From Thermus thermophilus (GTDB lineage: Bacteria > Deinococcota > Deinococci > Deinococcales > Thermaceae): a DNA stretch of 64,000 nt. Below are positions 1-64,000 of the stretch, piece after piece; within the stretch, counting starts at the first letter, position 1; every line of letters starts with the position of its first letter. Location of the stretch: contig NZ_AP025158.1 of NCBI RefSeq assembly GCF_019974155.1, positions 1,178,001 through 1,242,000 on the forward strand. The letters run 5' to 3'. Below the pieces are notes generated by a model. It was given only the letters and a program-made list of their open reading frames with translations. It was not told the origin of the DNA and did not search any database. Position numbers and translations under genes: made by a program.

Positions 1-262
1 GGGAGAGGGTCTGGACCGGCTCAAGGAGGCCCTAAGGGAGGCCCTTTTGGGGAGGGAGGGGGGAGAGGTGCTCCTCACCGAGCGCCAGGTGGAAGCCCTC
101 CTCAGGGCCAAAGCGCGCCTGGAAGAGGCCCTTGCCCTCCCCGAGGACCTCATGGGCCTCGCCCTGGAGGAGGCGGCCTGGGCCCTCGCCCTCCTCACGG
201 GCAAGGAGGTGGCCGAGGAGGTGGTGGCCCGGGTCTTCCAGAACTTCTGCGTGGGGAAGTGA
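1..262 (+). CDS. mnmE: MnmE (TrmE) tRNA modification GTPase, C-terminal end
   Basis: These are the last 86 residues of a gene that enters from the left edge in frame 2. MnmE is a potassium-activated GTPase that works with MnmG to modify the wobble uridine of tRNAs. The diagnostic feature is the C-terminus FQNFCVGK, the Thermus version of the family's FCIGK tail, which carries the conserved cysteine. The residues before it form the helical-bundle domain, with the typical run ending ALLTGKEVAEEVVARV. The G domain lies outside the window. The gene converges on purH and the two are separated by a perfect hairpin. Confidence 0.9.
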   Translation, partial: GEGLDRLKEALREALLGREGGEVLLTERQVEALLRAKARLEEALALPEDLMGLALEEAAWALALLTGKEVAEEVVARVFQNFCVGK

Positions 263-281
263 TACCACCCCATACCGGCTT

Positions 282-311
282 ACGCCCCTTTGGCAAAAGC
301 CAAAGGGGCGT
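282..311. terminator. Bidirectional hairpin between mnmE and purH
   Basis: A perfect 13-bp inverted repeat, ACGCCCCTTTGGC then AAAA then GCCAAAGGGGCGT, fills the short gap between two convergent stop codons. No U-tract follows on either side, which is common for Thermus hairpin terminators. It could serve both genes. Confidence 0.8.
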
Positions 312-313
312 CC

Positions 314-1813
314 CTAGTGGCGGAAGTGGCGCACGCCGGTGAAGACCATGGCGATCCCCGCCTCCTCCGCCGCCCGGATGGAGTCCCCGTCCCGCACACT
401 CCCCCCGGGCTGGATGATGGCGGCGACGCCGTAGGAGGCGGCGAGGCGCACCACGTCGTCAAAGGGGAAGAAGGCGTCGGAGGCCAAGACGGCGCCCTTG
501 GCCCTTTCCCCGGCGGCCTCTAGGGCGTGCCGGGCGGCGGCCAGGCGGTTCGTCTGCCCCACCCCGATCCCCAAGGTCTGGCCCCCCTTGGCCACCACGA
601 TGGCGTTGGAGCGCACGTGCTTCACCACCTTCCAGGCGAAGCGGAGGTCGGGCCACTCCTCCGGGGTGGGAGCCCTTTGTGTGACCACCTTGGGCTCCAC
701 GGGGTCCTCGGTGTCCGCGTCCTGGAGGAGGACCCCGCCCCGGAGGCGCCTCAGGTCCAGGTAAGGCCCTTGGGCAAGGAAGGGCACCTGGAGGAGGCGG
801 AGGTTCTTCTTCCTGGCGAGGACCGCCCGGGCCTCGGGGCTAAAGGAGGGAGCGAGGACCACCTCCAGGAAGACCTCCGCCAGGGCCTCCGCCGTGGGGC
901 CGTCCAGGGGGCGGTTGAAGGCCACGATGCCGCCGAAGATGGAGACGGGATCGGCCTCGTAGGCCTTCCGGTAGGCCTCCAGGGGGGTCTCCCCCAGGGC
1001 CACGCCGCAGGGGTTCTGGTGCTTCACGGCCACGCAGGCGGGCTCGGCGAACTCGGACACCAGGTTCCAGGCGGCCTCGGCGTCCAGGTAGTTGTTGAAG
1101 CTCATGGCCTTCCCCTGAAGCACCTGGGCCTCGAGGAGAGGCCCCCTCTCCCCCACCACCCGGTAAAGCGCCGCCTCCTGGTGGGGGTTCTCCCCGTAGC
1201 GCAAGGCGGCCTCCCGCCTGAGGGCCAAAAGCTTCTCCTCGGGGAACTTCTCCCCGGAAAGCCACTCGGCGATGGCGGCGTCGTAGAGGGCGGTGTGGGC
1301 GAAGGCCTTGCGGGCGAGCTTTCGGCGGAAGTCCGGGGAGGGCCCCGCCTTGAGCGCCTCCAGGACCTGGGGGTAGTCCTCGGGATCGCACACGGGAAGC
1401 ACCGCCTGGTGGTTCTTGGCCGCCGCCCGGAGCATGGCGGGGCCCCCGATGTCAATCTGCTCCAGGGCCTCCTCCAAAGAGGCCCCCCGGGCCACCGTCT
1501 CCCGGAAGGGGTAGAGGTTCACCGCCAAGACCCCGATGCGCTCCAACCCCAAGGCCTTAAGCTCCTCCTCCTGGTCCGGACGGGCGAGGAGGGCGGCGTG
1601 CACCTTGGGGTGGAGGGTCTTGACCCTCCCCTCCAGGATCTCGGGAAAGCCGGTGAACTCGGAGATATAGGTCACGGGAAGCCCCGCCTCGCGGAGGGTG
1701 CGGTAGGTCCCCCCTGTGGCGAGGAGGCGGAAGCCGAGCTCCGCAAGCCCCCGGGCAAAGTCCACGATCCCCCGCTTGTCCGCGACGGAAAGAAGGGCCC
1801 ACATGGACCGCAT
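314..1813 (-). CDS. purH: PurH, bifunctional AICAR transformylase / IMP cyclohydrolase
   Basis: PurH catalyses the last two steps of IMP synthesis: formylation of AICAR with 10-formyl-THF, then ring closure. The N-terminal cyclohydrolase domain starts [16 protein letters not shown] and carries [11 protein letters not shown]. The transformylase domain shows [16 protein letters not shown], the active-site [10 protein letters not shown] and [10 protein letters not shown], and the protein ends with the family tail FTGVRHFRH. Length is about 499 residues, slightly shorter than E. coli. I chose the ATG at 1813, one base after the coaD stop; ATG 1804 is equally possible. A 5' extension through coaD is not coding. 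The gene is last in the rsmD-coaD-purH run. Confidence 0.95.
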
Positions 1814-1814
1814 T

Positions 1815-2297
<483 letters not shown>

Positions 2298-2813
2298 CTA
2301 GACCTCCACCAGGGTGAGGGCGTTCTCCCCGTAGACCCGCCGCTCCCCTAAGGGGAGGTAGAGGTCCTTGGGGTGCTGGAGGACGTAAAGCCCCCCCGCC
2401 TCCACCAGGCCGCTTGCGAGAAGCTCGCCGAAGAGGGCGGCGAGGTCCATGGCGTACGGCGGGGCCATGAAGGCCACGGTGAACCGCTCCCCCCGGGCCT
2501 TGGCCTCGGGGAGGAAGACCTCCACCGGAAGGGCCACCACCCGGGCCCCGAGGCCCGTGCGGCGCACGTTCTCCTTGAGGAGCTGGACCGCCTCGGGGTC
2601 CTTTTCCACCAACACCGCCTCCCAACCCTCGCTGGCGGCCTCGAGGCCCACGGCCCCGCTCCCCGCGAAGAGGTCCAGGAAGCGCCCCCGCCGCGGGTAG
2701 CGGAGGCGGAGGTAGTCAAAGAGGGCCTTCCTCAGCCGCACCGGGGAAGGACGGGCCGAGGCGGGCACCTTCAGGGCCACGCCCCGGGCCTTGCCGCCCA
2801 AGATCCGCACCAC
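2298..2813 (-). CDS. rsmD: RsmD-family 16S rRNA guanine-N2 methyltransferase
   Basis: RsmD methylates G966 (E. coli numbering) of 16S rRNA in the small subunit, using SAM. The protein begins VVRILGGKARG and carries the SAM-binding loop DLFAGSGAVGLEAASEG. The acidic EKDPEA follows the next strand, and substrate contacts include RPSPVRLRKALFDYL. The catalytic motif, normally (D/N)PPY, here reads APPY in VAFMAPPYAMD, which is unusual. I chose the GTG at 2813 (171 aa) because the family starts at RIxGGxxrG; an ATG at 2855 would add 14 unlikely residues next to the tRNA terminator. It is the first gene of the rsmD-coaD-purH run. Confidence 0.88.
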   Translation of the reverse strand: MVRILGGKARGVALKVPASARPSPVRLRKALFDYLRLRYPRRGRFLDLFAGSGAVGLEAASEGWEAVLVEKDPEAVQLLKENVRRTGLGARVVALPVEVFLPEAKARGERFTVAFMAPPYAMDLAALFGELLASGLVEAGGLYVLQHPKDLYLPLGERRVYGENALTLVEV

Positions 2814-2861
2814 GCCCTTCAGCTTACCGCCCCGAGGAGGCTTCGCAAACCCCACCCGAAA

Positions 2862-2886
2862 GCAGAAAGCCGGCCTTTAGGCCGGC
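2862..2886 (-). terminator. Intrinsic terminator after tRNA-Pro
   Basis: Read on the minus strand, GCCGGCC, a four-base TAAA loop, and GGCCGGC are followed by TTTCTG. The hairpin starts four bases past the encoded CCA of tRNA-Pro, so the tRNA appears to be transcribed as its own unit. Confidence 0.8.
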
Positions 2887-2889
2887 CCT

Positions 2890-2966
2890 TGGTCGGGGAG
2901 ACTGGATTTGAACCAGCGACCCCCTCGTCCCGAACGAGGTGCGCTACCGGGCTGCGCTACTCCCCG
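2890..2966 (-). tRNA. tRNA-Pro (anticodon CGG)
   Basis: This 77-nt cloverleaf on the minus strand has acceptor stem CGGGGAG with CTCCCCG, anticodon stem CCTCG with CGAGG, loop TTCGGGA (anticodon CGG), T-arm GCTGG-TTCAAAT-CCAGT, discriminator A and an encoded CCA end. It decodes CCG. It sits between its own promoter (2978-3006) and terminator (2862-2886). Confidence 0.97.
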
Positions 2967-2977
2967 CAGCGCCCTCC

Positions 2978-3006
2978 AGTATAGGCAGAAGGGCGCCTTT
3001 TGTCTA
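2978..3006 (-). promoter_or_regulatory. Promoter of tRNA-Pro
   Basis: On the minus strand there is a -35 TAGACA (3001-3006), a 17-base spacer and a -10 TATACT (2978-2983). The tRNA 5' end lies 11 bases beyond the -10. The elements match the Thermus housekeeping consensus well. Confidence 0.8.
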
Positions 3007-3016
3007 GCATGGGGGC

Positions 3017-3520
3017 ATGGCCGCCGCGGTCCTTGCGGGCTACCTCATGGGAAGCCTTCCCTTCGCCTTCTGGTTCGCCGCCCTCCAGGGCAAAGGGTGG
3101 TCGGGGAGGGAGCCGCTTTGGCGCCTCGGCCCCGTCCCCGCGGGCCTCGTCCTCCTCCTGGACTTCGCCAAGGGGGTCTTCGCCGTGGCCCTGGGGGAGT
3201 TTCTGGCCCGGGACTACACCGGGGGCCTGGCGGCGGGGGCCGCCGCGGCCTTCGCCCACGCCTTAAGCCCCTGGCTCGGCCTCCGGCGGGCGGGAAGCCT
3301 CCTCGCCCCCCTGGGCGTCCTCTTCGCCGTGGACCCGAGGCTCCTCCTCCTGGCGGGCCTTCCCGCCGGCGTCCTCCTCCTCGCCGGCCGCCAAGCCTAC
3401 CCCGCCCTCCTCGCCTTCGCCCTGGCCCTGCCCCTCGCCGCCCTCCTCCTCGGCGGAGGACAAGCCCACCTGCTCTTTGCCCTCGCCCTCAGCCTGGCCC
3501 TCCTTTGGCCCCCCCGGTGA
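3017..3520 (+). CDS. PlsY-like membrane protein, degenerate paralogue
   Basis: This 167-residue protein has about five hydrophobic segments. It starts like PlsY, the acyl-phosphate:glycerol-3-phosphate acyltransferase, with GYLMGSLPFAFW, and keeps the LDFAKGVFAV helix. The phosphate-binding GSGNxGATN motif between these is absent: the text runs directly from GREPLWRLGPVPAG into LDFAKG. The third motif, GHxxxxxxxFxGGKG in active enzymes, is AHALSPWLGLRRAG here. It is also shorter than the usual 190-200 residues. It clearly descends from PlsY, but acyltransferase activity is doubtful and its role unknown. Its 3' end overlaps coaE by 32 bp. Confidence 0.75.
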   Translation: MAAAVLAGYLMGSLPFAFWFAALQGKGWSGREPLWRLGPVPAGLVLLLDFAKGVFAVALGEFLARDYTGGLAAGAAAAFAHALSPWLGLRRAGSLLAPLGVLFAVDPRLLLLAGLPAGVLLLAGRQAYPALLAFALALPLAALLLGGGQAHLLFALALSLALLWPPR

Positions 3521-4100
3521 GCTGGGCCAGGACCGCCTTCAAGGCCCTTTCCAGGTCCTCGAGGCTCCCCGTGTTCTCCAAGACCCAGGTGGCCCGCCTG
3601 CGCTTCTCCTCCTCGGGCATCTGGGCCCGCTCCCGGGCCAGGACCTCCTCCCGGGAAAGCCCCGAGCGGGCCATCACCCGCCTCACCCGCACCTCCAAGG
3701 GGGCCGTCACCAAGAGGGTTCCGTGGAGCCTCCCCTCCCACCCCTTCTCAAAGAGGAGGGGGACCTCCAGGAAGACGAGGGGGGCCTCGAGGCGGGAAAG
3801 CTCCTCCCCAAGAAGCCGGCCCACCTCCGGGTGGACCACGGCCTCGAGGGCCTTGAGCTTCTCCGGGTCGGAAAAGACGAGCCGGGCGAGGGCCCTCCGG
3901 TCCAGGCGCCCTTCCGGGAAGGCCTCGGGGAAGAGGCGCCTAAGCTCCGCCTCCTTGTTCTCCCGGGCCCGGGCGGCGAGGGCGTCCAGGTCCAAGACGG
4001 GATAGCCCCAGGCCCTGAGGAGGGCGGCCACGGTGCTCTTGCCGCTGCCGATGTTCCCGGTGATGCCGATAATGATGGGGTGCTCCGGCTGATCCGCCAT
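3489..4100 (-). CDS. coaE: CoaE, dephospho-CoA kinase
   Basis: CoaE phosphorylates the 3'-hydroxyl of dephospho-CoA, the final step of CoA synthesis. The 203-residue protein has the P-loop GITGNIGSGKST, DLDALAARA just after it, HPEVGRLL and FLEVPLLFEKGWE, which form the CoA-binding and lid regions. The ATG at 4100 is fixed because the family P-loop begins about ten residues from the N-terminus. That start codon abuts the divergent start codon of cca: CAT at 4098-4100 and ATG at 4101-4103. A -10 TATAAA at 4114-4119 and a GGGGAAG Shine-Dalgarno lie upstream, inside the cca coding region. Confidence 0.95.
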   Translation of the reverse strand: MADQPEHPIIIGITGNIGSGKSTVAALLRAWGYPVLDLDALAARARENKEAELRRLFPEAFPEGRLDRRALARLVFSDPEKLKALEAVVHPEVGRLLGEELSRLEAPLVFLEVPLLFEKGWEGRLHGTLLVTAPLEVRVRRVMARSGLSREEVLARERAQMPEEEKRRRATWVLENTGSLEDLERALKAVLAQLTGGAKGGPG

Positions 4101-4119
4101 ATGGACTTCCCCTTTTATA
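4068..4119. promoter_or_regulatory. Divergent coaE / cca promoter elements inside the opposite genes
   Basis: The two start codons touch in the palindrome CATATG (4098-4103), so there is no intergenic space. For cca (plus), GATAAT at 4068-4073 is a possible -10 inside coaE. For coaE (minus), TATAAA at 4114-4119 lies inside cca, followed by GGGGAAG. These assignments are by eye. Confidence 0.45.
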
Positions 4120-5396
4120 CCCCCAAGGACGCCTTCCCCGTGGGCGGGGCGGTGCGGGACCTCCTCCTGGGAAGGCGCCCCAAGGACCTGGACTACGCCG
4201 CCTTGGACCCGCAAAAGGCGGCCGAGGAGGCGCAAAGGCGCCTCGGGGGAAGCCTCTTTCCCCTGGACCCCGAGCGGGGCCACTTCCGCCTGGTGGTGGG
4301 GGAAAGGACCCTGGACTTCACCCCCTTGGAGGGAACCCCGGAAGGGGACCTCCTCCGGCGGGACTACCGCCTAAACGCCCTCCTCTGGAAGGGGGGCGCG
4401 GTCTTCGGCCTAGAGGGGGTGGAGGAGGACCTGAGGCGGCGCCTCCTCGTCCCCGTGCGGGAGGAAAACCTCTACCAGGACCACCTCCGGAGCCTCCGGG
4501 GGGTGCGCCTTTCCGCCACCTTGGGCTTCGGGCTTCCCCGGAGGACCCGGGAGGCCCTTGGCCGCCACGCCCGGTTCCTCCAGGCCCACCCCGAGGCCAT
4601 TCCCGCGCGGGAGCGGGTGAGGGAGGAGCTTGCGCGGCTCCTCCTCTCCCCAAAGGCGGCCTACGGCCTCCGCCTTCTGGAGAGGGTGGGGCTCCTTGGG
4701 GTCTACCTCCCCGAGCTCGCCCTCCTCGTGGGCCTCCACCAAGGCGGGGTGCACCACCTCCCCGTTTGGGAGCACACCTTGAGCGTGGTCTTCCACCTCC
4801 TCTGGCTCTGGCCCGAGGCCCCCCTCGAGGCCCGCCTCGCCGCCCTCTTCCACGACGTGGGCAAGCCCCTCACCCGCCGCTTTGACCCCGAGGTGGGCCG
4901 CTTCCGCTTCCTGGGCCACGCCGAGGTGGGGGCGGAGATCGCCCGGGCAAGCCTCCTTTGGCTCCGCTTCCCCAAGGAGGCGGTGGAGCGGGTGGCGGGC
5001 CTCGTGCGCCGCCACATGGACCGCCCCCCCGAGGAGAGGAAGGCCCTCCGCCGCTTCCTCCTGAAGCGCCAGGACCTCCTCCCCGACCTCGTCTACCTCA
5101 TGGCGGCGGACCGCCTGGCGGCGAAGGGCGTGGAGGCCGAGGCCTGGGAGGTGCTCGGGCGCTACGGGGAGGCCCTGAAAGACCCCCTGCCGCAAAGGCC
5201 CCTCCTCTCCGGGGAGGAGGTGATGGCCCTTCTGGGCCTGCGGGAAGGCCCCGAGGTGGGAAGGGCCCTGAAGGCCCTCCTCGAGGCCCAGGCGGAGGGC
5301 CGGGTGGGGACCGAGGAGGAGGCCCGGGCCTTTCTCCTATATTGGAAGGGTGGAAGGGAGGCTCAGGCTTCGGGAACCCCAGATCACCCCCGTTGA
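4101..5396 (+). CDS. cca: CCA tRNA nucleotidyltransferase family protein with HD domain
   Basis: This 431-residue class II nucleotidyltransferase adds nucleotides to the tRNA 3' end. The head domain has VGGAVRDLLLG, the metal-binding DxD in PKDLDYA, the nucleotide motif LLRRDYRLNALL and the family's HLRSLRGVRLS. A C-terminal HD phosphohydrolase domain follows, with VWEHTLSVV, LFHDVGKP, GHAEVGAE and RRHMDRPP. Some relatives in this phylum split the work into CC-adding and A-adding enzymes; I cannot tell from motifs which this is, and both encoded tRNAs here already carry CCA. The start is the ATG at 4101; GTG 4080 would overlap coaE. The stop lies 47 bp inside the next gene. Confidence 0.88.
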   Translation: MDFPFYTPKDAFPVGGAVRDLLLGRRPKDLDYAALDPQKAAEEAQRRLGGSLFPLDPERGHFRLVVGERTLDFTPLEGTPEGDLLRRDYRLNALLWKGGAVFGLEGVEEDLRRRLLVPVREENLYQDHLRSLRGVRLSATLGFGLPRRTREALGRHARFLQAHPEAIPARERVREELARLLLSPKAAYGLRLLERVGLLGVYLPELALLVGLHQGGVHHLPVWEHTLSVVFHLLWLWPEAPLEARLAALFHDVGKPLTRRFDPEVGRFRFLGHAEVGAEIARASLLWLRFPKEAVERVAGLVRRHMDRPPEERKALRRFLLKRQDLLPDLVYLMAADRLAAKGVEAEAWEVLGRYGEALKDPLPQRPLLSGEEVMALLGLREGPEVGRALKALLEAQAEGRVGTEEEARAFLLYWKGGREAQASGTPDHPR

Positions 5397-6462
5397 GGGG
5401 GGCTTTCTGGTCTCCGACCCCTACGGGGTCTACGAGAAGCCCCTGGCCCTCACCGAGGGCGGGCTTTTCCTCCTCTCCCTCATGGAGGGGAGGACCCTGG
5501 AGGAGGTGCAGGAGGAGGTGTTCAAGCGCCACGGGGTCCTGGTGCCGAGGAAGGAGCTGGAAGAGCTGGCGAAGGCCCTGGAGGAGGCGGGCCTCCTCCT
5601 CACGGAAAGGGTGGAGGCGAGGCTTAGGGAGGAGGAAGAGAGGCTCAGGCGGGAGCGGCCCATGCGCCTCGCCGGGCTTTCCTACCCCAAGGGAGAACGG
5701 GAGGCCCGGGCCTTCCTCGAGGCCTTCCGGGCGAGCTACCCGGGGGAAGGAAGGGAAGCGAAGGTCCTCCTCATGCCCCACCTGGAGCCAAGCCGGGTCC
5801 CCGAGGTCTACGGGGCGGCCCTCGCCGCCTTGGAGAAGACCCCGCCCCCTGAGCGCGTCTACCTGGTGGGGGTCGCCCACAGGCCGCTTAAGGAGAGGGC
5901 CGCCGCCCTTCCCGTGCCCTTCCAGACCCCCTTCGGCCCCGCCCTGCCGGACCTTCCCGCCCTCCAGGCCCTGGACGCCCTCCTTCCCTTTGAGCTCTTC
6001 AACACGCCCCTCGCCTTCCGGGAGGAGCACAGCCTGGAGCTTCCCCTCTTCTTCCTGAAGGGGCGGTTCCCCGAGGCCCGCGTCCTTCCCCTCCTCGTGG
6101 GGCGGCGAAGCCCGGAGCTCGGGGAGGCCCTCAAGGTGGTCCTGCGGGACTTCCCGGGGCTTCTCGTTCTCGCCGTGGACCTCTCCCACGTGGGGCCCCG
6201 CTTCGGGGACCCTCCCCTCACCCGCCCCCTGGCGGAGGAGGCGAGGCGGCGGGACCTGGGCTTCCTGGAACGGATCGCGGAAGGGGCGCCGGAGGCCGCC
6301 CTCGCCCTCCTCGGGGAAAACCCCACCCGCATAGACGGGGTGGAGGTGGTGGCAAGCCTCCTCCCCCTCCTCCGGGGAAGGAGGGGCGAGGTCCTGGCCC
6401 ACCGCCTGGACCTCGAGGCCCCCACCCTAAGCGCCGTGGGGGCGGGGACCCTGGTCCTCTAA
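5350..6462 (+). CDS. MEMO1-family protein (AmmeMemoRadiSam protein B) with PqqD-like N-terminus
   Basis: Residues from about 110 to 370 form a MEMO-type dioxygenase-like fold: VLLMPHLEP, VYLVGVAHRP where relatives have GTSH, REEHSLELPLFFL and VDLSHVGPRFG. The first 90 residues look like a small winged-helix PqqD-type peptide-binding domain (PLALTEGGLFLLSLMEG, then ELAKALEEAGLLL). MEMO proteins often sit beside an AMMECR1 protein and a radical SAM enzyme; neither is in this window. The biochemical role in bacteria is not settled. The GTG start at 5350 overlaps cca by 47 bp, so the two are probably cotranscribed. Confidence 0.75.
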   Translation: MEGRLRLREPQITPVEGGFLVSDPYGVYEKPLALTEGGLFLLSLMEGRTLEEVQEEVFKRHGVLVPRKELEELAKALEEAGLLLTERVEARLREEEERLRRERPMRLAGLSYPKGEREARAFLEAFRASYPGEGREAKVLLMPHLEPSRVPEVYGAALAALEKTPPPERVYLVGVAHRPLKERAAALPVPFQTPFGPALPDLPALQALDALLPFELFNTPLAFREEHSLELPLFFLKGRFPEARVLPLLVGRRSPELGEALKVVLRDFPGLLVLAVDLSHVGPRFGDPPLTRPLAEEARRRDLGFLERIAEGAPEAALALLGENPTRIDGVEVVASLLPLLRGRRGEVLAHRLDLEAPTLSAVGAGTLVL

Positions 6463-6465
6463 AGA

Positions 6466-6760
6466 GCCCCAGAGTCGGGAACGACGCGAAGGGGCGGGCG
6501 CCGGGCCGTCCAGCCCCCCGTGAAGCGCGCCCGGGCCCCTTTTCTGGGAGCCCTTCCCTCTAGGGCGCGCCCCTTTCTACATGGGGGCTTTGGTGGCGGT
6601 GCGGCACGATCCAGAGATGCGGGCCTTCTACCACCGCTTGCTTTCCCGAGGGAAGACAAAAAAGCAGGCGCTCTTGGCCGTGGCCCACAAGCTCCTCAGG
6701 CGGATGATGGGGCGGCTCAGGGAGTACTACGCCGGTCAGCCAGCCCAAGGGGTGGCTTGA
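6466..6760 (+). pseudogene. IS110-family transposase remnant
   Basis: Two frames carry pieces of an IS110/IS116/IS902 transposase C-terminal domain. Frame 1 near 6470 reads PESGTTRRGGRR. Frame 2 from about 6570 reads YMGALVAVRHDPEMRAFYHR and continues through LLSRGKTKKQALLAV to the stop at 6760. The conserved LYMAALVAVRHNP..RAFY pattern of the family is clear, but the N-terminal DEDD nuclease domain is missing and there is a frameshift. The relic begins directly after the MEMO stop codon and ends 11 bases before the CRISPR array. Confidence 0.75.
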
Positions 6761-6771
6761 CAGGCAAGACA

Positions 6772-7193
6772 GTATCAATCCCCTTACGGGGCTCAAGCTC
6801 TTGCAACCCCGTGGGCCCGCAGGGTCCCGGGGTGGGCTATTACTGGTCGCAATCCCCTTACGGGGCTCAAGCTCTTGCAACCGGGCGGATGAAGCCATCC
6901 GCCCGGTCGCCCTTCCCTGGGGGTCGCAATCCCCTTACGGGGCTCAAGCTCTTGCAACGCCTACCACGTGGCCCTCCTCAGGCCCAAAAGCGGCCTCTAG
7001 TCGCAATCCCCTTACGGGGCTCAAGCTCTTGCAACGCTCCTTCGTGGTCCTCCGGGGCCGGTACCGCCTGGAGAGCTAGTCGCAATCCCCTTACGGGGCT
7101 CAAGCTCTTGCAACTGCGGAGGCGGGCGCGCCGGAGCGGGAGGACGGAGGTGGTCTAGTCGCAATCCCCTTACGGGGCTCAAGCTCTTGCAAC
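6772..7193 (-). CRISPR. CRISPR array, six 36-bp repeats and five spacers
   Basis: Six repeats start at 6772, 6846, 6923, 7000, 7079 and 7158. On the plus strand each begins GTCGCAATCCCC and ends CTCTTGCAAC. Spacers are 38, 41, 41, 43 and 43 bp. The reverse complement ends in ATTGCGAC, the crRNA 5' handle known for Thermus type III repeats, so the array is read on the minus strand from 7193. The repeat at 6772 is degenerate (GTATCAATC for GTCGCAATC), as expected for the oldest, leader-distal end. The repeat core CCCC-TTAC-GGGG can form a short hairpin. No cas genes lie in this window. Confidence 0.97.
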
Positions 7194-7580
7194 TCTACCC
7201 CCCTCAGAACCCCGTCCTGGACGGCACCGCTAGAGGGGGGGTTTGTGAGAAAGATGAAGCTTGGAATATGCACACGGCGAATAACGGGGGTTTTCGGGGG
7301 TTTGTGCCGATGAAAAGCCACGGGAGGAAGGGGCGATGAGAAGGGGAAAACGCATATTCACCTTCGGCAAGGAGAAAACTGGCTTTCAAGGTCCCCACCC
7401 GGAGGTCCGGGTTAGGGGGAGTATAGCACACACCGCAACGTTGGGCCAGGTCAAAATTTCGGTGAAGAAAGGGCTCCTGCACTGAGCTTTGTTTTTCAAA
7501 GTTCAAAGAAAGCCAGTTGCATCGTAATTTTGCTGACAAGTATAGCCAAGGCCCGCCCTATCGCCAGAGGCAAAAGGGGG
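7194..7580 (-). promoter_or_regulatory. CRISPR leader, AT-rich
   Basis: This stretch between the youngest repeat and the rnr terminator has no supported gene. It is clearly richer in A and T than its surroundings, as CRISPR leaders are. Candidate minus-strand -10 elements are TATACT at 7420-7425 (CTGGCC 18 bases upstream) and TATACT at 7539-7544. Which one drives the array cannot be decided by eye. Confidence 0.7.
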
Positions 7581-7584
7581 TGTA

Positions 7585-7660
7585 GCGGCCCCGTCCCAAA
7601 AGGGCCGCCTTCAGCCGCTGGGCCTGCACTCCCCCAGGGGGTTGCAGAACCCCAGGGGGT
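7585..7660 (-). terminator. Terminator region downstream of rnr
   Basis: Two hairpins follow the rnr stop on the minus strand. The nearer (about 7630-7660) is a C/G palindrome with GGGGTT pairing to AACCCC. The farther has GCGGCCC (7602-7608) pairing with GGGCCGC (7585-7591). They separate rnr from the CRISPR leader, although the two would be transcribed in the same direction. Confidence 0.6.
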
Positions 7661-7666
7661 GGGCAC

Positions 7667-9907
7667 TTAGCGGCGCCGCTTCCTGCGGGCCCGGGTCCTC
7701 GCCGGGTGGGACTCTTGGGGCTCCTTGGGGGTCCACTCGCCGAAGTAGATGGTGTTCACCGTGGCCCGTTCGGGACGGGTGTCCCGGGTCCTGTCCTTGG
7801 GGGGTCCTACCACTTTGCGCATATCCTCCTCCTTTTCCTTCTTCCTTTTGCCTGGGGTCTTGACCTCTCCTTGGGCTTCCACGTAGGGCACCAGGTCCAC
7901 CTGGCGAAGCCTGGGGTTGGCGGCGGCGATGACCACCTCCATCTCGTCCCCCAGGCGGATCCTCTTCCCCTTGGGGCCGAGGAGGGCCATGGCCTCCTCG
8001 CTGTAGGTGTAAGGCCCCAGGGCCTCGAGGCGCACCAGGCCCTCCACCCCGTTGGGCAGGGTCACGAAGGCCCCGAAGTTCGCCACCCCCGTGACCTTCC
8101 CCAAAAAGCGCTCCCCCACGTGGAGCTCGGCCCACTTGGCCATGTAGTACTTGGTGAGCTCCCTCTCGGCGGCCTCCGCCTTCCTTTCCATCTCCGAGGC
8201 GTGCTCGGCGATGGCGGGAAAGGCCTCTTGCCACCGCGCCCTCCGCGCCGGGGTGAGGGTGCGGCGCAGGGCGGCCTTGAGCACCCGGTGGACCACCAGG
8301 TCCGGGTAGCGGCGGATGGGGCTCGTGAAGTGCAGGTAGTGCTCCATGGCGAGGCCGAAGTGGCCCAGGTTCTCCGCGGCGTAGCGGGCGAGGCGCAAGG
8401 AGCGGAGGACGAGGTAGGCCACCACGGGCTCCTCCGGGCGGCCCCGCGAGGCGAGGAGGGCCTTTTGCAGGGCGTGGCCGGAAAGCTTGGGGGGGAGGGT
8501 ATAGCCCAGGCGGGCCAGGGCCTGGCGGAGCTTCTCGTAGGCGTCCTGGACCGGCTCCTCGTGGACGCGGAAGAGGCCGGGAAGGCCCTTTTGCACCAGG
8601 TACTCCGCCACCAGCCGGTTGGCGAGGAGCATCAGCTCCTCAATGAGGCTTCGGGCCTTGGGCTCCGCCTGGGGGATGAGGTGGAGCTCCCCCTCTTCCC
8701 CCACCTCCACCTTCACCTCGGGGAAGCCGAAGTCCAAGGCGCCCTCCTTTAGGCGCTTCTCCCGCATCCTCTGGGTGAGGTCCAGAAGGAGCCTCAGGTC
8801 CTCCGCCAGGAAGGCGTGCTCCTCGGGAAGGCCGAACCCCTCGGCGAAGGCCTCCACCTCGGTGTAGGTGAGGCGGGCCACGCTCCGGATGACCCCTTCC
8901 CGGAAGCGGACCCGCTTGACCTTTAGGTCCTCCGTGAGGTCCACGAGGACGGAGAGGACCAGGCGGTCCTCCCCCGGCCTCAAGGAGCAGACCCCGTTGG
9001 AAAGCCTTTCGGGAAGCATGGGGAGGACCCGCCCCGGGAGGTAGACGCTGGTGCCCCTCAAGAAGGCCTCCTGGTCCAGGGGGCTTCCCTCCTTCACGTA
9101 GTGGGAGACGTCGGCGATGTGGACCCCGATGCGGTAGCCCCCGGGCAGGCGCTCCACGTGGATGGCGTCGTCAAAGTCCTTGGCGTCCACCCCGTCTATG
9201 GTGAAGACGCGAAGGCCCCTGAAGTCCTCCCGCCTCGCAAGCTCCGCCTCGGGGATCTCCAGGGGGATGGCCTCCGCCTCCCTCAGCACCTCCTCGGGGA
9301 ACTCGGCGCGGAGGCCGTACTTGGCGATGACGGCCTCCGTCTCCGTCTCGGGGGCCTCCCCCTCCCCCAGGTACGCCAGGAAGGTCCCGTAGGGGCGCTT
9401 GCCGTAGTGGACCTGGACCACGATGCGGCTTCCCCGCTTTAGGCCCTCAAGCCCCTCGGGGGCGAGGGGAAGCTCCGGGAGGTTGGGCTCGTCGGGGAGG
9501 AGAAGGGCGCAGCCTTTCCGGAAGTCCAGGGTCCCCACGAGCCGCTCCCGTGCCCGCTTGAGGACCCGCTCCACCACCCCCCAAGGCCTCCCGTCCCGCC
9601 CCGGGGGCATGACGCGGGCCTCCACCAGGTCGCCCGGCCAGGCGTCCTGGGTGTACCCCGGGGGGATGAAGAGGTCCCCCTCGGGGAGGCGGACGAAGCC
9701 GTACCCGTCCCGGTGGAGGCTTAGGGGCCCCTGGACCCGGTTGGCCAGGAAGTACCGGCTTCCCTTCTTCTCCAGAAGCCCCCGCTCCACCAAGGCCTTG
9801 AGGTGGGCCTTGGCCTCCCGCTTCTCCAGGCCGAACCGGTGCAGGATCTCCTCCAGCCGGTGCGGCCTTCCCGTCCTCTTGAAAAACTCCAAAAGCGCTT
9901 CCTGCAT
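7667..9907 (-). CDS. rnr: RNase R, 3'-5' exoribonuclease
   Basis: This 746-residue RNB-family enzyme degrades structured RNA processively from the 3' end. A winged helix occupies residues 1-55 and cold-shock-like OB folds lie around 60-190. The RNB domain begins near 235 with TIDGVDAKDFDDAI, whose aspartates bind magnesium, and includes HFTSPIRRYPDLVVHR near 520. An S1 domain (KVTGVANFGAFVTLPNG) lies at about 610-680, and a strongly basic tail ends TRARRKRRR. Order and length are typical. The start ATG is two bases from the upstream aminotransferase stop, so it is last in the rbfA operon. Confidence 0.95.
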   Translation of the reverse strand: MQEALLEFFKRTGRPHRLEEILHRFGLEKREAKAHLKALVERGLLEKKGSRYFLANRVQGPLSLHRDGYGFVRLPEGDLFIPPGYTQDAWPGDLVEARVMPPGRDGRPWGVVERVLKRARERLVGTLDFRKGCALLLPDEPNLPELPLAPEGLEGLKRGSRIVVQVHYGKRPYGTFLAYLGEGEAPETETEAVIAKYGLRAEFPEEVLREAEAIPLEIPEAELARREDFRGLRVFTIDGVDAKDFDDAIHVERLPGGYRIGVHIADVSHYVKEGSPLDQEAFLRGTSVYLPGRVLPMLPERLSNGVCSLRPGEDRLVLSVLVDLTEDLKVKRVRFREGVIRSVARLTYTEVEAFAEGFGLPEEHAFLAEDLRLLLDLTQRMREKRLKEGALDFGFPEVKVEVGEEGELHLIPQAEPKARSLIEELMLLANRLVAEYLVQKGLPGLFRVHEEPVQDAYEKLRQALARLGYTLPPKLSGHALQKALLASRGRPEEPVVAYLVLRSLRLARYAAENLGHFGLAMEHYLHFTSPIRRYPDLVVHRVLKAALRRTLTPARRARWQEAFPAIAEHASEMERKAEAAERELTKYYMAKWAELHVGERFLGKVTGVANFGAFVTLPNGVEGLVRLEALGPYTYSEEAMALLGPKGKRIRLGDEMEVVIAAANPRLRQVDLVPYVEAQGEVKTPGKRKKEKEEDMRKVVGPPKDRTRDTRPERATVNTIYFGEWTPKEPQESHPARTRARRKRRR

Positions 9908-9908
9908 C

Positions 9909-11153
9909 CTAACCTAGAAGGCCCTCGAGGGCCTTTTCCGTGGCCTTAAGGGCCTCCGCAAAGACGGCGAGGGCCTCGTCCACGTGCTCCTTGCCGATGA
10001 TGAGGGGGGGCTCGAGGCGCACCACCTTGGGGTTATTCAGGCCGAAGGCGGTGAGGACCCCCCTCTCCGCCATCTCCGCCACCACCAGGGCGCCGATGTC
10101 GGCGTCCGTGAACTCCACGCCCAGCATGAGCCCCCGGCCGCGCACGTCCTCAATGAGGTGGGGGTGCTCCTCCTTGAGGGCCTTTAGCCCCGCCATCAGG
10201 TGGCGGCCGAGCTCCAGGGCCCGGCCCGGCAGGTCCTCCTCCAGGGTGACCTCAATGGCCGCAAGGGCGGCGGCCGCGGCCAGAGGGTTCCCCCCGAAGG
10301 TGGAGGAGTGGAAGAGGGGGTTAGTCTTGAAGACCTCAAAGACCTCCCGCCGCCCCACGCAGGCCCCGATGGGCATCACCCCGCCCCCCAGGGCCTTGGC
10401 CAGGGTCATGAGGTCCGGGGAAACCCCCTCCCAGTCCACCCCGAAGAGCTTACCCGTGCGCCCGAGGCCGGTCTGCACCTCGTCGGCGATCATGAGGACG
10501 CCCTTCTCCCGGGTAAGCTCCCGCACGCCCCTCAGGTACCCCTCGGGGGGCACCCGGATCCCCCCTTCGCCCTGGATGGGCTCCACGATCACGGCGGCGG
10601 TGTCCTCGTCTATGGCCTCCTCCAGGGCCTTCAGGTCCCCGTAGGGCACCGCCTTGACCCCGGGGAGGAGGGGCCTTGCGGGGTCCTGGTACTCGGGCTT
10701 GGGGGTGAGGGAGAGCGCCCCCATGGTCTTGCCGTGGAACCCCCCCTGGGTGGTGATGATCCCCGGCTTCCCGGTGTAGGCCCGGGCGAGCTTAATGGCG
10801 GCCTCCACCGCCTCGGCCCCGGAGTTGCCGAAGAAGACCATCTCCAGGCCCTCGGGGGTGATCTCGGCGAGCCTTGCGGCGAGCCTGGCCGTGGGCTCCG
10901 AGACCAGGACCCGCACGGACATGGGCATGCGGTCAAGCTGCCGCTTCACCGCCTCCACCACCTTGGGGTGGCGGTGGCCCAGGTTCAGGGTGCCGTAGAG
11001 GCCTAGGAAGTCCAGGTAGCGCTTGCCCTGGGTGTCCCAGACGTAAGGGCCTTCGGCGTGGGACTCCACCCGGTCTAGCCCGGTGAAGCGGAGAAGCCCG
11101 GCGAGGCCTGGGTTGATGTGCCGCTCAAAGAGGGTGAAGGCGTCCAAGTCCAT
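9909..11153 (-). CDS. Class III PLP-dependent aminotransferase, putrescine/acetylornithine type
   Basis: The 414-residue protein is a fold-type I aminotransferase. It shows FGNSGAEAVEAAIKLARAYTG (PLP phosphate loop), GGFHGKTMGALSLT, VIVEPIQGEGG, the PLP-binding aspartate in IADEVQTGLGRTG and the Schiff-base lysine in TLAKALGGGVMPIGA. The N-terminal text NPGLAGLLRF and DFLGLYGTLNLGHRHP is closer to putrescine aminotransferases (PatA/YgjG) than to ArgD, but motifs alone do not fix the substrate. It sits between a thioesterase and rnr with very small gaps. Confidence 0.8.
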   Translation of the reverse strand: MDLDAFTLFERHINPGLAGLLRFTGLDRVESHAEGPYVWDTQGKRYLDFLGLYGTLNLGHRHPKVVEAVKRQLDRMPMSVRVLVSEPTARLAARLAEITPEGLEMVFFGNSGAEAVEAAIKLARAYTGKPGIITTQGGFHGKTMGALSLTPKPEYQDPARPLLPGVKAVPYGDLKALEEAIDEDTAAVIVEPIQGEGGIRVPPEGYLRGVRELTREKGVLMIADEVQTGLGRTGKLFGVDWEGVSPDLMTLAKALGGGVMPIGACVGRREVFEVFKTNPLFHSSTFGGNPLAAAAALAAIEVTLEEDLPGRALELGRHLMAGLKALKEEHPHLIEDVRGRGLMLGVEFTDADIGALVVAEMAERGVLTAFGLNNPKVVRLEPPLIIGKEHVDEALAVFAEALKATEKALEGLLG

Positions 11154-11162
11154 GCCCCAATG

Positions 11163-11561
11163 CTACCTTAAGTGTAGCACGCTCAAGGCCCGGTAGAGGT
11201 CCTCCGGGATGCGGGCCGCCCTTCCCCCCACCTGGCAGAGGTGACGGGTGAAGCCCTCGGCCAAAAGGACCCCCTCCCGCTCCACCCGGTAGCGGAAGAG
11301 GAGGGCCCGGGAGGAAAGCTCGGCGAGGCGGGTCCGGACCTCCACCTCCTCCCCGAAGCGCGCCGGGGCGCGGAAGGTGAGGCCGAGCTCCACCACGGGG
11401 AAGAAGACCCCCCTCGCCTCCACGAGGTGGTAGGGAAGCCCCGCCCTTTCCAGGAAGTCCACCCGGGCGGCCTCGAGGTAGACGGCGTAGACCGCGTGGT
11501 GGACCACGCCCATCTGGTCCGTCTCGGCGTAGCGGACTTTTATGCGGGTGAGGCTCTCCAC
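11163..11561 (-). CDS. Acyl-CoA thioesterase, YbgC/FadM hot-dog type
   Basis: This is a single hot-dog domain of 132 residues. The family motif RYAETDQMGVVHHAVYAVYL at residues 10-29 holds the catalytic aspartate (TDQMG) and the following histidines and tyrosine. Such enzymes hydrolyse short- or long-chain acyl-CoA esters in the cytoplasm; the chain length used here is unknown. The start overlaps the end of rbfA by 22 bp, and the ATG at 11561 is supported by the motif being close to the N-terminus, as usual. Confidence 0.88.
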   Translation of the reverse strand: MESLTRIKVRYAETDQMGVVHHAVYAVYLEAARVDFLERAGLPYHLVEARGVFFPVVELGLTFRAPARFGEEVEVRTRLAELSSRALLFRYRVEREGVLLAEGFTRHLCQVGGRAARIPEDLYRALSVLHLR

Positions 11562-11827
11562 GGCAGGAACTCCAGGCGGGGGAGGCGGCGCAGGCGCACC
11601 CTCCGGGCAAGGGCGGCCACAAGCCGGCGCTCGGCCCGGGAAAGGGCCCGCAGGGCCCCCTCTTCCTCCCGGAAGGCCTCCACGTAGACCGAAAGGATGC
11701 TCCCGTCCTCCGAAAGGCGCACCGCCTCCACGGTGAGGAGGAAGAGCCTAGGGTCCTCGAGGGCCTGGATCTCCTCCGCGAGGGCGCGCTTCAACCGGGC
11801 CTCGAGGTGGGCCTTGCCGTAAGCCAT
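11540..11827 (-). CDS. rbfA: RbfA, 30S ribosome-binding factor
   Basis: RbfA is a small KH-fold factor that binds the immature 30S subunit and helps 16S rRNA maturation, especially in the cold. This 95-residue form has the N-terminal helix ARLKRALAEEIQAL followed by EDPRLFLLTVEAVRLSED, the conserved DPR...TV pattern, and ends after the RLRRLPRLEF strand. It is short because it lacks the disordered C-terminal tail found in E. coli. It opens an operon with the thioesterase, aminotransferase and rnr, a plausible RNA/ribosome grouping. Its start codon directly follows a strong hairpin with GGAGG in the loop (11828-11853). Confidence 0.92.
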   Translation of the reverse strand: MAYGKAHLEARLKRALAEEIQALEDPRLFLLTVEAVRLSEDGSILSVYVEAFREEEGALRALSRAERRLVAALARRVRLRRLPRLEFLPWRASPA

Positions 11828-11883
11828 GGCCTGGGGCCTCCACGCCCCAGGCCTATTCTAAGGCTCCCCGCGTGGGGTTTCCA
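11828..11883 (-). promoter_or_regulatory. rbfA upstream hairpin and candidate promoter
   Basis: On the minus strand a possible promoter TGGAAA (11878-11883), 17 bases, TAGAAT (11855-11860) precedes rbfA. Immediately after it a 10-bp perfect stem, GGCCTGGGGC with GCCCCAGGCC and loop GTGGAG (11828-11853), ends exactly at the rbfA ATG. The GGAGG Shine-Dalgarno lies in and beside the loop. Read-through RNA from pgk would carry the full hairpin; RNA from this promoter would start inside it. Confidence 0.55.
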
Positions 11884-11886
11884 CGG

Positions 11887-11912
11887 GCGCCTTCCGGTCC
11901 GGGCAAGGGCGC
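11887..11912 (-). terminator. Hairpin after pgk
   Basis: Directly beyond the pgk TAA, GCGCC(C)TT pairs with AAGGCGC on the minus strand, with one bulged base and an inner CCGG. No U-tract follows. It is a moderate candidate for ending the gap-pgk transcript. Confidence 0.5.
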
Positions 11913-13085
11913 TTAGCCTTCCAGGACCTCGAGGCCGGGCAGGGTGCCCTTTTCCAGGAACTCCAGGCTCGCCCCGCCCCCGGTGGAGACGTGGCCGAAG
12001 CGCTCTTTAAGGCCCAGGCGGTTCACCGCCGCCACGGAGTCGCCCCCGCCCACCACGGTGAAGGCCCCCTCGAGGCTCGCGATGGCCCGCCCCACGGCCA
12101 GGGTCCCCTCGTCAAAGGGAGGCACCTCAAAGACCCCCATGGGCCCGTTCCAGAAGACCGTCCTCGCCCCCTCCAGGGCCCGGGCGAAGGCCTCCCGGGT
12201 CTTGGGGCCGATGTCCAGGCCCATGTAGGGGACGGGGATGGCCCGGGCCGGGAAGACCCGGGTCTCCACCCCAGCCTCAATGCGCTCCGCCGCCACCACG
12301 TCCTCGGGGAGGTAGACCCTAACCCCCAAGGCCTCGGCCCGCCCCAAGAGGTCCTTGGCCAGGTCCAGCCGGTCCTCCTCCACCAAGCTCTTCCCCACCT
12401 CTCCCCCTAGGGCCTTGAGGAAGGTGAAGGCCATGGCCCCGCCGATGAGGAGGCGGTCTATGCGGGGAAGGAGGCTCTCAATGACCCCGATCTTGTCCGA
12501 GACCTTGGCCCCGCCGAGCACCACGGCGTAGGGCCTTTCCGGGTCCTGAAGGAGGCGGGAGAGGGCCTTCACCTCCTTCTCCATGAGGAAGCCCGCGTAG
12601 GCGGGGAGAAGCCTCGCCACCCCCACCACGCTGGCGTGGGCCCGGTGGGCGCTCCCGAAGGCGTCCAGGACGAAGGCCTCCCCGAGCCGGGCGTAGCGGG
12701 CGGCAAGCTCCGGGTCGTTCTTCTCCTCCCCCGGCTCAAAGCGCACGTTCTCCAGAAGGAGAACCTCCCCGGGCCTCAGGGCCTCCGCCTCCCTAAGGGC
12801 CTCCTCCGAGCCCGGGGGGAAGGGGGCGAAGCGGGCTTCGGGAATGTGGGCCTTCAGGGCCTCCCCCACGGGGGCCAGGGAGTGCTTGGGGTCCGGGCCC
12901 TTGGGGCGGCCCAGGTGGGAGAGGAGGACGAGGGAAGCCCCGCCCTCCAGGAGGTGGCGGAGGGTGGGGAGGCTTTCCAGGATGCGGGTCTCGTCCTGGA
13001 CCTTCCCCCCTTGGATGGGGACGTTATAGTCCACCCGCACCAGGACCCGCTTGCCCTTGGGGTCCAGGTCCAAAAGGGTGCGCAT
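11913..13085 (-). CDS. pgk: Phosphoglycerate kinase
   Basis: Pgk makes ATP from 1,3-bisphosphoglycerate in glycolysis and runs in reverse for gluconeogenesis. The 390-residue protein shows [16 protein letters not shown] near the N-terminus (substrate loop), [48 protein letters not shown] at the hinge, NGPMGVFE and the nucleotide-binding [10 protein letters not shown]. All are as in other bacterial enzymes. The ATG abuts the stop codon of gap (TAG then ATG), giving tight translational coupling in a two-gene glycolytic operon. Confidence 0.97.
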
Positions 13086-14123
<1,038 letters not shown>

Positions 14124-14130
<7 letters not shown>

Positions 14131-14160
14131 GTCAACCGAAAACCCATAGCTTGGTTGACG
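14124..14160 (+). promoter_or_regulatory. bioY promoter with BirA-type operator
   Basis: A perfect -35 TTGACA (14124-14129) is followed, 17 bases on, by a weak -10 TAGCTT. Overlying the promoter is an inverted repeat, CGTCAACC (14130-14137), 15 bases, GGTTGACG (14153-14160). This matches the published BirA operator pattern TTGTnAACC-N14/16-GGTTnACAA at its core. Placement across the promoter suggests repression by biotin-loaded BirA. This is inferred from the pattern and the downstream gene. Confidence 0.75.
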
Positions 14161-14192
14161 ACCCGCCTAGGGCGGGGAAAGGAGGCGAAAGC

Positions 14193-14798
14193 GTGAAGAC
14201 CGAGGTGTTGCCCTACACCCCCCTTATGAAGACCCTCTGGCCCCAAAGGACCCTGGCCCGGGACCTCCTCCTCATCCTTGCAGGAAGCCTCTTCGTGGCC
14301 CTCACCGCCCAGATCGCCCTTCCCCTCCCCTTCACCCCGGTCCCCATCACCGGCCAGACCCTGGGCGTCCTCCTGGTGGGGGCGGCCCTGGGAAGCCGCC
14401 TGGGCTTCCTCGCCCTCCTCGCCTACCTCCTGGAGGGGGCCATGGGCCTCCCCGTCTTCGCCGGGGGCACGGGCGGGATCGCCAGGATCCTCGGCCCCAC
14501 CGGGGGCTTCCTCTTGGCCTTTCCTCTGGCGGCGGGCCTGGTGGGGCTTCTGGTGGAGCGCTTCGGCCTGGACCGGGGCTTCTTCGGCACCCTCCTCGCC
14601 ATGCTCCTGGGGAACGCCCTCCTTTACCTCGTGGGGCTTCCCTGGCTTGCCGCCTGGCTCATGGGTGCGGGGAAGTTCACCGGGGTTGAGGGGCTCCTCG
14701 CCATGGGGCTTTTCCCCTTCATCCCCGGGGACCTGGTGAAGGCGGTGTTGGCCGCCCTCCTCCTCCCCACCGCCTGGCGCTTCCTGGGCCGGAAGTGA
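14193..14798 (+). CDS. bioY: BioY, biotin uptake substrate-binding membrane protein
   Basis: BioY is the biotin-specific S-component of an energy-coupling-factor transporter. The 201-residue protein has six hydrophobic segments and the family signatures LPFTPVPITGQTLGVLLVG, GAMGLPVFAGGTGGIARILG and GLFPFIPGDLVKA. The GTG at 14193 is chosen because GGAGG lies seven bases upstream; an ATG at 14226 would skip the usual cytosolic N-terminus. The EcfA and EcfT partners are not adjacent. The gene follows a promoter with a BirA-type operator, so it is probably shut off when biotin is plentiful. Confidence 0.93.
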   Translation: MKTEVLPYTPLMKTLWPQRTLARDLLLILAGSLFVALTAQIALPLPFTPVPITGQTLGVLLVGAALGSRLGFLALLAYLLEGAMGLPVFAGGTGGIARILGPTGGFLLAFPLAAGLVGLLVERFGLDRGFFGTLLAMLLGNALLYLVGLPWLAAWLMGAGKFTGVEGLLAMGLFPFIPGDLVKAVLAALLLPTAWRFLGRK

Positions 14799-15502
14799 TC
14801 CTGGCCCTAGCCCATCTCGCCAAGCGGGAACGCCTAAGGGAGTTCCTTCAAGCCCTCCGCCCCCTGGTCCAGGAGGCCAAGGAGCGGGGGGCGGGGCTTT
14901 TGCTCCTCCCCGAGCTCGTCCTGGGCAAACGGGAAGACCCCGGGCTTTCCCAGGCCCTTAGGGAGCTTGCGGAAGAGGCAAGGCTTCTCCTCCTTGCGGG
15001 GCACCTTGCGGAAGGGGAAAACCGCCTGCAGGCCTTCCCCCAAGGCCCCGCCTACGCCAAGCTCCACCTCTACCGGGCGGAAGGGGAAGAGGGGGACGAG
15101 GGCCTCCGCCCTGGGAAAAGGCCCGTCCTCCTCCCCTGGGGAGGAAAGGTCTTCGGGCTTGCCCTCTGCTACGACCTGGACTTCCCCGAGCTCTTCCGGG
15201 CCTACGCCCTCAGAGGGGCGCAGGGGTTTTTGGTAGGGGCGGCCTGGCCCGGGGCCTACGCCGGGCTTTTGGAGGTCCTCGCCCGGGCCCGGGCGGCGGA
15301 GAACCAGGCCTACCTCTTCCTGGCAAGCCGCGCGGACACGGGAAGCCCCTCCCTCTTCGTCGCCCCCGACGGGCGGGTCCTGGCGCGGAAGGAGGAGGAA
15401 GGCCTCCTCGTGGCCGAGCCCGATTGGGCCTTTTTGGAGGCCTACCGCAAGAAGTACCCCCTCCTCCAGCACCGCCGGGAAGACCTCCACCGGCTTTGGT
15501 AA
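14795..15502 (+). CDS. Carbon-nitrogen hydrolase (nitrilase superfamily)
   Basis: The 235-residue protein carries the nitrilase catalytic triad: glutamate in LLLPELVLG, lysine in AYAKLHLYR and cysteine in LALCYDLDFPEL. It resembles omega-amidase-like branch members that hydrolyse small amides, but the substrate cannot be read from sequence. It starts at GTG 14795, which overlaps the bioY stop (GTGA). Cotranscription with bioY is likely by spacing, although no role in biotin metabolism is known to me. Confidence 0.82.
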   Translation: MILALAHLAKRERLREFLQALRPLVQEAKERGAGLLLLPELVLGKREDPGLSQALRELAEEARLLLLAGHLAEGENRLQAFPQGPAYAKLHLYRAEGEEGDEGLRPGKRPVLLPWGGKVFGLALCYDLDFPELFRAYALRGAQGFLVGAAWPGAYAGLLEVLARARAAENQAYLFLASRADTGSPSLFVAPDGRVLARKEEEGLLVAEPDWAFLEAYRKKYPLLQHRREDLHRLW

Positions 15503-15503
15503 G

Positions 15504-15938
15504 ATGGCCCCCGTGCTGGAGAACCGCCGCGCGCGGCACGACTACGAGATCCTGGAAACCTACGAGGCGGGCATCGCCCTCAAGGGGACCGAGGTGAAGT
15601 CCCTGAGGGCGGGGAAGGTGGACTTCACGGGAAGCTTCGCCAAGTTTGAGGACGGCGAGCTTTACCTGGAAAACCTCTACATCGCCCCCTACGAAAAAGG
15701 CTCCTACACCAACGTGGACCCGAGGAGGAAGCGGAAGCTCCTCCTGCACAAGCACGAGCTTAGGCGGCTTCTCGGCAAGGTGGAGCAAAGGGGCCTCACC
15801 CTGGTCCCCCTCAAGATCTACTTCAACGAGCGGGGCTACGCCAAGGTCCTCCTGGGCCTCGCCCGGGGGAAGAAAGCCTATGAAAAGCGGCGCGAGGACA
15901 AGAAGGAGGCCGTGCGCCGCGCCTTGGAGGAGCTATGA
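15504..15938 (+). CDS. smpB: SmpB, tmRNA-binding protein
   Basis: SmpB binds tmRNA and brings it to stalled ribosomes for trans-translation. The 144-residue protein has the beta-barrel signatures NRRARHDYEILETYEAGIAL, GTEVKSLRAGKVDF and the tmRNA-contacting KRKLLLHKHEL. The C-terminal tail, rich in lysine and arginine (RGKKAYEKRREDKKEAVRR), forms a helix in the mRNA channel. The start lies one base after the preceding stop. The tmRNA gene itself is not in this window. Confidence 0.96.
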   Translation: MAPVLENRRARHDYEILETYEAGIALKGTEVKSLRAGKVDFTGSFAKFEDGELYLENLYIAPYEKGSYTNVDPRRKRKLLLHKHELRRLLGKVEQRGLTLVPLKIYFNERGYAKVLLGLARGKKAYEKRREDKKEAVRRALEEL

Positions 15939-17086
15939 GGGCCTTTTTCCTCCTCCTCGCTTCCTTCGCCCTGGCCCAGGCCCCCAAGCCCCTGAGGGTG
16001 GGGGAGCTTACCGGGGAGGCCCTCTACCCGGGAAACCGGGGGGTGTCCTACGGGGAGGTGGGGCTCGTGGCCCGGGGGCTCGGCCTCGCCCTCTGGCAGG
16101 GGGAGGGCCAGGTGGCCCTCGGGCTTGGGGCCCGCTACCGGACCTTCCCGGTGGAAGCGGACGAGGCCAAGGCCGCCTCCAGCCTCGCCGCCTGGCGCAA
16201 GGACGGGCGCGTCTACGTGCCCCTGCGCCCCCTGGCGGACGCCCTCGGCCTCTCCTACCGGGCCCAGGTGGGCATCCAGCTGGACCTCCCCTGGGCCCAG
16301 CTCCTCCAGGTGGAGGCCCGGCCCGAAGGCTACCTCCTCCGCTTCAGCCGGGAGGTGAACGCCGTGGTGCGGCCCGGGGGCGTCCTCTTCCTCATGGCCC
16401 AGGGGAGCCACCCCGCCTTGGTCCAAGAGGCCATGGGCCTCTTCCTCCCCCTCTCCCGCCCCCCGGAGCGGGTCTACTACCCCGGGGGCGGCCAGGTGGC
16501 CGTGGGCCTCACCCCCCTCCCCCTCCCTTCCCCCACCGTCCTCCTGGACCCGGGGCACGGCGGGGAGGACCCGGGCCTCGAGGCCCAGGGGCTGGTGGAG
16601 AAGGAGGTCGTCCTGGACCTCGCCCGCCGCGTGGCCGCCCTTCTGCCGGGCGCCCGGCTCACCCGGCAGGGCGACGAGACCCTGCCCCTGGAAGCGCGCC
16701 TCGCCCTGGCCCGCACCGCCTCCGTGGTGGTCTCCCTCCACATGGCCCGGGGCCGTGAGGTGCGCCTCTACTTCCCCAAGGACCGGACGAGCCCCCTCGC
16801 CCAAAGCCTCTCCCGCCTCGGCGACCTCCCCGAGGAACGGGCGAGGCTCCTTCGGGCCTACGCCGGGGACCCCGCCCGCCTCGCCGAGGCCCTGGAGCGG
16901 GCCCTCACCGCCCAGGGGTTCGCCGTGGTCAAGGCCGAGGGGCCCTACGCCCTGGCCCGGGTGGACGGGGCGGCGGTGCTTCTGGAGGTGGGGGCGGAAA
17001 GGCTGGGGACGGGGCAGGCCCGCGCCCTCGTGGCCCAGGCCATCGCCCAGGGGATCCGGGCCTACCTCGAGGGGGGTGCGCCGTGA
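15935..17086 (+). CDS. N-acetylmuramoyl-L-alanine amidase (Amidase_3), secreted
   Basis: A signal peptide (MRAFFLLLASFALAQA) precedes a domain of about 170 residues. This domain resembles copper-amine-oxidase N-terminal or AMIN-type wall-binding modules (VYVPLRPLADALGLSY). The amidase begins near 200 with VLLDPGHGGEDPG (first zinc histidine), VEKEVVLDLA (zinc glutamate), VVSLHMARG (second zinc histidine) and VLLEVGAE (catalytic glutamate). In most relatives the second histidine is followed by a conserved asparagine (SxHxN); here that place is alanine. It should cleave the lactyl amide of peptidoglycan. ATGA overlap with smpB. Confidence 0.85.
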   Translation: MRAFFLLLASFALAQAPKPLRVGELTGEALYPGNRGVSYGEVGLVARGLGLALWQGEGQVALGLGARYRTFPVEADEAKAASSLAAWRKDGRVYVPLRPLADALGLSYRAQVGIQLDLPWAQLLQVEARPEGYLLRFSREVNAVVRPGGVLFLMAQGSHPALVQEAMGLFLPLSRPPERVYYPGGGQVAVGLTPLPLPSPTVLLDPGHGGEDPGLEAQGLVEKEVVLDLARRVAALLPGARLTRQGDETLPLEARLALARTASVVVSLHMARGREVRLYFPKDRTSPLAQSLSRLGDLPEERARLLRAYAGDPARLAEALERALTAQGFAVVKAEGPYALARVDGAAVLLEVGAERLGTGQARALVAQAIAQGIRAYLEGGAP

Positions 17087-17580
17087 GGAAGTACCTGAGC
17101 GCCTACAACCTCCTCGGCCTCCTCGTCTTCGCCCTGGGGCTTCTCGTCTACTGGCAAAGCCCCGCCCCCAACCCCCCCAAGGCCCTGCCCCTGCCCGCGG
17201 ACGAGGCCGCGCGGGAGGAGAAGCTCACCCTGAACCTCTACCGCCCCGACCCGCCCCGGGGCTTCCTCCGGGAGCCCGTGGTCCTCGAGGTGGGCCTGGG
17301 GGAAAACCCCTACGAGAAGGCCCTCCTCGCCTGGGCCCAGGCCACGGGAAGCCCCACCCCCCTGGGCCTCTTCGCGGCGGAGGGGCGCCTCGTGGTGGAC
17401 CTGCCCAAGGACTTCGTCCGGGGGCTGGACGCCGAGGGGGAGGTCTACCGCCTCTACAGCCTCGCCTACACTCTCCTCGCCACCTTCCCCGAGGGGAGCG
17501 AGGTGCGCTTTCTGGTGGAAGGACAGCCGAGCCCCGGCCTCGCCCACCTGGACCTGGAAGCCCCCGTACGCCTGCCATGA
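17083..17580 (+). CDS. GerMN-domain protein, membrane-anchored
   Basis: The 165-residue protein has an N-terminal membrane anchor (YNLLGLLVFALGLLVYW). A GerMN-like domain follows, with the family-like stretches LTLNLYRPD, NPYEKALLAWAQ, VVDLPKDF and RLYSLAYTLLATFPEGSEVRF. In spore formers the domain occurs in GerM, but it is widespread in non-sporulating bacteria beside amidases. Its place directly after the amidase (GTGA overlap) suggests a cell-wall role. The precise function is unknown. Confidence 0.75.
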   Translation: MRKYLSAYNLLGLLVFALGLLVYWQSPAPNPPKALPLPADEAAREEKLTLNLYRPDPPRGFLREPVVLEVGLGENPYEKALLAWAQATGSPTPLGLFAAEGRLVVDLPKDFVRGLDAEGEVYRLYSLAYTLLATFPEGSEVRFLVEGQPSPGLAHLDLEAPVRLP

Positions 17581-20500
17581 GCGAGACCTGGCGCCTGGAC
17601 CGCCTCGTCCTCCAGGGGTTCAAGTCCTTCGCCGACCGGACCCTCCTGGACTTCCCCGACCCCATCACGGGGATCATCGGCCCCAACGGCTCGGGCAAGA
17701 GCAACCTGGTGGAGGCCATCCGCTTCGTCACCGGAAGCCGCGCCCAGGACCTGAGGGGGGAGGAGCTCAAGGCCCTCCTCTTCCACGGCGGCAAGACCCG
17801 CCCCCCCCAGGGCGTGGCCGAGGTGCGCCTGGAGCTCTCCCGGGGCCGGGAGCGCCTGGTGGTGGAGCGGCGCATTGAGGGGGAAAGAAGCCAGCTCCGG
17901 GTGAACGGCCGCCCCACAAGCGCCAAGGCCCTCGCCCTCCACCTCGCGGGCACCGGGCTCGGCCGGGGCGGGTACGCGGTGGTGGGCCAGGGGGAGGTGG
18001 GGGCGGTGCTGGAGTCCCCCGAGGTCCAGCTCCTCGCCCACCTGGAGGAGGCGGCGGGGCTGAGGCCCGTGGCCGAGGCCGTCCGCCTCACCGAGGAGCG
18101 CCTGGCCCAGGCGGCGGCCCTGGTGGAGGAACGGGAAAAGGCCCTAGAGGCCCTGAAGGCGGAGGTGGAGGCCCTGGCACGGGAGGCCGACCGGGCGAAA
18201 AGGGCCCGGGAGCTGAGCCTGCTCAGGCTCAGGCTCAAGCGCAGCCTCCTCCTCGCCCGGAAAGAGGCGCTGGCGGAGGAGGCCCAGGGGATGCGCTTCC
18301 GCCTCGAGGCGCTGGAGGCCGAGCTCAAGGGGCTCCAGGAGGCCATGGAGGCCCTCCTCGCCCGAAAGCGGGACCTCCTCGCCCAGGAAGAAGGGCTCCG
18401 CCAAGCCCTGGAGGAGGCCCACCTCGCCCTCAAGGAGCGGGAGGGGCTGATGGGGGAGGCCGGGTCCTTGCGCCGCGTCCTCCAGGCCCTGGACCGGCCC
18501 CCTCCCCCCGAACCCGGCCCCGAGCCCCCAAGGCCAGAGGAGGCCCCGGAGGCCCTTAGGGCCCGGCTCCGCGCCCTCAAGGAGGAAATCCTGCGCAAAG
18601 AGGCCCAGGTCCGAAGGGCGGAGGAGGCGCGCCGCCGTTACGAGGCCGAGCGGGCCCGGTACGAGGAAAGGCTCGCCGCCCGCCTCGAGGCCCTCAAGGA
18701 GCGGGAGGCCCTAAGGCCCGAGGTGGAGGCCCTGGAAGAGGAGGTGGCCCGGCTCGCCGCGCAGCTTCGGGAGCGGGAGGGGCTGGAGGCGAGGCTCAAG
18801 GAGGTGGAGGCCCAGCGGAGGGGCGTGGCCAAAGAGCGGGAGCGCCTCCACCTCCTGGTGGAAAGCGGCGCCGACCTCCACGAGGGGCCGAGGCGGGTCC
18901 GGGGCCTTCCGGGGGTGCTCGGCGTGGTGGCCGATCTCCTCCGCCCCGAGCCCGGGCTGGAACAGGCCCTGGAAGCGGCCCTCGGCCCCAGGCTCCAGTG
19001 GGTTCTGGTGGAGGACGAGGAGGCGGCCAAGAGGGCCATCGCCCACCTGAAGCGGGTGGGGGGGCGGGCCACCTTCCTCCCCCTCACCCTCCTCCGCCCC
19101 CGCCCCCTCCCCGGGCCCAAGCCCTTCCCCGGCCTCTTGGGCCCCGCCCGCGCCCTGGCCCACCTCCGCCTTCCCGGCCTACCGGAGGAGGCGGTGCTCG
19201 GCGTCCTCTTCGGGGACACCCTGGTCTTCCAGGACCTGGACCGGGCCCTCGCCTACCTGAGGGCCGGGGGAGGGGAACGCCTCGTGACCCTGGAGGGGGA
19301 GGTGGTGGAGCGGGCGGGGGCCATCACCGGAGGGAGGGTCCGCGCCGGGGGGGAGGCCCTTGCCCTGCGGCGGCGGCTTGACGAAGCGGAGGCGGAGGAA
19401 AGGGCCCTCGCCCAGGAGGCCCAGGCCCTTAGGGAAAGGCTCTCCGCCTTCCCCCACCCTAGGGCCCTGGAGGAGGCCAAGGCCCGGCTCCTCGCCCTCC
19501 GGGCCCGGCTGGAAAGGCCCCTTCCCCCCGAACCCAAGCCCCCGGAGCCGCCGGAGGCGCCCGAGGCTCAGGACCTCGAGGCCCTCCGCGAGGAAGCGGC
19601 CCGCCTCGAGGCCCTCCTCCAGCAGGCGGAGGCCTACGCCCGCTTCTTGGAAAGGAAGCGGGCCTGGGAGGAGTGGGAAAGGCTTAAGGAGGAAGCGGGG
19701 CGGGTCCGGGCCCGGCTTAAGGAGCTGGAGAAGGCCTTGGAGGCCACCCGCCCCCTGGCGGAAAGGGCCCGGTCCCTGGAGGAAGGGGTGCGGAAGCTTC
19801 GGCAAGCCCTCAAGGCCCTGGCGGAGGAGGAGACCCGGCTCCTCACCCGGCAAAACCACCTCCTCGCGGAGCGGGAACACCTCCGCCTCACCCTGGCCCG
19901 GCGGGAGGCGGCCTGGGAAGAGGTGGAGCGGGAGCTCGCCGAACTCCCCGAGCTTCCCCGCCTGGAAGGGACCCCACGCGCCCTCCAGGCCCGCCTCGCC
20001 CAGGCAGAGGCGGAGCTAGAGGCCCTGGGCCCGGTGAACGCCCTGGCGGAAAGGGCCCTGGCGGAGGCCGAGGAAAAGCTTAAGGCGCGCCAGCGGGAAC
20101 TGGACGAGGCCGTGGAAGCCCTCCTCCGCCTCGAGGCCGAGGCCAAAGGGGTGGAGGCCGAATACCAGAAGCGCTTGGAGGAGGCCTTCGCCCGCTTCCA
20201 GGAGGCCTTCCGCCGCTACGGGGAGGCCCTGCTCGGCGGGCGGACGGAGGTGCGCCGGACGGCGCGGGGGCTGGGCCTCGTGGTCACCCCGGCGGGGAAG
20301 CGCACCCAGGACCTCCGCCTCCTCTCCCTGGGGGAGAAGACCCTCGGGGCCCTGGCCTTCCTCTTCGCCCTGGGGGAACTCCAAGGCGGGCTTCCCATCG
20401 CCGTCCTGGACGAGGTGGACGCCGCCTTGGACGAGGCGAACCTCCTGCGCTTCACGCGCTTTTTGCGCTCGGGGCGCCAGTTCCTCCTGGTGACCCACCA

Positions 20501-20603
20501 GAAGCGGACCATGGAGGCCTGCCACGCCCTCTACGGCGTCACCAGCGAGGAGGGGGTGAGCCGGGTCTACGCCATCCGCAAGGAGGTGGCCCATGACCTT
20601 TGA
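17577..20603 (+). CDS. smc: SMC chromosome segregation ATPase
   Basis: This is the 1008-residue SMC subunit of condensin. The N-terminal head has FKSFADRTLL and Walker A IIGPNGSGKSN near residue 35. Long Glu/Arg/Leu-rich coiled coils flank a hinge at about 435-590 (GLPGVLGVVADLL to EVVERAGAITGGRV). The C-terminal head has the signature loop LLSLGEKTLGALAF near 914 and Walker B IAVLDEVDAALDEAN near 943. It is shorter than the usual 1150-1190 residues, mainly in the coils. The ABC signature is normally LSGGE; here the third residue is leucine. Start ATG 17577 overlaps the previous stop; an open frame further upstream is not coding. Confidence 0.95.
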   Translation: MSETWRLDRLVLQGFKSFADRTLLDFPDPITGIIGPNGSGKSNLVEAIRFVTGSRAQDLRGEELKALLFHGGKTRPPQGVAEVRLELSRGRERLVVERRIEGERSQLRVNGRPTSAKALALHLAGTGLGRGGYAVVGQGEVGAVLESPEVQLLAHLEEAAGLRPVAEAVRLTEERLAQAAALVEEREKALEALKAEVEALAREADRAKRARELSLLRLRLKRSLLLARKEALAEEAQGMRFRLEALEAELKGLQEAMEALLARKRDLLAQEEGLRQALEEAHLALKEREGLMGEAGSLRRVLQALDRPPPPEPGPEPPRPEEAPEALRARLRALKEEILRKEAQVRRAEEARRRYEAERARYEERLAARLEALKEREALRPEVEALEEEVARLAAQLREREGLEARLKEVEAQRRGVAKERERLHLLVESGADLHEGPRRVRGLPGVLGVVADLLRPEPGLEQALEAALGPRLQWVLVEDEEAAKRAIAHLKRVGGRATFLPLTLLRPRPLPGPKPFPGLLGPARALAHLRLPGLPEEAVLGVLFGDTLVFQDLDRALAYLRAGGGERLVTLEGEVVERAGAITGGRVRAGGEALALRRRLDEAEAEERALAQEAQALRERLSAFPHPRALEEAKARLLALRARLERPLPPEPKPPEPPEAPEAQDLEALREEAARLEALLQQAEAYARFLERKRAWEEWERLKEEAGRVRARLKELEKALEATRPLAERARSLEEGVRKLRQALKALAEEETRLLTRQNHLLAEREHLRLTLARREAAWEEVERELAELPELPRLEGTPRALQARLAQAEAELEALGPVNALAERALAEAEEKLKARQRELDEAVEALLRLEAEAKGVEAEYQKRLEEAFARFQEAFRRYGEALLGGRTEVRRTARGLGLVVTPAGKRTQDLRLLSLGEKTLGALAFLFALGELQGGLPIAVLDEVDAALDEANLLRFTRFLRSGRQFLLVTHQKRTMEACHALYGVTSEEGVSRVYAIRKEVAHDL

Positions 20604-20919
20604 GGAGTACCAGAAGGAAGCCCAGAAGACCGCCCTCTACCCCGAGGCCTACCGCCTCGTCTACCCCGCCCTGGGCCTCGCGGGGGAGGCCGGGGAGCTC
20701 GCCAACAAGGTGAAGAAGGTCCTCCGCGACCACGGGGGGCGCCTCAGGGAGGAGGACCGGGAGGCCATCCTCGCCGAGCTCGGGGACGTCCTCTGGTACG
20801 TGGCCCAGGTGGCCACGGACCTGGGGGAAAGCCTCGAGGCCGTGGCCCAGGCCAACCTGGCGAAGCTCCGCTCCCGCAAGGAGCGGGGCAGGCTAGGAGG
20901 GGCGGGGGATAACCGATAG
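20593..20919 (+). CDS. MazG-like nucleotide pyrophosphohydrolase
   Basis: The 108-residue all-helical protein contains the MazG pattern EExxE..ExxD as GLAGEAGELANKVKK and LAELGDVLWYVAQVA, which binds magnesium and the nucleotide triphosphate. Single-domain members remove pyrophosphate from NTPs or dNTPs, often non-canonical ones. The gene overlaps the smc end by 11 bp. The C-terminal 20 residues are basic and low in complexity. It is probably the last intact gene of the bioY-smpB-smc run. Confidence 0.83.
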   Translation: MTFEEYQKEAQKTALYPEAYRLVYPALGLAGEAGELANKVKKVLRDHGGRLREEDREAILAELGDVLWYVAQVATDLGESLEAVAQANLAKLRSRKERGRLGGAGDNR

Positions 20920-20923
20920 TGCG

Positions 20924-21249
20924 AACCATTTCAAGCTCTACGGCATGATCCAGCCCGCGGCCGGCGAAACCGCCGCGGTGCGGGCGGTTTTCATCATTGA
21001 CCCCAACGGCATCCTCCCGAGACCCTCCGCTTCATCCAGGCCCTGCAGTTCACCGAGCGCACCGGCCTCAATACGCCTGCCAACGGGCGGCCCGGGGAGC
21101 CCGGCATCGTCAAGCCCCCCGCCACCCTCCCCGAGCTCAAGGCCGACGAGGCCAAGAAGGGCGAGTACGCCGAGCACCGCCGCTGGCACCTCCGCTTCGC
21201 AGAGCAAACCTCAAAGCCGCCAACCCCCCGGGAGGCCCCGGGGGGTTAG
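20924..21249 (+). pseudogene. 1-Cys peroxiredoxin (Prx6-like) remnant
   Basis: Frame 2 from 20924 reads NHFKLYGMIQPAAGET and then VRAVFIIDPNGIL, the middle of a Prx6-type peroxiredoxin. From 21019 frame 1 continues ETLRFIQALQFTER and later GEPGIVKPPATLPELK, the C-terminal region, to a TAG at 21247. Roughly twenty residues between the pieces and the whole N-terminal half with the catalytic cysteine are missing. No start or Shine-Dalgarno is seen. It is a decayed gene fragment, ending in a clear hairpin. Confidence 0.8.
21222..21247. terminator. Hairpin ending the mazG-side transcript
   Basis: A perfect 10-bp stem AACCCCCCGG with CCGGGGGGTT and loop GAGGCC lies at the end of the peroxiredoxin remnant, just before the convergent zinc-ribbon gene. 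It may act in both directions. Confidence 0.8.
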
Positions 21250-21261
21250 CCCTTCAAGCCC

Positions 21262-21510
21262 TCAGTCAAACAGGTCAAAGAGCTCCAGGAAGCCCTTTTT
21301 CTTCTTGTAGGGCTTGCCCTCCTTGCGGTAAAAGCCCTCCAGCTCCTCCTCGTAGCCGCGCTCCACCTCCTTGGCCTCGGCCAGGAGCTTCTCCAGCTCC
21401 CCCTTGTCCAGCCACACCCCGCCGCACTGGGGGCAGACGTCAATCAGGACGCCGCGCCGCTCCACCTCCCGCATGCCCACCCCGCAGTGGGGGCAAAGGA
21501 GCAGGGGCAC
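21262..21510 (-). CDS. Zinc-ribbon protein, TFIIB-like (zf-TFIIB)
   Basis: The 82-residue protein is a small zinc ribbon with two CxxC knuckles, LLCPHCGVGM and DVCPQCGGVWLDKGELEKLL. The second is the hallmark of the bacterial zf-TFIIB family. A charged tail follows (KPYKKKKGFLELFDLFD). Function is unknown in the family. It starts at GTG 21510, touching the stop of the membrane peptidase gene, so it is probably expressed from the riboswitch-controlled transcript. Confidence 0.8.
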   Translation of the reverse strand: MPLLLCPHCGVGMREVERRGVLIDVCPQCGGVWLDKGELEKLLAEAKEVERGYEEELEGFYRKEGKPYKKKKGFLELFDLFD

Positions 21511-22197
21511 CTACTCCTCCCTCCGGCCGAAGAGGCCGAGAAGGCTCGCGTAGTAGAGGATCGTGGCCAAGGAACCCGCCAAGGCGGCCACGTAGGTGAG
21601 GGCCGCCCAGGTGAGGACCCGCCGGGCAGGGCCCATCTCCTCCGGCCTGAGGAAGCCCATGCGCCTCAGGAACTCCAGGGCCCTACGGGAAGCGTCAAAC
21701 TCCACGGGCAGGGTGATGAGCTGGAAGAGGGCCACGGCCAGGTAAAGGTAAAGGCCGAGCTTGGCGAGGCCCAAGGCTCCGAGGAAGAGGCCGGCGAGGA
21801 CCAGGATGGGCCCCAGGTTGCTCCCCAGGCTCGCCGCAGGCCAGAGGCTCGCCCGCACCCTAAGCCAGGCGTAGCCCCGAGCGTCCTGCACCGCGTGCCC
21901 CACCTCGTGGGCGGCCACGGCCAGGGCGGCCAGGCTCGGCGAGGCGTAGTTGGGCTCGGAAAGCCGCACGGCCTTGGCCTGGGGATCGTAGTGGTCCGTG
22001 AGGGCCCCGGGCACGGGCTCCACCCGGACGTGGGTGAGGCCGTGGGTGTCTAGGATCGCCCGGGCCACCTCGGCCCCCGTGAGCCCCCGGCTGTTCGCCA
22101 CCCGGCTGTAGCGGGCAAAGGTGGCCTGTAGACCTCCTTGGATGGCCAGGCTGGCCACGAAGACCAGGATCATGAGCAAGAACGCAAGCGTGTCCAT
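21511..22197 (-). CDS. YugP-type membrane zinc metallopeptidase
   Basis: The 228-residue protein has an N-terminal membrane helix (LAFLLMILVFVASLAIQGG) and the zinc motif AVAAHEVGHAVQD (HExxH) at about residue 100. Further hydrophobic segments follow (LGPILVLAGLFLGALGLAKL and the C-terminal VAALAGSLATILYYASLL). The third zinc ligand is likely the glutamate of LPVEFDASRRAL, typical of this family. Substrates are unknown. The start ATG 22197 has an excellent Shine-Dalgarno, GGAGGGAG, placed just after the P1 stem of a yybP-ykoY riboswitch. Expression may therefore depend on manganese. Confidence 0.87.
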   Translation of the reverse strand: MDTLAFLLMILVFVASLAIQGGLQATFARYSRVANSRGLTGAEVARAILDTHGLTHVRVEPVPGALTDHYDPQAKAVRLSEPNYASPSLAALAVAAHEVGHAVQDARGYAWLRVRASLWPAASLGSNLGPILVLAGLFLGALGLAKLGLYLYLAVALFQLITLPVEFDASRRALEFLRRMGFLRPEEMGPARRVLTWAALTYVAALAGSLATILYYASLLGLFGRREE

Positions 22198-22207
22198 GGC
22201 TCCCTCC

Positions 22208-22341
22208 TTCCGGGGAGTAGCAGAAAACGAGGCCACCCAAAGGTGGTCTCGCCATGCGCCTCAAGGCGCCCCAGCCGACCGGGGATGCCTCCCGTCCTGA
22301 CGACCGGCTGGCCCCACTTTCGGGGCGGCTACTCCCCGGAA
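22208..22341 (-). promoter_or_regulatory. yybP-ykoY (manganese-sensing) riboswitch
   Basis: The minus-strand leader opens with UUCCGGGGAGUAGC (22328-22341), which pairs perfectly over 14 bp with GCUACUCCCCGGAA (22208-22221) to form P1. Between them are the hallmarks of the family: GUCGUCAGGAC, a CCGGUCGG segment, a short hairpin GCGCCUUGAGGCGC, and GGCGAGACCACC. These occur in the order of the B. subtilis yybP element (GGGGAGUAGC, GUCGUCA, CCGGC, hairpin, AGCAAGACC). RNA starts right at P1 from the promoter at 22347-22375. CUCCC of the P1 3' strand could pair instead with GGGAG of the Shine-Dalgarno, suggesting that P1 formation turns translation on. Confidence 0.88.
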
Positions 22342-22346
22342 CTCAC

Positions 22347-22375
22347 TTTATAACAAGAAGCCGTCCCCCCTGCAA
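22347..22375 (-). promoter_or_regulatory. Promoter of the riboswitch-controlled operon
   Basis: On the minus strand, -35 TTGCAG (22370-22375), a 17-base spacer and -10 TATAAA (22347-22352). The expected start site, six to seven bases on, coincides with the first base of riboswitch P1. The -35 lies immediately beyond the usp stop codon. Confidence 0.8.
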
Positions 22376-22789
22376 CTACCGGACGAGGAGCACGGGGCAA
22401 GGAGCCTCGGCCACCACCCGTTGGCTCTGGCTTCCCAGGAAGAGGCTTCCCACCGCCCCAAGGCCCCGGGTGCCCATGACGATGAGGTCGGCCCTCTCCC
22501 CCAAGGCGGCCTGGAGGATGGCCTCCGCCGGGCGGCCCTCCAGGAGGAGGGCGTCCTCCCGGGGCACCCCGGTGAGGGCCACCGCCTCGGCCAGGACCTT
22601 TTCCGCCCGCTCCAGGCGGCGCTTCAAGGCCTCCTCAAAGAAGGGCTCCCCCAGGTAGTCGGGCACGGGCTCGTAGACGTGGACCACGACAAGCCTCGCC
22701 CCGTGGGCCTCCGCCTCGGCCTTGGCGGCCTCCGCCGCCCGCTTGGCGTGCTCCGAGCCGTCGTAGGCCAGGAGGATGGTCTTGAACAT
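22376..22789 (-). CDS. Universal stress protein, UspA family
   Basis: The 137-residue single-domain protein begins with ILLAYDGSEHAKRAAEAA (nucleotide-binding strand and aspartate). It ends with the ATP-binding pattern G-2x-G-9x-G-S as MGTRGLGAVGSLFLGSQSQR, followed by APCPVLLVR. It should therefore bind ATP. Such proteins are dimeric and are induced under stress; the client process is unknown. It is transcribed alone: a hairpin separates it from Hsp33 upstream, and a new promoter begins at its stop codon. Confidence 0.93.
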   Translation of the reverse strand: MFKTILLAYDGSEHAKRAAEAAKAEAEAHGARLVVVHVYEPVPDYLGEPFFEEALKRRLERAEKVLAEAVALTGVPREDALLLEGRPAEAILQAALGERADLIVMGTRGLGAVGSLFLGSQSQRVVAEAPCPVLLVR

Positions 22790-22834
22790 GCTCCTAGTTT
22801 ACCCGCTTCCTTGGCCCCCGGGCCCTCCCGGGGC

Positions 22835-22862
22835 CCCCATGCTGGTTTAGGCCAGCATGGGG
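22835..22862 (-). terminator. Terminator after Hsp33
   Basis: A perfect 11-bp stem CCCCATGCTGG with CCAGCATGGGG, loop of six, begins four bases past the Hsp33 stop on the minus strand. A second GC-rich palindrome (about 22814-22834) follows. Confidence 0.85.
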
Positions 22863-22865
22863 TGG

Positions 22866-23891
22866 TCAAGCCTGGGGGCGGGTCTCCGAGGGGAGCTCCA
22901 CCTTGCGGCCGCAGCGGCAGGTCTCCCCCTCAATGCGGGCGAGGGTACCGTCCCCCTTGGGGTAGAGCCAAAGGGCCCCGCAGTCGGGGCAGCGCACCTC
23001 GGCCACCAGGGAGCGGACCTCCTCCGGGGAGAAGCGGTAGACCTCCCCGCACCAGTGGCAGACCACCTCCGCCCCGCCCTCCTTCACGATCATCTCCTCG
23101 CGCTCCTCCGGGGTGAAGAAGACCAGGGCCTCCAGGGCCTTCTCCCGGTTGCAGCGGCAGCGGAAGCGGGCGGGGATCTCGTTCTGGAGGTAGCCCAGGG
23201 CGCGGAGGTCGGTGCGCTCAAAGCCCAGGCCGGCAAGAAGGGCCTCCAAAGCCCCCTCCAGGCCCCGCTCCCGAAGGAGGGGGGTGAGGCCGGGGAGGTC
23301 CTTGAGGTTGGCCTCGAGGCGGCCCAAGACCTCCTCCTTGGCCCCGGGCATCACCTGGACGGCCACGCCCCCCGCCACCTCCACCTCCCCCTCTCCCTTG
23401 ACCCGCACGCCGAGGAGCACCGCCGAGGGGATCTGCTCCGACTGCCAGAGGTAGTGGGCGAGGTCCTCGGCGATCTCCCCCGAGACCAAGGGCACGGTGC
23501 TCGTGTAGACCTCCCCATTGGGGAGGCTCCGGTCCACCCGCAAGACCCCGGCCCCCACGAGCTCCCCCACGTTCAGCTTTCCGTCCTCCCTCAAGGGGAC
23601 CTCGGCCTCGGGGTTTTTCACATATCCCCGGACGTTCCCCTGGGGGTCGGCCTCCACCAGGATCCCCCCCAAGGGCCCCGTCCCCTCCACCCGGAGGGTG
23701 ATCCGCTCCTTGGGGGTCTTGAGGAGGAGCTGGGCGAGGAGGAGGGCCCCGGTCATGGCGCGCCCCAAAGCGGCGGTGGCCGTGGGGGAAAGGCCGTGGC
23801 GAAGCCTCGCCTCCTCCACCACGTCCGTGGTCTCCGCGGCCACCACCCGCAGGTCCCCTCCGCCCGCAAGGCCCCTAAGGATCCGTCCCAT
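22866..23891 (-). CDS. hslO: Hsp33 redox-regulated chaperone with an extra C-terminal cysteine module
   Basis: Hsp33 is a holdase activated when oxidation releases zinc from four cysteines. The N-terminal domain (1-235) includes GLSPTATAALGRAMTGALLL and VSGEIAEDLAHYLWQSEQIPS. The usual switch is present as CRC at 245-247 and CHWC at 278-281. Unlike the usual protein of about 290 residues, this one is 341 long and continues with CPDC at 301-304 and CRC at 325-327, a second CxxC-x20-CxC set that could bind another zinc. A -10 CATAAT eight bases before the ATG suggests a leaderless mRNA. It is divergent from cysS. Confidence 0.93.
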   Translation of the reverse strand: MGRILRGLAGGGDLRVVAAETTDVVEEARLRHGLSPTATAALGRAMTGALLLAQLLLKTPKERITLRVEGTGPLGGILVEADPQGNVRGYVKNPEAEVPLREDGKLNVGELVGAGVLRVDRSLPNGEVYTSTVPLVSGEIAEDLAHYLWQSEQIPSAVLLGVRVKGEGEVEVAGGVAVQVMPGAKEEVLGRLEANLKDLPGLTPLLRERGLEGALEALLAGLGFERTDLRALGYLQNEIPARFRCRCNREKALEALVFFTPEEREEMIVKEGGAEVVCHWCGEVYRFSPEEVRSLVAEVRCPDCGALWLYPKGDGTLARIEGETCRCGRKVELPSETRPQA

Positions 23892-23899
23892 ACCCCGCC

Positions 23900-23920
23900 A
23901 TTATGCCACGGGCCTATAAT
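23900..23920. promoter_or_regulatory. Divergent leaderless promoters of hslO and cysS
   Basis: Minus strand: CATAAT (23900-23905) lies eight bases before the hslO ATG. Plus strand: a perfect TATAAT (23915-23920) lies seven bases before the cysS ATG. The usual distance to the start site puts both +1 positions at the start codons. No convincing -35 boxes are seen. Confidence 0.7.
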
Positions 23921-23927
23921 CCCCCAT

Positions 23928-25370
23928 ATGGGCCTCGTGATCTACGACACCCTGGCGCGCCGCAAGGTGCCCTTTGAGCCCGCGGTCCCCGGCCACGTGG
24001 GGATCTACGTCTGCGGCCCCACGGTCTACTCCGACCCCCACCTGGGCCACGCCCGTGGGCCCGTGGTTTACGACGTCCTAAGGCGCTACTTTCTCCACAA
24101 GGGCTACAAGGTGCGCTTCGTCTCCAACATCACCGACGTGGGCCACCTCACCGACGACGCCGACGAGGGCGAGGACAAGATCGTAAGGCGGGCCAAGCTG
24201 GAGCGCCTGGAGCCCATGGAGGTGGCGGACAAGTACATGTGGAGCTACTTTGACGCCATGCAGGCCCTGAACGTCCTCAGGCCCTCCATCGCCCCGAGGG
24301 CTTCAGGCCACATCCCGGAGATGCTGGAGCTCACGGAAAGGCTTCTTGCGCGGGGCATGGCCTACGAGCGAAGGGGAAGCGTCTACTTCCGGGTGCGCTC
24401 CTTCCCCGAGTACGGGAAGCTCTCGGGAAAACGCCTGGAGGAGCTCAGGGCGGGAGCCCGGGTGGAGGTGCGGGAGGAGAAGGAAGACCCCCTGGACTTC
24501 GCCCTCTGGAAGGCGGCGGAGCCCGGGCACCTCATGCGCTGGAAGAGCCCCTGGGGGGAGGGGTACCCCGGCTGGCACATTGAGTGCACGGCCATGAGCC
24601 TCAAGTACCTGGGGGAGGGCTTTGACCTCCACGCCGGGGGGATTGACCTGCAGTTTCCCCACCACGAGTGCGAGATCGCCCAGGCGGAGGCCGCGGGCTT
24701 CCGCTTCGCCCGTCACTGGATGCACCACAACCACGTGCTTTTGGAGGGGGAGAAGATGGCGAAGAGCACGGGGAACCTGGTCCTCCTCCACGACCTCCTC
24801 AAGGCCCACGAGCCCATGGCCCTCCGCTTCTACCTCCTCCAGACCCACTACCGAAGCCCCATGGACTTCACCTGGGAAGGGTTGGAAAGCGCCAAAAGGG
24901 GCTACGCCCGCCTCCTCCACGCCTACCGGGAGGTGCGGGAGCGGAAGAAGACCGCACCCCCGGGCACCACCCCCGGGCTGGAGAGGGCCCTGGACGCCCT
25001 GGAAAAGGCCTTCATGGAGGCCATAGAGGACGACCTCTCCACCCCCGAGGCCCTGGCCGCCCTCTTCACCTTCCTCCCCGAGCTCCACAAGCTCCTTCCC
25101 GAGGCCAAAGCGGAAAGCTTGGCCCGGGCCGAAGCGGTCTTCCACACCCTGGGGGAGGGGATCCTCGGCCTCTTTCCCGAGAGGGTCCTGGAGGAAAGGG
25201 TCTCCGGGCCCCTCCTCGAGGGCCTCATCGCCCTCCTCTTGGAGCTTAGGGAAGAGGCGAGGCGGGCCAAGGACTACGAAAGAAGCGACCTCATCCGGGA
25301 AAGGTTGAGGGCCCTCGGCGTCATCGTGGAGGACACCAAGGAGGGCCCGAGGTGGCGCCTAGAACGCTAA
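23928..25370 (+). CDS. cysS: Cysteinyl-tRNA synthetase
   Basis: This class I synthetase charges tRNA-Cys. The 480-residue protein has the zinc cysteine in [18 protein letters not shown] with the HxGH-type motif. The other ligands are in [14 protein letters not shown] and [13 protein letters not shown]. The KMSKS loop appears as [11 protein letters not shown]. The C-terminal anticodon-binding domain ends with the family pattern [21 protein letters not shown]. The ATG at 23928 is fixed by homology and by the TATAAT seven bases upstream, which implies a leaderless message. A long open frame continuing upstream is antisense to hslO and not real. Confidence 0.97.
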
Positions 25371-25375
25371 AGAAC

Positions 25376-25406
25376 CCCCCCGTGCGGGGCAGGCCCGCAC
25401 GGGGGG
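25376..25406. terminator. Bidirectional terminator between cysS and the fad operon
   Basis: A perfect 13-bp stem, CCCCCCGTGCGGG with CCCGCACGGGGGG and loop GCAGG, lies between the convergent stops of cysS and the acyl-CoA dehydrogenase gene. Confidence 0.9.
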
Positions 25407-25427
25407 TAAGGCTACCTCACGCGGGCG

Positions 25428-27161
25428 TCAGCGCGGGATGGGGTAGCCCCCGGCCTCCAACACCGCCTCCGCCGCCTGGCGGCGCAGGGCCACGAGGTCC
25501 AAGGGCTCGCGCTTGGTGAGCCTGCGGGCGGCGGAGTAGACCACCCGGGCCTCGTCCCCTTCCACGAGGCGGGGCAGGACGGAAAGCGCCCCCGCCTGGG
25601 CCCGGTCCAGGGCCTGGGCCAGGTAGATGCGGGCGAGGACTTCGGCGAGCCCGCCAAGCCGCCTGGCCCGGAGGAGGGCGCTTTCCGCGGCGTAGGCGTC
25701 AATGAGGATGTCGGCCACCGCCCCCAGCACCTCCTGCTCCTCCTCCACCCCCTGGCCGTACTTCTGCACGGCGAGCCCGGCCACCATGAGGGCGAGCTTC
25801 TTCAGGTTTTGGACCTGGTGGAGCTCGAGGTCCTCGGGCTCCTCAAAGCTCGGCTCCAGAAGCTCCTTTTGAAGCCGGCTGGCCGCCTGCAGGAGGGGGA
25901 GCTGGCCCTTCAGGGCCCGGCGGAGGAGCATGCCCGGGATGAGGAGGCGGTTGATCTCGTTGGTGCCCTCAAAGATGCGGTTGATGCGGGCGTCGCGGTA
26001 GGCCCTTTCAATGGGGTACTCCTGGGAGTAGCCGTAGCCCCCGTGGATCTGCACCCCCTCGTCCACCACGTAGTCCAGCACCTCGGAGCCCAGCACCTTG
26101 ATGATGCTGGCCTCCACGGCGTACTCCTCAATGCCCGCCATCACCGCCTCGGGGCCCTTCTTCCCCGCGAGGGCCTCGTCAATGAGGCCCACGGTGCGGT
26201 AGACGGCGCTCTCGGCGGCGTAGATGCGGCTCGCCATCTCGCCGAGCTTCTGCTGGATGAGGCCGAAGCGGCCGATGGGGCGGCCGAACTGCACCCGCTG
26301 GTTGGCGTACTGGGCGGAAAGCTCCAGGGCCCGCTTCGCCCCGCCCACGGCCCCCGCCCCGAGCTTGTAGCGGCCCACGTTGAGGACGTTGAAGGCGATC
26401 TTGTGCCCCTTGCCCACCTCCCCGAGGACGTTCTCCACGGGCACCTTGACGTCCTCCAGGATCACCTGGCGGGTGCTGGAGGCCTTGATGCCCATCTTCT
26501 TCTCCTCGGGGCCGAAGGAGAGGCCGGGGGTGCCCCGCTCCACCAGGAAGGCGGTGAAGTGCTCCCCGTCCACCTTGGCGAAGACGGTGAAGAGGTGGGC
26601 GAAGCCCGCGTTGGAGATCCACTGTTTGACCCCATTCAGGATGTAGTACTTGCCGTCCTCAGAAAGCGTGGCCCGGGTCTTGGCGGCGAGGGCGTCGGAA
26701 CCCGAGCCCGGCTCCGTGAGGCAGTAGGCGGCGATCCACTCGCCGCTTGCGAGCTTGGGGAGGTACTTCCGCTTCTGCTCTTCCGTGCCGAAGTAGACGA
26801 GGGGCAGGGTGCCGATGGAGGTGTGGGCGCCGTAGGTGACGGAGAAGCCCCCGCTTCCCGAAAGCTCCTCGGCCACCACGGTGGAGATCACCTTGGGCAG
26901 GTCCAGGCCGCCGTACTCCTCAGGGACGTCAATGGCAAGAAGCCCGAGCTCCCCCGCCTTGCGCATCAGGGGCACGTTGAGCTCAAGCTCCCCGTGCTCC
27001 ATGCGCTCCAGAAGGGGAAGCACCTCCCGCTCCACGAAGGTGCGGGTGGTGCGGGCGATCTCCTTGACGCTCTCGTCAAAGTCCTCGGGGGTGTAGACCC
27101 GCTCCGGGACCTCAAGAAGCCAGCCGCCGCCTTTTTGCCAAAGCTTCTTCTCCTCGGTCAT
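25428..27161 (-). CDS. Acyl-CoA dehydrogenase, FadE/VLCAD type
   Basis: The 577-residue flavoenzyme introduces the first double bond in beta-oxidation. The core dehydrogenase (about 1-400) shows PEEYGGLDLPKVISTVVAEE, AYCLTEPGSGSDALAAKT (acyl-CoA dehydrogenase signature 1), WISNAGFAHLFTVFAK, VQIHGGYGYSQEYPIER and the catalytic-glutamate region RIFEGTNEINRLL. The extra C-terminal domain of about 170 residues is typical of VLCAD/ACAD9-like enzymes. It is the last gene of a three-gene operon with a thiolase and a FadN-type protein; gaps are 10-11 bases. Electron acceptor genes are not adjacent. Confidence 0.92.
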   Translation of the reverse strand: MTEEKKLWQKGGGWLLEVPERVYTPEDFDESVKEIARTTRTFVEREVLPLLERMEHGELELNVPLMRKAGELGLLAIDVPEEYGGLDLPKVISTVVAEELSGSGGFSVTYGAHTSIGTLPLVYFGTEEQKRKYLPKLASGEWIAAYCLTEPGSGSDALAAKTRATLSEDGKYYILNGVKQWISNAGFAHLFTVFAKVDGEHFTAFLVERGTPGLSFGPEEKKMGIKASSTRQVILEDVKVPVENVLGEVGKGHKIAFNVLNVGRYKLGAGAVGGAKRALELSAQYANQRVQFGRPIGRFGLIQQKLGEMASRIYAAESAVYRTVGLIDEALAGKKGPEAVMAGIEEYAVEASIIKVLGSEVLDYVVDEGVQIHGGYGYSQEYPIERAYRDARINRIFEGTNEINRLLIPGMLLRRALKGQLPLLQAASRLQKELLEPSFEEPEDLELHQVQNLKKLALMVAGLAVQKYGQGVEEEQEVLGAVADILIDAYAAESALLRARRLGGLAEVLARIYLAQALDRAQAGALSVLPRLVEGDEARVVYSAARRLTKREPLDLVALRRQAAEAVLEAGGYPIPR

Positions 27162-27172
27162 GGTCCTCCTCC

Positions 27173-28366
27173 TTAGGCCGGATAAACCTCAAACACGCCC
27201 GCGGCGCCCATGCCGCCGCCGATGCACATGGTGACGAGGCCGTACCCCCCGCCCCTCCGGGCAAGCTCGCTCAGGAGCTGGGCGGTGAGCTTGGCCCCCG
27301 TGGCCCCCAGGGGGTGGCCCAAGGCGATGGCCCCGCCGTTGACGTTCGTCTTCTCCTCGGGCATCTCCAGGGCCCGCATCACCGCCAGGACCTGGGCGGC
27401 GAAGGCCTCGTTGAACTCAATGAGGGCGATCTGGTCCAGGGTGAGGCCCGCCCGCTTCAGGGCCTTGGGCACCGCCTTCACCGGGCCGATCCCCATCACG
27501 TCGGGCTCCACCCCGGCCACGGCGAAGCTCACGAAGCGGGCGAGGGGCTTGAGGCCTAAGGCCTCCGCCTTCTCCCGGCTCATGACCACCACCGCCGCCG
27601 CCCCGTCGGAGTAGGGGCTGGAGTTGCCCGCGGTCACGGTGCCGTTCTTCTTAAAGGCGGGGCGGAGCTTGGCCAAAGCCTCCAAGGAGGTGTCGGGGCG
27701 GACCGTCTCGTCCCGATCAAAGAGGACCTCCTCCACCTCCTTCTTGGTCCCCCGGTAGGTCACCTTGGGCACCCGGATGGGGACCACTTCAGGGAAGCGC
27801 CCCTCGGCCCAGGCCTGGGCCGCCTTCTGGTGGCTCCTCAAAGCCCACCGGTCCTGGTCCTCGCGGCTTATGCCGAAGCGCTCCGCCACCCTTTCGGCGG
27901 TGAGGCCCATGCCGATGTAGGTGGAGTAGGTCTCGGGGCTCCACTCCGTGGGGGTGAGGTCGGGGTGGAGCCGGGTGTGGAAGCCCGACATGGGCACCTG
28001 GCTCATCATCTCCACCCCACCCGCCAAGACGGCGTCCGCCATCCCCGTCATCACCGCCTGGGCGGCCATGGCGACCGTCTGAAGGCCGCTGGAGCAGAAG
28101 CGGTTGATGGTGGCCCCCGCCACCTCCACGGGGAAGCCCGCCCGAAGGAGGGCCAGGCGGGCGATGTTCAGCCCTTGGGCCGCCTCGGGCATGGCGCACC
28201 CCCAGAGGACGTCCTCAAGCTCCTTGGGGTCCAGGCCCACCCGCTCCACCGCGGCCCGCATCACCTGGGCGGAGAGGTCCACGGGGTGCAAGGTGGCCAA
28301 GGCCCCGTTCTTCTTGCCCCGGGCCACGGGGCTCCGCACTGCGCTTACGATGACCGCTTCCCGCAT
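27173..28366 (-). CDS. Acetyl-CoA acyltransferase (thiolase)
   Basis: This enzyme performs the thiolytic cleavage step of beta-oxidation. The 397-residue protein has the nucleophilic cysteine in [19 protein letters not shown] near residue 90, the histidine in [16 protein letters not shown] and the second cysteine in [15 protein letters not shown]. By neighbourhood it should act as a degradative 3-ketoacyl-CoA thiolase (FadA), though thiolase sequences alone do not exclude acetoacetyl-CoA synthesis. It lies ten bases downstream of the FadN-type gene and has its own Shine-Dalgarno. Confidence 0.93.
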
Positions 28367-28376
28367 CTTCTCCCCC

Positions 28377-30668
28377 TCAGTTCCTAAGCGGCTTGCCCGT
28401 CTTCAAGGTGTAGGCGATGCGCTCCTGGGTCTTCCGGGTGCCGAGGAGCTTCAAGAAGGCCTCGCGCTCCAGGTCCAGAAGGTCCCACTCGGAGACCTCC
28501 CGCGCCGGGCCTTCCCCGCCGGAGAGGACGTAGGCGATCTCCAGGCCGATTCTCACGTCGTGGTCCGTGATCTCCCCCGCCTCGCGGAAAGCCCAGACGG
28601 CGTAGCGGAGGTTGCCCAAGGCCTCGCTCCCCAAGACCCGGATCCTCGGGGGCAGGGGCGGGCGGTAGTCGGGGGCGAGCTCCAAAACCCGCCGCTTGGC
28701 GTCGGCGATGAGGAAATCCCGGTTCATGCTGATCCCGTCCCCGTCCCGGAGGAAGCCCATCTTGCGGGCCTCGAGGGCGCTCGTGGAGGTCCTGGCCATG
28801 GCGATGAGGTTAAAGGCCCGCTTCACCGCCTCAAAGGGGTCGGCCTCCTCGTAGGGGGCAAGCTCCTGGGTGAAGCGGAGGAGCATCTCCTTGGTGCCGC
28901 CCCCCGCGGGCAGAAGCCCCACCCCGGCCTCCACCAGGCCCATGTAAAGCTCGGCGTGGGCCTGGACCCGGTCGGCGTGCAGGGTGAACTCCGCCCCGCC
29001 CCCCAGGGTGAGGCCGAAGGGGGCCACGACCACGGGGAAGGGGCTATAGCGGAGGGACATGGAGGCCTTCTGGAACTGGCGCACGGCCAGGGCAAGCTCG
29101 TCCCAGTCCCCCTCCTGGGCCAGGGAGAGGATGAGGGCCAGGTTGGCCCCGGCGGAGAAGGCCCTCGGGTCCTCGTTGCCGATGACGAGGCCCAGGTAGC
29201 CCTTCTCCTCCACATACTCCAGGCTCTTCTGGAGCATGCGGATGACCCCCTCCCCAATGGCGTTCATCTTGGTGCGGAACTCCAAAAGGGCCACCCCATC
29301 CCCCAGGTCCAGAAGGGCCGCCTCCTTGCCCTCCAGGAGGACCTTGCCCTCGGACTTGAGGGCCTTTAGGGAGAGGACGCCCTCCCGCTTGGGCAAGGGG
29401 TGGTAGGCCCCGTCAAACCCCAGGTAGGCGCCGTCCTTGTAGAAGGTGCCCTGGGCCTTCCTAAGGAGCCCGGGAACCTCCAAGCCGTGCTCGGCGAAAA
29501 GGGCCTCCACCCGGGAAAGCCCCACGGCGTCCATGTTCTTGAAGGGGCCTTCCTCCCAAGCGAAGCCCCACTCCAGGGCCTGGTCCACGGAGACGAGGTC
29601 GTAGGCGATCTCCGGAGCCTTCTCCAGGGTGTAGTGGGCGGTCTTGGCGAAAAGCTCCCGGAGGAAGGCCCCGTACTTGCCGGGAAGGTCCAAGGCCTTG
29701 GCGAGGCGCTCCCTCAGGGGAAGGTCCCGGAGGGCGCGAAGCTCGGGAAGCTCCAGCTTGGTCCGGGGGACGTACTCCAGGGTCCGGTAGTCCAGGGTGT
29801 AGATCTCCCCGTTCACCCGCTTGTAGAACCCGGCCCCCGCCTTCTCCCCTAAGCGGCCCTCCTCCACGAGCCGGTGGACCCACTCGGGCAGGGCGAAGTC
29901 CTCCCCGGTGGCCTGGGCGAGCTCCTCGGTCACGAGCTTCAGCACGTCCAGGCCCGTGAGGTCGGCGGTGCGGAAGGTGGCGGAGTTGGGGCGGCCGAGG
30001 AGGGGCCCGGTGAGGGCGTCCACCTCGTCAATGGTGAGGCCGTGCTTCTCCATGAGGCGCACGGCCTGCACCATCCCGTAGACCCCGAGGCGGTTGGCGA
30101 TGAAGCCGGGGGAGTCCTTGGCGAGAACGGTGCCCTTGCCGAGGATCCTCTCCCCAAAGCGGCGGATTTCCTCCAGGACCTTGGGGTCGGTCTCCGGGGT
30201 GGGGATGAGCTCCAGGAGGTGGAGGTAGCGGGGCGGGTTGAAGAAGTGGGTGCCCAGGAAGCGCCGGCGGAAGCCCTCGGAGCGCCCCTCCAGAAGCACC
30301 CTCATGGGGATGCCGCTCGTGTTGGAGCTAATGATGGCGGTGGGCTTCAGGAGGCCTTCCAGGCGGGCGTAGAGGGCCTGCTTGGGCTCGGGCTTCTCAA
30401 TGATGGCCTCCACCACCCAGTCGCAGTCCTTGAGCTTCTCCAGGTCGTCCTCGGTGTTGCCGATCTCAATGTACCGGGCCCGCTCGGGGTCCATGAAGGC
30501 CGCGGGCTTGGCCTTGAGGGCGCGCTCCAGGCCCCGCTTGGCGTACTCGTTGCGGTCCTCCTTCCCGGGGATGTCCAAGAGCACCACCGGGACCCCGGCG
30601 CTCGCCACCAGGGCAGCGATCCCGCTTCCCATGGTCCCCGCGCCCACCACGCCTACCTTCTTGATCAT
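28377..30668 (-). CDS. fadN: FadN-type 3-hydroxyacyl-CoA dehydrogenase / enoyl-CoA hydratase
   Basis: The 763-residue protein joins the two middle steps of beta-oxidation. The NAD domain is N-terminal ([59 protein letters not shown]). The hydratase lies at about 420-660, with [10 protein letters not shown] and the catalytic glutamates in [12 protein letters not shown] and [16 protein letters not shown]. This order is the reverse of E. coli FadB and matches B. subtilis FadN. I chose ATG 30668 because AAGGAGG lies just upstream; an ATG at 30692 would precede the Shine-Dalgarno. It is first in the operon behind a strong promoter. Confidence 0.9.
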
Positions 30669-30692
30669 GGCCACCTCCTTATACTGAGTCAA

Positions 30693-30721
30693 AGTTTAAC
30701 CTTCCGTTCCCCGCCTGTCAA
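30693..30721 (-). promoter_or_regulatory. Promoter of the beta-oxidation operon
   Basis: Minus strand: -35 TTGACA (30716-30721), 17 bases, -10 TAAACT (30693-30698), followed by AAGGAGG and the ATG. It is one of the best consensus promoters in the window. I looked for a TetR-type palindrome over it but saw only a partial TTGAC repeat, not enough to call an operator. Confidence 0.85.
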
Positions 30722-30752
30722 AGGGGACGGGCGTTTTCCTTAGGTCTTAAGC

Positions 30753-30781
30753 TTGACAGCCCCCCCGGAGCCGCTTAAGAT
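30753..30781 (+). promoter_or_regulatory. Promoter of the outer-membrane protein gene
   Basis: Plus strand: TTGACA (30753-30758), 17 bases, TAAGAT (30776-30781), with the ATG nine bases on. It is divergent from the fadN promoter, about 30 bp apart. Confidence 0.75.
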
Positions 30782-30790
30782 AAAGCCGCT

Positions 30791-32134
30791 ATGAAAAGAG
30801 CTTTTGTATGGCTCACCGCCGCACTTTTTAGCCTTGGCCTGGCCCAGGGGGTGCGGAGCCTGGGCATGGGTGGAGTAGCCCTCCCCGGCCCCGCCTCCCT
30901 CTGGGCCAACCCCGCCTACGCCGTCTTTCCCAAGACCTGGGACCGGGGAGGCTGGCCCCTTCCCCTTGGCCTCTTGCGCCTCCTCCCCCTCTTCCCCGAC
31001 ACCAGCCCCTTCACCTACTTCACCGACCCCGAGGCCTTCCGCAGGGGGTTTGACCTCCTGAGCTTTTACGATCAGGTGGCCCACCTGGACAGCTTCCTCC
31101 TGAACCCCGCCCGAAGCCCCGACGAGGTGGTGTTTCGGGTACGGGCCGATGGGATCTCCATCACGGATGGCTCGGGAAGGAACCTGGTGCCCTCCTTCCA
31201 GGTAGGGGCCTCCCCGGAAAACCCCAAGGCCCTGGTCCCGCAACCCCTCTTCTCCCTCTCCCTTGACCTCGGCCCCGGCACCTACCTGAGCCTCGGCCCC
31301 TTCTATGGGGTCCAGGGGGTACGGGTGAGCCCAAGCCCCGAGCTCGCCCGGGCCTTGGCGGAAGGGAAGCCGGACGCCTGCAAGGCCGACCCCTCCCCTT
31401 GCGTCCTCGAGGCCTCGGGCGCCTTGAGCAGCGGGCTAAGCCTCGCCCTCGGCTTCGCCACCCCCCTGCCCGAGATCCCCGGCCTCGGGAAGGTCTACCT
31501 GGGGATGAGGGGAGAGGGCTTTTACGGCCTGGCCTACGCAGAGGCCAACGCCAAGGCCCGCCCCACCTTTGACGGGAACGGGAATCTGAGCGGAACGAGC
31601 TACGAATACCGCTACTTCCTCAGCTACCCCGGTTTCCTGGAAGACACCCTAGGCCAGGGAGGAGGCGGCGGGGGCTTTGGCCTAAGGGGGGACGTGGGCG
31701 TGGCCTTGGACGGAGGGGAGTGGGCCTTGGGCCTGGGGGTGCGGAACCTCCTGGGCTTCGCCCGCTGGAGCGGGGTGGAGGTTTCGGGAACGGAAAGCGG
31801 AGAAACCCGGACCCCCACCACCAAGGAAAGCGCCTTCGCCGCCCCCGAGGTCTTCCTGAACGGGGCCTACCGCCTCCCCCTGGAGGTGGGAAGCCTCCTC
31901 TTGGCCGCGGACGCCCGCTTCGGTAGCACAGCCCCCGCCTTCCACCTAGGGGTAGAGTACGGCCTCGGACCCTTGGCCCTAAGGACCGGGATCGGCCTGG
32001 AAGGAGGGGTCCGCTTCGGCTTGGGGGCGGGCCTGAACCTGGAAGCCCTGGCCCTGGACCTGGCCCTCACCACCCACGAGGCCCCCTTGGTGGGCGGCCC
32101 GGTCTACGGCCTGGCCCTGGCGGTGAGCTTCTAG
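30791..32134 (+). CDS. Outer-membrane beta-barrel protein
   Basis: The 447-residue protein has a signal peptide (MKRAFVWLTAALFSLGLAQG), then LGMGGVALPGPASLWANPA, the start typical of PorV/UPF0164 and FadL-like barrels. Alternating hydrophobic strands rich in glycine and aromatic residues follow, and the C-terminal residue is phenylalanine, as in outer-membrane proteins. Two cysteines (CKADPSPC near 195-205) may form a loop disulfide. A FadL-like role in fatty-acid uptake is tempting because the beta-oxidation operon is divergent, but the sequence does not show it. The ATG is chosen for the signal peptide and promoter distance. Confidence 0.7.
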   Translation: MKRAFVWLTAALFSLGLAQGVRSLGMGGVALPGPASLWANPAYAVFPKTWDRGGWPLPLGLLRLLPLFPDTSPFTYFTDPEAFRRGFDLLSFYDQVAHLDSFLLNPARSPDEVVFRVRADGISITDGSGRNLVPSFQVGASPENPKALVPQPLFSLSLDLGPGTYLSLGPFYGVQGVRVSPSPELARALAEGKPDACKADPSPCVLEASGALSSGLSLALGFATPLPEIPGLGKVYLGMRGEGFYGLAYAEANAKARPTFDGNGNLSGTSYEYRYFLSYPGFLEDTLGQGGGGGGFGLRGDVGVALDGGEWALGLGVRNLLGFARWSGVEVSGTESGETRTPTTKESAFAAPEVFLNGAYRLPLEVGSLLLAADARFGSTAPAFHLGVEYGLGPLALRTGIGLEGGVRFGLGAGLNLEALALDLALTTHEAPLVGGPVYGLALAVSF

Positions 32135-32146
32135 TGGAGGTGATCT

Positions 32147-32698
32147 GTGCGGCGCACTCTTTTTCTGGCAAGTCTGGCTCTCATCCTCGCGGCCTGTAGC
32201 GGCCACACGGTCCACCGGGTGGAGGTGGACCTCTTGAGCTTCGTCCCCGAGACGAACCGCACGGGCAACCTGGACCTCGCCCAGGCCGAGGTGCGCGTGC
32301 CCGACGACCCAGCCGGGCAGGAAATCCTTCTGCACGGGGCGGAGGCTCTAGAAGATGGCCGCATCGCCCTGCGGGTCACCCTGCGGAACACGGGCACCCT
32401 CCCCACGGACCTCACCCTCGAGGTCCGGGCAGGCCCCCAGGGGGACACGGACCTCTACGACGACAATGGGGGCGATTTCGTGGTGAAGAGCTCCTCCCTA
32501 AGCCTGGCCCCCGGGGAAAGCGGCCCCCTGGAGGCCGAGGTGAGCGTCCAGCCCGGTAGCCCCCTTTACGACCTCATCAAGGGGGGTGCCTTCCGCCTGG
32601 GAGCCCGGGTGCAAATAAGGAGTGGCGACAGGGTGGAATACACCCTGGAACAAGCCGAGGTGGTCCTCCGCCTCCGGCTTTTTAAGCTCATCCCCTAG
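32147..32698 (+). CDS. Putative lipoprotein
   Basis: The 183-residue protein has a short lipoprotein signal (MRRTLFLASLALILAACSG) with the lipobox LAAC. The rest is a beta-rich domain with ARND-like spacing (ALRVTLRNTGTLPTDLTLEV), perhaps an immunoglobulin-like or LEA-type fold; I do not recognise the family. It starts at GTG with a very strong Shine-Dalgarno, GGAGGTGATC, and follows the outer-membrane protein by 12 bases, so the two are cotranscribed. Its stop shares the tetranucleotide CTAG with the convergent mfd stop. Confidence 0.7.
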   Translation: MRRTLFLASLALILAACSGHTVHRVEVDLLSFVPETNRTGNLDLAQAEVRVPDDPAGQEILLHGAEALEDGRIALRVTLRNTGTLPTDLTLEVRAGPQGDTDLYDDNGGDFVVKSSSLSLAPGESGPLEAEVSVQPGSPLYDLIKGGAFRLGARVQIRSGDRVEYTLEQAEVVLRLRLFKLIP

Positions 32699-35631
32699 CG
32701 GTCGGCGAAGAGGTAAAGGGCTTCCATCAGGGCCTCGGGGTAGTCCCGGGGCCTTAAGCCCTTCTTCTCCAGGCGGAACCCGGGCGGGTACTGGGTAAGC
32801 TCCACCCGGTAGGGAAGCCCTTTGAGGCCGCGGGCGTCGTAGTCCAGGGGGTAGCGGGGGAAGACCACCTCCAGGTGGGTGAGGCCCTCCGTGATGGACA
32901 CCACCCCCTTCCTCTCCGCCACCAGGCGGAGCCGGGCGAGGGCCACGAAGTTCTCCGCCTCCTCAGGGAGAGGCCCGTAGCGCGCTTTGAGCTCCCGCAC
33001 CAGGCGGGAAAGCTCGGCGAGGCTTTTCGCCTCGGCGAAGCGGCTGTAGTAGCGGCTCCTGGCCTCGAGGCTCGGCACGTACTCCGCGGGCAGCCGGGCG
33101 GAGAGGGCGAGGTCCACCGTCACGTGCCTCCGCTCCTCCTTGACCTCCCCCTTGAGCTTGCGGATGGCCTCTTCCAGAAGCTCGGTGTAGACCTCGAGGG
33201 AAAGCGCCCGGATGTGCCCGTGCTGCTCCGGTCCCAAAAGGTTCCCCACGCCCCGGATCTCCATGTCCCTTTCGGCCAGGAGGTGGCCCGAGCCCAGGTC
33301 GGAGAGGTCGGCGATGGCGGCGAGGCGCTTCTCCGCGGCCTCGGTGAGGCGAGGCGGGTGGAAGAGGTAGGCGTAGGCCTCCTCCTCCCTCCGTCCCACC
33401 CGGCCCCGGAGTTGGTACAAGGTGGCGAGGCCCAGGCGGTCCGCCCGCTCAATGAGGATGGTGTTGGCCTCGGGCACGTCCAGGCCCGCCTCAATGATGG
33501 TGGTGGCGAGGAGGACGTCGTACGCCCCTTCGGCGAAGAGGAGCATGGTCTCCTCAATGAGGCTTTCGGGCATCTGGCCGTGGACCACCCCGATGCGGGC
33601 CTCGGGGACGAGCCCTTCCAGAAAGCGCCGCCTGGCCTCTATGGAGGCCACCCGGTCGTGGACGTAGAAGACCTTGCCCCCACGCTCCAGCTCAAAGAGG
33701 ATGGCCTCCCGCACCAAGAGGGGGTCAAAGGGGGCGAGGAAGGTCTTGATGGGCTTGCGCCCCGGGGGCGGGGTCTGGATGCTGGACAGGTCTTTGAGGC
33801 CCACCAGGGCGGAGTAGAGGGTTCGGGGGATGGGGGTGGCGGAGAGGTAGAGGGTGTCCACCTCCGCCTTGAGCTCCCGGATCCGCTCCTTCTGGGCCAC
33901 GCCGAAGCGGTGCTCCTCGTCCACGATGAGGAGGCCGAGGTCCCTGAAGCGCACGTCCTCCTGGAGGAGGCGGTGGGTGCCGATGACGATGTCCACCGTG
34001 CCCTCGGCGAGGCCTTTTAGGATGGCCTCCTCCTCCTTGGGCGGGGTGAAGCGGGAGAGGACCGCCACCCTCACGGGAAGCCCCTGGAAGCGCTCCCTAA
34101 AGGTCTTCCCGTGCTGCTCGGCGAGGAGGGTGGTGGGCACGAGGAAGGCCACCTGGGCCCCGTGCCCCACCACCCGGTGGGCGGCCCTCAGGGCCACCTC
34201 CGTCTTGCCGAAGCCCACGTCCCCCGAGACCAGGCGGTCCATGGGGTGGGGGCTTTCCAGGTCGCGGAGGACCTCCTCCAGGGCCCGCTTCTGGTCGGGG
34301 GTGAGCTCGTAGGGAAACCCCTTCTCCACCAGAGGGTCCCACTCGGGCAAGGGGGGAAAGGCCCGGCCCGGGGTGGCCTTGCGCTTGGCCTGAAGGACGA
34401 GGAGGCGCCCGGCGAGCTCCTCCACGTCCTTCCTGGCCTTCTCCTTGGCCCGCTGCCACTCCCCCTTGCCCAGGGAGGAGAGCTCCGGGGGGTCGTCCGT
34501 GGTCCCGGGGTGGCGCTTGAGGAGGGGAAGCTGCTCCACGGGGAGGTAGAGCTTCCCTTCCCCCTTGTAGCGCAGGACCAGGTAGTCCCGCTTGACCCCC
34601 AGGACCTCCCGGGTCTCGAGGCCCAGGTACTGCCCGACGCCGTGCTCGGGGTGGATGAGGTAGTCCCCCGGGGAAAGGGCCCCGGGGTCGCTGAGCCCCT
34701 CCCCTACCCGGACCCTGGCCCGCACCCCCCCGGTGGCGAAGACCAGGGCCTCGGTGAGGAGGACCCACTCCCCCCACTCCGCCCCGCCCTCAAAGTCCCC
34801 GGGGAGGAGGGCAAGCCGCCCCTTGGGCCCGGGGAATCGGTCTAGAACGAGGGGCGAGAAGGCCTGGAGGCGCCTTTTGAGGTAGTCCAGGGTGCGGGCG
34901 TGGCCCACGAAGAGGTGGACCCGCTTTCCCTCGGCGAGCCAGCGGGCGAGGTCCTTCTCCAGGGCCTTCAGGCTTCCCCGGTAGGGGGGAAGGGGCCTCG
35001 CCCCAAGCTCCAAAGGGGGGAGCTCCACCCCGCCGCCCAGGGCCACCACGGGCCTTCCCGCAAGGAGGGGCCAAAGGGCCTCGGGGGCGAGGGCGGGGGT
35101 GTCCAGGTAGACGGGGCCGGGGAAGTGGAGGACCTTCTTGGAGGTGAAGCCCTCCGCCTTCCCCGGCTTGGGCAGGAGGACGTGGCGCCGCCTTTCCTCC
35201 CCCCTCACCAAAAGCCTTTCCAGCTCGTCCCCGAAGAACTCCAGGCGCACCTCGCCGAGCTCCACCACCTCCCCCAGGACGCGGTAGTCCTCGTCCCGGG
35301 CGTAGCCCAGCCTGAGGAGGCGGGAGAGGAGGGCCTCCCGGGGGTAGGCGCGGCCCACCTCCAGAAGAAGCCGCCAGGCCTCGGGGTCCTCGGGGAAGGG
35401 GCTTAGGGCCTCCTCGTAGGAGAGGACGAAGAGGGCCTTTTCCTCCAGGGCCTCGAGGCCGGGGTTCACGTAGACCTTGGCCCCGAAGGCGGAGAGGTCC
35501 CGGTAGCGCCTAAGCCGCGCCTCGGGGACGAGGAGGAGGGCCGGGGGCGTCTCCTTTGCGAAAAGAAGGGCCGCCACCACCTGCGGAAGGGCCAGGCGGT
35601 GGCCGTGAAGCTTCTCTAGGGCGATCTCCAT
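32695..35631 (-). CDS. mfd: Mfd, transcription-repair coupling factor
   Basis: Mfd pushes stalled RNA polymerase off DNA and recruits UvrA. The 978-residue protein has an N-terminal UvrB-like region (1-300) and the RNA-polymerase-interacting Tudor domain at about 320-370 (PGDYLIHPEHGVGQYLGLET). The RecG-like motor follows, with Walker A VSGDVGFGKTEVALRAA near 472, the DEEH box LLIVDEEHRFGVAQKE near 570, LSATPIPRTLY and QLRGRVGR. The C-terminal TRCF domain comes last. Start ATG 35631 (MEIALEKL) is preferred over 35655. It is 27 bases downstream of degV. Confidence 0.96.
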   Translation of the reverse strand: MEIALEKLHGHRLALPQVVAALLFAKETPPALLLVPEARLRRYRDLSAFGAKVYVNPGLEALEEKALFVLSYEEALSPFPEDPEAWRLLLEVGRAYPREALLSRLLRLGYARDEDYRVLGEVVELGEVRLEFFGDELERLLVRGEERRRHVLLPKPGKAEGFTSKKVLHFPGPVYLDTPALAPEALWPLLAGRPVVALGGGVELPPLELGARPLPPYRGSLKALEKDLARWLAEGKRVHLFVGHARTLDYLKRRLQAFSPLVLDRFPGPKGRLALLPGDFEGGAEWGEWVLLTEALVFATGGVRARVRVGEGLSDPGALSPGDYLIHPEHGVGQYLGLETREVLGVKRDYLVLRYKGEGKLYLPVEQLPLLKRHPGTTDDPPELSSLGKGEWQRAKEKARKDVEELAGRLLVLQAKRKATPGRAFPPLPEWDPLVEKGFPYELTPDQKRALEEVLRDLESPHPMDRLVSGDVGFGKTEVALRAAHRVVGHGAQVAFLVPTTLLAEQHGKTFRERFQGLPVRVAVLSRFTPPKEEEAILKGLAEGTVDIVIGTHRLLQEDVRFRDLGLLIVDEEHRFGVAQKERIRELKAEVDTLYLSATPIPRTLYSALVGLKDLSSIQTPPPGRKPIKTFLAPFDPLLVREAILFELERGGKVFYVHDRVASIEARRRFLEGLVPEARIGVVHGQMPESLIEETMLLFAEGAYDVLLATTIIEAGLDVPEANTILIERADRLGLATLYQLRGRVGRREEEAYAYLFHPPRLTEAAEKRLAAIADLSDLGSGHLLAERDMEIRGVGNLLGPEQHGHIRALSLEVYTELLEEAIRKLKGEVKEERRHVTVDLALSARLPAEYVPSLEARSRYYSRFAEAKSLAELSRLVRELKARYGPLPEEAENFVALARLRLVAERKGVVSITEGLTHLEVVFPRYPLDYDARGLKGLPYRVELTQYPPGFRLEKKGLRPRDYPEALMEALYLFADR

Positions 35632-35658
35632 GCCGCCACGGCCCCGAAGGGCCAAGGG

Positions 35659-36495
35659 CTATTCTAGCGCGTAGGCGTGGACCGCAAGCGCCCCCAGGCC
35701 CACGTTGGCGGCGATGGTGGCCCCGGAGCGGATGACCCTGCCCCGCTCCAGGCGCAGGGCGCTCTCCAGGTTCCGTTTGAGGCCCTCGAGCCACTCGGGC
35801 TTGGCGTCGGAGTGGGTGATGGCGACGCGGACGGTCTTCCCCCCTAACTCCTCCGCCACCAGCCGGGCCAGGGTCTCGGGGACCGCGCCCTCCCGGGCCA
35901 CCCGGAGAAAGCGGATGTGCCCCTTCTCAATGCGCAGGATGGGCCTCAAGCCCAGGAAGTTTCCCACCACCTCGCCAAAGCGGGGGAGGCGGCCGTTTCG
36001 GGCGAGGTGGGAGAGGTCGGCCACGCTGAAGTAGAGGCTGGAGCGCTTAAGCCTTTCCAGCTCCTGCACCACGTCCTCCTCGTCGGCGCCGTCCCGGAGC
36101 ATCTCCGCCGCCCGGAGCACCATCGCCCCAAGCCCCGCGGAGACCATCGCCGAGTCCACCACCCGGATCCGGTTCGGGGCCACCCTGAGGGCCGCCTCCC
36201 GCGCCCTTTGCACCGTCTGGGAAAGCTCCCCGGAGACGTGGACGGAAAGGAGGCGGTCGTAGACCTGGAGGTAGCACTCGTACACCCCCACGAAGTCCTC
36301 CACCTCCGGAGGCTCGGTCACGGGTGCGGCCCCGGCCCGCATGGCCTGGTAGAGGGCGTCCGGGGTGAGTTCCTGCCGGTCCTTGTACCGCTTCTCCCCC
36401 AGGCGGACGTAGATGGGCACGAGGCCGATGGCCTCCTCCTGGAGCGCCTTGGGGGGAAGGTCCGCGGCGGTGTCGGTCACGAGGCCAAGCTCCAC
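35659..36495 (-). CDS. DegV-family fatty-acid-binding protein
   Basis: The 278-residue protein starts LGLVTDTAADLPP (DegV signature). It has VHVSGELSQTVQRAREAA, RIRVVDSAMVSAGLGAMV, LSHLARNGRLPR and LGLRPILRIEKGHI, all conserved contacts with the bound fatty acid. In Firmicutes such proteins (FakB) present fatty acids to the kinase FakA; no FakA is visible here. I chose GTG 36495 because the family begins three to five residues before the VTDSAADL strand; a -10 TATACC lies ten bases before it. It is upstream of mfd. Confidence 0.9.
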   Translation of the reverse strand: MELGLVTDTAADLPPKALQEEAIGLVPIYVRLGEKRYKDRQELTPDALYQAMRAGAAPVTEPPEVEDFVGVYECYLQVYDRLLSVHVSGELSQTVQRAREAALRVAPNRIRVVDSAMVSAGLGAMVLRAAEMLRDGADEEDVVQELERLKRSSLYFSVADLSHLARNGRLPRFGEVVGNFLGLRPILRIEKGHIRFLRVAREGAVPETLARLVAEELGGKTVRVAITHSDAKPEWLEGLKRNLESALRLERGRVIRSGATIAANVGLGALAVHAYALE

Positions 36496-36504
36496 GCCCC
36501 CTAT

Positions 36505-36545
36505 GGTATACCGCGTCCAACCCGCGTCCAAGCCCCGGCTATAAT
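36505..36545. promoter_or_regulatory. Divergent degV / pcp promoter elements
   Basis: Minus: TATACC at 36505-36510, ten bases before the degV GTG. Plus: a perfect TATAAT at 36540-36545, twelve bases before the pcp ATG. No clear -35 boxes. Confidence 0.6.
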
Positions 36546-36557
36546 GCTCCCTGGCCC

Positions 36558-37136
36558 ATGATCCTCGTCACCGGCTTTGAACCCTTCGGCGGCCTGGAAC
36601 ACAACCCCTCCCAGGCCCTCCTTGACCTCCTCCCCTCCGAGGTGGGCGGCAGGCCCCTCAGGAAGGCCGTCCTCCCCGTGGACGCCGAGGCCCTGGGCGA
36701 GGTCCTGGAGGGCCTCCACCGGGAGGGGCCCAAGGCCGTCCTCCACCTGGGTCTTGCGGAGGACCGGCCCGTCCTCACCCTGGAAAGGCTCGCGGTGAAC
36801 CTTTTGGACTTCCCCCGCCCCGACAACCGGGGCCGGGTCCTCGAGGACCTCCCCATCGTCCCTGGAGGCCCCCTGGCCCTTCCCGCCCGCTTCCCGGTGA
36901 AGCCCGTCCTCGCCCGCTGGCGGGAGGCGGGGATCCCCGGGAGGCCAAGCCTTTCCGCGGGGAGCTACCTCTGCAACCAGGCCTTCTACCTCTCCCTCTA
37001 CCGCCTGCCCGAGGAAGTCCCCGTGGGCTTCCTCCACCTTCCTCCCGACGAGACCCTGGCCCTCAAGCGGCCCAGGCCCTACGTGCCCCTGGAGGTCCAG
37101 GCCCGGGCCGTCCGCCTCGCCCTGGAGCACCTGTGA
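36558..37136 (+). CDS. pcp: Pyroglutamyl peptidase (pyrrolidone-carboxylate peptidase)
   Basis: This cysteine peptidase removes N-terminal pyroglutamate from peptides. The 192-residue protein shows VTGFEPFGGLEHNPS at the N-terminus, the catalytic glutamate in LHLGLAEDRPVLTLE near 75, the cysteine in SAGSYLCNQAFYLSLY near 140 and the histidine in VGFLHLPPDE near 165. The family is complete, although slightly shorter than the 205-215 residues typical of others. The GTGA overlap with the next glycosyltransferase suggests one transcript for unrelated functions. Confidence 0.92.
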   Translation: MILVTGFEPFGGLEHNPSQALLDLLPSEVGGRPLRKAVLPVDAEALGEVLEGLHREGPKAVLHLGLAEDRPVLTLERLAVNLLDFPRPDNRGRVLEDLPIVPGGPLALPARFPVKPVLARWREAGIPGRPSLSAGSYLCNQAFYLSLYRLPEEVPVGFLHLPPDETLALKRPRPYVPLEVQARAVRLALEHL

Positions 37137-38182
37137 GGGTCCTCTTCCTCTCCGACGCCCGGCGCATCGGGGGAAGCGAGGTCTACCTCAGGGAGATGCT
37201 TCCCCGGGTGAAGGCCCTGGGGCTCTCCCCCGAGGCCGCCCTCCCCGAGGCCGAGGGCACCCTCCCGGTGCGCCGGGCCCTGGAGGCGGCGGGGATCCCC
37301 GTCCACGCGTACCGGGACCTGGAGGCGCTTCCCGAGGCGGTGGACCTCGTGGTGGCCTCCGCCTGGTACCCGCAAAGCTACCGCCGCTTCTTCGCCCGCT
37401 ACCCGCGGCTCGTCCTTCTCGTCCACGACCAGATAGAGGTCTTCTACCCCCTGGGGGGGCGGTACCTCTACCGCTTGGGCTACCGCCTCCTCCAGGTGCC
37501 CAACCTCAGGCGGGCGCGGGCCGTCCTCACCGTCTCCCGCTGGGCGGCCCGGTGGCTTGAACGGGTACACGGGGTAAAGGGCGTGCACGCCGTGCCCAAC
37601 GGGGTGGACGTGGAGCGCTTCCGGCCGCCCCTTCCCGGGGAGAAGGAAGCCCTTAAAGAACGCTACGGCCTAAAGCGCCCCGCCGTTTTGGTCCCCGCCC
37701 GCATGAGCCCAGAGAAGAACCACCTGGCCGTCCTCCTCACCGCGAGGCTCCTTCCCCAGGTAGACTTCCTCCTGGTGGGGACCGGGGAGCTTCTGGGCCT
37801 TTGGCAGAAGACGGCGAGGCTTTTGCGGCTAGGGAACGTCCGCTTCCTAGGCCGGCGGGAGGACATGCCGGAGCTCTACCGGGCGGCGGACGCCGTCCTC
37901 CTCCCCACCCTGGGGGAGAACCAGAGCCTGGCCACCCTCGAGGCCATGGCCTCCGGCCTCCCCGTGGTCACCACCCCCATCCCCGCCCAGGCGGAGCTCA
38001 TCCAGGACGGCCTCACCGGCAGGCTCGTCCCCCCCTGGCCCCCAAGGCTCGCCCAAGCCCTCCGGGAGGCAAGCCCGGAGCTGGGCAAGCGGGCGCGGGC
38101 CTTCGTGGAAGCGAACCACACCCTGGACCAGGCCGCCCGAAGGCTCGCCGCGATCCTGAAGCGGCTTTGGGAGGAAGGATGA
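37133..38182 (+). CDS. Glycosyltransferase family 4
   Basis: The 349-residue GT-B enzyme has the N-terminal loop DARRIGGSEVYLREMLPRV, the acceptor-side VSRWAARWLERVHG, VPNGVDVERFRPP, the donor-binding LVPARMSPEKNH and the EX7E region LPTLGENQSLATLEAMASG. The donor is unknown. It opens a run with UDP-galactopyranose mutase and two further glycosyltransferases (ATGA and short overlaps), so it probably adds one of the inner sugars of a galactofuranose-containing glycolipid or polysaccharide. It starts at GTG 37133, overlapping the pcp stop. Confidence 0.85.
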   Translation: MRVLFLSDARRIGGSEVYLREMLPRVKALGLSPEAALPEAEGTLPVRRALEAAGIPVHAYRDLEALPEAVDLVVASAWYPQSYRRFFARYPRLVLLVHDQIEVFYPLGGRYLYRLGYRLLQVPNLRRARAVLTVSRWAARWLERVHGVKGVHAVPNGVDVERFRPPLPGEKEALKERYGLKRPAVLVPARMSPEKNHLAVLLTARLLPQVDFLLVGTGELLGLWQKTARLLRLGNVRFLGRREDMPELYRAADAVLLPTLGENQSLATLEAMASGLPVVTTPIPAQAELIQDGLTGRLVPPWPPRLAQALREASPELGKRARAFVEANHTLDQAARRLAAILKRLWEEG

Positions 38183-39297
38183 AGGTGGACTACCTGATCG
38201 TGGGCGCGGGCTTCACCGGGGCCACCCTGGCGGAAAGGCTCGCCGCCGCAGGCAAGCGGGTTCTGGTGGTGGACAGGAGGGACCACATCGGGGGCAACGC
38301 CTACGACGAAACGGACCCCCACGGGGTCCTCGTCCACCGCTACGGACCCCACATCTTCCACACCAACAGCAAAAAGGTCTTTGACTACCTCTCCCGCTTC
38401 ACCGAGTGGCGCCCCTACTACCACCGCGTCCGTGCCGTGGTGGAGGGCAAGGAGGTCCCCCTCCCCTTCAGCCTCGCCACCCTCCGCGCCCTCTTCTCCC
38501 CAAGGCTCGCCGACCGCCTGGAGGAGAAGCTCGTCTCCCGCTTCGGCTACGGCGCCCGCGTCCCCATCCTCCGCCTCCGGGAAGAAGAGGACCCCGACCT
38601 CCGCTTCCTCGCCGACTACGTCTACAAAAACGTCTTTGAGGGCTACACCCTCAAGCAGTGGGGCCTGCGCCCCGAGGAACTCTCCCCTTCCGTGACCGCT
38701 CGGGTCCCCGTCCTGGTGAGCCACGACACCCGCTACTTCCAGGACGCTTACCAAGCCATGCCCAAGGAGGGCTACACCGCCCTCTTCCGCAGGATGCTCG
38801 CCCACCCCAACATCAAGCTCCTCCTCCAAACCGACTGGAAGGAGGTGGAAGGGGAGGTCAAGTTTGCACGCCTCATCTTCACCGGGCCCATTGACGAGTT
38901 CTTCGGCTACCTCCACGGGCCCCTCCCCTACCGCTCCCTCCGCTTCCGGATGGAACTCCACCCCGGCCCCTGGGCCCAGGAGGTGGGCACGGTGAACTAC
39001 CCCAACGAGCACCCCTACACCCGGGTCACGGAGTTCAAGCACCTCACGGGCCAGGACTACCTCCCCCACTCCACCCTCTGCTACGAGTACCCCGAGGCCT
39101 ACACCCCGGGCAAAAACGAGCCCTACTACCCCGTCCCCAGGGAGGAGAACGAGGAACGCTACCGGCTCTACCTGGAGGAGGCCAAGAAGCTTAAGGGCGT
39201 CTACTTCGCAGGAAGGCTCGGCGACTACCGCTACTACAACATGGACCAGGCGGTGGCCCGGGCCCTGAAGCTCTTTGAGGAGATCGTCCATGGGTGA
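38179..39297 (+). CDS. glf: UDP-galactopyranose mutase
   Basis: This FAD enzyme interconverts UDP-galactopyranose and UDP-galactofuranose, the donor for Galf residues. The 372-residue protein has the FAD loop YLIVGAGFTGATLAERLA, VVDRRDHIGGNAYDE, YGPHIFHTNSKKVFDYL, GYTLKQWG, PKEGYTALFRRML and the C-terminal FAGRLGDYRYYNMDQAVARAL, all hallmarks of Glf. The adjacent GT2 gene resembles galactofuranosyltransferases, so a Galf-containing glycan is made here. Thermus membranes are known to contain glycolipids capped by Galf. Start ATG 38179 overlaps the previous TGA. Confidence 0.96.
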   Translation: MKVDYLIVGAGFTGATLAERLAAAGKRVLVVDRRDHIGGNAYDETDPHGVLVHRYGPHIFHTNSKKVFDYLSRFTEWRPYYHRVRAVVEGKEVPLPFSLATLRALFSPRLADRLEEKLVSRFGYGARVPILRLREEEDPDLRFLADYVYKNVFEGYTLKQWGLRPEELSPSVTARVPVLVSHDTRYFQDAYQAMPKEGYTALFRRMLAHPNIKLLLQTDWKEVEGEVKFARLIFTGPIDEFFGYLHGPLPYRSLRFRMELHPGPWAQEVGTVNYPNEHPYTRVTEFKHLTGQDYLPHSTLCYEYPEAYTPGKNEPYYPVPREENEERYRLYLEEAKKLKGVYFAGRLGDYRYYNMDQAVARALKLFEEIVHG

Positions 39298-40162
39298 ACA
39301 GGTCTGCGCCGTGATCGTCACCTACAACCGGAAGGCGCTCCTGCGCGAGTGCCTCAAGGCCGTCCTCTCCCAAACCCGCCCCCCGGACCACGTCCTGGTG
39401 GTGGACAATGCCTCCACCGACGGCACGAGGGAGATGCTCCAGGAAGAGTTCCCCCAGGTGGAGGTCCTCCGCCTCCCCGAAAACCAAGGCGGGGCCGGGG
39501 GGTTCCACGAGGGGATGAAGCGGGCCTACGAGCAGGGCTTTGACTGGCTGTGGCTCATGGACGACGACACCATCCCCAGGGCTAAGGCCCTCGAGGCCCT
39601 GCTGGAAGCCGCACGCCTTCCCCTGGACCCGAGGCCCCGGATCCTGGCGAGCCGCCAGCTCCTGCCCAACGGCCTCCCCCACCCCACCACCGCCTTCGTC
39701 AACCCCACGGACCCGAGGCACCCCTTCCTCTGGCTCCGCCTAAGGCCCCGCTACAGGCCCATCCGCTGGGCCCTCTTCACCTCGGTCCTCCTGCACCGGA
39801 GCCTGGTGGAGGAACACGGCCTGCCCCACAAGGCCTTCTTTATATGGGAGGACGACCTGGAGTACACCGCCCGCGCCCTACGCCGGGGACTCGGCCTCCA
39901 GGTGCGAGATAGCGAGGTCATTCACAAAAGCGCCAGCAAGCCCTACATCTCCGCCACCACCGGGGAGAACCGCCTCTTCTACGGGGTGCGGAACCGGATC
40001 TGGGTGCTCCGAAGCCCGGCCTTCGGACCCCTGGGAAAGGCCTTCCTTGCCCTACAGCTCTTTTTCGGCCTCCTCACCTACCTGGCCTTCCACCCAAGCC
40101 GGAAAAGCCTACAAGAAATCGGCCGGGCCCTCCGGGCCGGGCTTGCCACGTCCCCGTGCTAA
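39290..40162 (+). CDS. GT2 glycosyltransferase, probable galactofuranosyltransferase
   Basis: The 290-residue GT-A enzyme has [34 protein letters not shown], the distinctive ENQGGAGGFHEGMKRAY, the metal-binding LWLMDDDTIPRAKAL and IWEDDLEYTARALRRG. The GGAGGF plus MDDD plus WEDxE combination is typical of GlfT1-like Galf transferases. It overlaps the mutase gene by eight bases, strongly supporting UDP-Galf as donor. A hydrophobic C-terminal stretch (FLALQLFFGLLTYLAF) could tether it to the membrane. I chose ATG 39290 over 39275. Confidence 0.85.
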   Translation: MGEQVCAVIVTYNRKALLRECLKAVLSQTRPPDHVLVVDNASTDGTREMLQEEFPQVEVLRLPENQGGAGGFHEGMKRAYEQGFDWLWLMDDDTIPRAKALEALLEAARLPLDPRPRILASRQLLPNGLPHPTTAFVNPTDPRHPFLWLRLRPRYRPIRWALFTSVLLHRSLVEEHGLPHKAFFIWEDDLEYTARALRRGLGLQVRDSEVIHKSASKPYISATTGENRLFYGVRNRIWVLRSPAFGPLGKAFLALQLFFGLLTYLAFHPSRKSLQEIGRALRAGLATSPC

Positions 40163-40172
40163 GATACCGGGG

Positions 40173-41384
40173 ATGCGCCTCTACCGCGTGGGGCTCTTCA
40201 CCGACGTCTACTTCCCCAACCCCAACGGGGTCACCACGAGCGTCTACCTCCTCCTGAGGGAACTCCGGCGCATGGGCCACGAGGCCTGGGTCCTGGCCCC
40301 GGCCCACCCCGAGGCCCCGGAGAACGAGGAAGGGGTGGTGCGGGTCCCCTCCGTGGCCTACCCCTTCTACGAGGGGCAGCAGATCGCCCTCCCCTCGGCC
40401 CGGTACCTGCCCACGGAGTTGGAACTCATCCACACCCACACCCCCCTCACCCTCGGGGTGTGGGGCCTGCGGCTTGCCCGGAGCAAGAACCTCCCCCACG
40501 TCTCCACCTTCCACACCCACTACGAGAAGTACGCCCACTACGTGCCGGGCCTCGCCTTTTTGGACAAGTACACGGGGATCGTGCCCCGCCTGGCCAAGGC
40601 CTTCTACAACCGGGTGGAGGTGGTCATCGCCCCCACGGAGCCCGTGAAGCGCCTGGCGGAAAGCTACGGCATAGAGCGCCCCATCCGGGTCATCCCCACC
40701 GGCATAGACAACCGCCTCCTGGAAGAAGCCCCCCTTCCCTCCCCTTCCCCTTGGCCCGAGGGAAAGAGGCGCCTCGTCACCGTGGGGCGGCTGGGGAAGG
40801 AGAAGAGCTTTGACGTGGTCCTCAAGGCGGTGGCGGAGCTCGCCAAGGAGGAGGACGTCTTCCTGGTGCACATCGGGGAAGGCCCCGAGCTTCCCCACCT
40901 CGAGGCCCTCGCCAAGGAACTCGGGATCGCCGACCGGGTCCTCTTCCTGGGGCCCGTGCCCTACAGGAAGATCGGGGGGTACTACCGCCTGGCGGAGCTT
41001 TTCCTCTTCGCCAGCGAGACGGAAACCCAGGGGCTCGTGGTCTGGGAGGCCCAGGCCATGGGGGTGCCGGTGGTGGCGGTGGGGGCGGAAGGCGTGTTGG
41101 AGGGGGTGGAAGACGGCAAGACCGGGTACCTGGTCCCCCCAGGAGACTTCCGGGCCCTGGCGGAAAAGGCCCTAGAGCTCCTGAGGGACGAGGAGAAGCG
41201 GAGGCGCTTCAGCCTGCAGGCCCGGGCCTTCGCCCTAAAGCGCTCGGCGGAGCGCATCGCCGAAGAGATCGTGGCCGTTTACGACGAGGCGAATGAGATC
41301 CTGAGGGCCGAGCCCCGGAGGCTTATCTTTCCCTTCCCTCGGCTTCCCCGAAGTAGCCTCGAGGATCGCCCAGGAGGTTTCTAG
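40173..41384 (+). CDS. GT4 glycosyltransferase, probable glucosyl-diacylglycerol synthase
   Basis: The 403-residue GT-B enzyme opens [19 protein letters not shown], as in bacterial 1,2-diacylglycerol 3-glucosyltransferases, and carries [51 protein letters not shown] and the donor motif [19 protein letters not shown]. In Thermus glycolipids the first sugar on diacylglycerol is glucose, so this enzyme is a good candidate for the first step. The last 20 residues ([17 protein letters not shown]) overlap the convergent GT2 gene by 62 bp and look like low-complexity antisense reading. Confidence 0.8.
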
Positions 41385-42006
41385 CCTGCCTCAGGAGGAA
41401 CCGCCCCCACCCCCCCTTGAGCCTGCGGGCGGAGGTGAGGACGAGGGCGTCCCTCGCGTAGCGCACGGGGCCCAGGGCCTTGAGCCTCCAGCCCAAGAGG
41501 ACGTCTTCCCTCGCCTCCACCTCGGGGAAACCCCCCACCTTCAGGGCCGCCTCCTTCCGGACCATCATGTTGGCCCCGGCGAGGTTGGGCCGCCCGAGGA
41601 GGGCCATGAGGCTCAGGAAGGCCCGGTAGCCCCACTCGGAGAAGGCGGCCTCCAAGGGGGAGACCCCATAGAAGCGCAAGGGGCCGTATACGGCCACCGC
41701 CCCCGGGGCCATTTGAGCGAGCCTTTCCAGCCACCGGGGCGTGGGCAGGGAGTCGGCGTCGGTCATGGCCACCCACTCCCCCCGCGCCGCCAAAAGCCCC
41801 GCTTGGCGGGCGTAGGCCACCCCTTTCCTCCCGCAGAAGACCACCCGCGCCCCCAAGGCCTCGGCCACCTCCCGGGTGCGGTCGGTGGAGGCGTTGTCCA
41901 CCACGATGACCTCAAAGGGGGGAAGGGTCTGGGCGAAGACCGCCTTTAAGGCGCCGGGCAGGTAGGCCTCCTCGTTGTGGGCGGGAATCACCACGCTGAC
42001 GCGCAC
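41323..42006 (-). CDS. Glycosyltransferase family 2
   Basis: The 227-residue GT-A enzyme shows [55 protein letters not shown] (metal-binding DAD) and [15 protein letters not shown] with [13 protein letters not shown]. Its neighbours suggest an envelope glycolipid or polysaccharide role, but its sugar and acceptor are unknown. GTG 42006 is the furthest start; a -10 TATACC at 42008-42013 is too close, so translation may begin at GTG 41994 on a leaderless RNA. It is divergent from the MFS gene and convergent with the GT4. Confidence 0.8.
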
Positions 42007-42020
42007 GGGTATACTCTAGC

Positions 42021-43193
42021 GTGTTTCGCTTCCTCCCGTGGCGGCGGGAAGGGCTTTCCGCCCTTCTCCGCCTCGTCCTCGTGGTGGGCCTCCTGGAGGG
42101 GGTGCGGAGCAGCTACTTCGCCGGCCTGCTCCCCTTTTACGCCCCGGAGCACCTGGGGCTGGGGCCCGCCGCCTTCACCCTGGCCTTTACCCTGCACCAG
42201 CTCGCGGAGAACCTCTCCAAGGCCGCAGGGGGGCTCCTGGCGGAGCGGCTCGGCTACGGCCTCACGGTGACCCTGGCCGCCGCCGCGGGCCTCCTCGCCC
42301 TCCTCCTCACCCCAAGGGCGGACTCGGCCTGGATCCTCTGGACCCTCGGGGCCCTATGGGGCCTCACCTTCTCCTCCCTCTACCCCGGCCTCATGACCTT
42401 GGCGAGCCGCATCGCCCGCCCCGGGATGGACGCCCGGGCCCTGGCCTTCACCCTGAGCCTGGCGATGCCCTGGGTGGGGCTCGGCCTCGTGGGGGTGGGC
42501 CAGGTGGCCCAAAGGCACCCCCTCCAGGCCCTCCACCTCCTCCTCGCCGCCCAGGGGCTCGCCCTCCTCGTGGCCTTAAGCCTGGTGCGCTTCCGCATCC
42601 CCGTCCCGCCCCCCTCCAGGGAGCGCTACCCCCTTTACCGCCTCCTCCTTTTCGTGCCCGCGGCCTTCGGCCAGACCTTCGCCCCGGCTCTGGTCTCCCT
42701 CTTCCTCCTGCGCTTCGCCAAGGAAGAGCTCGGCCTCGAGCCCCTGGCCCTGGGGGGCCTCCTCGTCCTGGGGGGCGGGGCGGCCTTCCTCCTCCTCCCC
42801 TTCACGGGCCGCCTGGTGGACCGGAGGGGCTACCAGCCCGCCCTCGTCCTCGGGCTTTTCCTTCTCGCCTTGGTCATGGCCCGGCTCGGCACCGGGCCCC
42901 ACCCCTACGAGCTTCCCGCCGCCGCCCTCCTCGGGGGCCTCGGGTTCAGCCTCTTCCTCCCCGGGTGGAACGGGCTTCTCGCCAAGAACCTGCCCCAGGA
43001 GAACCGGGCCGCCATCTGGGGTAGCCTCATGACCGTGGAGGGGCTCGGCCTCGCCCTGGGCCCGGTGGCGGGCGGGCTCTTGTGGGAGGCCTTCGGCCTC
43101 CGGGCGCCCTTCCTCGCGGGCTCGGGCATCTTCCTGGCCCTCAGCCTCTTCTACCTCCTCCTCTTCCGTGTGCGCGGGCTTTGGAGGCGGTGA
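42021..43193 (+). CDS. Major facilitator superfamily transporter
   Basis: The 390-residue protein has about twelve membrane segments. The inter-segment loops AERLGYG and GRLVDRRGYQPALVLG match MFS motif A, the latter after segment 8. The substrate is unknown. Position between glycosyltransferases and a polysaccharide deacetylase suggests an envelope role, perhaps moving a lipid or sugar, but this is only context. GTG 42021 lies five bases after a -10 TATACT (42010-42015), which shares the palindrome GTATAC with the divergent GT2 promoter. The stop shares a base with the next ATG (TGATG). Confidence 0.82.
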   Translation: MFRFLPWRREGLSALLRLVLVVGLLEGVRSSYFAGLLPFYAPEHLGLGPAAFTLAFTLHQLAENLSKAAGGLLAERLGYGLTVTLAAAAGLLALLLTPRADSAWILWTLGALWGLTFSSLYPGLMTLASRIARPGMDARALAFTLSLAMPWVGLGLVGVGQVAQRHPLQALHLLLAAQGLALLVALSLVRFRIPVPPPSRERYPLYRLLLFVPAAFGQTFAPALVSLFLLRFAKEELGLEPLALGGLLVLGGGAAFLLLPFTGRLVDRRGYQPALVLGLFLLALVMARLGTGPHPYELPAAALLGGLGFSLFLPGWNGLLAKNLPQENRAAIWGSLMTVEGLGLALGPVAGGLLWEAFGLRAPFLAGSGIFLALSLFYLLLFRVRGLWRR

Positions 43194-44386
43194 TGGTGGA
43201 GCTTTTCGGCGCCGTTCTCCTCCTCTTCGGCCTCTCCGACCTCCTCTTCCGCTTCCTCGGGGTGGGGGCCTACGCCCACGGAAGCCGGCGGGAGCCCAAG
43301 GTGGCCCTCACCTTTGACGACGGCCCCTCGGAAAGGACGGAAGCCCTCCTCGCCCTCCTCGCCCGGCACGGGGTCAAGGCCACCTTCTTCCTCACCGGGG
43401 AGAAGGCCCGGGCCAGGCCGGACCTGGTGGAGGCCATTAGGCGGGAAGGCCACCAGGTGGAGGACCACGGGGAGGGGCACCGCCCCCTTTGGCTCCTCCT
43501 CCCCTGGCTGGAGTGGCGGCACATGGCCCAAAACCCCGGGCGCTACTACCGCCCTCCCCACGGCCTCCACACCCCCTTCACCCGCCTCTTCGCCCGGCTT
43601 TTGGGGAAGCGGGTGGCCCTTTGGGACCTAGAAAGCAAGGACTGGCTTCCCCTGCCCCCCGAGGAGCTCGCCGAAAGGCTTCTCTTTTACCTGCGCCCCG
43701 GGTCCATCGTCCTCCTCCACGACGGGCCGGAGCGCACCCTGAGGCTCCTGGAGCGGGCCCTCCCGGAGATGCTCCGCCTGGGGTACCGGCCCACCACCCT
43801 GGACGACCTCGCCCCCTTGCCCCTCACCCCGAGGCTCGCCCTCATCCGGGGCCTCCAGGGGTTTGAGGAGCGGTACAACCGGAGGCACCGGGTGGTGCGG
43901 GCGGGGCTTGGCCCCTTTGACCTTTTCCGCCTGGAGAAAAAGCCCTTCCCCGGCCCCGCCCTCCCCGGGCTTCCCCCGGGCGTCCCCGCCTTTGAGCTCC
44001 ACCTGGAAAGCCAGCGGGTGATGGAGCTTGCCCCCTTTGAGGCGGTCCGCCACCTGCGGCGAAGCCTGGCGAAGGTGGCGGAGAAGGTGGCCGAAGACCC
44101 CGAGGTGCGCCTCGTCTACGGGTACACCTACCTGGCGGACGGGGGAAGGATCCTGGGCCTCAAGACCCAAGACCTCCCCTTCTGGCCAAGGCTCGTGGCG
44201 GGCCTCGCCAGCGCCTGGTTCCTCTGGCTCTACCGGGGGGAGCTCCCCAAGCGGAAAAGGCCCCCGGCCCGGATGGCCTACCTCAGCCGGGAGGAGCTCC
44301 TCGCGCGATACCCACCGTCCACTCCCGCTTCCCCACCCCAGGGACCCGGTGCACGGCAAACCCCGCCTCCCGAAGGGCCCGCCTGA
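43193..44386 (+). CDS. Polysaccharide deacetylase (CE4) with unrecognised C-terminal domain
   Basis: Residues 1-200 form a NodB-like deacetylase behind an N-terminal membrane helix: VALTFDDGPSERT (motif 1 aspartates), VEDHGEGHRP (zinc histidines, HxxxH), YYRPPHGLHTPF (motif 3) and SIVLLHDGPERT (motif 5). It should remove N-acetyl groups from a sugar. A region of about 170 residues follows (FELHLESQRVMEL, VYGYTYLADGGRILG) that I do not firmly recognise; it is loosely like YkoP-type tails. The last 34 residues are Pro/Ser-rich and overlap mnmD antisense by 104 bp. Next to glycolipid genes, it could deacetylate a GlcNAc residue. Confidence 0.8.
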   Translation: MVELFGAVLLLFGLSDLLFRFLGVGAYAHGSRREPKVALTFDDGPSERTEALLALLARHGVKATFFLTGEKARARPDLVEAIRREGHQVEDHGEGHRPLWLLLPWLEWRHMAQNPGRYYRPPHGLHTPFTRLFARLLGKRVALWDLESKDWLPLPPEELAERLLFYLRPGSIVLLHDGPERTLRLLERALPEMLRLGYRPTTLDDLAPLPLTPRLALIRGLQGFEERYNRRHRVVRAGLGPFDLFRLEKKPFPGPALPGLPPGVPAFELHLESQRVMELAPFEAVRHLRRSLAKVAEKVAEDPEVRLVYGYTYLADGGRILGLKTQDLPFWPRLVAGLASAWFLWLYRGELPKRKRPPARMAYLSREELLARYPPSTPASPPQGPGARQTPPPEGPA

Positions 44387-44936
44387 AGGCCCCCTGGGCG
44401 GAGTAGGTGGCGAGCCTCCCGCCCCGCTTCAGGCTCTTCCGGAGCTTGAGGAGGACGGGGAGGGACCAGGCCTCGGGGTTGGCCCTGGGGCTGAAGGGGT
44501 CCAGGTAGACCGCCGTGGCCCAGCGGACGGGTAGGGCCACCTCCCGGACATCGGCGAAGAGGAGCCATAGCTCCCCCCAAGGCCCCTGGAAGCAAGAGGT
44601 GGGCCAGGCCCTGAGGAGGTCGGCGAAGACCGCTTCCGCCCGGGGCAAAGGGAGAGGGATTTGCGCCAGGGCCTCCCTGGGCAAGGGCTCCCGCTCCACC
44701 GCCAGGTAGGAAAGCCGCACCCCCCGCAATAGGGCGCTTTCCAGGGCCACCCGGAAGTTCACCCCAAGCCCGAAGCCCACCTCCAAAACCCTGGGGGCGG
44801 GGTGGAGGTGGGTGAGGGTCTTCTCCAGGTAGAGCCTACGCGCCTGGAGGAGGGCCCCCTGCCGCGGGTGGTAGGCCTCCCCGTACCCGGGGTGGAAGAG
44901 GGTGGGGGTGCCGTCTTGGGTGAGGCGAAGCTCCAT
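44283..44936 (-). CDS. MnmD-like tRNA methyltransferase (stand-alone MnmC2 domain)
   Basis: The 217-residue SAM-dependent protein matches the methyltransferase half of MnmC without the FAD oxidase half: VLEVGFGLGVNFRVAL (SAM loop), ADVREVALPV, YLDPFSPRANPEAWSL and ATYSAQGAFRRALREAGF. It should methylate 5-aminomethyl-(2-thio)uridine in tRNA, downstream of the MnmE-MnmG pathway; the mnmE end is at the left edge of this window. Its start has AAAGG nine bases upstream, and its promoter overlaps that of the divergent DUF554 gene. Confidence 0.85.
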   Translation of the reverse strand: MELRLTQDGTPTLFHPGYGEAYHPRQGALLQARRLYLEKTLTHLHPAPRVLEVGFGLGVNFRVALESALLRGVRLSYLAVEREPLPREALAQIPLPLPRAEAVFADLLRAWPTSCFQGPWGELWLLFADVREVALPVRWATAVYLDPFSPRANPEAWSLPVLLKLRKSLKRGGRLATYSAQGAFRRALREAGFAVHRVPGVGKREWTVGIARGAPPG

Positions 44937-44957
44937 CCTTTGGCTAGAATAGCCGCC

Positions 44958-45701
44958 ATGGAGCTCACCCTTCTGGAGAAGCTCTCGGGGACCCTGGCGA
45001 ACGCCGCCACCGTGGCCCTGGGCACGGGGCTCGGCCTGGTCCTAAGGGGAAGGCTTCCCGAAAGGATGGCCCGGATCATGGTGCAAGGGGTGGGGCTCAC
45101 CACCCTCTTCATCGGCCTCTCCATGGCCCAGGCCCTGGGAAAGGCCAAGGGGGGGGCGGTGGACGGGGTGGTCCTGGGGCTCGTCGCCTTGGTCCTGGGG
45201 GGGCTTTTGGGGGAGTGGGCCCGGCTGGAGGAGGGCCTCGAGGGCCTCGGGGAGAGGATCAAGCGGGCGGTGCGGGGCGGGGGAAGCTTCACCGAGGGCT
45301 TCGTGGCGGCGAGCCTCCTCTTCTGCGTGGGGCCCATGACCCTCCTCGGGGCCATCCAAAACGGCCTCGTGGGCGACCCGAGCCTCCTCCTCCTCAAGGC
45401 CACCCTGGACGGCCTCTCCGCCATCGCCCTCACCAGCTCCTTCGGCGTGGGGGTGGGGTTCAGCGTCTTGGTCATCCTCCTCTACCAGGGGGGCGTGGCC
45501 CTCCTAGCGGGCACCTTGAGCCAGGCCCTTCCCGACCCCGCGCAAGACCCCCGGGTCCTCCTCGTGACCGGGGTGGGTGGGCTCATGATCCTGGGCATCG
45601 GCATCAACCTCTTAGGCCTCACCCGGGTGCGGGTGGCCTCCTTCCTCCCCGCCCTGCTCCTCGCCCCCTTGGTCTGGGCCCTCGCGGACCGGCTCGGCTA
45701 A
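44958..45701 (+). CDS. DUF554 membrane protein (YdfK-like)
   Basis: The 247-residue protein has about six to seven membrane helices and the DUF554 signatures GTLANAATVALGTGLG, GLTTLFIGLSMAQ, FVAASLLFCVGPMTLLGAIQ and GVGVGFSVLVILLYQGGVAL. Function is unknown across the family. A -10 TAGAAT (44945-44950) lies seven bases before the ATG, so the message is probably leaderless. An open frame upstream is antisense to mnmD and not coding. Confidence 0.88.
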   Translation: MELTLLEKLSGTLANAATVALGTGLGLVLRGRLPERMARIMVQGVGLTTLFIGLSMAQALGKAKGGAVDGVVLGLVALVLGGLLGEWARLEEGLEGLGERIKRAVRGGGSFTEGFVAASLLFCVGPMTLLGAIQNGLVGDPSLLLLKATLDGLSAIALTSSFGVGVGFSVLVILLYQGGVALLAGTLSQALPDPAQDPRVLLVTGVGGLMILGIGINLLGLTRVRVASFLPALLLAPLVWALADRLG

Positions 45702-48321
<2,620 letters not shown>

Positions 48322-48349
<28 letters not shown>

Positions 48350-49104
48350 GGGGCTGGGAAGAGATGGAAGAGGTGGTGGCCCTCCAGCGGGAGGTCTGGG
48401 GGCGCGCGGAAAGCGACCTGGTGCCGCGGGGCCTCCTCATCGCCGTCCAGGACGAGGGGGGGCTTGTGGCCGGGGCCTTCGCCGAGGGGAGGATGGTGGG
48501 CTTCGTCTTCGGCTTCCCCACAAAAGACCCCGCCCTCCACCACTCCCACATGCTGGGCGTTCTGGAGGCCTACAGGGGCACGGGGGCGGCCCTCCTCCTC
48601 AAGCGCTTCCAAAGGGACTGGTGCCTCGCCCGGGGCATTCGGAAGGTGGTCTGGACCTTTGACCCCATGCGGGGAGCGAACGCCAACTTCAACCTGAGGA
48701 AGCTCGGGGCCACGGCCAGGACCTACCTCCCCGACCACTACGGCCCCATGTCGGGCATCAACGCCGGGGCCCCCTCGGACCGGCTCCTCGCCGAGTGGGA
48801 CCTCCTCTCGGAAAGGGTCTACGCCCGCATCTACGCCCCCCCGCCCGAGCCCGAGGTGGCGGGCCTCCCCCAGGTGAACCGGGTGGAGGGGGAGGTGCCC
48901 CTGGAGGCGAGGCTTGACCTCGAGGGCGAGAGGCTCCTCTTCCAGATCCCCGAGGACTGGGGGAGGATCCTCCGGGAAGACCCCGCTTTGGCCCTAACGT
49001 GGCGGGAGCACAGCCGCCTGGTCCTCCCCCACTACTTCGCCCGGGGCTACCGCCTGGTGGACTTCCTCCGCCACCCCAACCGGTATGTCCTGGCTAAGGA
49101 CTGA
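48322..49104 (+). CDS. GNAT-family N-acyltransferase, possible amino-acid N-succinyltransferase
   Basis: The 260-residue protein has a GNAT core (1-150) with the acyl-CoA region [27 protein letters not shown] (Q/RxxGxG/A-like) and [20 protein letters not shown] second region of about 100 residues ([19 protein letters not shown]) follows, typical of GNAT proteins that accompany N-acylamino-acid racemases. In Geobacillus such partners succinylate D-amino acids so that the racemase and a deacylase can deliver L-amino acids. The same logic may apply here; no deacylase of that type is adjacent. Confidence 0.72.
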
Positions 49105-50194
49105 GCTCTGGACCGCCGAGGTGGTCTACACCGGCTTCGGCACCCCCATGCTCCGGGGGGCCTTGGCGGTGCAGGGCGGGTTCGTGGTGGGCCAGGGAAG
49201 CCTGGAGGAGCTAAGGGCCCGCTTTCCCGAAGCGGAGGTGGTCCACAAGGGCCTTGCCCTCCTCCCGCCCCCGGTGAACGCCCACACCCACCTGGACCTC
49301 TCCCTCCTCCCCCTCTACCGGGGGCCCTTCGCGGGCTTCCTGCGCCACGTGGTGGCCCACCGGGAACGGCGGGGGCTGGAAGGGACGAAGCGGGGCCTGG
49401 AGGAGCTTCTGGCCTCCGGGGCGGGAGCCTTCGCCGACATCGTCTTCAAGGACGAGGGGATGGACTTTCTCCTCGGGGAAAGCCCCCTCCCCGGGGTGGC
49501 CTTCTACGAGGTCTTCGCCCCGGAGCCCTCCCTGGCGGAGGAGGTCTTTAGGGCGGTGCGGCGGAAGGTGGAGGCCTGGCGGAGGCGGGAGGGCAAGGTG
49601 AAGGTGGGGCTTTCCCCCCACGCCCCCTACTCCGTGAGCCCCCCCCTCCTCAAGCGGCTTGCGGAGTGGGCTAAGGCCGAGGGGATCCCCCTCATGGTCC
49701 ACGCGGCGGAAAGCCCCGAGGAGGTGGCCTTCCTCGTCCGGGGGGAGGGCCCCTTGCGGGAGGTGTACGGCCGCTTCGCCAAGACCCCCTGGACCCCCCC
49801 GGGCACGACCCCCGTCCGCCACCTCCACGCCCTCGGGGTCCTGGGGCCCACCACCCTCCTCGTCCACGGGGTCCAGGTGGACGAGGAGGAGGTGGGGCTC
49901 CTCGCCGAGACGGGGACCAAGGTGGTCCTCTGCCCGCGGTCCAACGCGAACCTGGAGGTGGGGGAGGCCCCCCTCGCCCTCTACGCCAAGCACGGGGTGG
50001 AGCTCGCCCTGGGCACGGACTCCCGGGGCTCAAGCCCCGACCTAGACGTGAAGAACGAGGCCCGCTTCCTCTGGGGCCGGGCGGAGCCCCGCCTCCTGGT
50101 GCGGGCCCTCACCCGGGGAGGGTACCGGGCCTTGGGCCTCCCCACGCCCAGGCTCACCCGGGGGACGCCCCTTTCTCTGGTACACTTCCTGTGA
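49085..50194 (+). CDS. Amidohydrolase, aminodeoxyfutalosine-deaminase-like
   Basis: The 369-residue TIM-barrel metal hydrolase has PPVNAHTHLDLSLL (HxH), GLSPHAPYSVSPPL, MVHAAESPEE (zinc histidine and glutamate), LVHGVQVDEEE and the final aspartate in LALGTDSRGSSPDLDV. It belongs to the deaminase branch (cytosine/adenosine-type). T. thermophilus is reported to deaminate aminodeoxyfutalosine to futalosine in menaquinone synthesis, and Deinococcus-Thermus homologues of this shape are usually annotated that way. Confidence in the substrate is moderate. It overlaps the GNAT gene by 20 bp. Confidence 0.7.
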   Translation: MSWLRTELWTAEVVYTGFGTPMLRGALAVQGGFVVGQGSLEELRARFPEAEVVHKGLALLPPPVNAHTHLDLSLLPLYRGPFAGFLRHVVAHRERRGLEGTKRGLEELLASGAGAFADIVFKDEGMDFLLGESPLPGVAFYEVFAPEPSLAEEVFRAVRRKVEAWRRREGKVKVGLSPHAPYSVSPPLLKRLAEWAKAEGIPLMVHAAESPEEVAFLVRGEGPLREVYGRFAKTPWTPPGTTPVRHLHALGVLGPTTLLVHGVQVDEEEVGLLAETGTKVVLCPRSNANLEVGEAPLALYAKHGVELALGTDSRGSSPDLDVKNEARFLWGRAEPRLLVRALTRGGYRALGLPTPRLTRGTPLSLVHFL

Positions 50195-51486
50195 TGCGGC
50201 GGCCTTCTCCCCCGGCGGAGGGCGAGGCCCAGACCGGTCCCCTCATCCTCTACAGCCTCCTCACGGGAGGGTTCGCGGGCGGCGCGGCCCTCCTCGCCAG
50301 CCTGGCCCTAAAGGCGGTGGAGGCGCAGGTGGGCGGCCTCCTCGGGTACCTTCCCCCTGGTCCCCCCGGGGAGGGCGGGCTCGGCCAGGCCTTCACGGGC
50401 CCCCCCTCCCCCCTCCTCCCCCTCCTCCTTCTCCCCGCCCTCTTCGCCCTTTCCGGCTGGCTGGCCAGCCTTCCCGGGGCCTTTCCCCGGGCCCGGGCCT
50501 ACCTCGCCGCCCTGGTCCAGCTCGGGGCCTACTCCCCTCTGGGCCGGGAGGGGCTTCTCGGCGGCCTGGGCCTGTGGGTGGGGGAGGTCTTGGGGAAGCG
50601 GTTTTCCCGCATCGGTCGGGTCCTGGCCTTCGCGGGCTTAGCGGCGGGGCTTGGGGCGAGCCTCCACGCCCCCGTGGCCGGGGCCCTCCTCGCCACGGAG
50701 ATGCGCTACCGGGGGCTCCGCCTCGAGGCCCAGGCCCTGGCCCCCGCCCTCCTCGGGGCCCTCGCCGGCTTCACCGTCTACGGGGCCTTCCTGGGCTACG
50801 CTCCCTTGGTCCCGGTCCGGGCGGAGGCCTCCTGGAGCGCCCTGCCCCTGGGCTTTGGCCTCGGCCTCGGGGCCGCCCTTCTCGGCACCCTCTGGCTCCA
50901 AGGGGCCGGGCTTTTGGAACGGGGGTCTTCCCGCCTCTCCCTCCCCTTGCGCCACGGCCTTTTGGGCCTCGCCCTGGGCCTCGCCCTTCTCCTCGCCCCC
51001 GAGGCCCTAGGCCAGGGGACGGGCTGGCTTGCCCTGGCCATAACCCCCCTCCTCTTCCCCGAGGCGGTCCTCTACCTCCTCCTGGCCAAGGGGCTCCTCC
51101 TCGTCCTGGCCCTGGGGAGCCGGGCCCTTGGGGGGCTCCTCACCCCCGCCCTCGTCCTCGGGGGGCTCCTGGGGGCCCTCGTGGGCAAGCTCCCCCTCCC
51201 TACGGCCCTCCCCGGGCCGGAGGCCCTGGCCCTGGCCTCCGGGGCCGCCCTGCTTGCGGGCGTGGCCCGGGCCCCTTTCGCCGCCCTCGTCCTCGCGGCG
51301 GAGTGGGGCGGGTACGCCCTCCTGCCCCTCGTCCTCCCCGCGGTCTTCGTGAGCTACGCCCTCACTGAAGCCCCAAGCTTAGGCCCGGAAGGGCAAGCGG
51401 CGTCTCCGTCTGAAACGCCTCCGCAAACCGCACCCCCGCCCTCTGGCCCAGAAGCCGCCTCCGGGCCCGGAAGTCCTCGAGGGTGA
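50194..51486 (+). CDS. ClC-type chloride channel/transporter family protein
   Basis: The 430-residue integral membrane protein has about ten helices and two ClC signatures: SPLGREGLLGGLGLWVGE, keeping the gating glutamate of GREGP, and AAGLGASLHAPVAGALLATE (AFnAPlaGvlFalE in relatives). A recognisable GSGIP selectivity motif is not seen. Whether it is a Cl-/H+ exchanger, a fluoride carrier or neither cannot be told. The Ser/Pro-rich last 40 residues overlap the convergent deacetylase gene by 125 bp. ATG 50194 shares a base with the preceding TGA; GTG 50191 is an alternative. Confidence 0.78.
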   Translation: MRRPSPPAEGEAQTGPLILYSLLTGGFAGGAALLASLALKAVEAQVGGLLGYLPPGPPGEGGLGQAFTGPPSPLLPLLLLPALFALSGWLASLPGAFPRARAYLAALVQLGAYSPLGREGLLGGLGLWVGEVLGKRFSRIGRVLAFAGLAAGLGASLHAPVAGALLATEMRYRGLRLEAQALAPALLGALAGFTVYGAFLGYAPLVPVRAEASWSALPLGFGLGLGAALLGTLWLQGAGLLERGSSRLSLPLRHGLLGLALGLALLLAPEALGQGTGWLALAITPLLFPEAVLYLLLAKGLLLVLALGSRALGGLLTPALVLGGLLGALVGKLPLPTALPGPEALALASGAALLAGVARAPFAALVLAAEWGGYALLPLVLPAVFVSYALTEAPSLGPEGQAASPSETPPQTAPPPSGPEAASGPGSPRG

Positions 51487-52036
51487 AGGGCCAGCGGTAG
51501 AACTCCCGGTAGAAGCTGAAGACCGCCTCCGCCACCTCCTGGGTGGGGGTGGTGTCCACGTAGACCCAGGGCCGCGCGAGGTCCTCCCGGGGGTAGTGGA
51601 AGAGGCGCACGGGCTTCCTGTGGGCCTCCCCCACGAGCTTGGGGATGCGGCAGAGCTTCAGGGCGGAAAGCACCGCCCGGTGGGTGGCCCGGTGGTCCGG
51701 GTGGACGTCCATGGGGTCCCAGGTGACCACGGCGTCCGGACGGAACTCGGCCATGAGCCGGGCCAGGGCCAGGGCCTCCTCCCGGCCACCGGTGAGGAAG
51801 GTGTCCCGGAAGGGCAAAAAGCGGTGCTCGGCCCCGAGGAGCCCTGCCACGTGGGCCCCGTGCCCTTCCCGCACCCGGGCCACCTCCTCCTCCGGCGCAT
51901 CCCCGAACTGGCTGGCAAGCTCCCCCCGGGTCATCCAGACGAGCATCACCCGGTCCCCCCTTTGGGCGTGGAGGGCGAGGGTGCCGGCCGCCCCGATCTC
52001 GTCGTCCGGATGGGCAAAGACCGCCATGAGGTTCAC
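51362..52036 (-). CDS. PIG-L/LmbE-family deacetylase
   Basis: The 224-residue zinc enzyme has AVFAHPDDEIGAAGTLAL (first zinc histidine and aspartates) and VTWDPMDVHPDHRATHRAVL (second zinc histidine). The family de-N-acetylates GlcNAc-containing glycans and thiol precursors such as GlcNAc-malate in bacillithiol synthesis. It could serve bacillithiol or the N-acylglucosamine of Thermus glycolipids; nothing adjacent decides. GTG 52036 is chosen because a -10 TAGACT (52044-52049) lies seven bases before it, a typical leaderless spacing; ATG 52027 is another option. Confidence 0.82.
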   Translation of the reverse strand: MNLMAVFAHPDDEIGAAGTLALHAQRGDRVMLVWMTRGELASQFGDAPEEEVARVREGHGAHVAGLLGAEHRFLPFRDTFLTGGREEALALARLMAEFRPDAVVTWDPMDVHPDHRATHRAVLSALKLCRIPKLVGEAHRKPVRLFHYPREDLARPWVYVDTTPTQEVAEAVFSFYREFYRWPFTLEDFRARRRLLGQRAGVRFAEAFQTETPLALPGLSLGLQ

Positions 52037-52096
52037 GAAGGCCAGTCTACACCGGCTTGCCCCTCGGCCCAAAACCCCTTAGGATAGGCCGTAACC

Positions 52097-52465
52097 ATGG
52101 TCCGGGGCATCCGCGGCGCCATCACCGTGGAAGAGGACACCCCGGAGGCCATCCACCAGGCCACCCGGGAACTCCTCCTGAAGATGCTGGAGGCGAACGG
52201 CATCCAGAGCTACGAGGAGCTCGCCGCCGTCATCTTCACCGTCACCGAGGACCTCACCTCCGCCTTCCCCGCCGAGGCCGCGCGGCAGATCGGCATGCAC
52301 CGGGTCCCCCTCCTCTCCGCCCGGGAGGTGCCGGTGCCGGGAAGCCTCCCCCGGGTGATCCGGGTCCTCGCCCTCTGGAACACGGACACCCCCCAGGACC
52401 GGGTGCGCCACGTCTACCTGAGGGAGGCGGTGCGGCTCCGGCCCGACCTGGAAAGCGCCCAGTAG
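52097..52465 (+). CDS. aroH: Chorismate mutase, AroH class
   Basis: The enzyme converts chorismate to prephenate for phenylalanine and tyrosine synthesis. The 122-residue protein is the small trimeric B. subtilis-type fold: [36 protein letters not shown] with the catalytic arginine, [20 protein letters not shown], and [16 protein letters not shown] with the active-site arginine near its start. The family is complete. A -10-like TAGGAT lies eleven bases before the ATG. No other aromatic-pathway gene is in the window. Confidence 0.95.
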
Positions 52466-52494
52466 CCGAGCGGGCGCACGTCACGCCCTACCCC

Positions 52495-52525
52495 GGCCAG
52501 GGCCGCCCTGAGGCCCCGGCCTTTT
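52495..52525. terminator. Imperfect hairpin after aroH
   Basis: GGCCAGGG pairs with CCCT(GA)GGCC around a three-base loop, followed shortly by CCGGCCTTTTC. It lies between the convergent aroH and aldehyde dehydrogenase genes. The remaining bases of this short gap show nothing else. Confidence 0.45.
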
Positions 52526-52532
52526 CGGACAC

Positions 52533-54125
52533 CTAAAGCCCCAACACCTCCCCCCAAGGCGTAGGCGCCTTGGGGCTCACGTAGCCCGTGTCCATCTGGG
52601 CGAGCTGCAAGCGGCCCGAGTACTCCTCGTTCACCGCGTGCCAGTAGGTGTACTCCTCCAAGACCCAGATCCCCGACTCCCTCCCCCCGTTGCCGCTCGC
52701 CTTCACCCCGCCGAAGGGGAGGTGGGCCTCGGCGCCCACGGTGGCGTTGTTGATGCTGGTCATGCCGGCCCGGATCCCCACCTTGAAGAGGTAGGCCCAG
52801 TGGCGGTGGTTGGTGTAGATGGCGCTGGAAAGGCCGTAGGGGGTGCTGTTGGCCACCGCTATGGCCTCTTCAATCCCGTCCACCTTGACGAGGTTGATCG
52901 TGGGCCCGAAGACCTCTTCCGTGAAGAGGCGCGTCCCCGGCCTCACCTCCCAGACCGTGGGCCAGCCGTAAAGCCCGGCCTCCGGGTCCCCCAGGAAGCG
53001 GGGGTAGGGGTTTTCCCGCGTGATCCGACCCCGGCCGAAGAGGAGCCTCGCCCCCTCCGCCTCCCCCACCCGGTAGTGCTCCTGCCAGCGGGCGAAGAAA
53101 CGCTCGTTGATGAAGGGCCCATAGGTGACCTCGGGGTGGAGGAGGGGGTTGCCCACCAAGGTGGCCTCCACCCGCTCCAGGAAGCGGCGCTTGAACTCCT
53201 CGTAGATGGGGGCGTCCACCAGGATGTTCCCCGCGGAGGTGCACCGCTGCCCTCCCGTGGCGAAGGCGCTCCACCAGGCCCCCTCCACGGCGAGGTCCAG
53301 GTCGGCGTCCCGCATGACCACCAAGGGATTCTTGCCCCCAAGCTCCAGGGTGGGCCTTATGAGGTTCCGCCCCGCCACCTCCCCGATCCAGCGCCCCACC
53401 TGGGTGGAGCCGGTGAAGGCGAACTTCTGGAAGAGGCCCTCGTCCATGAGCTCCACCATCCACTGGCCCGTGGAGCCCTTCCCGCCGCCGAAGACGACGT
53501 TGAGGACGCCCGGGGGCAGGCCCGCCTCCTCAAAGAGCTTGGCGAAGACGAAGGAGAGGGTGGGGGCGTCCTCGGAAGGCTTCCACACGACGGCGTTTCC
53601 CGTGAGGACGGCGGGGATGAGCTTCCAGCTGGGGACGGCGATGGGGAAGTTTCCGGCGGTGATGATCCCCACCACGCCCAAGGGCCTGCGGAAGGTGAAG
53701 AGCTCCTTGTCCCGCATCTCGCTGGGGACGGTCTGGCCGTAAAGCCTGCGCCCCTCCGAGGCGAAGAAGAGGGCGGTGTCTATGGCCTCCTGCACGTCCC
53801 CCGCCGCCTCCTTGGGGGTCTTGCCCACCTCCCGCACCATGAGCCGGGTGAGGGTGGGCTTCTCCCGCTCCAGGATCTTCACCAGGTTGAAGAGGATCTG
53901 GCCCCGGATGGGGGCGGGGGTCCGGCTCCACTCGGCGAAGGCCTCCTGGGCCTTCAGGGCCGCCTTGCGCACCAGGTCCTTGTCCGCCTCGGGGAAGCGG
54001 GCGACCACGTCCTCCCGGTCCGAGGGGTTGCGGCGCTCCAGGAGGGGGCCCTCGAGGACCTCCTCGCCGCCCACAAGGTGGCCGAACTCCAAGGTGTTCC
54101 CGTACTTGCTTGCTACTTTGCGCAT
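52533..54125 (-). CDS. NAD(P)-dependent aldehyde dehydrogenase
   Basis: The 530-residue ALDH superfamily protein has VGIITAGNFPIAVPSWKLIP, AVVWKPSEDAP (coenzyme lysine), FTGSTQVGRWIGE, the general-base glutamate in LELGGKNPLVVM, the nucleophile in GGQRCTSAGNILVD, and FGPTINLVKV. It is longer than many members at both ends. It resembles ALDHs acting on amino-acid semialdehydes, including delta-1-pyrroline-5-carboxylate dehydrogenases, but I would not assign the substrate. The ATG has GGAGG nine bases upstream and a -10 TAAAAT at 54144-54149. It is divergent from yqeY. Confidence 0.85.
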   Translation of the reverse strand: MRKVASKYGNTLEFGHLVGGEEVLEGPLLERRNPSDREDVVARFPEADKDLVRKAALKAQEAFAEWSRTPAPIRGQILFNLVKILEREKPTLTRLMVREVGKTPKEAAGDVQEAIDTALFFASEGRRLYGQTVPSEMRDKELFTFRRPLGVVGIITAGNFPIAVPSWKLIPAVLTGNAVVWKPSEDAPTLSFVFAKLFEEAGLPPGVLNVVFGGGKGSTGQWMVELMDEGLFQKFAFTGSTQVGRWIGEVAGRNLIRPTLELGGKNPLVVMRDADLDLAVEGAWWSAFATGGQRCTSAGNILVDAPIYEEFKRRFLERVEATLVGNPLLHPEVTYGPFINERFFARWQEHYRVGEAEGARLLFGRGRITRENPYPRFLGDPEAGLYGWPTVWEVRPGTRLFTEEVFGPTINLVKVDGIEEAIAVANSTPYGLSSAIYTNHRHWAYLFKVGIRAGMTSINNATVGAEAHLPFGGVKASGNGGRESGIWVLEEYTYWHAVNEEYSGRLQLAQMDTGYVSPKAPTPWGEVLGL

Positions 54126-54143
54126 CGGGGACCTCCGTAGAGG

Positions 54144-54180
54144 ATTTTACCTTCTCCACAGGCTGCTCCCGGGGTAAACT
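54144..54180. promoter_or_regulatory. Divergent promoters of the aldehyde dehydrogenase and yqeY
   Basis: Minus: -10 TAAAAT at 54144-54149, leading to a leader with GGAGG. Plus: -10 TAAACT at 54175-54180, seven bases before the yqeY ATG (leaderless spacing). The -35 elements are weak. Confidence 0.6.
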
Positions 54181-54187
54181 GGGTCCC

Positions 54188-54574
54188 ATGGGCATCTACG
54201 AGGCCATCCAGGCCACGATCAAGGAGGCGATGAAGGCCCGGGACGAACGGACCCTGGCCTTCGCCCGGGTGGTCAAGGCGGAGCTGGACCGCAAGGGCGA
54301 CGGGAAGCCCCTCCCCGACGAGGAGGCGGTGAAGGTGCTGAAGGCCCTCAAGGAGATCGCCCTGGAGCAGGGCAACGCCTTTGAAGCGGAGTTTCTGGAC
54401 CGCTTCCTGCCCAAGGAGATGTCCGAGGAGGAGCTGGAGGCCTGGATCCGGGAGCACGTGGACCTCTCCCAGTTCAAAAACCCCCTTGCGGCCATCGGGG
54501 TGGTCACCAAGGCCCTGGGGCCCAAGGCCCCGGGGGAGAAGGTGCGCAAGGTCATCGAGCGCCTCACGCGATGA
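54188..54574 (+). CDS. GatB/YqeY-domain protein
   Basis: The 128-residue protein is a stand-alone tail domain of GatB. It shows IQATIKEAMKARDERTLAFARVVKAEL, the EIALEQGNAFEAEFLDRFLPKEMSEEELEAWI pattern and the C-terminal KNPLAAIGVVTKALGPKAPGEKVRKVI. The GatB tail contacts tRNA, so a tRNA-related role is often assumed, but the function of free YqeY is not established. It shares an ATGA overlap with the NUDIX gene. Confidence 0.9.
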   Translation: MGIYEAIQATIKEAMKARDERTLAFARVVKAELDRKGDGKPLPDEEAVKVLKALKEIALEQGNAFEAEFLDRFLPKEMSEEELEAWIREHVDLSQFKNPLAAIGVVTKALGPKAPGEKVRKVIERLTR

Positions 54575-55119
54575 GCCCCTGGGAGCGCATCCTCCTAGAG
54601 GAGATCCTCTCCGAGCCCGTCCGCCTGGTGAAGGAACGGGTGCGGACCCACACGGGCCGGGAGCTCACCTACGTCTACCGCCCGGGCCCCGTGGCCGCAA
54701 GCTTCGTCCTCCCCGTAACGGAGAGGGGCACGGCCCTCCTCGTCCGCCAGTACCGCCACCCCACGGGCAAGTTCCTCCTGGAGGTTCCGGCGGGGAGGGT
54801 GGACGAGGGGGAAACCCCGGAAGAGGCGGCGAGGCGGGAGCTAAGGGAGGAGGTGGGGGCCGAGGCGGAAACCCTCATCCCCCTGCCCTCCTTCCACCCC
54901 CAGCCCTCCTTCACGGCGGTGGTCTTCCACCCCTTCCTCGCCCTGAAGGCCCGGGTGGTCGCCCCGGCCACGCTGGAAGAGGGAGAGCTTCTGGAGAGCC
55001 TGGAGCTTCCCCTTACCGAGGTCTACGCCCTCCTCGCCAAAGGCGAGATCCAGGACGCCTCCACCGCCCTCACCCTCTTCTACGCGGAACCTCACCTGAA
55101 GCGCTTGGGCCTGCTCTAA
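54571..55119 (+). CDS. NUDIX hydrolase, ADP-ribose pyrophosphatase type
   Basis: The 182-residue protein has the Nudix box GRVDEGETPEEAARRELREE followed by VGA, with all catalytic glutamates. A proline and aromatic loop follows (FHPQPSFTAVVFHPFLAL), as in ADP-ribose pyrophosphatases of the NudF group. It likely hydrolyses ADP-ribose or a related nucleotide sugar to AMP plus the sugar phosphate. Thermus has several NUDIX enzymes, so the exact substrate is open. It is second gene after yqeY. Confidence 0.87.
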   Translation: MSPWERILLEEILSEPVRLVKERVRTHTGRELTYVYRPGPVAASFVLPVTERGTALLVRQYRHPTGKFLLEVPAGRVDEGETPEEAARRELREEVGAEAETLIPLPSFHPQPSFTAVVFHPFLALKARVVAPATLEEGELLESLELPLTEVYALLAKGEIQDASTALTLFYAEPHLKRLGLL

Positions 55120-55186
55120 GTGGCTGCACGTTGATTTCGCAACATGGGTCGCCCGAAATAAGGCTTGGGAAGGTCCTTTTTGGGGC

Positions 55187-55214
55187 CCCCACCGCGGCGA
55201 AAGCCGCGGTGGGG
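55187..55214 (+). terminator. GAAA-tetraloop hairpin terminator
   Basis: A perfect 12-bp stem CCCCACCGCGGC with GCCGCGGTGGGG closes a GAAA loop, 67 bases past the NUDIX stop. The rest of the 218-base gap (55120-55337) contains no gene. I see TATAAA near 55267, CATAAACT near 55298 and the -10 listed next. Confidence 0.8.
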
Positions 55215-55323
55215 TACTTAATCCCGTACCGCGAAGGGCGCCTTGGGGTCCCTGGGCCGGCGGGGGTATAAAAGCCGAGGCCAGACGCATAAACTCGGGC
55301 TAGGACCCGCCTCCTTTCCCCGG

Positions 55324-55329
55324 TAGACT
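55324..55329 (+). promoter_or_regulatory. -10 element of the class III aminotransferase gene
   Basis: TAGACT lies eight bases before the ATG at 55338, the spacing expected of a leaderless message. There is no clear -35. Confidence 0.6.
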
Positions 55330-55337
55330 GGCCTTGT

Positions 55338-56636
55338 ATGAAGCCCAGCGTCCGCACTCCCCTTCCCGGGCCCAAGGCCCGGGCCCTCCTGGAGCGGGGA
55401 GAAAAGGTCCTCTCCCCCTCCTACGTGCGCCCTTACCCCTTCGTGCCCGCAAGGGGCCAGGGGGCCTTTTTAGAGGACGTGGACGGCAACCTCTTCCTGG
55501 ACTTCATGTCCGGCATCGCGGTGAACGCCACGGGCTACGCCCACCCCAAGGTGGTGGAGGCGGTCCGGGCCCAGGCGGAGCGCTTCGCCCACGTCTGCTT
55601 CTCCGACTTCACCCACGAGCCCACCCTCTCCCTGGCGGAGCGGCTCGTGGGCAAACTGGGCGGGGGGTACCGGGTCTTCTTCGGCAACTCGGGCACCGAG
55701 GGCGTGGAGGCCGCCATCAAGCTCGTCCGCTACCACACCCGGCGCCCCTACCTTTTGGCCTTCACCGGGGCCTTCCACGGCAGAAGCCTCGGCGCCCTCT
55801 CCCTCACCGCCAGCAAGAGCGCCTACCGCCAAGGCTTCGCCCCCTTCCTTCCCGGCGTGGTCCACCTTCCCTTCCCCAACCCCTTCCGCCCCCCCTTGGG
55901 GGCCCGCCCGGAAGAGGTGGGGGATGCGGTGCTGGCGCACCTGGAGCACCTCTTCCAGACGGTCCTCCCGCCCGAGGAGGTGGCCGCTTTGTTCCTCGAG
56001 CCCATCCAAGGCGAAGGCGGGTACGTGGTGCCGCCTCCCGGGTTCATCCCCCGGCTGAAGGAGGTTCTGGACCGCTTCGGCATCCTGCTGGTGGCCGACG
56101 AGGTCCAAACCGGGGCGGGGCGCACGGGGCGGTTTTTCGCCCTGGAACACGAGGGCGTACAGGCGGACGTGTACATCCTGGCCAAGGGCCTGGCCTCGGG
56201 GTACCCCATAAGCGCCGTCCTCTTCCGGGAAGAGCTGGGAAGCTGGCCCCCCGGGGCCCACGGCACCACCTTCGGCGGCCAGGCGGTGGCGGCCGCGGCG
56301 GCCCACGCCACCCTTGACCTCTTGGAGGAGGGGCTCCAGGAGAACGCCGCCAGGCTTGGGGAGTTCCTCCTTAGGGAGCTTCGCGCCCTCAAGGACCGCT
56401 TCCCCTTCCTGGGGGACGTGAGGGGCCGGGGCCTGATGATCGGCCTGGACTTCGGCGACCCGGACCACCCCCGGCCCGACCTGAGGGACAAGGCGGTGCG
56501 CCTCGCCTTTGAGAAAGGGCTCCTCCTCCTCCCCGCCGGGCCCTCCGCCCTCCGCATCGCCCCACCCCTCGTCCTGACCCAGGAGGAGGCCGCCCTTGGG
56601 CTTGAGGTCTTGGAGGAGGTCTTCCGCGCCCTCTAA
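55338..56636 (+). CDS. Class III PLP-dependent aminotransferase (GABA aminotransferase/racemase type)
   Basis: The 432-residue protein has SPSYVRPYPFVPARGQGAFL and DFMSGIAVNATGYAHP at the N-terminus. It also has FGNSGTEGVEAAIKLVRYHT (PLP loop), GAFHGRSLGALSLTASKS, LFLEPIQGEGGY, VADEVQTGAGRTGRFF and the lysine in ILAKGLASGYPISAVL. The N-terminus resembles archaeal proteins annotated as 4-aminobutyrate aminotransferases, some of which are broad amino-acid racemases. It stands alone between two terminators. It differs clearly from the other class III enzyme at 9909-11153. Confidence 0.82.
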   Translation: MKPSVRTPLPGPKARALLERGEKVLSPSYVRPYPFVPARGQGAFLEDVDGNLFLDFMSGIAVNATGYAHPKVVEAVRAQAERFAHVCFSDFTHEPTLSLAERLVGKLGGGYRVFFGNSGTEGVEAAIKLVRYHTRRPYLLAFTGAFHGRSLGALSLTASKSAYRQGFAPFLPGVVHLPFPNPFRPPLGARPEEVGDAVLAHLEHLFQTVLPPEEVAALFLEPIQGEGGYVVPPPGFIPRLKEVLDRFGILLVADEVQTGAGRTGRFFALEHEGVQADVYILAKGLASGYPISAVLFREELGSWPPGAHGTTFGGQAVAAAAAHATLDLLEEGLQENAARLGEFLLRELRALKDRFPFLGDVRGRGLMIGLDFGDPDHPRPDLRDKAVRLAFEKGLLLLPAGPSALRIAPPLVLTQEEAALGLEVLEEVFRAL

Positions 56637-56641
56637 GGCGA

Positions 56642-56667
56642 GCCCCCCGGCCTCGAGGCCGGGGGGC
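56642..56667. terminator. Bidirectional terminator, aminotransferase and tRNA-Ala
   Basis: A perfect 11-bp stem GCCCCCCGGCC with GGCCGGGGGGC and loop TCGA lies six bases after the aminotransferase stop and six bases beyond the CCA of tRNA-Ala on the other strand. Confidence 0.9.
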
Positions 56668-56672
56668 CTATC

Positions 56673-56747
56673 TGGTGGAGCGGCGGGGATTTGAACCCCG
56701 GACCTCCCGCTTGCAAGGCGGGTGCTCTCCCTCTGAGCTACCGCCCC
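56673..56747 (-). tRNA. tRNA-Ala (anticodon TGC)
   Basis: A 75-nt cloverleaf on the minus strand: acceptor GGGGCGG with CCGCTCC, D-arm GCTC with GAGC, anticodon stem CCCGC with GCGGG and loop CTTGCAA (anticodon TGC), T-arm CGGGG-TTCAAAT-CCCCG, discriminator A and encoded CCA. It reads GCA and, by wobble, other alanine codons. Confidence 0.97.
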
Positions 56748-56758
56748 AGGCCTAGGGG

Positions 56759-56787
56759 AGTATAGCCCAAGGGAGGGGGTTTCGCAA
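56759..56787 (-). promoter_or_regulatory. Promoter of tRNA-Ala
   Basis: Minus strand: -35 TTGCGA (56782-56787), 17 bases, -10 TATACT (56759-56764), eleven bases before the tRNA 5' end, the same spacing as at tRNA-Pro. It overlaps the -35 region of the divergent rpsB promoter. Confidence 0.8.
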
Positions 56788-56802
56788 AGGGGACCCTGGG
56801 CC

Positions 56803-56931
56803 TATAATCGGGAAGGTGCGCCGGACCAGCCCTCGGGCAGGGGAAGGTCCCGCGGGAAAGAGGCCGGCGCGCCTGCACGCCGTCCTAGCGAAGGCGTAGA
56901 CCTAAGCCCAACCTTCCCCGATGGGAGGAAT
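56803..56931 (+). promoter_or_regulatory. rpsB promoter and structured 5' leader
   Basis: A perfect -10 TATAAT (56803-56808) starts a leader of about 117 bases. GGTGCGCCGG (56815-56824) can pair with CCGGCGCGCC (56864-56873). GGGGAAGGT (56840-56848) can pair with ACCTTCCCC (56911-56919), just before the GGGAGG Shine-Dalgarno. A second copy, GGGAAGGT (56810-56817), could pair with the same segment but would break the first stem. Such leaders often let ribosomal protein S2 control its own operon; here this is inference. Confidence 0.65.
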
Positions 56932-57702
56932 ATGCCCGTAGAGATCACGGTTAAGGAGCTCCTGGAAGCCGGTGTCCACTTCGGCCACGAGAGGAAGCGT
57001 TGGAACCCCAAGTTCGCCCGCTACATCTACGCGGAGCGGAACGGCATCCACATCATTGACCTCCAGAAGACCATGGAGGAGCTGGAGCGCACGTTCCGCT
57101 TCATTGAGGACCTGGCCATGCGCGGCGGGACGATCCTCTTCGTGGGCACCAAGAAGCAGGCCCAGGACATCGTGCGCATGGAGGCGGAGCGTGCGGGCAT
57201 GCCCTACGTGAACCAGCGCTGGCTGGGCGGCATGCTCACCAACTTCAAGACCATCTCCCAGCGGGTCCACCGGCTGGAGGAGCTGGAGGCCCTCTTCGCC
57301 TCCCCTGAGATTGAGGAGCGCCCCAAGAAGGAGCAGGTCCGGCTGAAGCACGAGCTGGAACGGCTTCAGAAGTACCTCTCCGGCTTCCGCCTTCTGAAGC
57401 GCCTCCCCGACGCCATCTTCGTCGTGGACCCAACCAAGGAGGCCATCGCCGTCCGGGAGGCGAGGAAGCTCTTCATCCCCGTGATCGCCCTGGCGGACAC
57501 GGACTCCGACCCCGACCTGGTGGACTACATCATCCCCGGCAACGACGACGCCATCCGCTCCATCCAGCTCATCCTCTCCCGGGCGGTGGACCTCATCATC
57601 CAGGCCCGGGGCGGGGTGGTGGAGCCCTCCCCCTCCTACGCCCTGGTGCAGGAGGCGGAAGCCGCCGAGACGCCTGAGGGCGAAAGCGAGGTGGAAGCAT
57701 GA
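56932..57702 (+). CDS. rpsB: 30S ribosomal protein S2
   Basis: S2 binds the head-body junction of the small subunit. The 256-residue protein starts [23 protein letters not shown]. It has the S2 signatures [74 protein letters not shown] and [19 protein letters not shown]. The C-terminal extension past 235 is acidic, as in other Thermus S2 proteins. GGGAGGAAT before the ATG is a strong ribosome-binding site. It forms an operon with tsf (ATGA overlap). Confidence 0.98.
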
Positions 57703-58289
57703 GCCAAACGGAACTCATCAAGAAGCTACGCGAGGCCACGGGGGCCGGCATGATGGACGTGAAGCGGGCCCTCGAGGACGCCGGCTGGGACGAGGAGAAG
57801 GCGGTCCAGCTCCTCCGGGAGCGGGGGGCCATGAAGGCCGCCAAGAAGGCGGACCGGGAAGCCCGCGAGGGCATCATCGGCCACTACATCCACCACAACC
57901 AGCGGGTGGGGGTCCTGGTGGAGCTCAACTGCGAGACGGACTTCGTGGCTCGGAACGAGCTCTTCCAGAACCTGGCCAGGGACCTCGCCATGCACATCGC
58001 CATGATGAACCCTCGCTACGTCTCCGCCGAGGAGATCCCCGCCGAGGAGCTGGAAAAAGAGCGGCAGATCTACATCCAGGCTGCCCTGAACGAGGGGAAG
58101 CCCCAGCAGATCGCCGAGAAGATCGCCGAAGGCCGCCTCAAGAAGTACCTGGAGGAGGTGGTCCTGCTGGAGCAGCCCTTCGTCAAGGACGACAAGGTCA
58201 AGGTGAAGGAGCTCATCCAGCAGGCCATCGCCAAGATCGGCGAGAACATCGTGGTCCGACGCTTCTGCCGCTTTGAGCTGGGGGCGTAA
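57699..58289 (+). CDS. tsf: Elongation factor Ts (short form)
   Basis: EF-Ts recharges EF-Tu with GTP. The 196-residue protein has the UBA-like N-terminus [22 protein letters not shown] and the EF-Tu-contacting [17 protein letters not shown], with the TDFV motif that loosens the magnesium and nucleotide site. It ends [18 protein letters not shown]. It is about 100 residues shorter than E. coli EF-Ts, lacking one core subdomain, and in Thermus works as a dimer; the cysteine in FCRF supports that as known from the family. A hairpin follows its stop. Confidence 0.97.
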
Positions 58290-58296
58290 GCCATGA

Positions 58297-59046
<750 letters not shown>

Positions 59047-59058
59047 AAAGGAGGCGGT

Positions 59059-59616
59059 ATGACCCTGAAGGAGCTTTACGCGGAAACCCGAAGCCACATG
59101 CAAAAGAGCCTCGAGGTCCTGGAGCACAACCTGGCGGGCCTCCGCACCGGCCGCGCCAACCCCGCCCTCCTCTTGCACCTGAAGGTGGAGTACTACGGCA
59201 CCCACGTCCCCCTGAACCAGATCGCCACCGTAACCGCCCCCGACCCCAGGACCCTGGTGGTCCAGTCCTGGGACCAGAACGCCCTCAAGGCCATAGAGAA
59301 GGCCATCCGGGACTCGGACCTGGGCCTGAACCCCAGCAACAAGGGGGACGCCCTCTACATCAACATCCCGCCCCTCACGGAGGAAAGGCGCAAAGACCTG
59401 GTGCGGGCGGTGCGGCAGTACGCCGAGGAGGGGCGGGTGGCCATCCGCAACATCCGCCGCGAGGCCTTGGACAAGCTGAAGAAGCTGGCCAAGGAGCTCC
59501 ACCTCTCCGAGGACGAGACCAAGCGGGCGGAGGCGGAGATCCAGAAGATCACCGACGAGTTCATCGCCAAGGCCGACCAGCTGGCGGAGAAGAAGGAGCA
59601 GGAGATCCTGGGCTGA
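59059..59616 (+). CDS. frr: Ribosome recycling factor
   Basis: RRF splits post-termination ribosomes with EF-G. The 185-residue protein has the three-helix bundle and hinge signatures: SLEVLEHNLAGLRTGRANPALL, YYGTHVPLNQIATVTAPDPRTL, IEKAIRDSDLGLNPSNKGD and LTEERRKDLVRAVRQYAEEGR with AIRNIRREALDKLKKL. It lies 12 bases after pyrH with AAAGGAGG as a strong ribosome-binding site. Confidence 0.97.
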   Translation: MTLKELYAETRSHMQKSLEVLEHNLAGLRTGRANPALLLHLKVEYYGTHVPLNQIATVTAPDPRTLVVQSWDQNALKAIEKAIRDSDLGLNPSNKGDALYINIPPLTEERRKDLVRAVRQYAEEGRVAIRNIRREALDKLKKLAKELHLSEDETKRAEAEIQKITDEFIAKADQLAEKKEQEILG

Positions 59617-59655
59617 CCCCGGCATGCCGCGCTCCCTCTTGCCCAAGGGGGAGGA

Positions 59656-60480
59656 ATGACGGACCACCTCCCCACCCGCGTCTTCTCCGCCCTGGCCGGG
59701 GCCCTTCTCCTCCTCCTCGTCCTTTTGGGGGGGATCCCCCTCATCCTCCCCACCCTCCTCTTCGTCCACTGGCTCGGCACCCGGGAGCTCGCGGAGATGC
59801 TGGCGAGGAGGGGGATCGCCCTCAACACCCCCCTCCTGCTCGCGGGAGGGGTTTTGGTCTTCCTCTTTTCTTTACCCCAGCTCTACTGGCACTTCCCCCA
59901 AGTACCCTGGCGGGAGGTGGCCCTGGGCCTCTTCCTCCTCGCCAGCTTCAGCTACGAGCTCCTCTTCGGGGCCAACCTCCCCCGCTTCGCCTTCGGCCTC
60001 ATGGCCTTCCTCTACCTGCCCTGGAGCCTGGGGTACGTCCTCCTCCTCAGGGAGACCCCGGACGCGGCCATGGGCCTTTGGACCCTCACCTTGCCCTTGG
60101 TGGCGAGCTTCGCCACGGACATCGGCGCCTACTTCATAGGGCGGGCCTTCGGTAGGCGGAAGCTCGCCCCGGAGATCAGCCCGGGCAAGACCGTGGAGGG
60201 TTCCTTAGGGGGCATCGCGGTGAGCTTCCTCGCCCTGGTGGTCTACACTGGGCTCGTGCGCGAGGTCTTCCCCTTCGGGCTTTTGGAGCTTTGGCTTTTC
60301 AGCCTCCTCCTCTCCCTGGGGGCTCAGCTTGGGGATCTCGCCGAGTCCATGCTGAAGCGCTTCGCCGGGGTGAAGGACTCAGGGAGCTTCCTCCCCGGGC
60401 ACGGCGGTCTTCTGGACCGGATAGACAGCCTCCTCTTCGCCTTCCCCCTCACGTACTTCCTGGTGGTGCTCTTCACATGA
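59656..60480 (+). CDS. cdsA: Phosphatidate cytidylyltransferase (CDP-diacylglycerol synthase)
   Basis: CdsA activates phosphatidic acid with CTP to make CDP-diacylglycerol for phospholipids. The 274-residue membrane protein has about eight helices. The diagnostic signature is S-x8-K-x3-R-x6-KD-x5-PGHGG-x2-DR-x-D, seen as [20 protein letters not shown] and [13 protein letters not shown], with [12 protein letters not shown] upstream. GGGGGAGG before the ATG supports the start. It overlaps dxr by four bases. Confidence 0.95.
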
Positions 60481-61580
60481 AGCGGGTCGTCGTCCTCGGA
60501 TCCACGGGTTCCATCGGCCAGCAGGCCCTCGAGGTCTGCCGCCTGAGGGGTTACGAGGTGGTGGGCCTTGCCGCCGGGAAAAACCTCGAGGCCCTCTCCC
60601 GGCAGATCGCCCTCTGGAAGCCCCGCCTGGTGGCGGCGGAGGAGAGCCTCCACAAGGAGCTCAAGGCCCGCTTCCCCGGGCTTAGGCTCGCCACGGCCGA
60701 GGAGGTGGCCGCCCTGGAGGCGGAGGTGGCCGTGGCCGCCATCCCGGGCCTCGCCGGGCTTTCCCCCACCCGGGTGGCGGTGCGAACGGGAAAGCGGGTG
60801 GCCCTCGCCAACAAGGAGGCCATGGTGGCGGCGGGGCCCCTCCTTTGGCGGGAGGCGGAGGCCCACGGGGCCGAGATCCTCCCCGTGGACTCGGAGCACT
60901 CCGCCCTCTTCCAGGCCCTCCTCGGGGAGAGGCGGGAGGACGTGGCCGAGCTCATCCTCACGGCGAGCGGGGGGCCTTTCCTTAAGGAGCCCGCGGACCT
61001 CGCCCAGGTGACCCCGGAGATGGCCCTCCGCCACCCCCGCTGGCGGATGGGCCCCAAGGTCACCGTGGACTCCGCCACCCTCTTCAACAAGGGCCTCGAG
61101 GTCCTGGAGGCCAAGGAGCTCTTCCGCTTCCCCCTGGAAAGGATCAAGGTCCTCATCCATCCCCAGGCCTACGTCCACGGCCTGGTGCGCTTCCTGGACG
61201 GGAGCCTCAAGGCCCAGCTCGGCCCCACGGACATGCGCCTTTTCATCCAGTACGCCCTCACCTACCCCGAGCGGGCGGAAACCCCCCTGAAGGACCTCCC
61301 CGTCCCCGGGGTGCTGGAGTTTCTGGAACCCGACCTCAAGCGCTTTCCCGCCCTCGCCGTGGCCTACGAGGCGGGAAGGCGGGGAGGCTTGGCCCAGGTG
61401 GCCGTCTCCGCCGCCGACGAGGTGGCGGTGGAGGCCTTCCTCCAGGGGAGGATCCCCTTCCCCCGCATCCCCGAGATCCTGGCCCGGGTGCTGGAAGCCA
61501 CCCCCGCAGAGCCTCTAACATGGGAGAGCCTCTTCGCCGTGGACGCCTGGGCCCGGGAGGAGGCCAAGAGGTGGGCATGA
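60477..61580 (+). CDS. dxr: 1-deoxy-D-xylulose-5-phosphate reductoisomerase
   Basis: Dxr makes MEP from DXP in the non-mevalonate isoprenoid pathway, using NADPH and a divalent metal. The 367-residue protein shows [19 protein letters not shown] (NADPH loop), [15 protein letters not shown], the metal ligands in [41 protein letters not shown] and [12 protein letters not shown]. Start ATG 60477 (ATGA) is fixed by the NADPH loop; an upstream open frame is not coding. Slightly shorter than the E. coli enzyme. Confidence 0.97.
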
Positions 61581-62587
61581 GCTTGTTCTGGTTTCTGGTC
61601 ATCATCGGCGTCAGCGTCTTCGTCCACGAGCTCGGCCACTACCTGGCGGCGAGGCTTCAGGGGGTGCGGGTCAAGGCCTTTAGCCTCGGCTTCGGCCCGG
61701 TCCTTTGGCGCAAGGAGGCCTGGGGGACGGAGTGGCGGCTTTCCGCCATCCCCCTAGGGGGGTACGCCGACATCGAGGGCCTCCTCCCCGAGGAAAAGGG
61801 GAGGGGGTACGACGCCCTCCCCTTCCTGGGGAAGCTCCTCGTCCTGGTGGCAGGGGTGGCCATGAACGTCCTCCTCGCCTGGGGCCTCCTCGCCTACCTC
61901 TTCAGCGCCCAGGGGGTGCCCGAGGCCACGGGCCGGGCGGTGATCCTCGAGGTCCTGCCGGGGAGCGTGGCCGAGGAGGCGGGGCTCAAACCGGGGGACA
62001 TCCTCCTCGCCGTGGACGGGAAGCCTTTGGAAAGGCCCCAGGAGATTGAGCGGCTCAAGACCCCAGGCGCCCACACCCTGGCCGTGCTCCGCCAAGGGGA
62101 GGAGGTGGCCCTCTCCCTCACGTGGGAGGAAGGGGCGGAGCGCCTGGGGGTGGTCTACCAGCCGGAGGTGGCCTACCGCAGGGTGGGCTTCCTGGAGGGG
62201 CTCGGCCTCGCCGCGGGGCGGACCCTCGCCTTCGGGCCCGCCCTCGTCCGGGCCCTGGTGGGGGGGCTTCTCGGCGTCCTCGCGGGGGACCCCAATAGCG
62301 GCGTCCTCGGCCCCGTGGGCATCCTGGCGGAGACGGGGCGGGCGGCCCAGGAGGGGCTTTTCCGCCTGGTGGAGCTCGCCGCCGCCATCAACCTCTCCCT
62401 CGCCCTCTTCAACCTCCTCCCCATCCCCGCCTTGGACGGCGGCCGCATCCTCCTCCTCTTCCTCGGCCGCTTCCTCCGCCTCCGGCCCGAGCAGGAGGCC
62501 ACCGTCCACTACCTGGGCTTCCTCTTCCTCCTTCTCCTTCTCCTCCTGGTCACCTTCCAGGACCTGAGGCGGCTTCTCGGAGGGTGA
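61577..62587 (+). CDS. rseP: RseP-type site-2 intramembrane protease
   Basis: The 336-residue zinc protease cuts transmembrane helices. It has the metal motif [16 protein letters not shown] at residues 11-26, the helix [20 protein letters not shown], and one PDZ domain at about 110-190 ([19 protein letters not shown]). The second active-site motif is [16 protein letters not shown] near 285 (LDG aspartate). With a single PDZ domain it is shorter than E. coli RseP (two PDZ). The dxr-rseP adjacency after cdsA is the widely conserved order. In this strain its target, possibly an anti-sigma factor or signal-peptide remnants, is unknown. ATGA overlap with dxr. Confidence 0.95.
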
Positions 62588-62588
62588 G

Positions 62589-63218
62589 GTGGCGGAGGCC
62601 ACGGTCCTGATCCCCGCCTTCAACGAGGAGGCCACCGTGGGCCGGGTGGTGCAGGTGGCCCGGGAGGCGGGGTTTCCCGTGGTGGTGGCGGACGACGGCT
62701 CCAAGGACGAAACCGCCCGAAGGGCCCTGGAGGCCGGGGCCGAGGTGGTGCGGCTAAAGGAAAACCGGGGGAAGGGCGGGGCCATCGCCGAGGGGCTCAA
62801 GGCGGTGCGGACCCCCTTCGTCCTCCTCCTGGACGCCGACCTCCTAGGCCTCCGCCCGGAACACCTCTTCGCCCTCCTTAAGCCCCTCAAGGAGGGAGAG
62901 GCCCGGATGGCCGTGGGGGTCTTCCGGGGGGGGCGGGCCTCCACGGACCTGGCCATGCGCCTCACCCCCTTTCTCTCGGGCCAAAGGGCCCTCCGCCTGG
63001 AGGACCTGAGGAACGTGCCCGGCCTGGAAAGGGCCCGCTACGACCTGGAGCTCCTCCTCACCCGGCACGCCAAGCGGGCAGGCTGGCCCGTGGTGTACGT
63101 GCCCATGGAGGGGGTGAGCCAGGTGATGAAGGAGGAGAAGCGGGGGGTTCTCGCCGGGCTCGGCCACCGGCTCCGCATGTACTGGGAGATCCTGCGCTAC
63201 CGGCTCAGGGCGCGCTGA
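62589..63218 (+). CDS. GT2 glycosyltransferase, dolichyl-phosphate-sugar synthase-like
   Basis: The 209-residue GT-A protein shows ATVLIPAFNEEATVGRVVQVA, VVADDGSKDETARRAL, LKENRGKGGAIAEGLKAVRT and VLLLDADLLGLRP, as in DPM1-like or UgtP-like transferases that load a sugar on a lipid phosphate. It ends with an amphipathic basic region and no transmembrane helices. The donor and acceptor are unknown. It starts at GTG 62589, just after rseP, and its stop overlaps the convergent gene by 14 bp. Confidence 0.78.
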   Translation: MAEATVLIPAFNEEATVGRVVQVAREAGFPVVVADDGSKDETARRALEAGAEVVRLKENRGKGGAIAEGLKAVRTPFVLLLDADLLGLRPEHLFALLKPLKEGEARMAVGVFRGGRASTDLAMRLTPFLSGQRALRLEDLRNVPGLERARYDLELLLTRHAKRAGWPVVYVPMEGVSQVMKEEKRGVLAGLGHRLRMYWEILRYRLRAR

Positions 63219-63738
63219 AGCGGACGAGGCCCACGAAGCCCTCCCCCGCCTGGAAGGCCACCACGCCGAGGCCGGGGACGAGGTAGAGGAGCTTCACGTC
63301 GGCTCCGCCCCGTTCCGTGGTGAAGGCCACCCGCAGGCGGTAGGCGTTGAAGCGCCCCGCGGGCACCCGAACCCCCTCCACCCCCTCCACCCGGACCGCC
63401 AGGGCCACCCGCTGCTCCTGGAAGCGGGCGCTCCCCGACCAGAAAGCGCCCGGGACAAGCCTCTTCGGGTAGAGGAGCAAGGGCGGGGCGAAGGGGAAGA
63501 ACCCCTCGGGAAGCGCGACCCCTTCCAAGTAGATCCCCTCCGCGCCGAAGCGGAGCCGGTCCTCGCGGAAGACCTTCCCGTCCCGCCGGTAGGCGAGGCG
63601 GTACCCCCCTGCCACCGCCTCGAGCGCCTGGACCGTGCCGTCGCTGTAGACGTAAAGCCCCCCCTCAGGGGGGAGGATCTGGGCCCAGGCCAGGCCGAGG
63701 AAGAGGCCCAGGGCGAAAAGCCGCGCCGCCACCCCCAC
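63205..63738 (-). CDS. Secreted protein of unknown function
   Basis: The protein has a signal peptide (about VAARLFALGLFLGLAWAQ) and a beta-rich domain of roughly 155 residues (LAYRRDGKVFREDRLRFG, GFFPFAPPLLLYPKRL, FNAYRLRVAFTTERGG, LYLVPGLGVVAFQAGEG). The combination vaguely recalls DUF3108/lipoprotein-carrier folds, but I do not assign it. Start GTG 63738 is chosen so that the signal peptide follows GGGGGGAAGAAGG; GTG 63786 would add 16 basic residues. It lies downstream of proC. Confidence 0.65.
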   Translation of the reverse strand: MGVAARLFALGLFLGLAWAQILPPEGGLYVYSDGTVQALEAVAGGYRLAYRRDGKVFREDRLRFGAEGIYLEGVALPEGFFPFAPPLLLYPKRLVPGAFWSGSARFQEQRVALAVRVEGVEGVRVPAGRFNAYRLRVAFTTERGGADVKLLYLVPGLGVVAFQAGEGFVGLVRFSAP

Positions 63739-63826
63739 ACCCTTCTTCCCCCCTTTGTTCGCCCTCCTGCCGCCCAAAATCCCCACCCAAGCCTTCTGCC
63801 GGGACCCCCATGCGGGCTTGCCGGCA

Positions 63827-64000
63827 TCACTCCGACTCGCCGAGCTCGTGCCCCCTACGGGTGGCGGCCTCCACCGCCTCGTAAAAGGCCGCCCGCACCG
63901 CCCGGGCCTCGAGGGCGTGGAGGCCGTGGATGGTGGTGCCCCCGGGGCTCGCCACCTCGTCCTTGACCTGGGCGGGGTGCCTGCCCTTGAGAAGCTCCCC
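63827..64000 (-). CDS. proC: Pyrroline-5-carboxylate reductase, C-terminal end
   Basis: The last 57 residues of a gene entering from the right edge. They contain the family signature [20 protein letters not shown] followed by [20 protein letters not shown], the dimer domain of P5C reductase (proline biosynthesis, NAD(P)H-dependent). The nucleotide-binding N-terminal domain is outside the window. Confidence 0.93.

Follow-up and report, generated by a model that had tools for sequence, protein, structure and literature searches.

The yugP locus and its leader

In the window (the whole 64,000-nucleotide stretch of Thermus thermophilus DNA analysed here), a minus-strand leader of ~145 nt lies in the interval that separates a universal-stress gene, which ends at 22376, from yugP, whose start codon is at 22197; yugP is a predicted membrane metallopeptidase gene and is followed immediately by a gene for a small zinc-ribbon protein. 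The operon stops before a convergent MazG gene and, when checked for an unannotated metal-transport gene sharing the transcript, none was seen. The main features, all on the minus strand, are the following.

21262..21510 (-), zinc-ribbon gene, 82 aa, PF13453 (E 9e-20), whose GTG start abuts the yugP stop
21511..22197 (-), yugP, membrane HEVGH metallopeptidase, 228 aa, PF04298 Zn_peptidase_2 (E 8e-85)
22202..22209 (-), yugP Shine-Dalgarno AAGGAGGG, read from the sequence
22208..22221 (-), putative anti-aptamer strand A' GCUACUCCCCGGAA, complement of 22328-22341
22222..22251 (-), terminator-like hairpin CGAG-A-CCACC/GGUGG-C-CUCG (22251-22228) and U-tract UUUUCU (22227-22222)
22245..22337 (-), whole predicted yybP-ykoY aptamer (RNAalifold consensus with E. 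coli mntP and alx; covariance model R2; RF00080)
22337-22336/22246-22245 (-), aptamer P1.1, GG:CC (RNAalifold consensus)
22335-22330 and 22250-22247 (-), aptamer L1 strands GGAGUA and GAGA (RNAalifold consensus)
22329-22327/22253-22251 (-), aptamer P1.2, GCC:GGC (RNAalifold consensus)
22311..22326 (-), aptamer helix P2, pairs retained in 97.5% of cells
22272..22310 (-), aptamer helix P3 with the metal-binding loop L3, GUCGUCA (22304-22298)
22256..22269 (-), aptamer helix P4, pairs retained in 100% of cells
22347..22375 (-), promoter TTGCAG (22375-22370), 17-nt spacer, TATAAA (22352-22347), read from the sequence

The position of the -10 box TATAAA predicts a transcription start at ~22340, and a TATAA-type -10 box occurs at a near-constant distance from the aptamer in 27 of 27 Thermus-lineage leaders; the promoter is missing from the list of a consensus promoter scanner. 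The leader is highly structured, with a predicted fold of -84.7 kcal/mol (z -4.2) that none of 200 shuffled sequences equalled. Its 5' end forms with A' a 14-mer that is the sole perfect complement at 80-140 nt spacing within the whole window. This A:A' pairing is retained in 87% of cells, with both-sided changes at 4 pairs, and it scored above shuffles, which take no account of the relatedness among leaders. A' extends by two bases into the Shine-Dalgarno sequence, whose AAGGAGG is mostly conserved among the Thermus leaders aligned. The 3' aptamer strand GGCGAGACC (22253-22245) lies 3' of GUCGUCA and is also the 5' arm of the terminator-like hairpin.

Several of these elements had been described in a first-pass annotation of the locus, and most of its observations proved accurate: the pairing of 22328-22341 with 22208-22221 is exact over 14 bp, the predicted start site falls at this helix, GUCGUCA and GGCGAGACC follow each other in the order given, and CUCCC (22217-22213) is indeed complementary to GGGAG (22204-22200) of the Shine-Dalgarno sequence. 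It overlooked the terminator-like hairpin and the U-tract behind it. Elsewhere in the window, a CRISPR array with six DR36 repeats (RF01346) occupies positions 6772-7193 (minus strand).

YugP, its partner and the metal-related genes of the genome

To our knowledge, YugP peptidases occur in several bacterial phyla and have almost no known function. The protein encoded here, whose closest named relative is that of T. arciformis (96%), carries HEVGH at residues 97-101 and an invariant E166; the HEVGH and EFDA motifs are intact in all 30 yugP loci read. Its predicted structure, made of long helices and a small sheet, was confident (pLDDT 91.6), and a fold search with this model returned no significant PDB match, the best being a designed bundle (VIA, Z 6.7). 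The metallopeptidases ArdC, IrrE and BepA, considered as fold relatives, were rejected (Z 5-6, within noise).

The zinc-ribbon gene abuts yugP in 24 of the 26 Thermus loci and in the sister genus. The peptidase and zinc-ribbon genes are an unusual target for this class, as was claimed at the outset, and the aptamer-yugP arrangement is genus-wide and recurs outside Thermaceae. MntP, GDT1/UPF0016 and Nramp were all absent from the same genome, which encodes one cation-efflux (CDF) protein and two TerC proteins, one of them downstream of a second riboswitch element.

Assignment to the yybP-ykoY class

The leader scored 22.5 bits against RF00080 (E 1.6e-4), with no match at the gathering score of 45 bits. 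Taken by itself, this shortfall would suit a chance match to an unrelated structured RNA. However, the validated E. coli mntP leader (41.6 bits) is also rejected at that score and the E. coli alx leader was not found at E < 0.01, so that the RF00080 cut-off is an unfair test. Because a first covariance model (R1) included E. coli sequences, which made its matches to E. coli circular, we built a second one (R2) from Thermus-lineage yugP leaders only, with no E. coli sequences. R2 retrieved E. coli mntP at E 5e-9, alx at E 1.5e-4 and TerC leaders from other species at E 3e-5 to 7e-13; it gave the window leader, itself part of the model, 110.8 bits. With such matches a chance resemblance is refuted in practice, and we grant it next to no probability.

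The consensus of the Thermus leaders with mntP and alx corresponds to the canonical P1.1-L1-P1.2-P2-P3-P4 fold, with both-sided changes at 12 of 29 pairs and a four-way junction of P1, P2, P3 and P4 homologous to that of validated members. The L1 strands required by the class, GGGGAGUAGC and GNGAGACC, are present in the leader, and GGGGAGUAGC and GGCGAGACC occur in every intact Thermus leader aligned. L3 reads GUCGUCA or GCCGUCA in the Thermus leaders and is lost in only two of them (see below). A22298 is the counterpart of the invariant Mn-contacting adenosine of the class, known from crystal structures as A41 in L. lactis and A48 in X. oryzae (PMC6754395). L1, L3 and this adenosine are retained in all intact Thermus leaders, in which the loops vary freely. 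An expression platform competing for the aptamer P1 strand is also present, as the hairpin 22251-22228 takes the 3' strand.

Judging from these sequence comparisons, the leader belongs almost certainly to the yybP-ykoY aptamer class. The common consensus fold and the R2 matches to mntP and alx thus bear out the initial class assignment. One element of it had to be redrawn: in the consensus the aptamer P1 consists of GG:CC and GCC:GGC around the L1 loop, and not of the 14-bp helix. The leader represents an established riboswitch class, here with an uncommon target and supplemented by an anti-aptamer arm. The insensitivity of RF00080 suggests that further targets of the class are being missed, and annotation using this model probably misses members.

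Competing pairings and the direction of the switch

Three pairings share the two aptamer strands: the aptamer itself, the 3' strand with the terminator arm, and the 5' strand with A'. In the latter, GGGGAGUAGC pairs with GCUACUCCCC downstream of the aptamer, which is mutually exclusive with the aptamer P1. The two non-aptamer pairings are compatible with each other and together exclude the aptamer. The U-tract comprises 3-6 U after the hairpin in 24 of 24 intact Thermus leaders. A terminator scanner listed the leader hairpin with its U-tract (2 found against 1.1 expected); the U-tracts vary, those of some Thermus leaders being weak (CGAGGCUUUU, CGUUCCUUGUU), and in the sister genus the tract is missing.

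For the complete leader, the alternative fold is favoured over the aptamer fold by 14-22 kcal/mol (37-70 C) and, therefore, the choice between them must fall during transcription. In a prediction made without tertiary and metal energy, the transcript limited to the aptamer was 3.5-5.4 kcal/mol above its best fold. In most species only two G:C pairs of P1.1 are clean. Like the poor U-tracts, these two points speak against the antitermination reading given below. In the L. lactis riboswitch, Mn2+ stabilises P1.1, which is nucleated by its first two G:C pairs and whose 3' strand otherwise builds the terminator (PMC11087558).

We consider that the yugP leader is probably a manganese-ON transcriptional antitermination switch, a reading adopted by analogy with the L. 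lactis element and with the element ahead of TerC in this genome, whose terminator has the same position. At low Mn2+, the 3' strand GGCGAGACC(ACC) would pair with GGUGGCCUCG and transcription would end at the U-tract. At high Mn2+, Mn2+ and Mg2+ would dock L1 with L3 and keep the 3' strand in the aptamer; no terminator would form, and yugP and the zinc-ribbon gene would be expressed. After the passage of RNA polymerase, A' together with the hairpin's 3' arm would dismantle the aptamer into the 14-bp helix, leaving the Shine-Dalgarno sequence more open. The antitermination reading leaves A' with no obvious role.

The first-pass annotation also proposed an ON switch, in which a ligand-stabilised 14-bp helix would free the Shine-Dalgarno sequence. 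The direction stands as the best reading, now by virtue of the terminator-like hairpin, but the release mechanism does not, and translational logic alone predicts an OFF switch. This helix does coincide with higher Shine-Dalgarno accessibility and the predicted start site lies at its end. However, it uses up the L1 strand required for Mn2+ binding, and the canonical P1 is made with GGCGAGACC (PMC6754395): the bound aptamer would pair GGGGAGUAGC with GGCGAGACC and break the 14-bp helix, which the ligand would thus oppose rather than stabilise. We find this translational ON switch very improbable.

A translational OFF switch deserves more attention. The Mn2+-bound aptamer would hold GGGGAGUAGC, leaving A' (CUCC) to pair with the Shine-Dalgarno sequence and repress yugP; without Mn2+, A' would pair with GGGGAGUAGC and the site would be open, the U-tract serving as a mere junction linker. 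When the aptamer was held in the predicted folds of 24 leaders (the two decayed leaders described below were left out), the predicted Shine-Dalgarno accessibility was lower in 19 of them; the mean at 70 C was 0.34, as compared with 0.52 otherwise. In addition, A' is specific to yugP leaders and is retained in both decayed leaders and in the sister genus, where a strong CUCCC-CGAA-GGGAG pairing exists in a leader devoid of U-tract. Nevertheless, the CUCC:GGAG pairing is missing in some species (L008, L014), the 14-22 kcal/mol advantage of the full-length alternative fold makes a thermodynamic Mn2+ switch unlikely, the loss of the U-tract together with the aptamer is left unexplained, and the class acts as an ON switch in described cases (PMC11087558, PMC9190785). 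We regard repression by Mn2+ as unlikely.

In the sister genus (L030, genome G049), the leader keeps its aptamer intact and lacks a U-tract; its 3' aptamer strand takes part in a very long hairpin, and the Shine-Dalgarno sequence is covered by a strong one, CUCCC-CGAA-GGGAG. This leader may represent a translational version.

Antitermination through the 3' strand could also be combined with an opposed output located after the terminator, the anti-aptamer and anti-Shine-Dalgarno strand A', both coupling Mn excess to the peptidase and its zinc-ribbon partner. We advance such a double output only tentatively. If true, it would make possible a graded or transient response, unlike that of the yybP-ykoY elements described so far in the literature examined.

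Two leaders that lost the aptamer and the U-tract

Two Thermus leaders (L025 in genome G048 and L028 in G041) have lost L3, including the Mn-contacting adenosine. Their U-tract is gone as well (2 U in 8 positions, longest run 1, as compared with the 3-6 U of the intact Thermus leaders), and the zinc-ribbon gene has been lost genome-wide in both, while yugP and the A:A' pairing are kept. A single shared loss was rejected, as the yugP tree places the two lineages apart (AU p 2.8e-5 for one clade). Because they were lost together with the aptamer twice, independently, the U-tract appears to be part of the switch and the zinc-ribbon protein may belong to a manganese-linked function; the joint losses support the former and suggest the latter, although the number of events (n=2) is small.

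These losses also bear on the possibility that the aptamer answers mainly to another divalent ion (e.g., Ca2+, Cd2+ or Co2+) or that, its metal response being lost, it serves mRNA stability. Crystals of class members show bound Cd2+, and Ca2+ binding has been reported for one of them (PMC6754395, PMC9495176); likewise, a long 5'-terminal helix could conceivably shield an mRNA in a thermophile. However, the retention of L1, L3 and the Mn-contacting adenosine in all intact Thermus leaders despite freely varying loops, and the loss of the U-tract wherever L3 is lost, make such alternatives quite improbable.

Distribution of the leader and of the class

The leader was present in all 26 Thermus yugP loci found, intact in 24 of them, and in the sister genus. 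Among 111 Deinococcota genomes, the elements detected outside the yugP loci of Thermus and its sister genus preceded genes for TerC (47), a Na/Ca exchanger (3), a small protein with a KPYK-rich tail (3) and others (2, one of which lies inside a coding frame and is probably false), plus one more yugP (L117). The exchanger-associated elements (L131, L133, L135) precede a protein of the Na/Ca-exchanger family (PF01699). In three Meiothermus-like genomes (L092, L109 and L110 in G020, G009 and G018, respectively), an element and a terminator precede a protein of 61-71 aa with no Pfam match and the pattern MKKIFFKLLALLVGRLLARRFGY...FFKPYKYKKKKS..KKLxDxxD, with a tail similar to the one of the zinc-ribbon protein in Thermus (KPYKKKKGFLELFDLFD).

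We searched for the aptamer at 74 yugP loci outside Thermus (Meiothermus, Trueperaceae, Bacilli, Bacteroidota and others) using R1 and a core-motif search that recovered 54 of 58 known elements, and found it at none of them, with one unconvincing AT-rich motif match. Because 0 of these 74 loci carry the aptamer, the link between yugP and the aptamer is, as far as these searches reach, local to Deinococcota, where it probably arose or persisted at least twice.

A proposed link between manganese and membrane proteolysis

According to the antitermination reading, Mn excess would raise the level of a membrane metallopeptidase alongside that of the TerC encoded behind the second riboswitch. Proteins of the TerC family supply metal to exported proteins, and B. 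subtilis cells that have lost them cannot do without the FtsH protease (PMC10550928). The raised YugP would plausibly dispose of membrane proteins that are mis-metalated or jammed in the translocon, or of a metal transporter; the removal of damaged membrane proteins or of such a transporter at high Mn is our most economical guess about its role. A single YugP phenotype was found in the literature searched: germination of B. subtilis was slightly delayed in a strain in which htrC was also deleted (PMC13393411). We found no link between YugP and manganese or yybP-ykoY elements in the open-access literature searched, and an earlier mention in the 2015 papers on the class (Dambach; Price) is possible.

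The Thermus yugP leader thus provides a candidate link between manganese sensing and membrane protein turnover. The occurrence of a predicted Mn riboswitch ahead of yugP across Thermus and in another Deinococcota family offers a concrete condition under which to test YugP. If the link is true, the manganese response would include regulated membrane proteolysis, which would agree with the dependence of TerC mutants on FtsH (PMC10550928) and with the cleavage of MgtE by YqgP under manganese stress (PMC7231995).

Comparison with known systems

At the protein level, a parallel is the B. subtilis rhomboid YqgP acting with FtsH, in which Mn excess also raises membrane proteolysis, with cleavage of MgtE (PMC7231995). 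In contrast with the yugP leader, control is exerted there on the protein, through a metal-sensing domain, and the protease is unrelated to YugP.

Among RNA elements, the E. coli mntP and alx leaders share the aptamer core recognised by the Thermus-only R2, and alx, like the yugP leader, has a hairpin drawing on its GAGACC strand; they differ in that their targets are known Mn2+ exporters. A second element of the same genome lies directly ahead of TerC (G000, C1:1595158-1595249, equivalent to positions 201-292 of L097, C1:1594958-1597249), and was absent from the RF00080 search output for that genome, whereas R2 detected it. It shares with the yugP leader the class, the genome and the position of the candidate terminator, which in the TerC element is a clean GACCACCG..GCGGUGGUC-U-tract, but its target is TerC, its P1.1 partner is longer (GGUUGG/CCACC), its U-tract is stronger and it lacks A', of which GCUAC was absent after all 44 TerC elements tested.

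The L117 leader, from another family of the same order (family f5, genus g27; element at 201-297), also places the aptamer upstream of a YugP peptidase. It differs by a 40-codon ORF between the aptamer and yugP and by the capacity of GACCU of the aptamer strand to pair directly with the Shine-Dalgarno sequence AGGAGGUC, a plain ON arrangement. Finally, the transcriptional yoaB riboswitch of L. lactis shares with the yugP leader the aptamer fold, the L1 and L3 residues and a 3' P1.1 strand that doubles as part of a terminator, an intrinsic one in yoaB (PMC11087558) and a candidate one in yugP, whereas the yugP leader is distinguished by its peptidase-operon target, its two clean P1.1 pairs and the anti-aptamer strand placed after the terminator-like hairpin.
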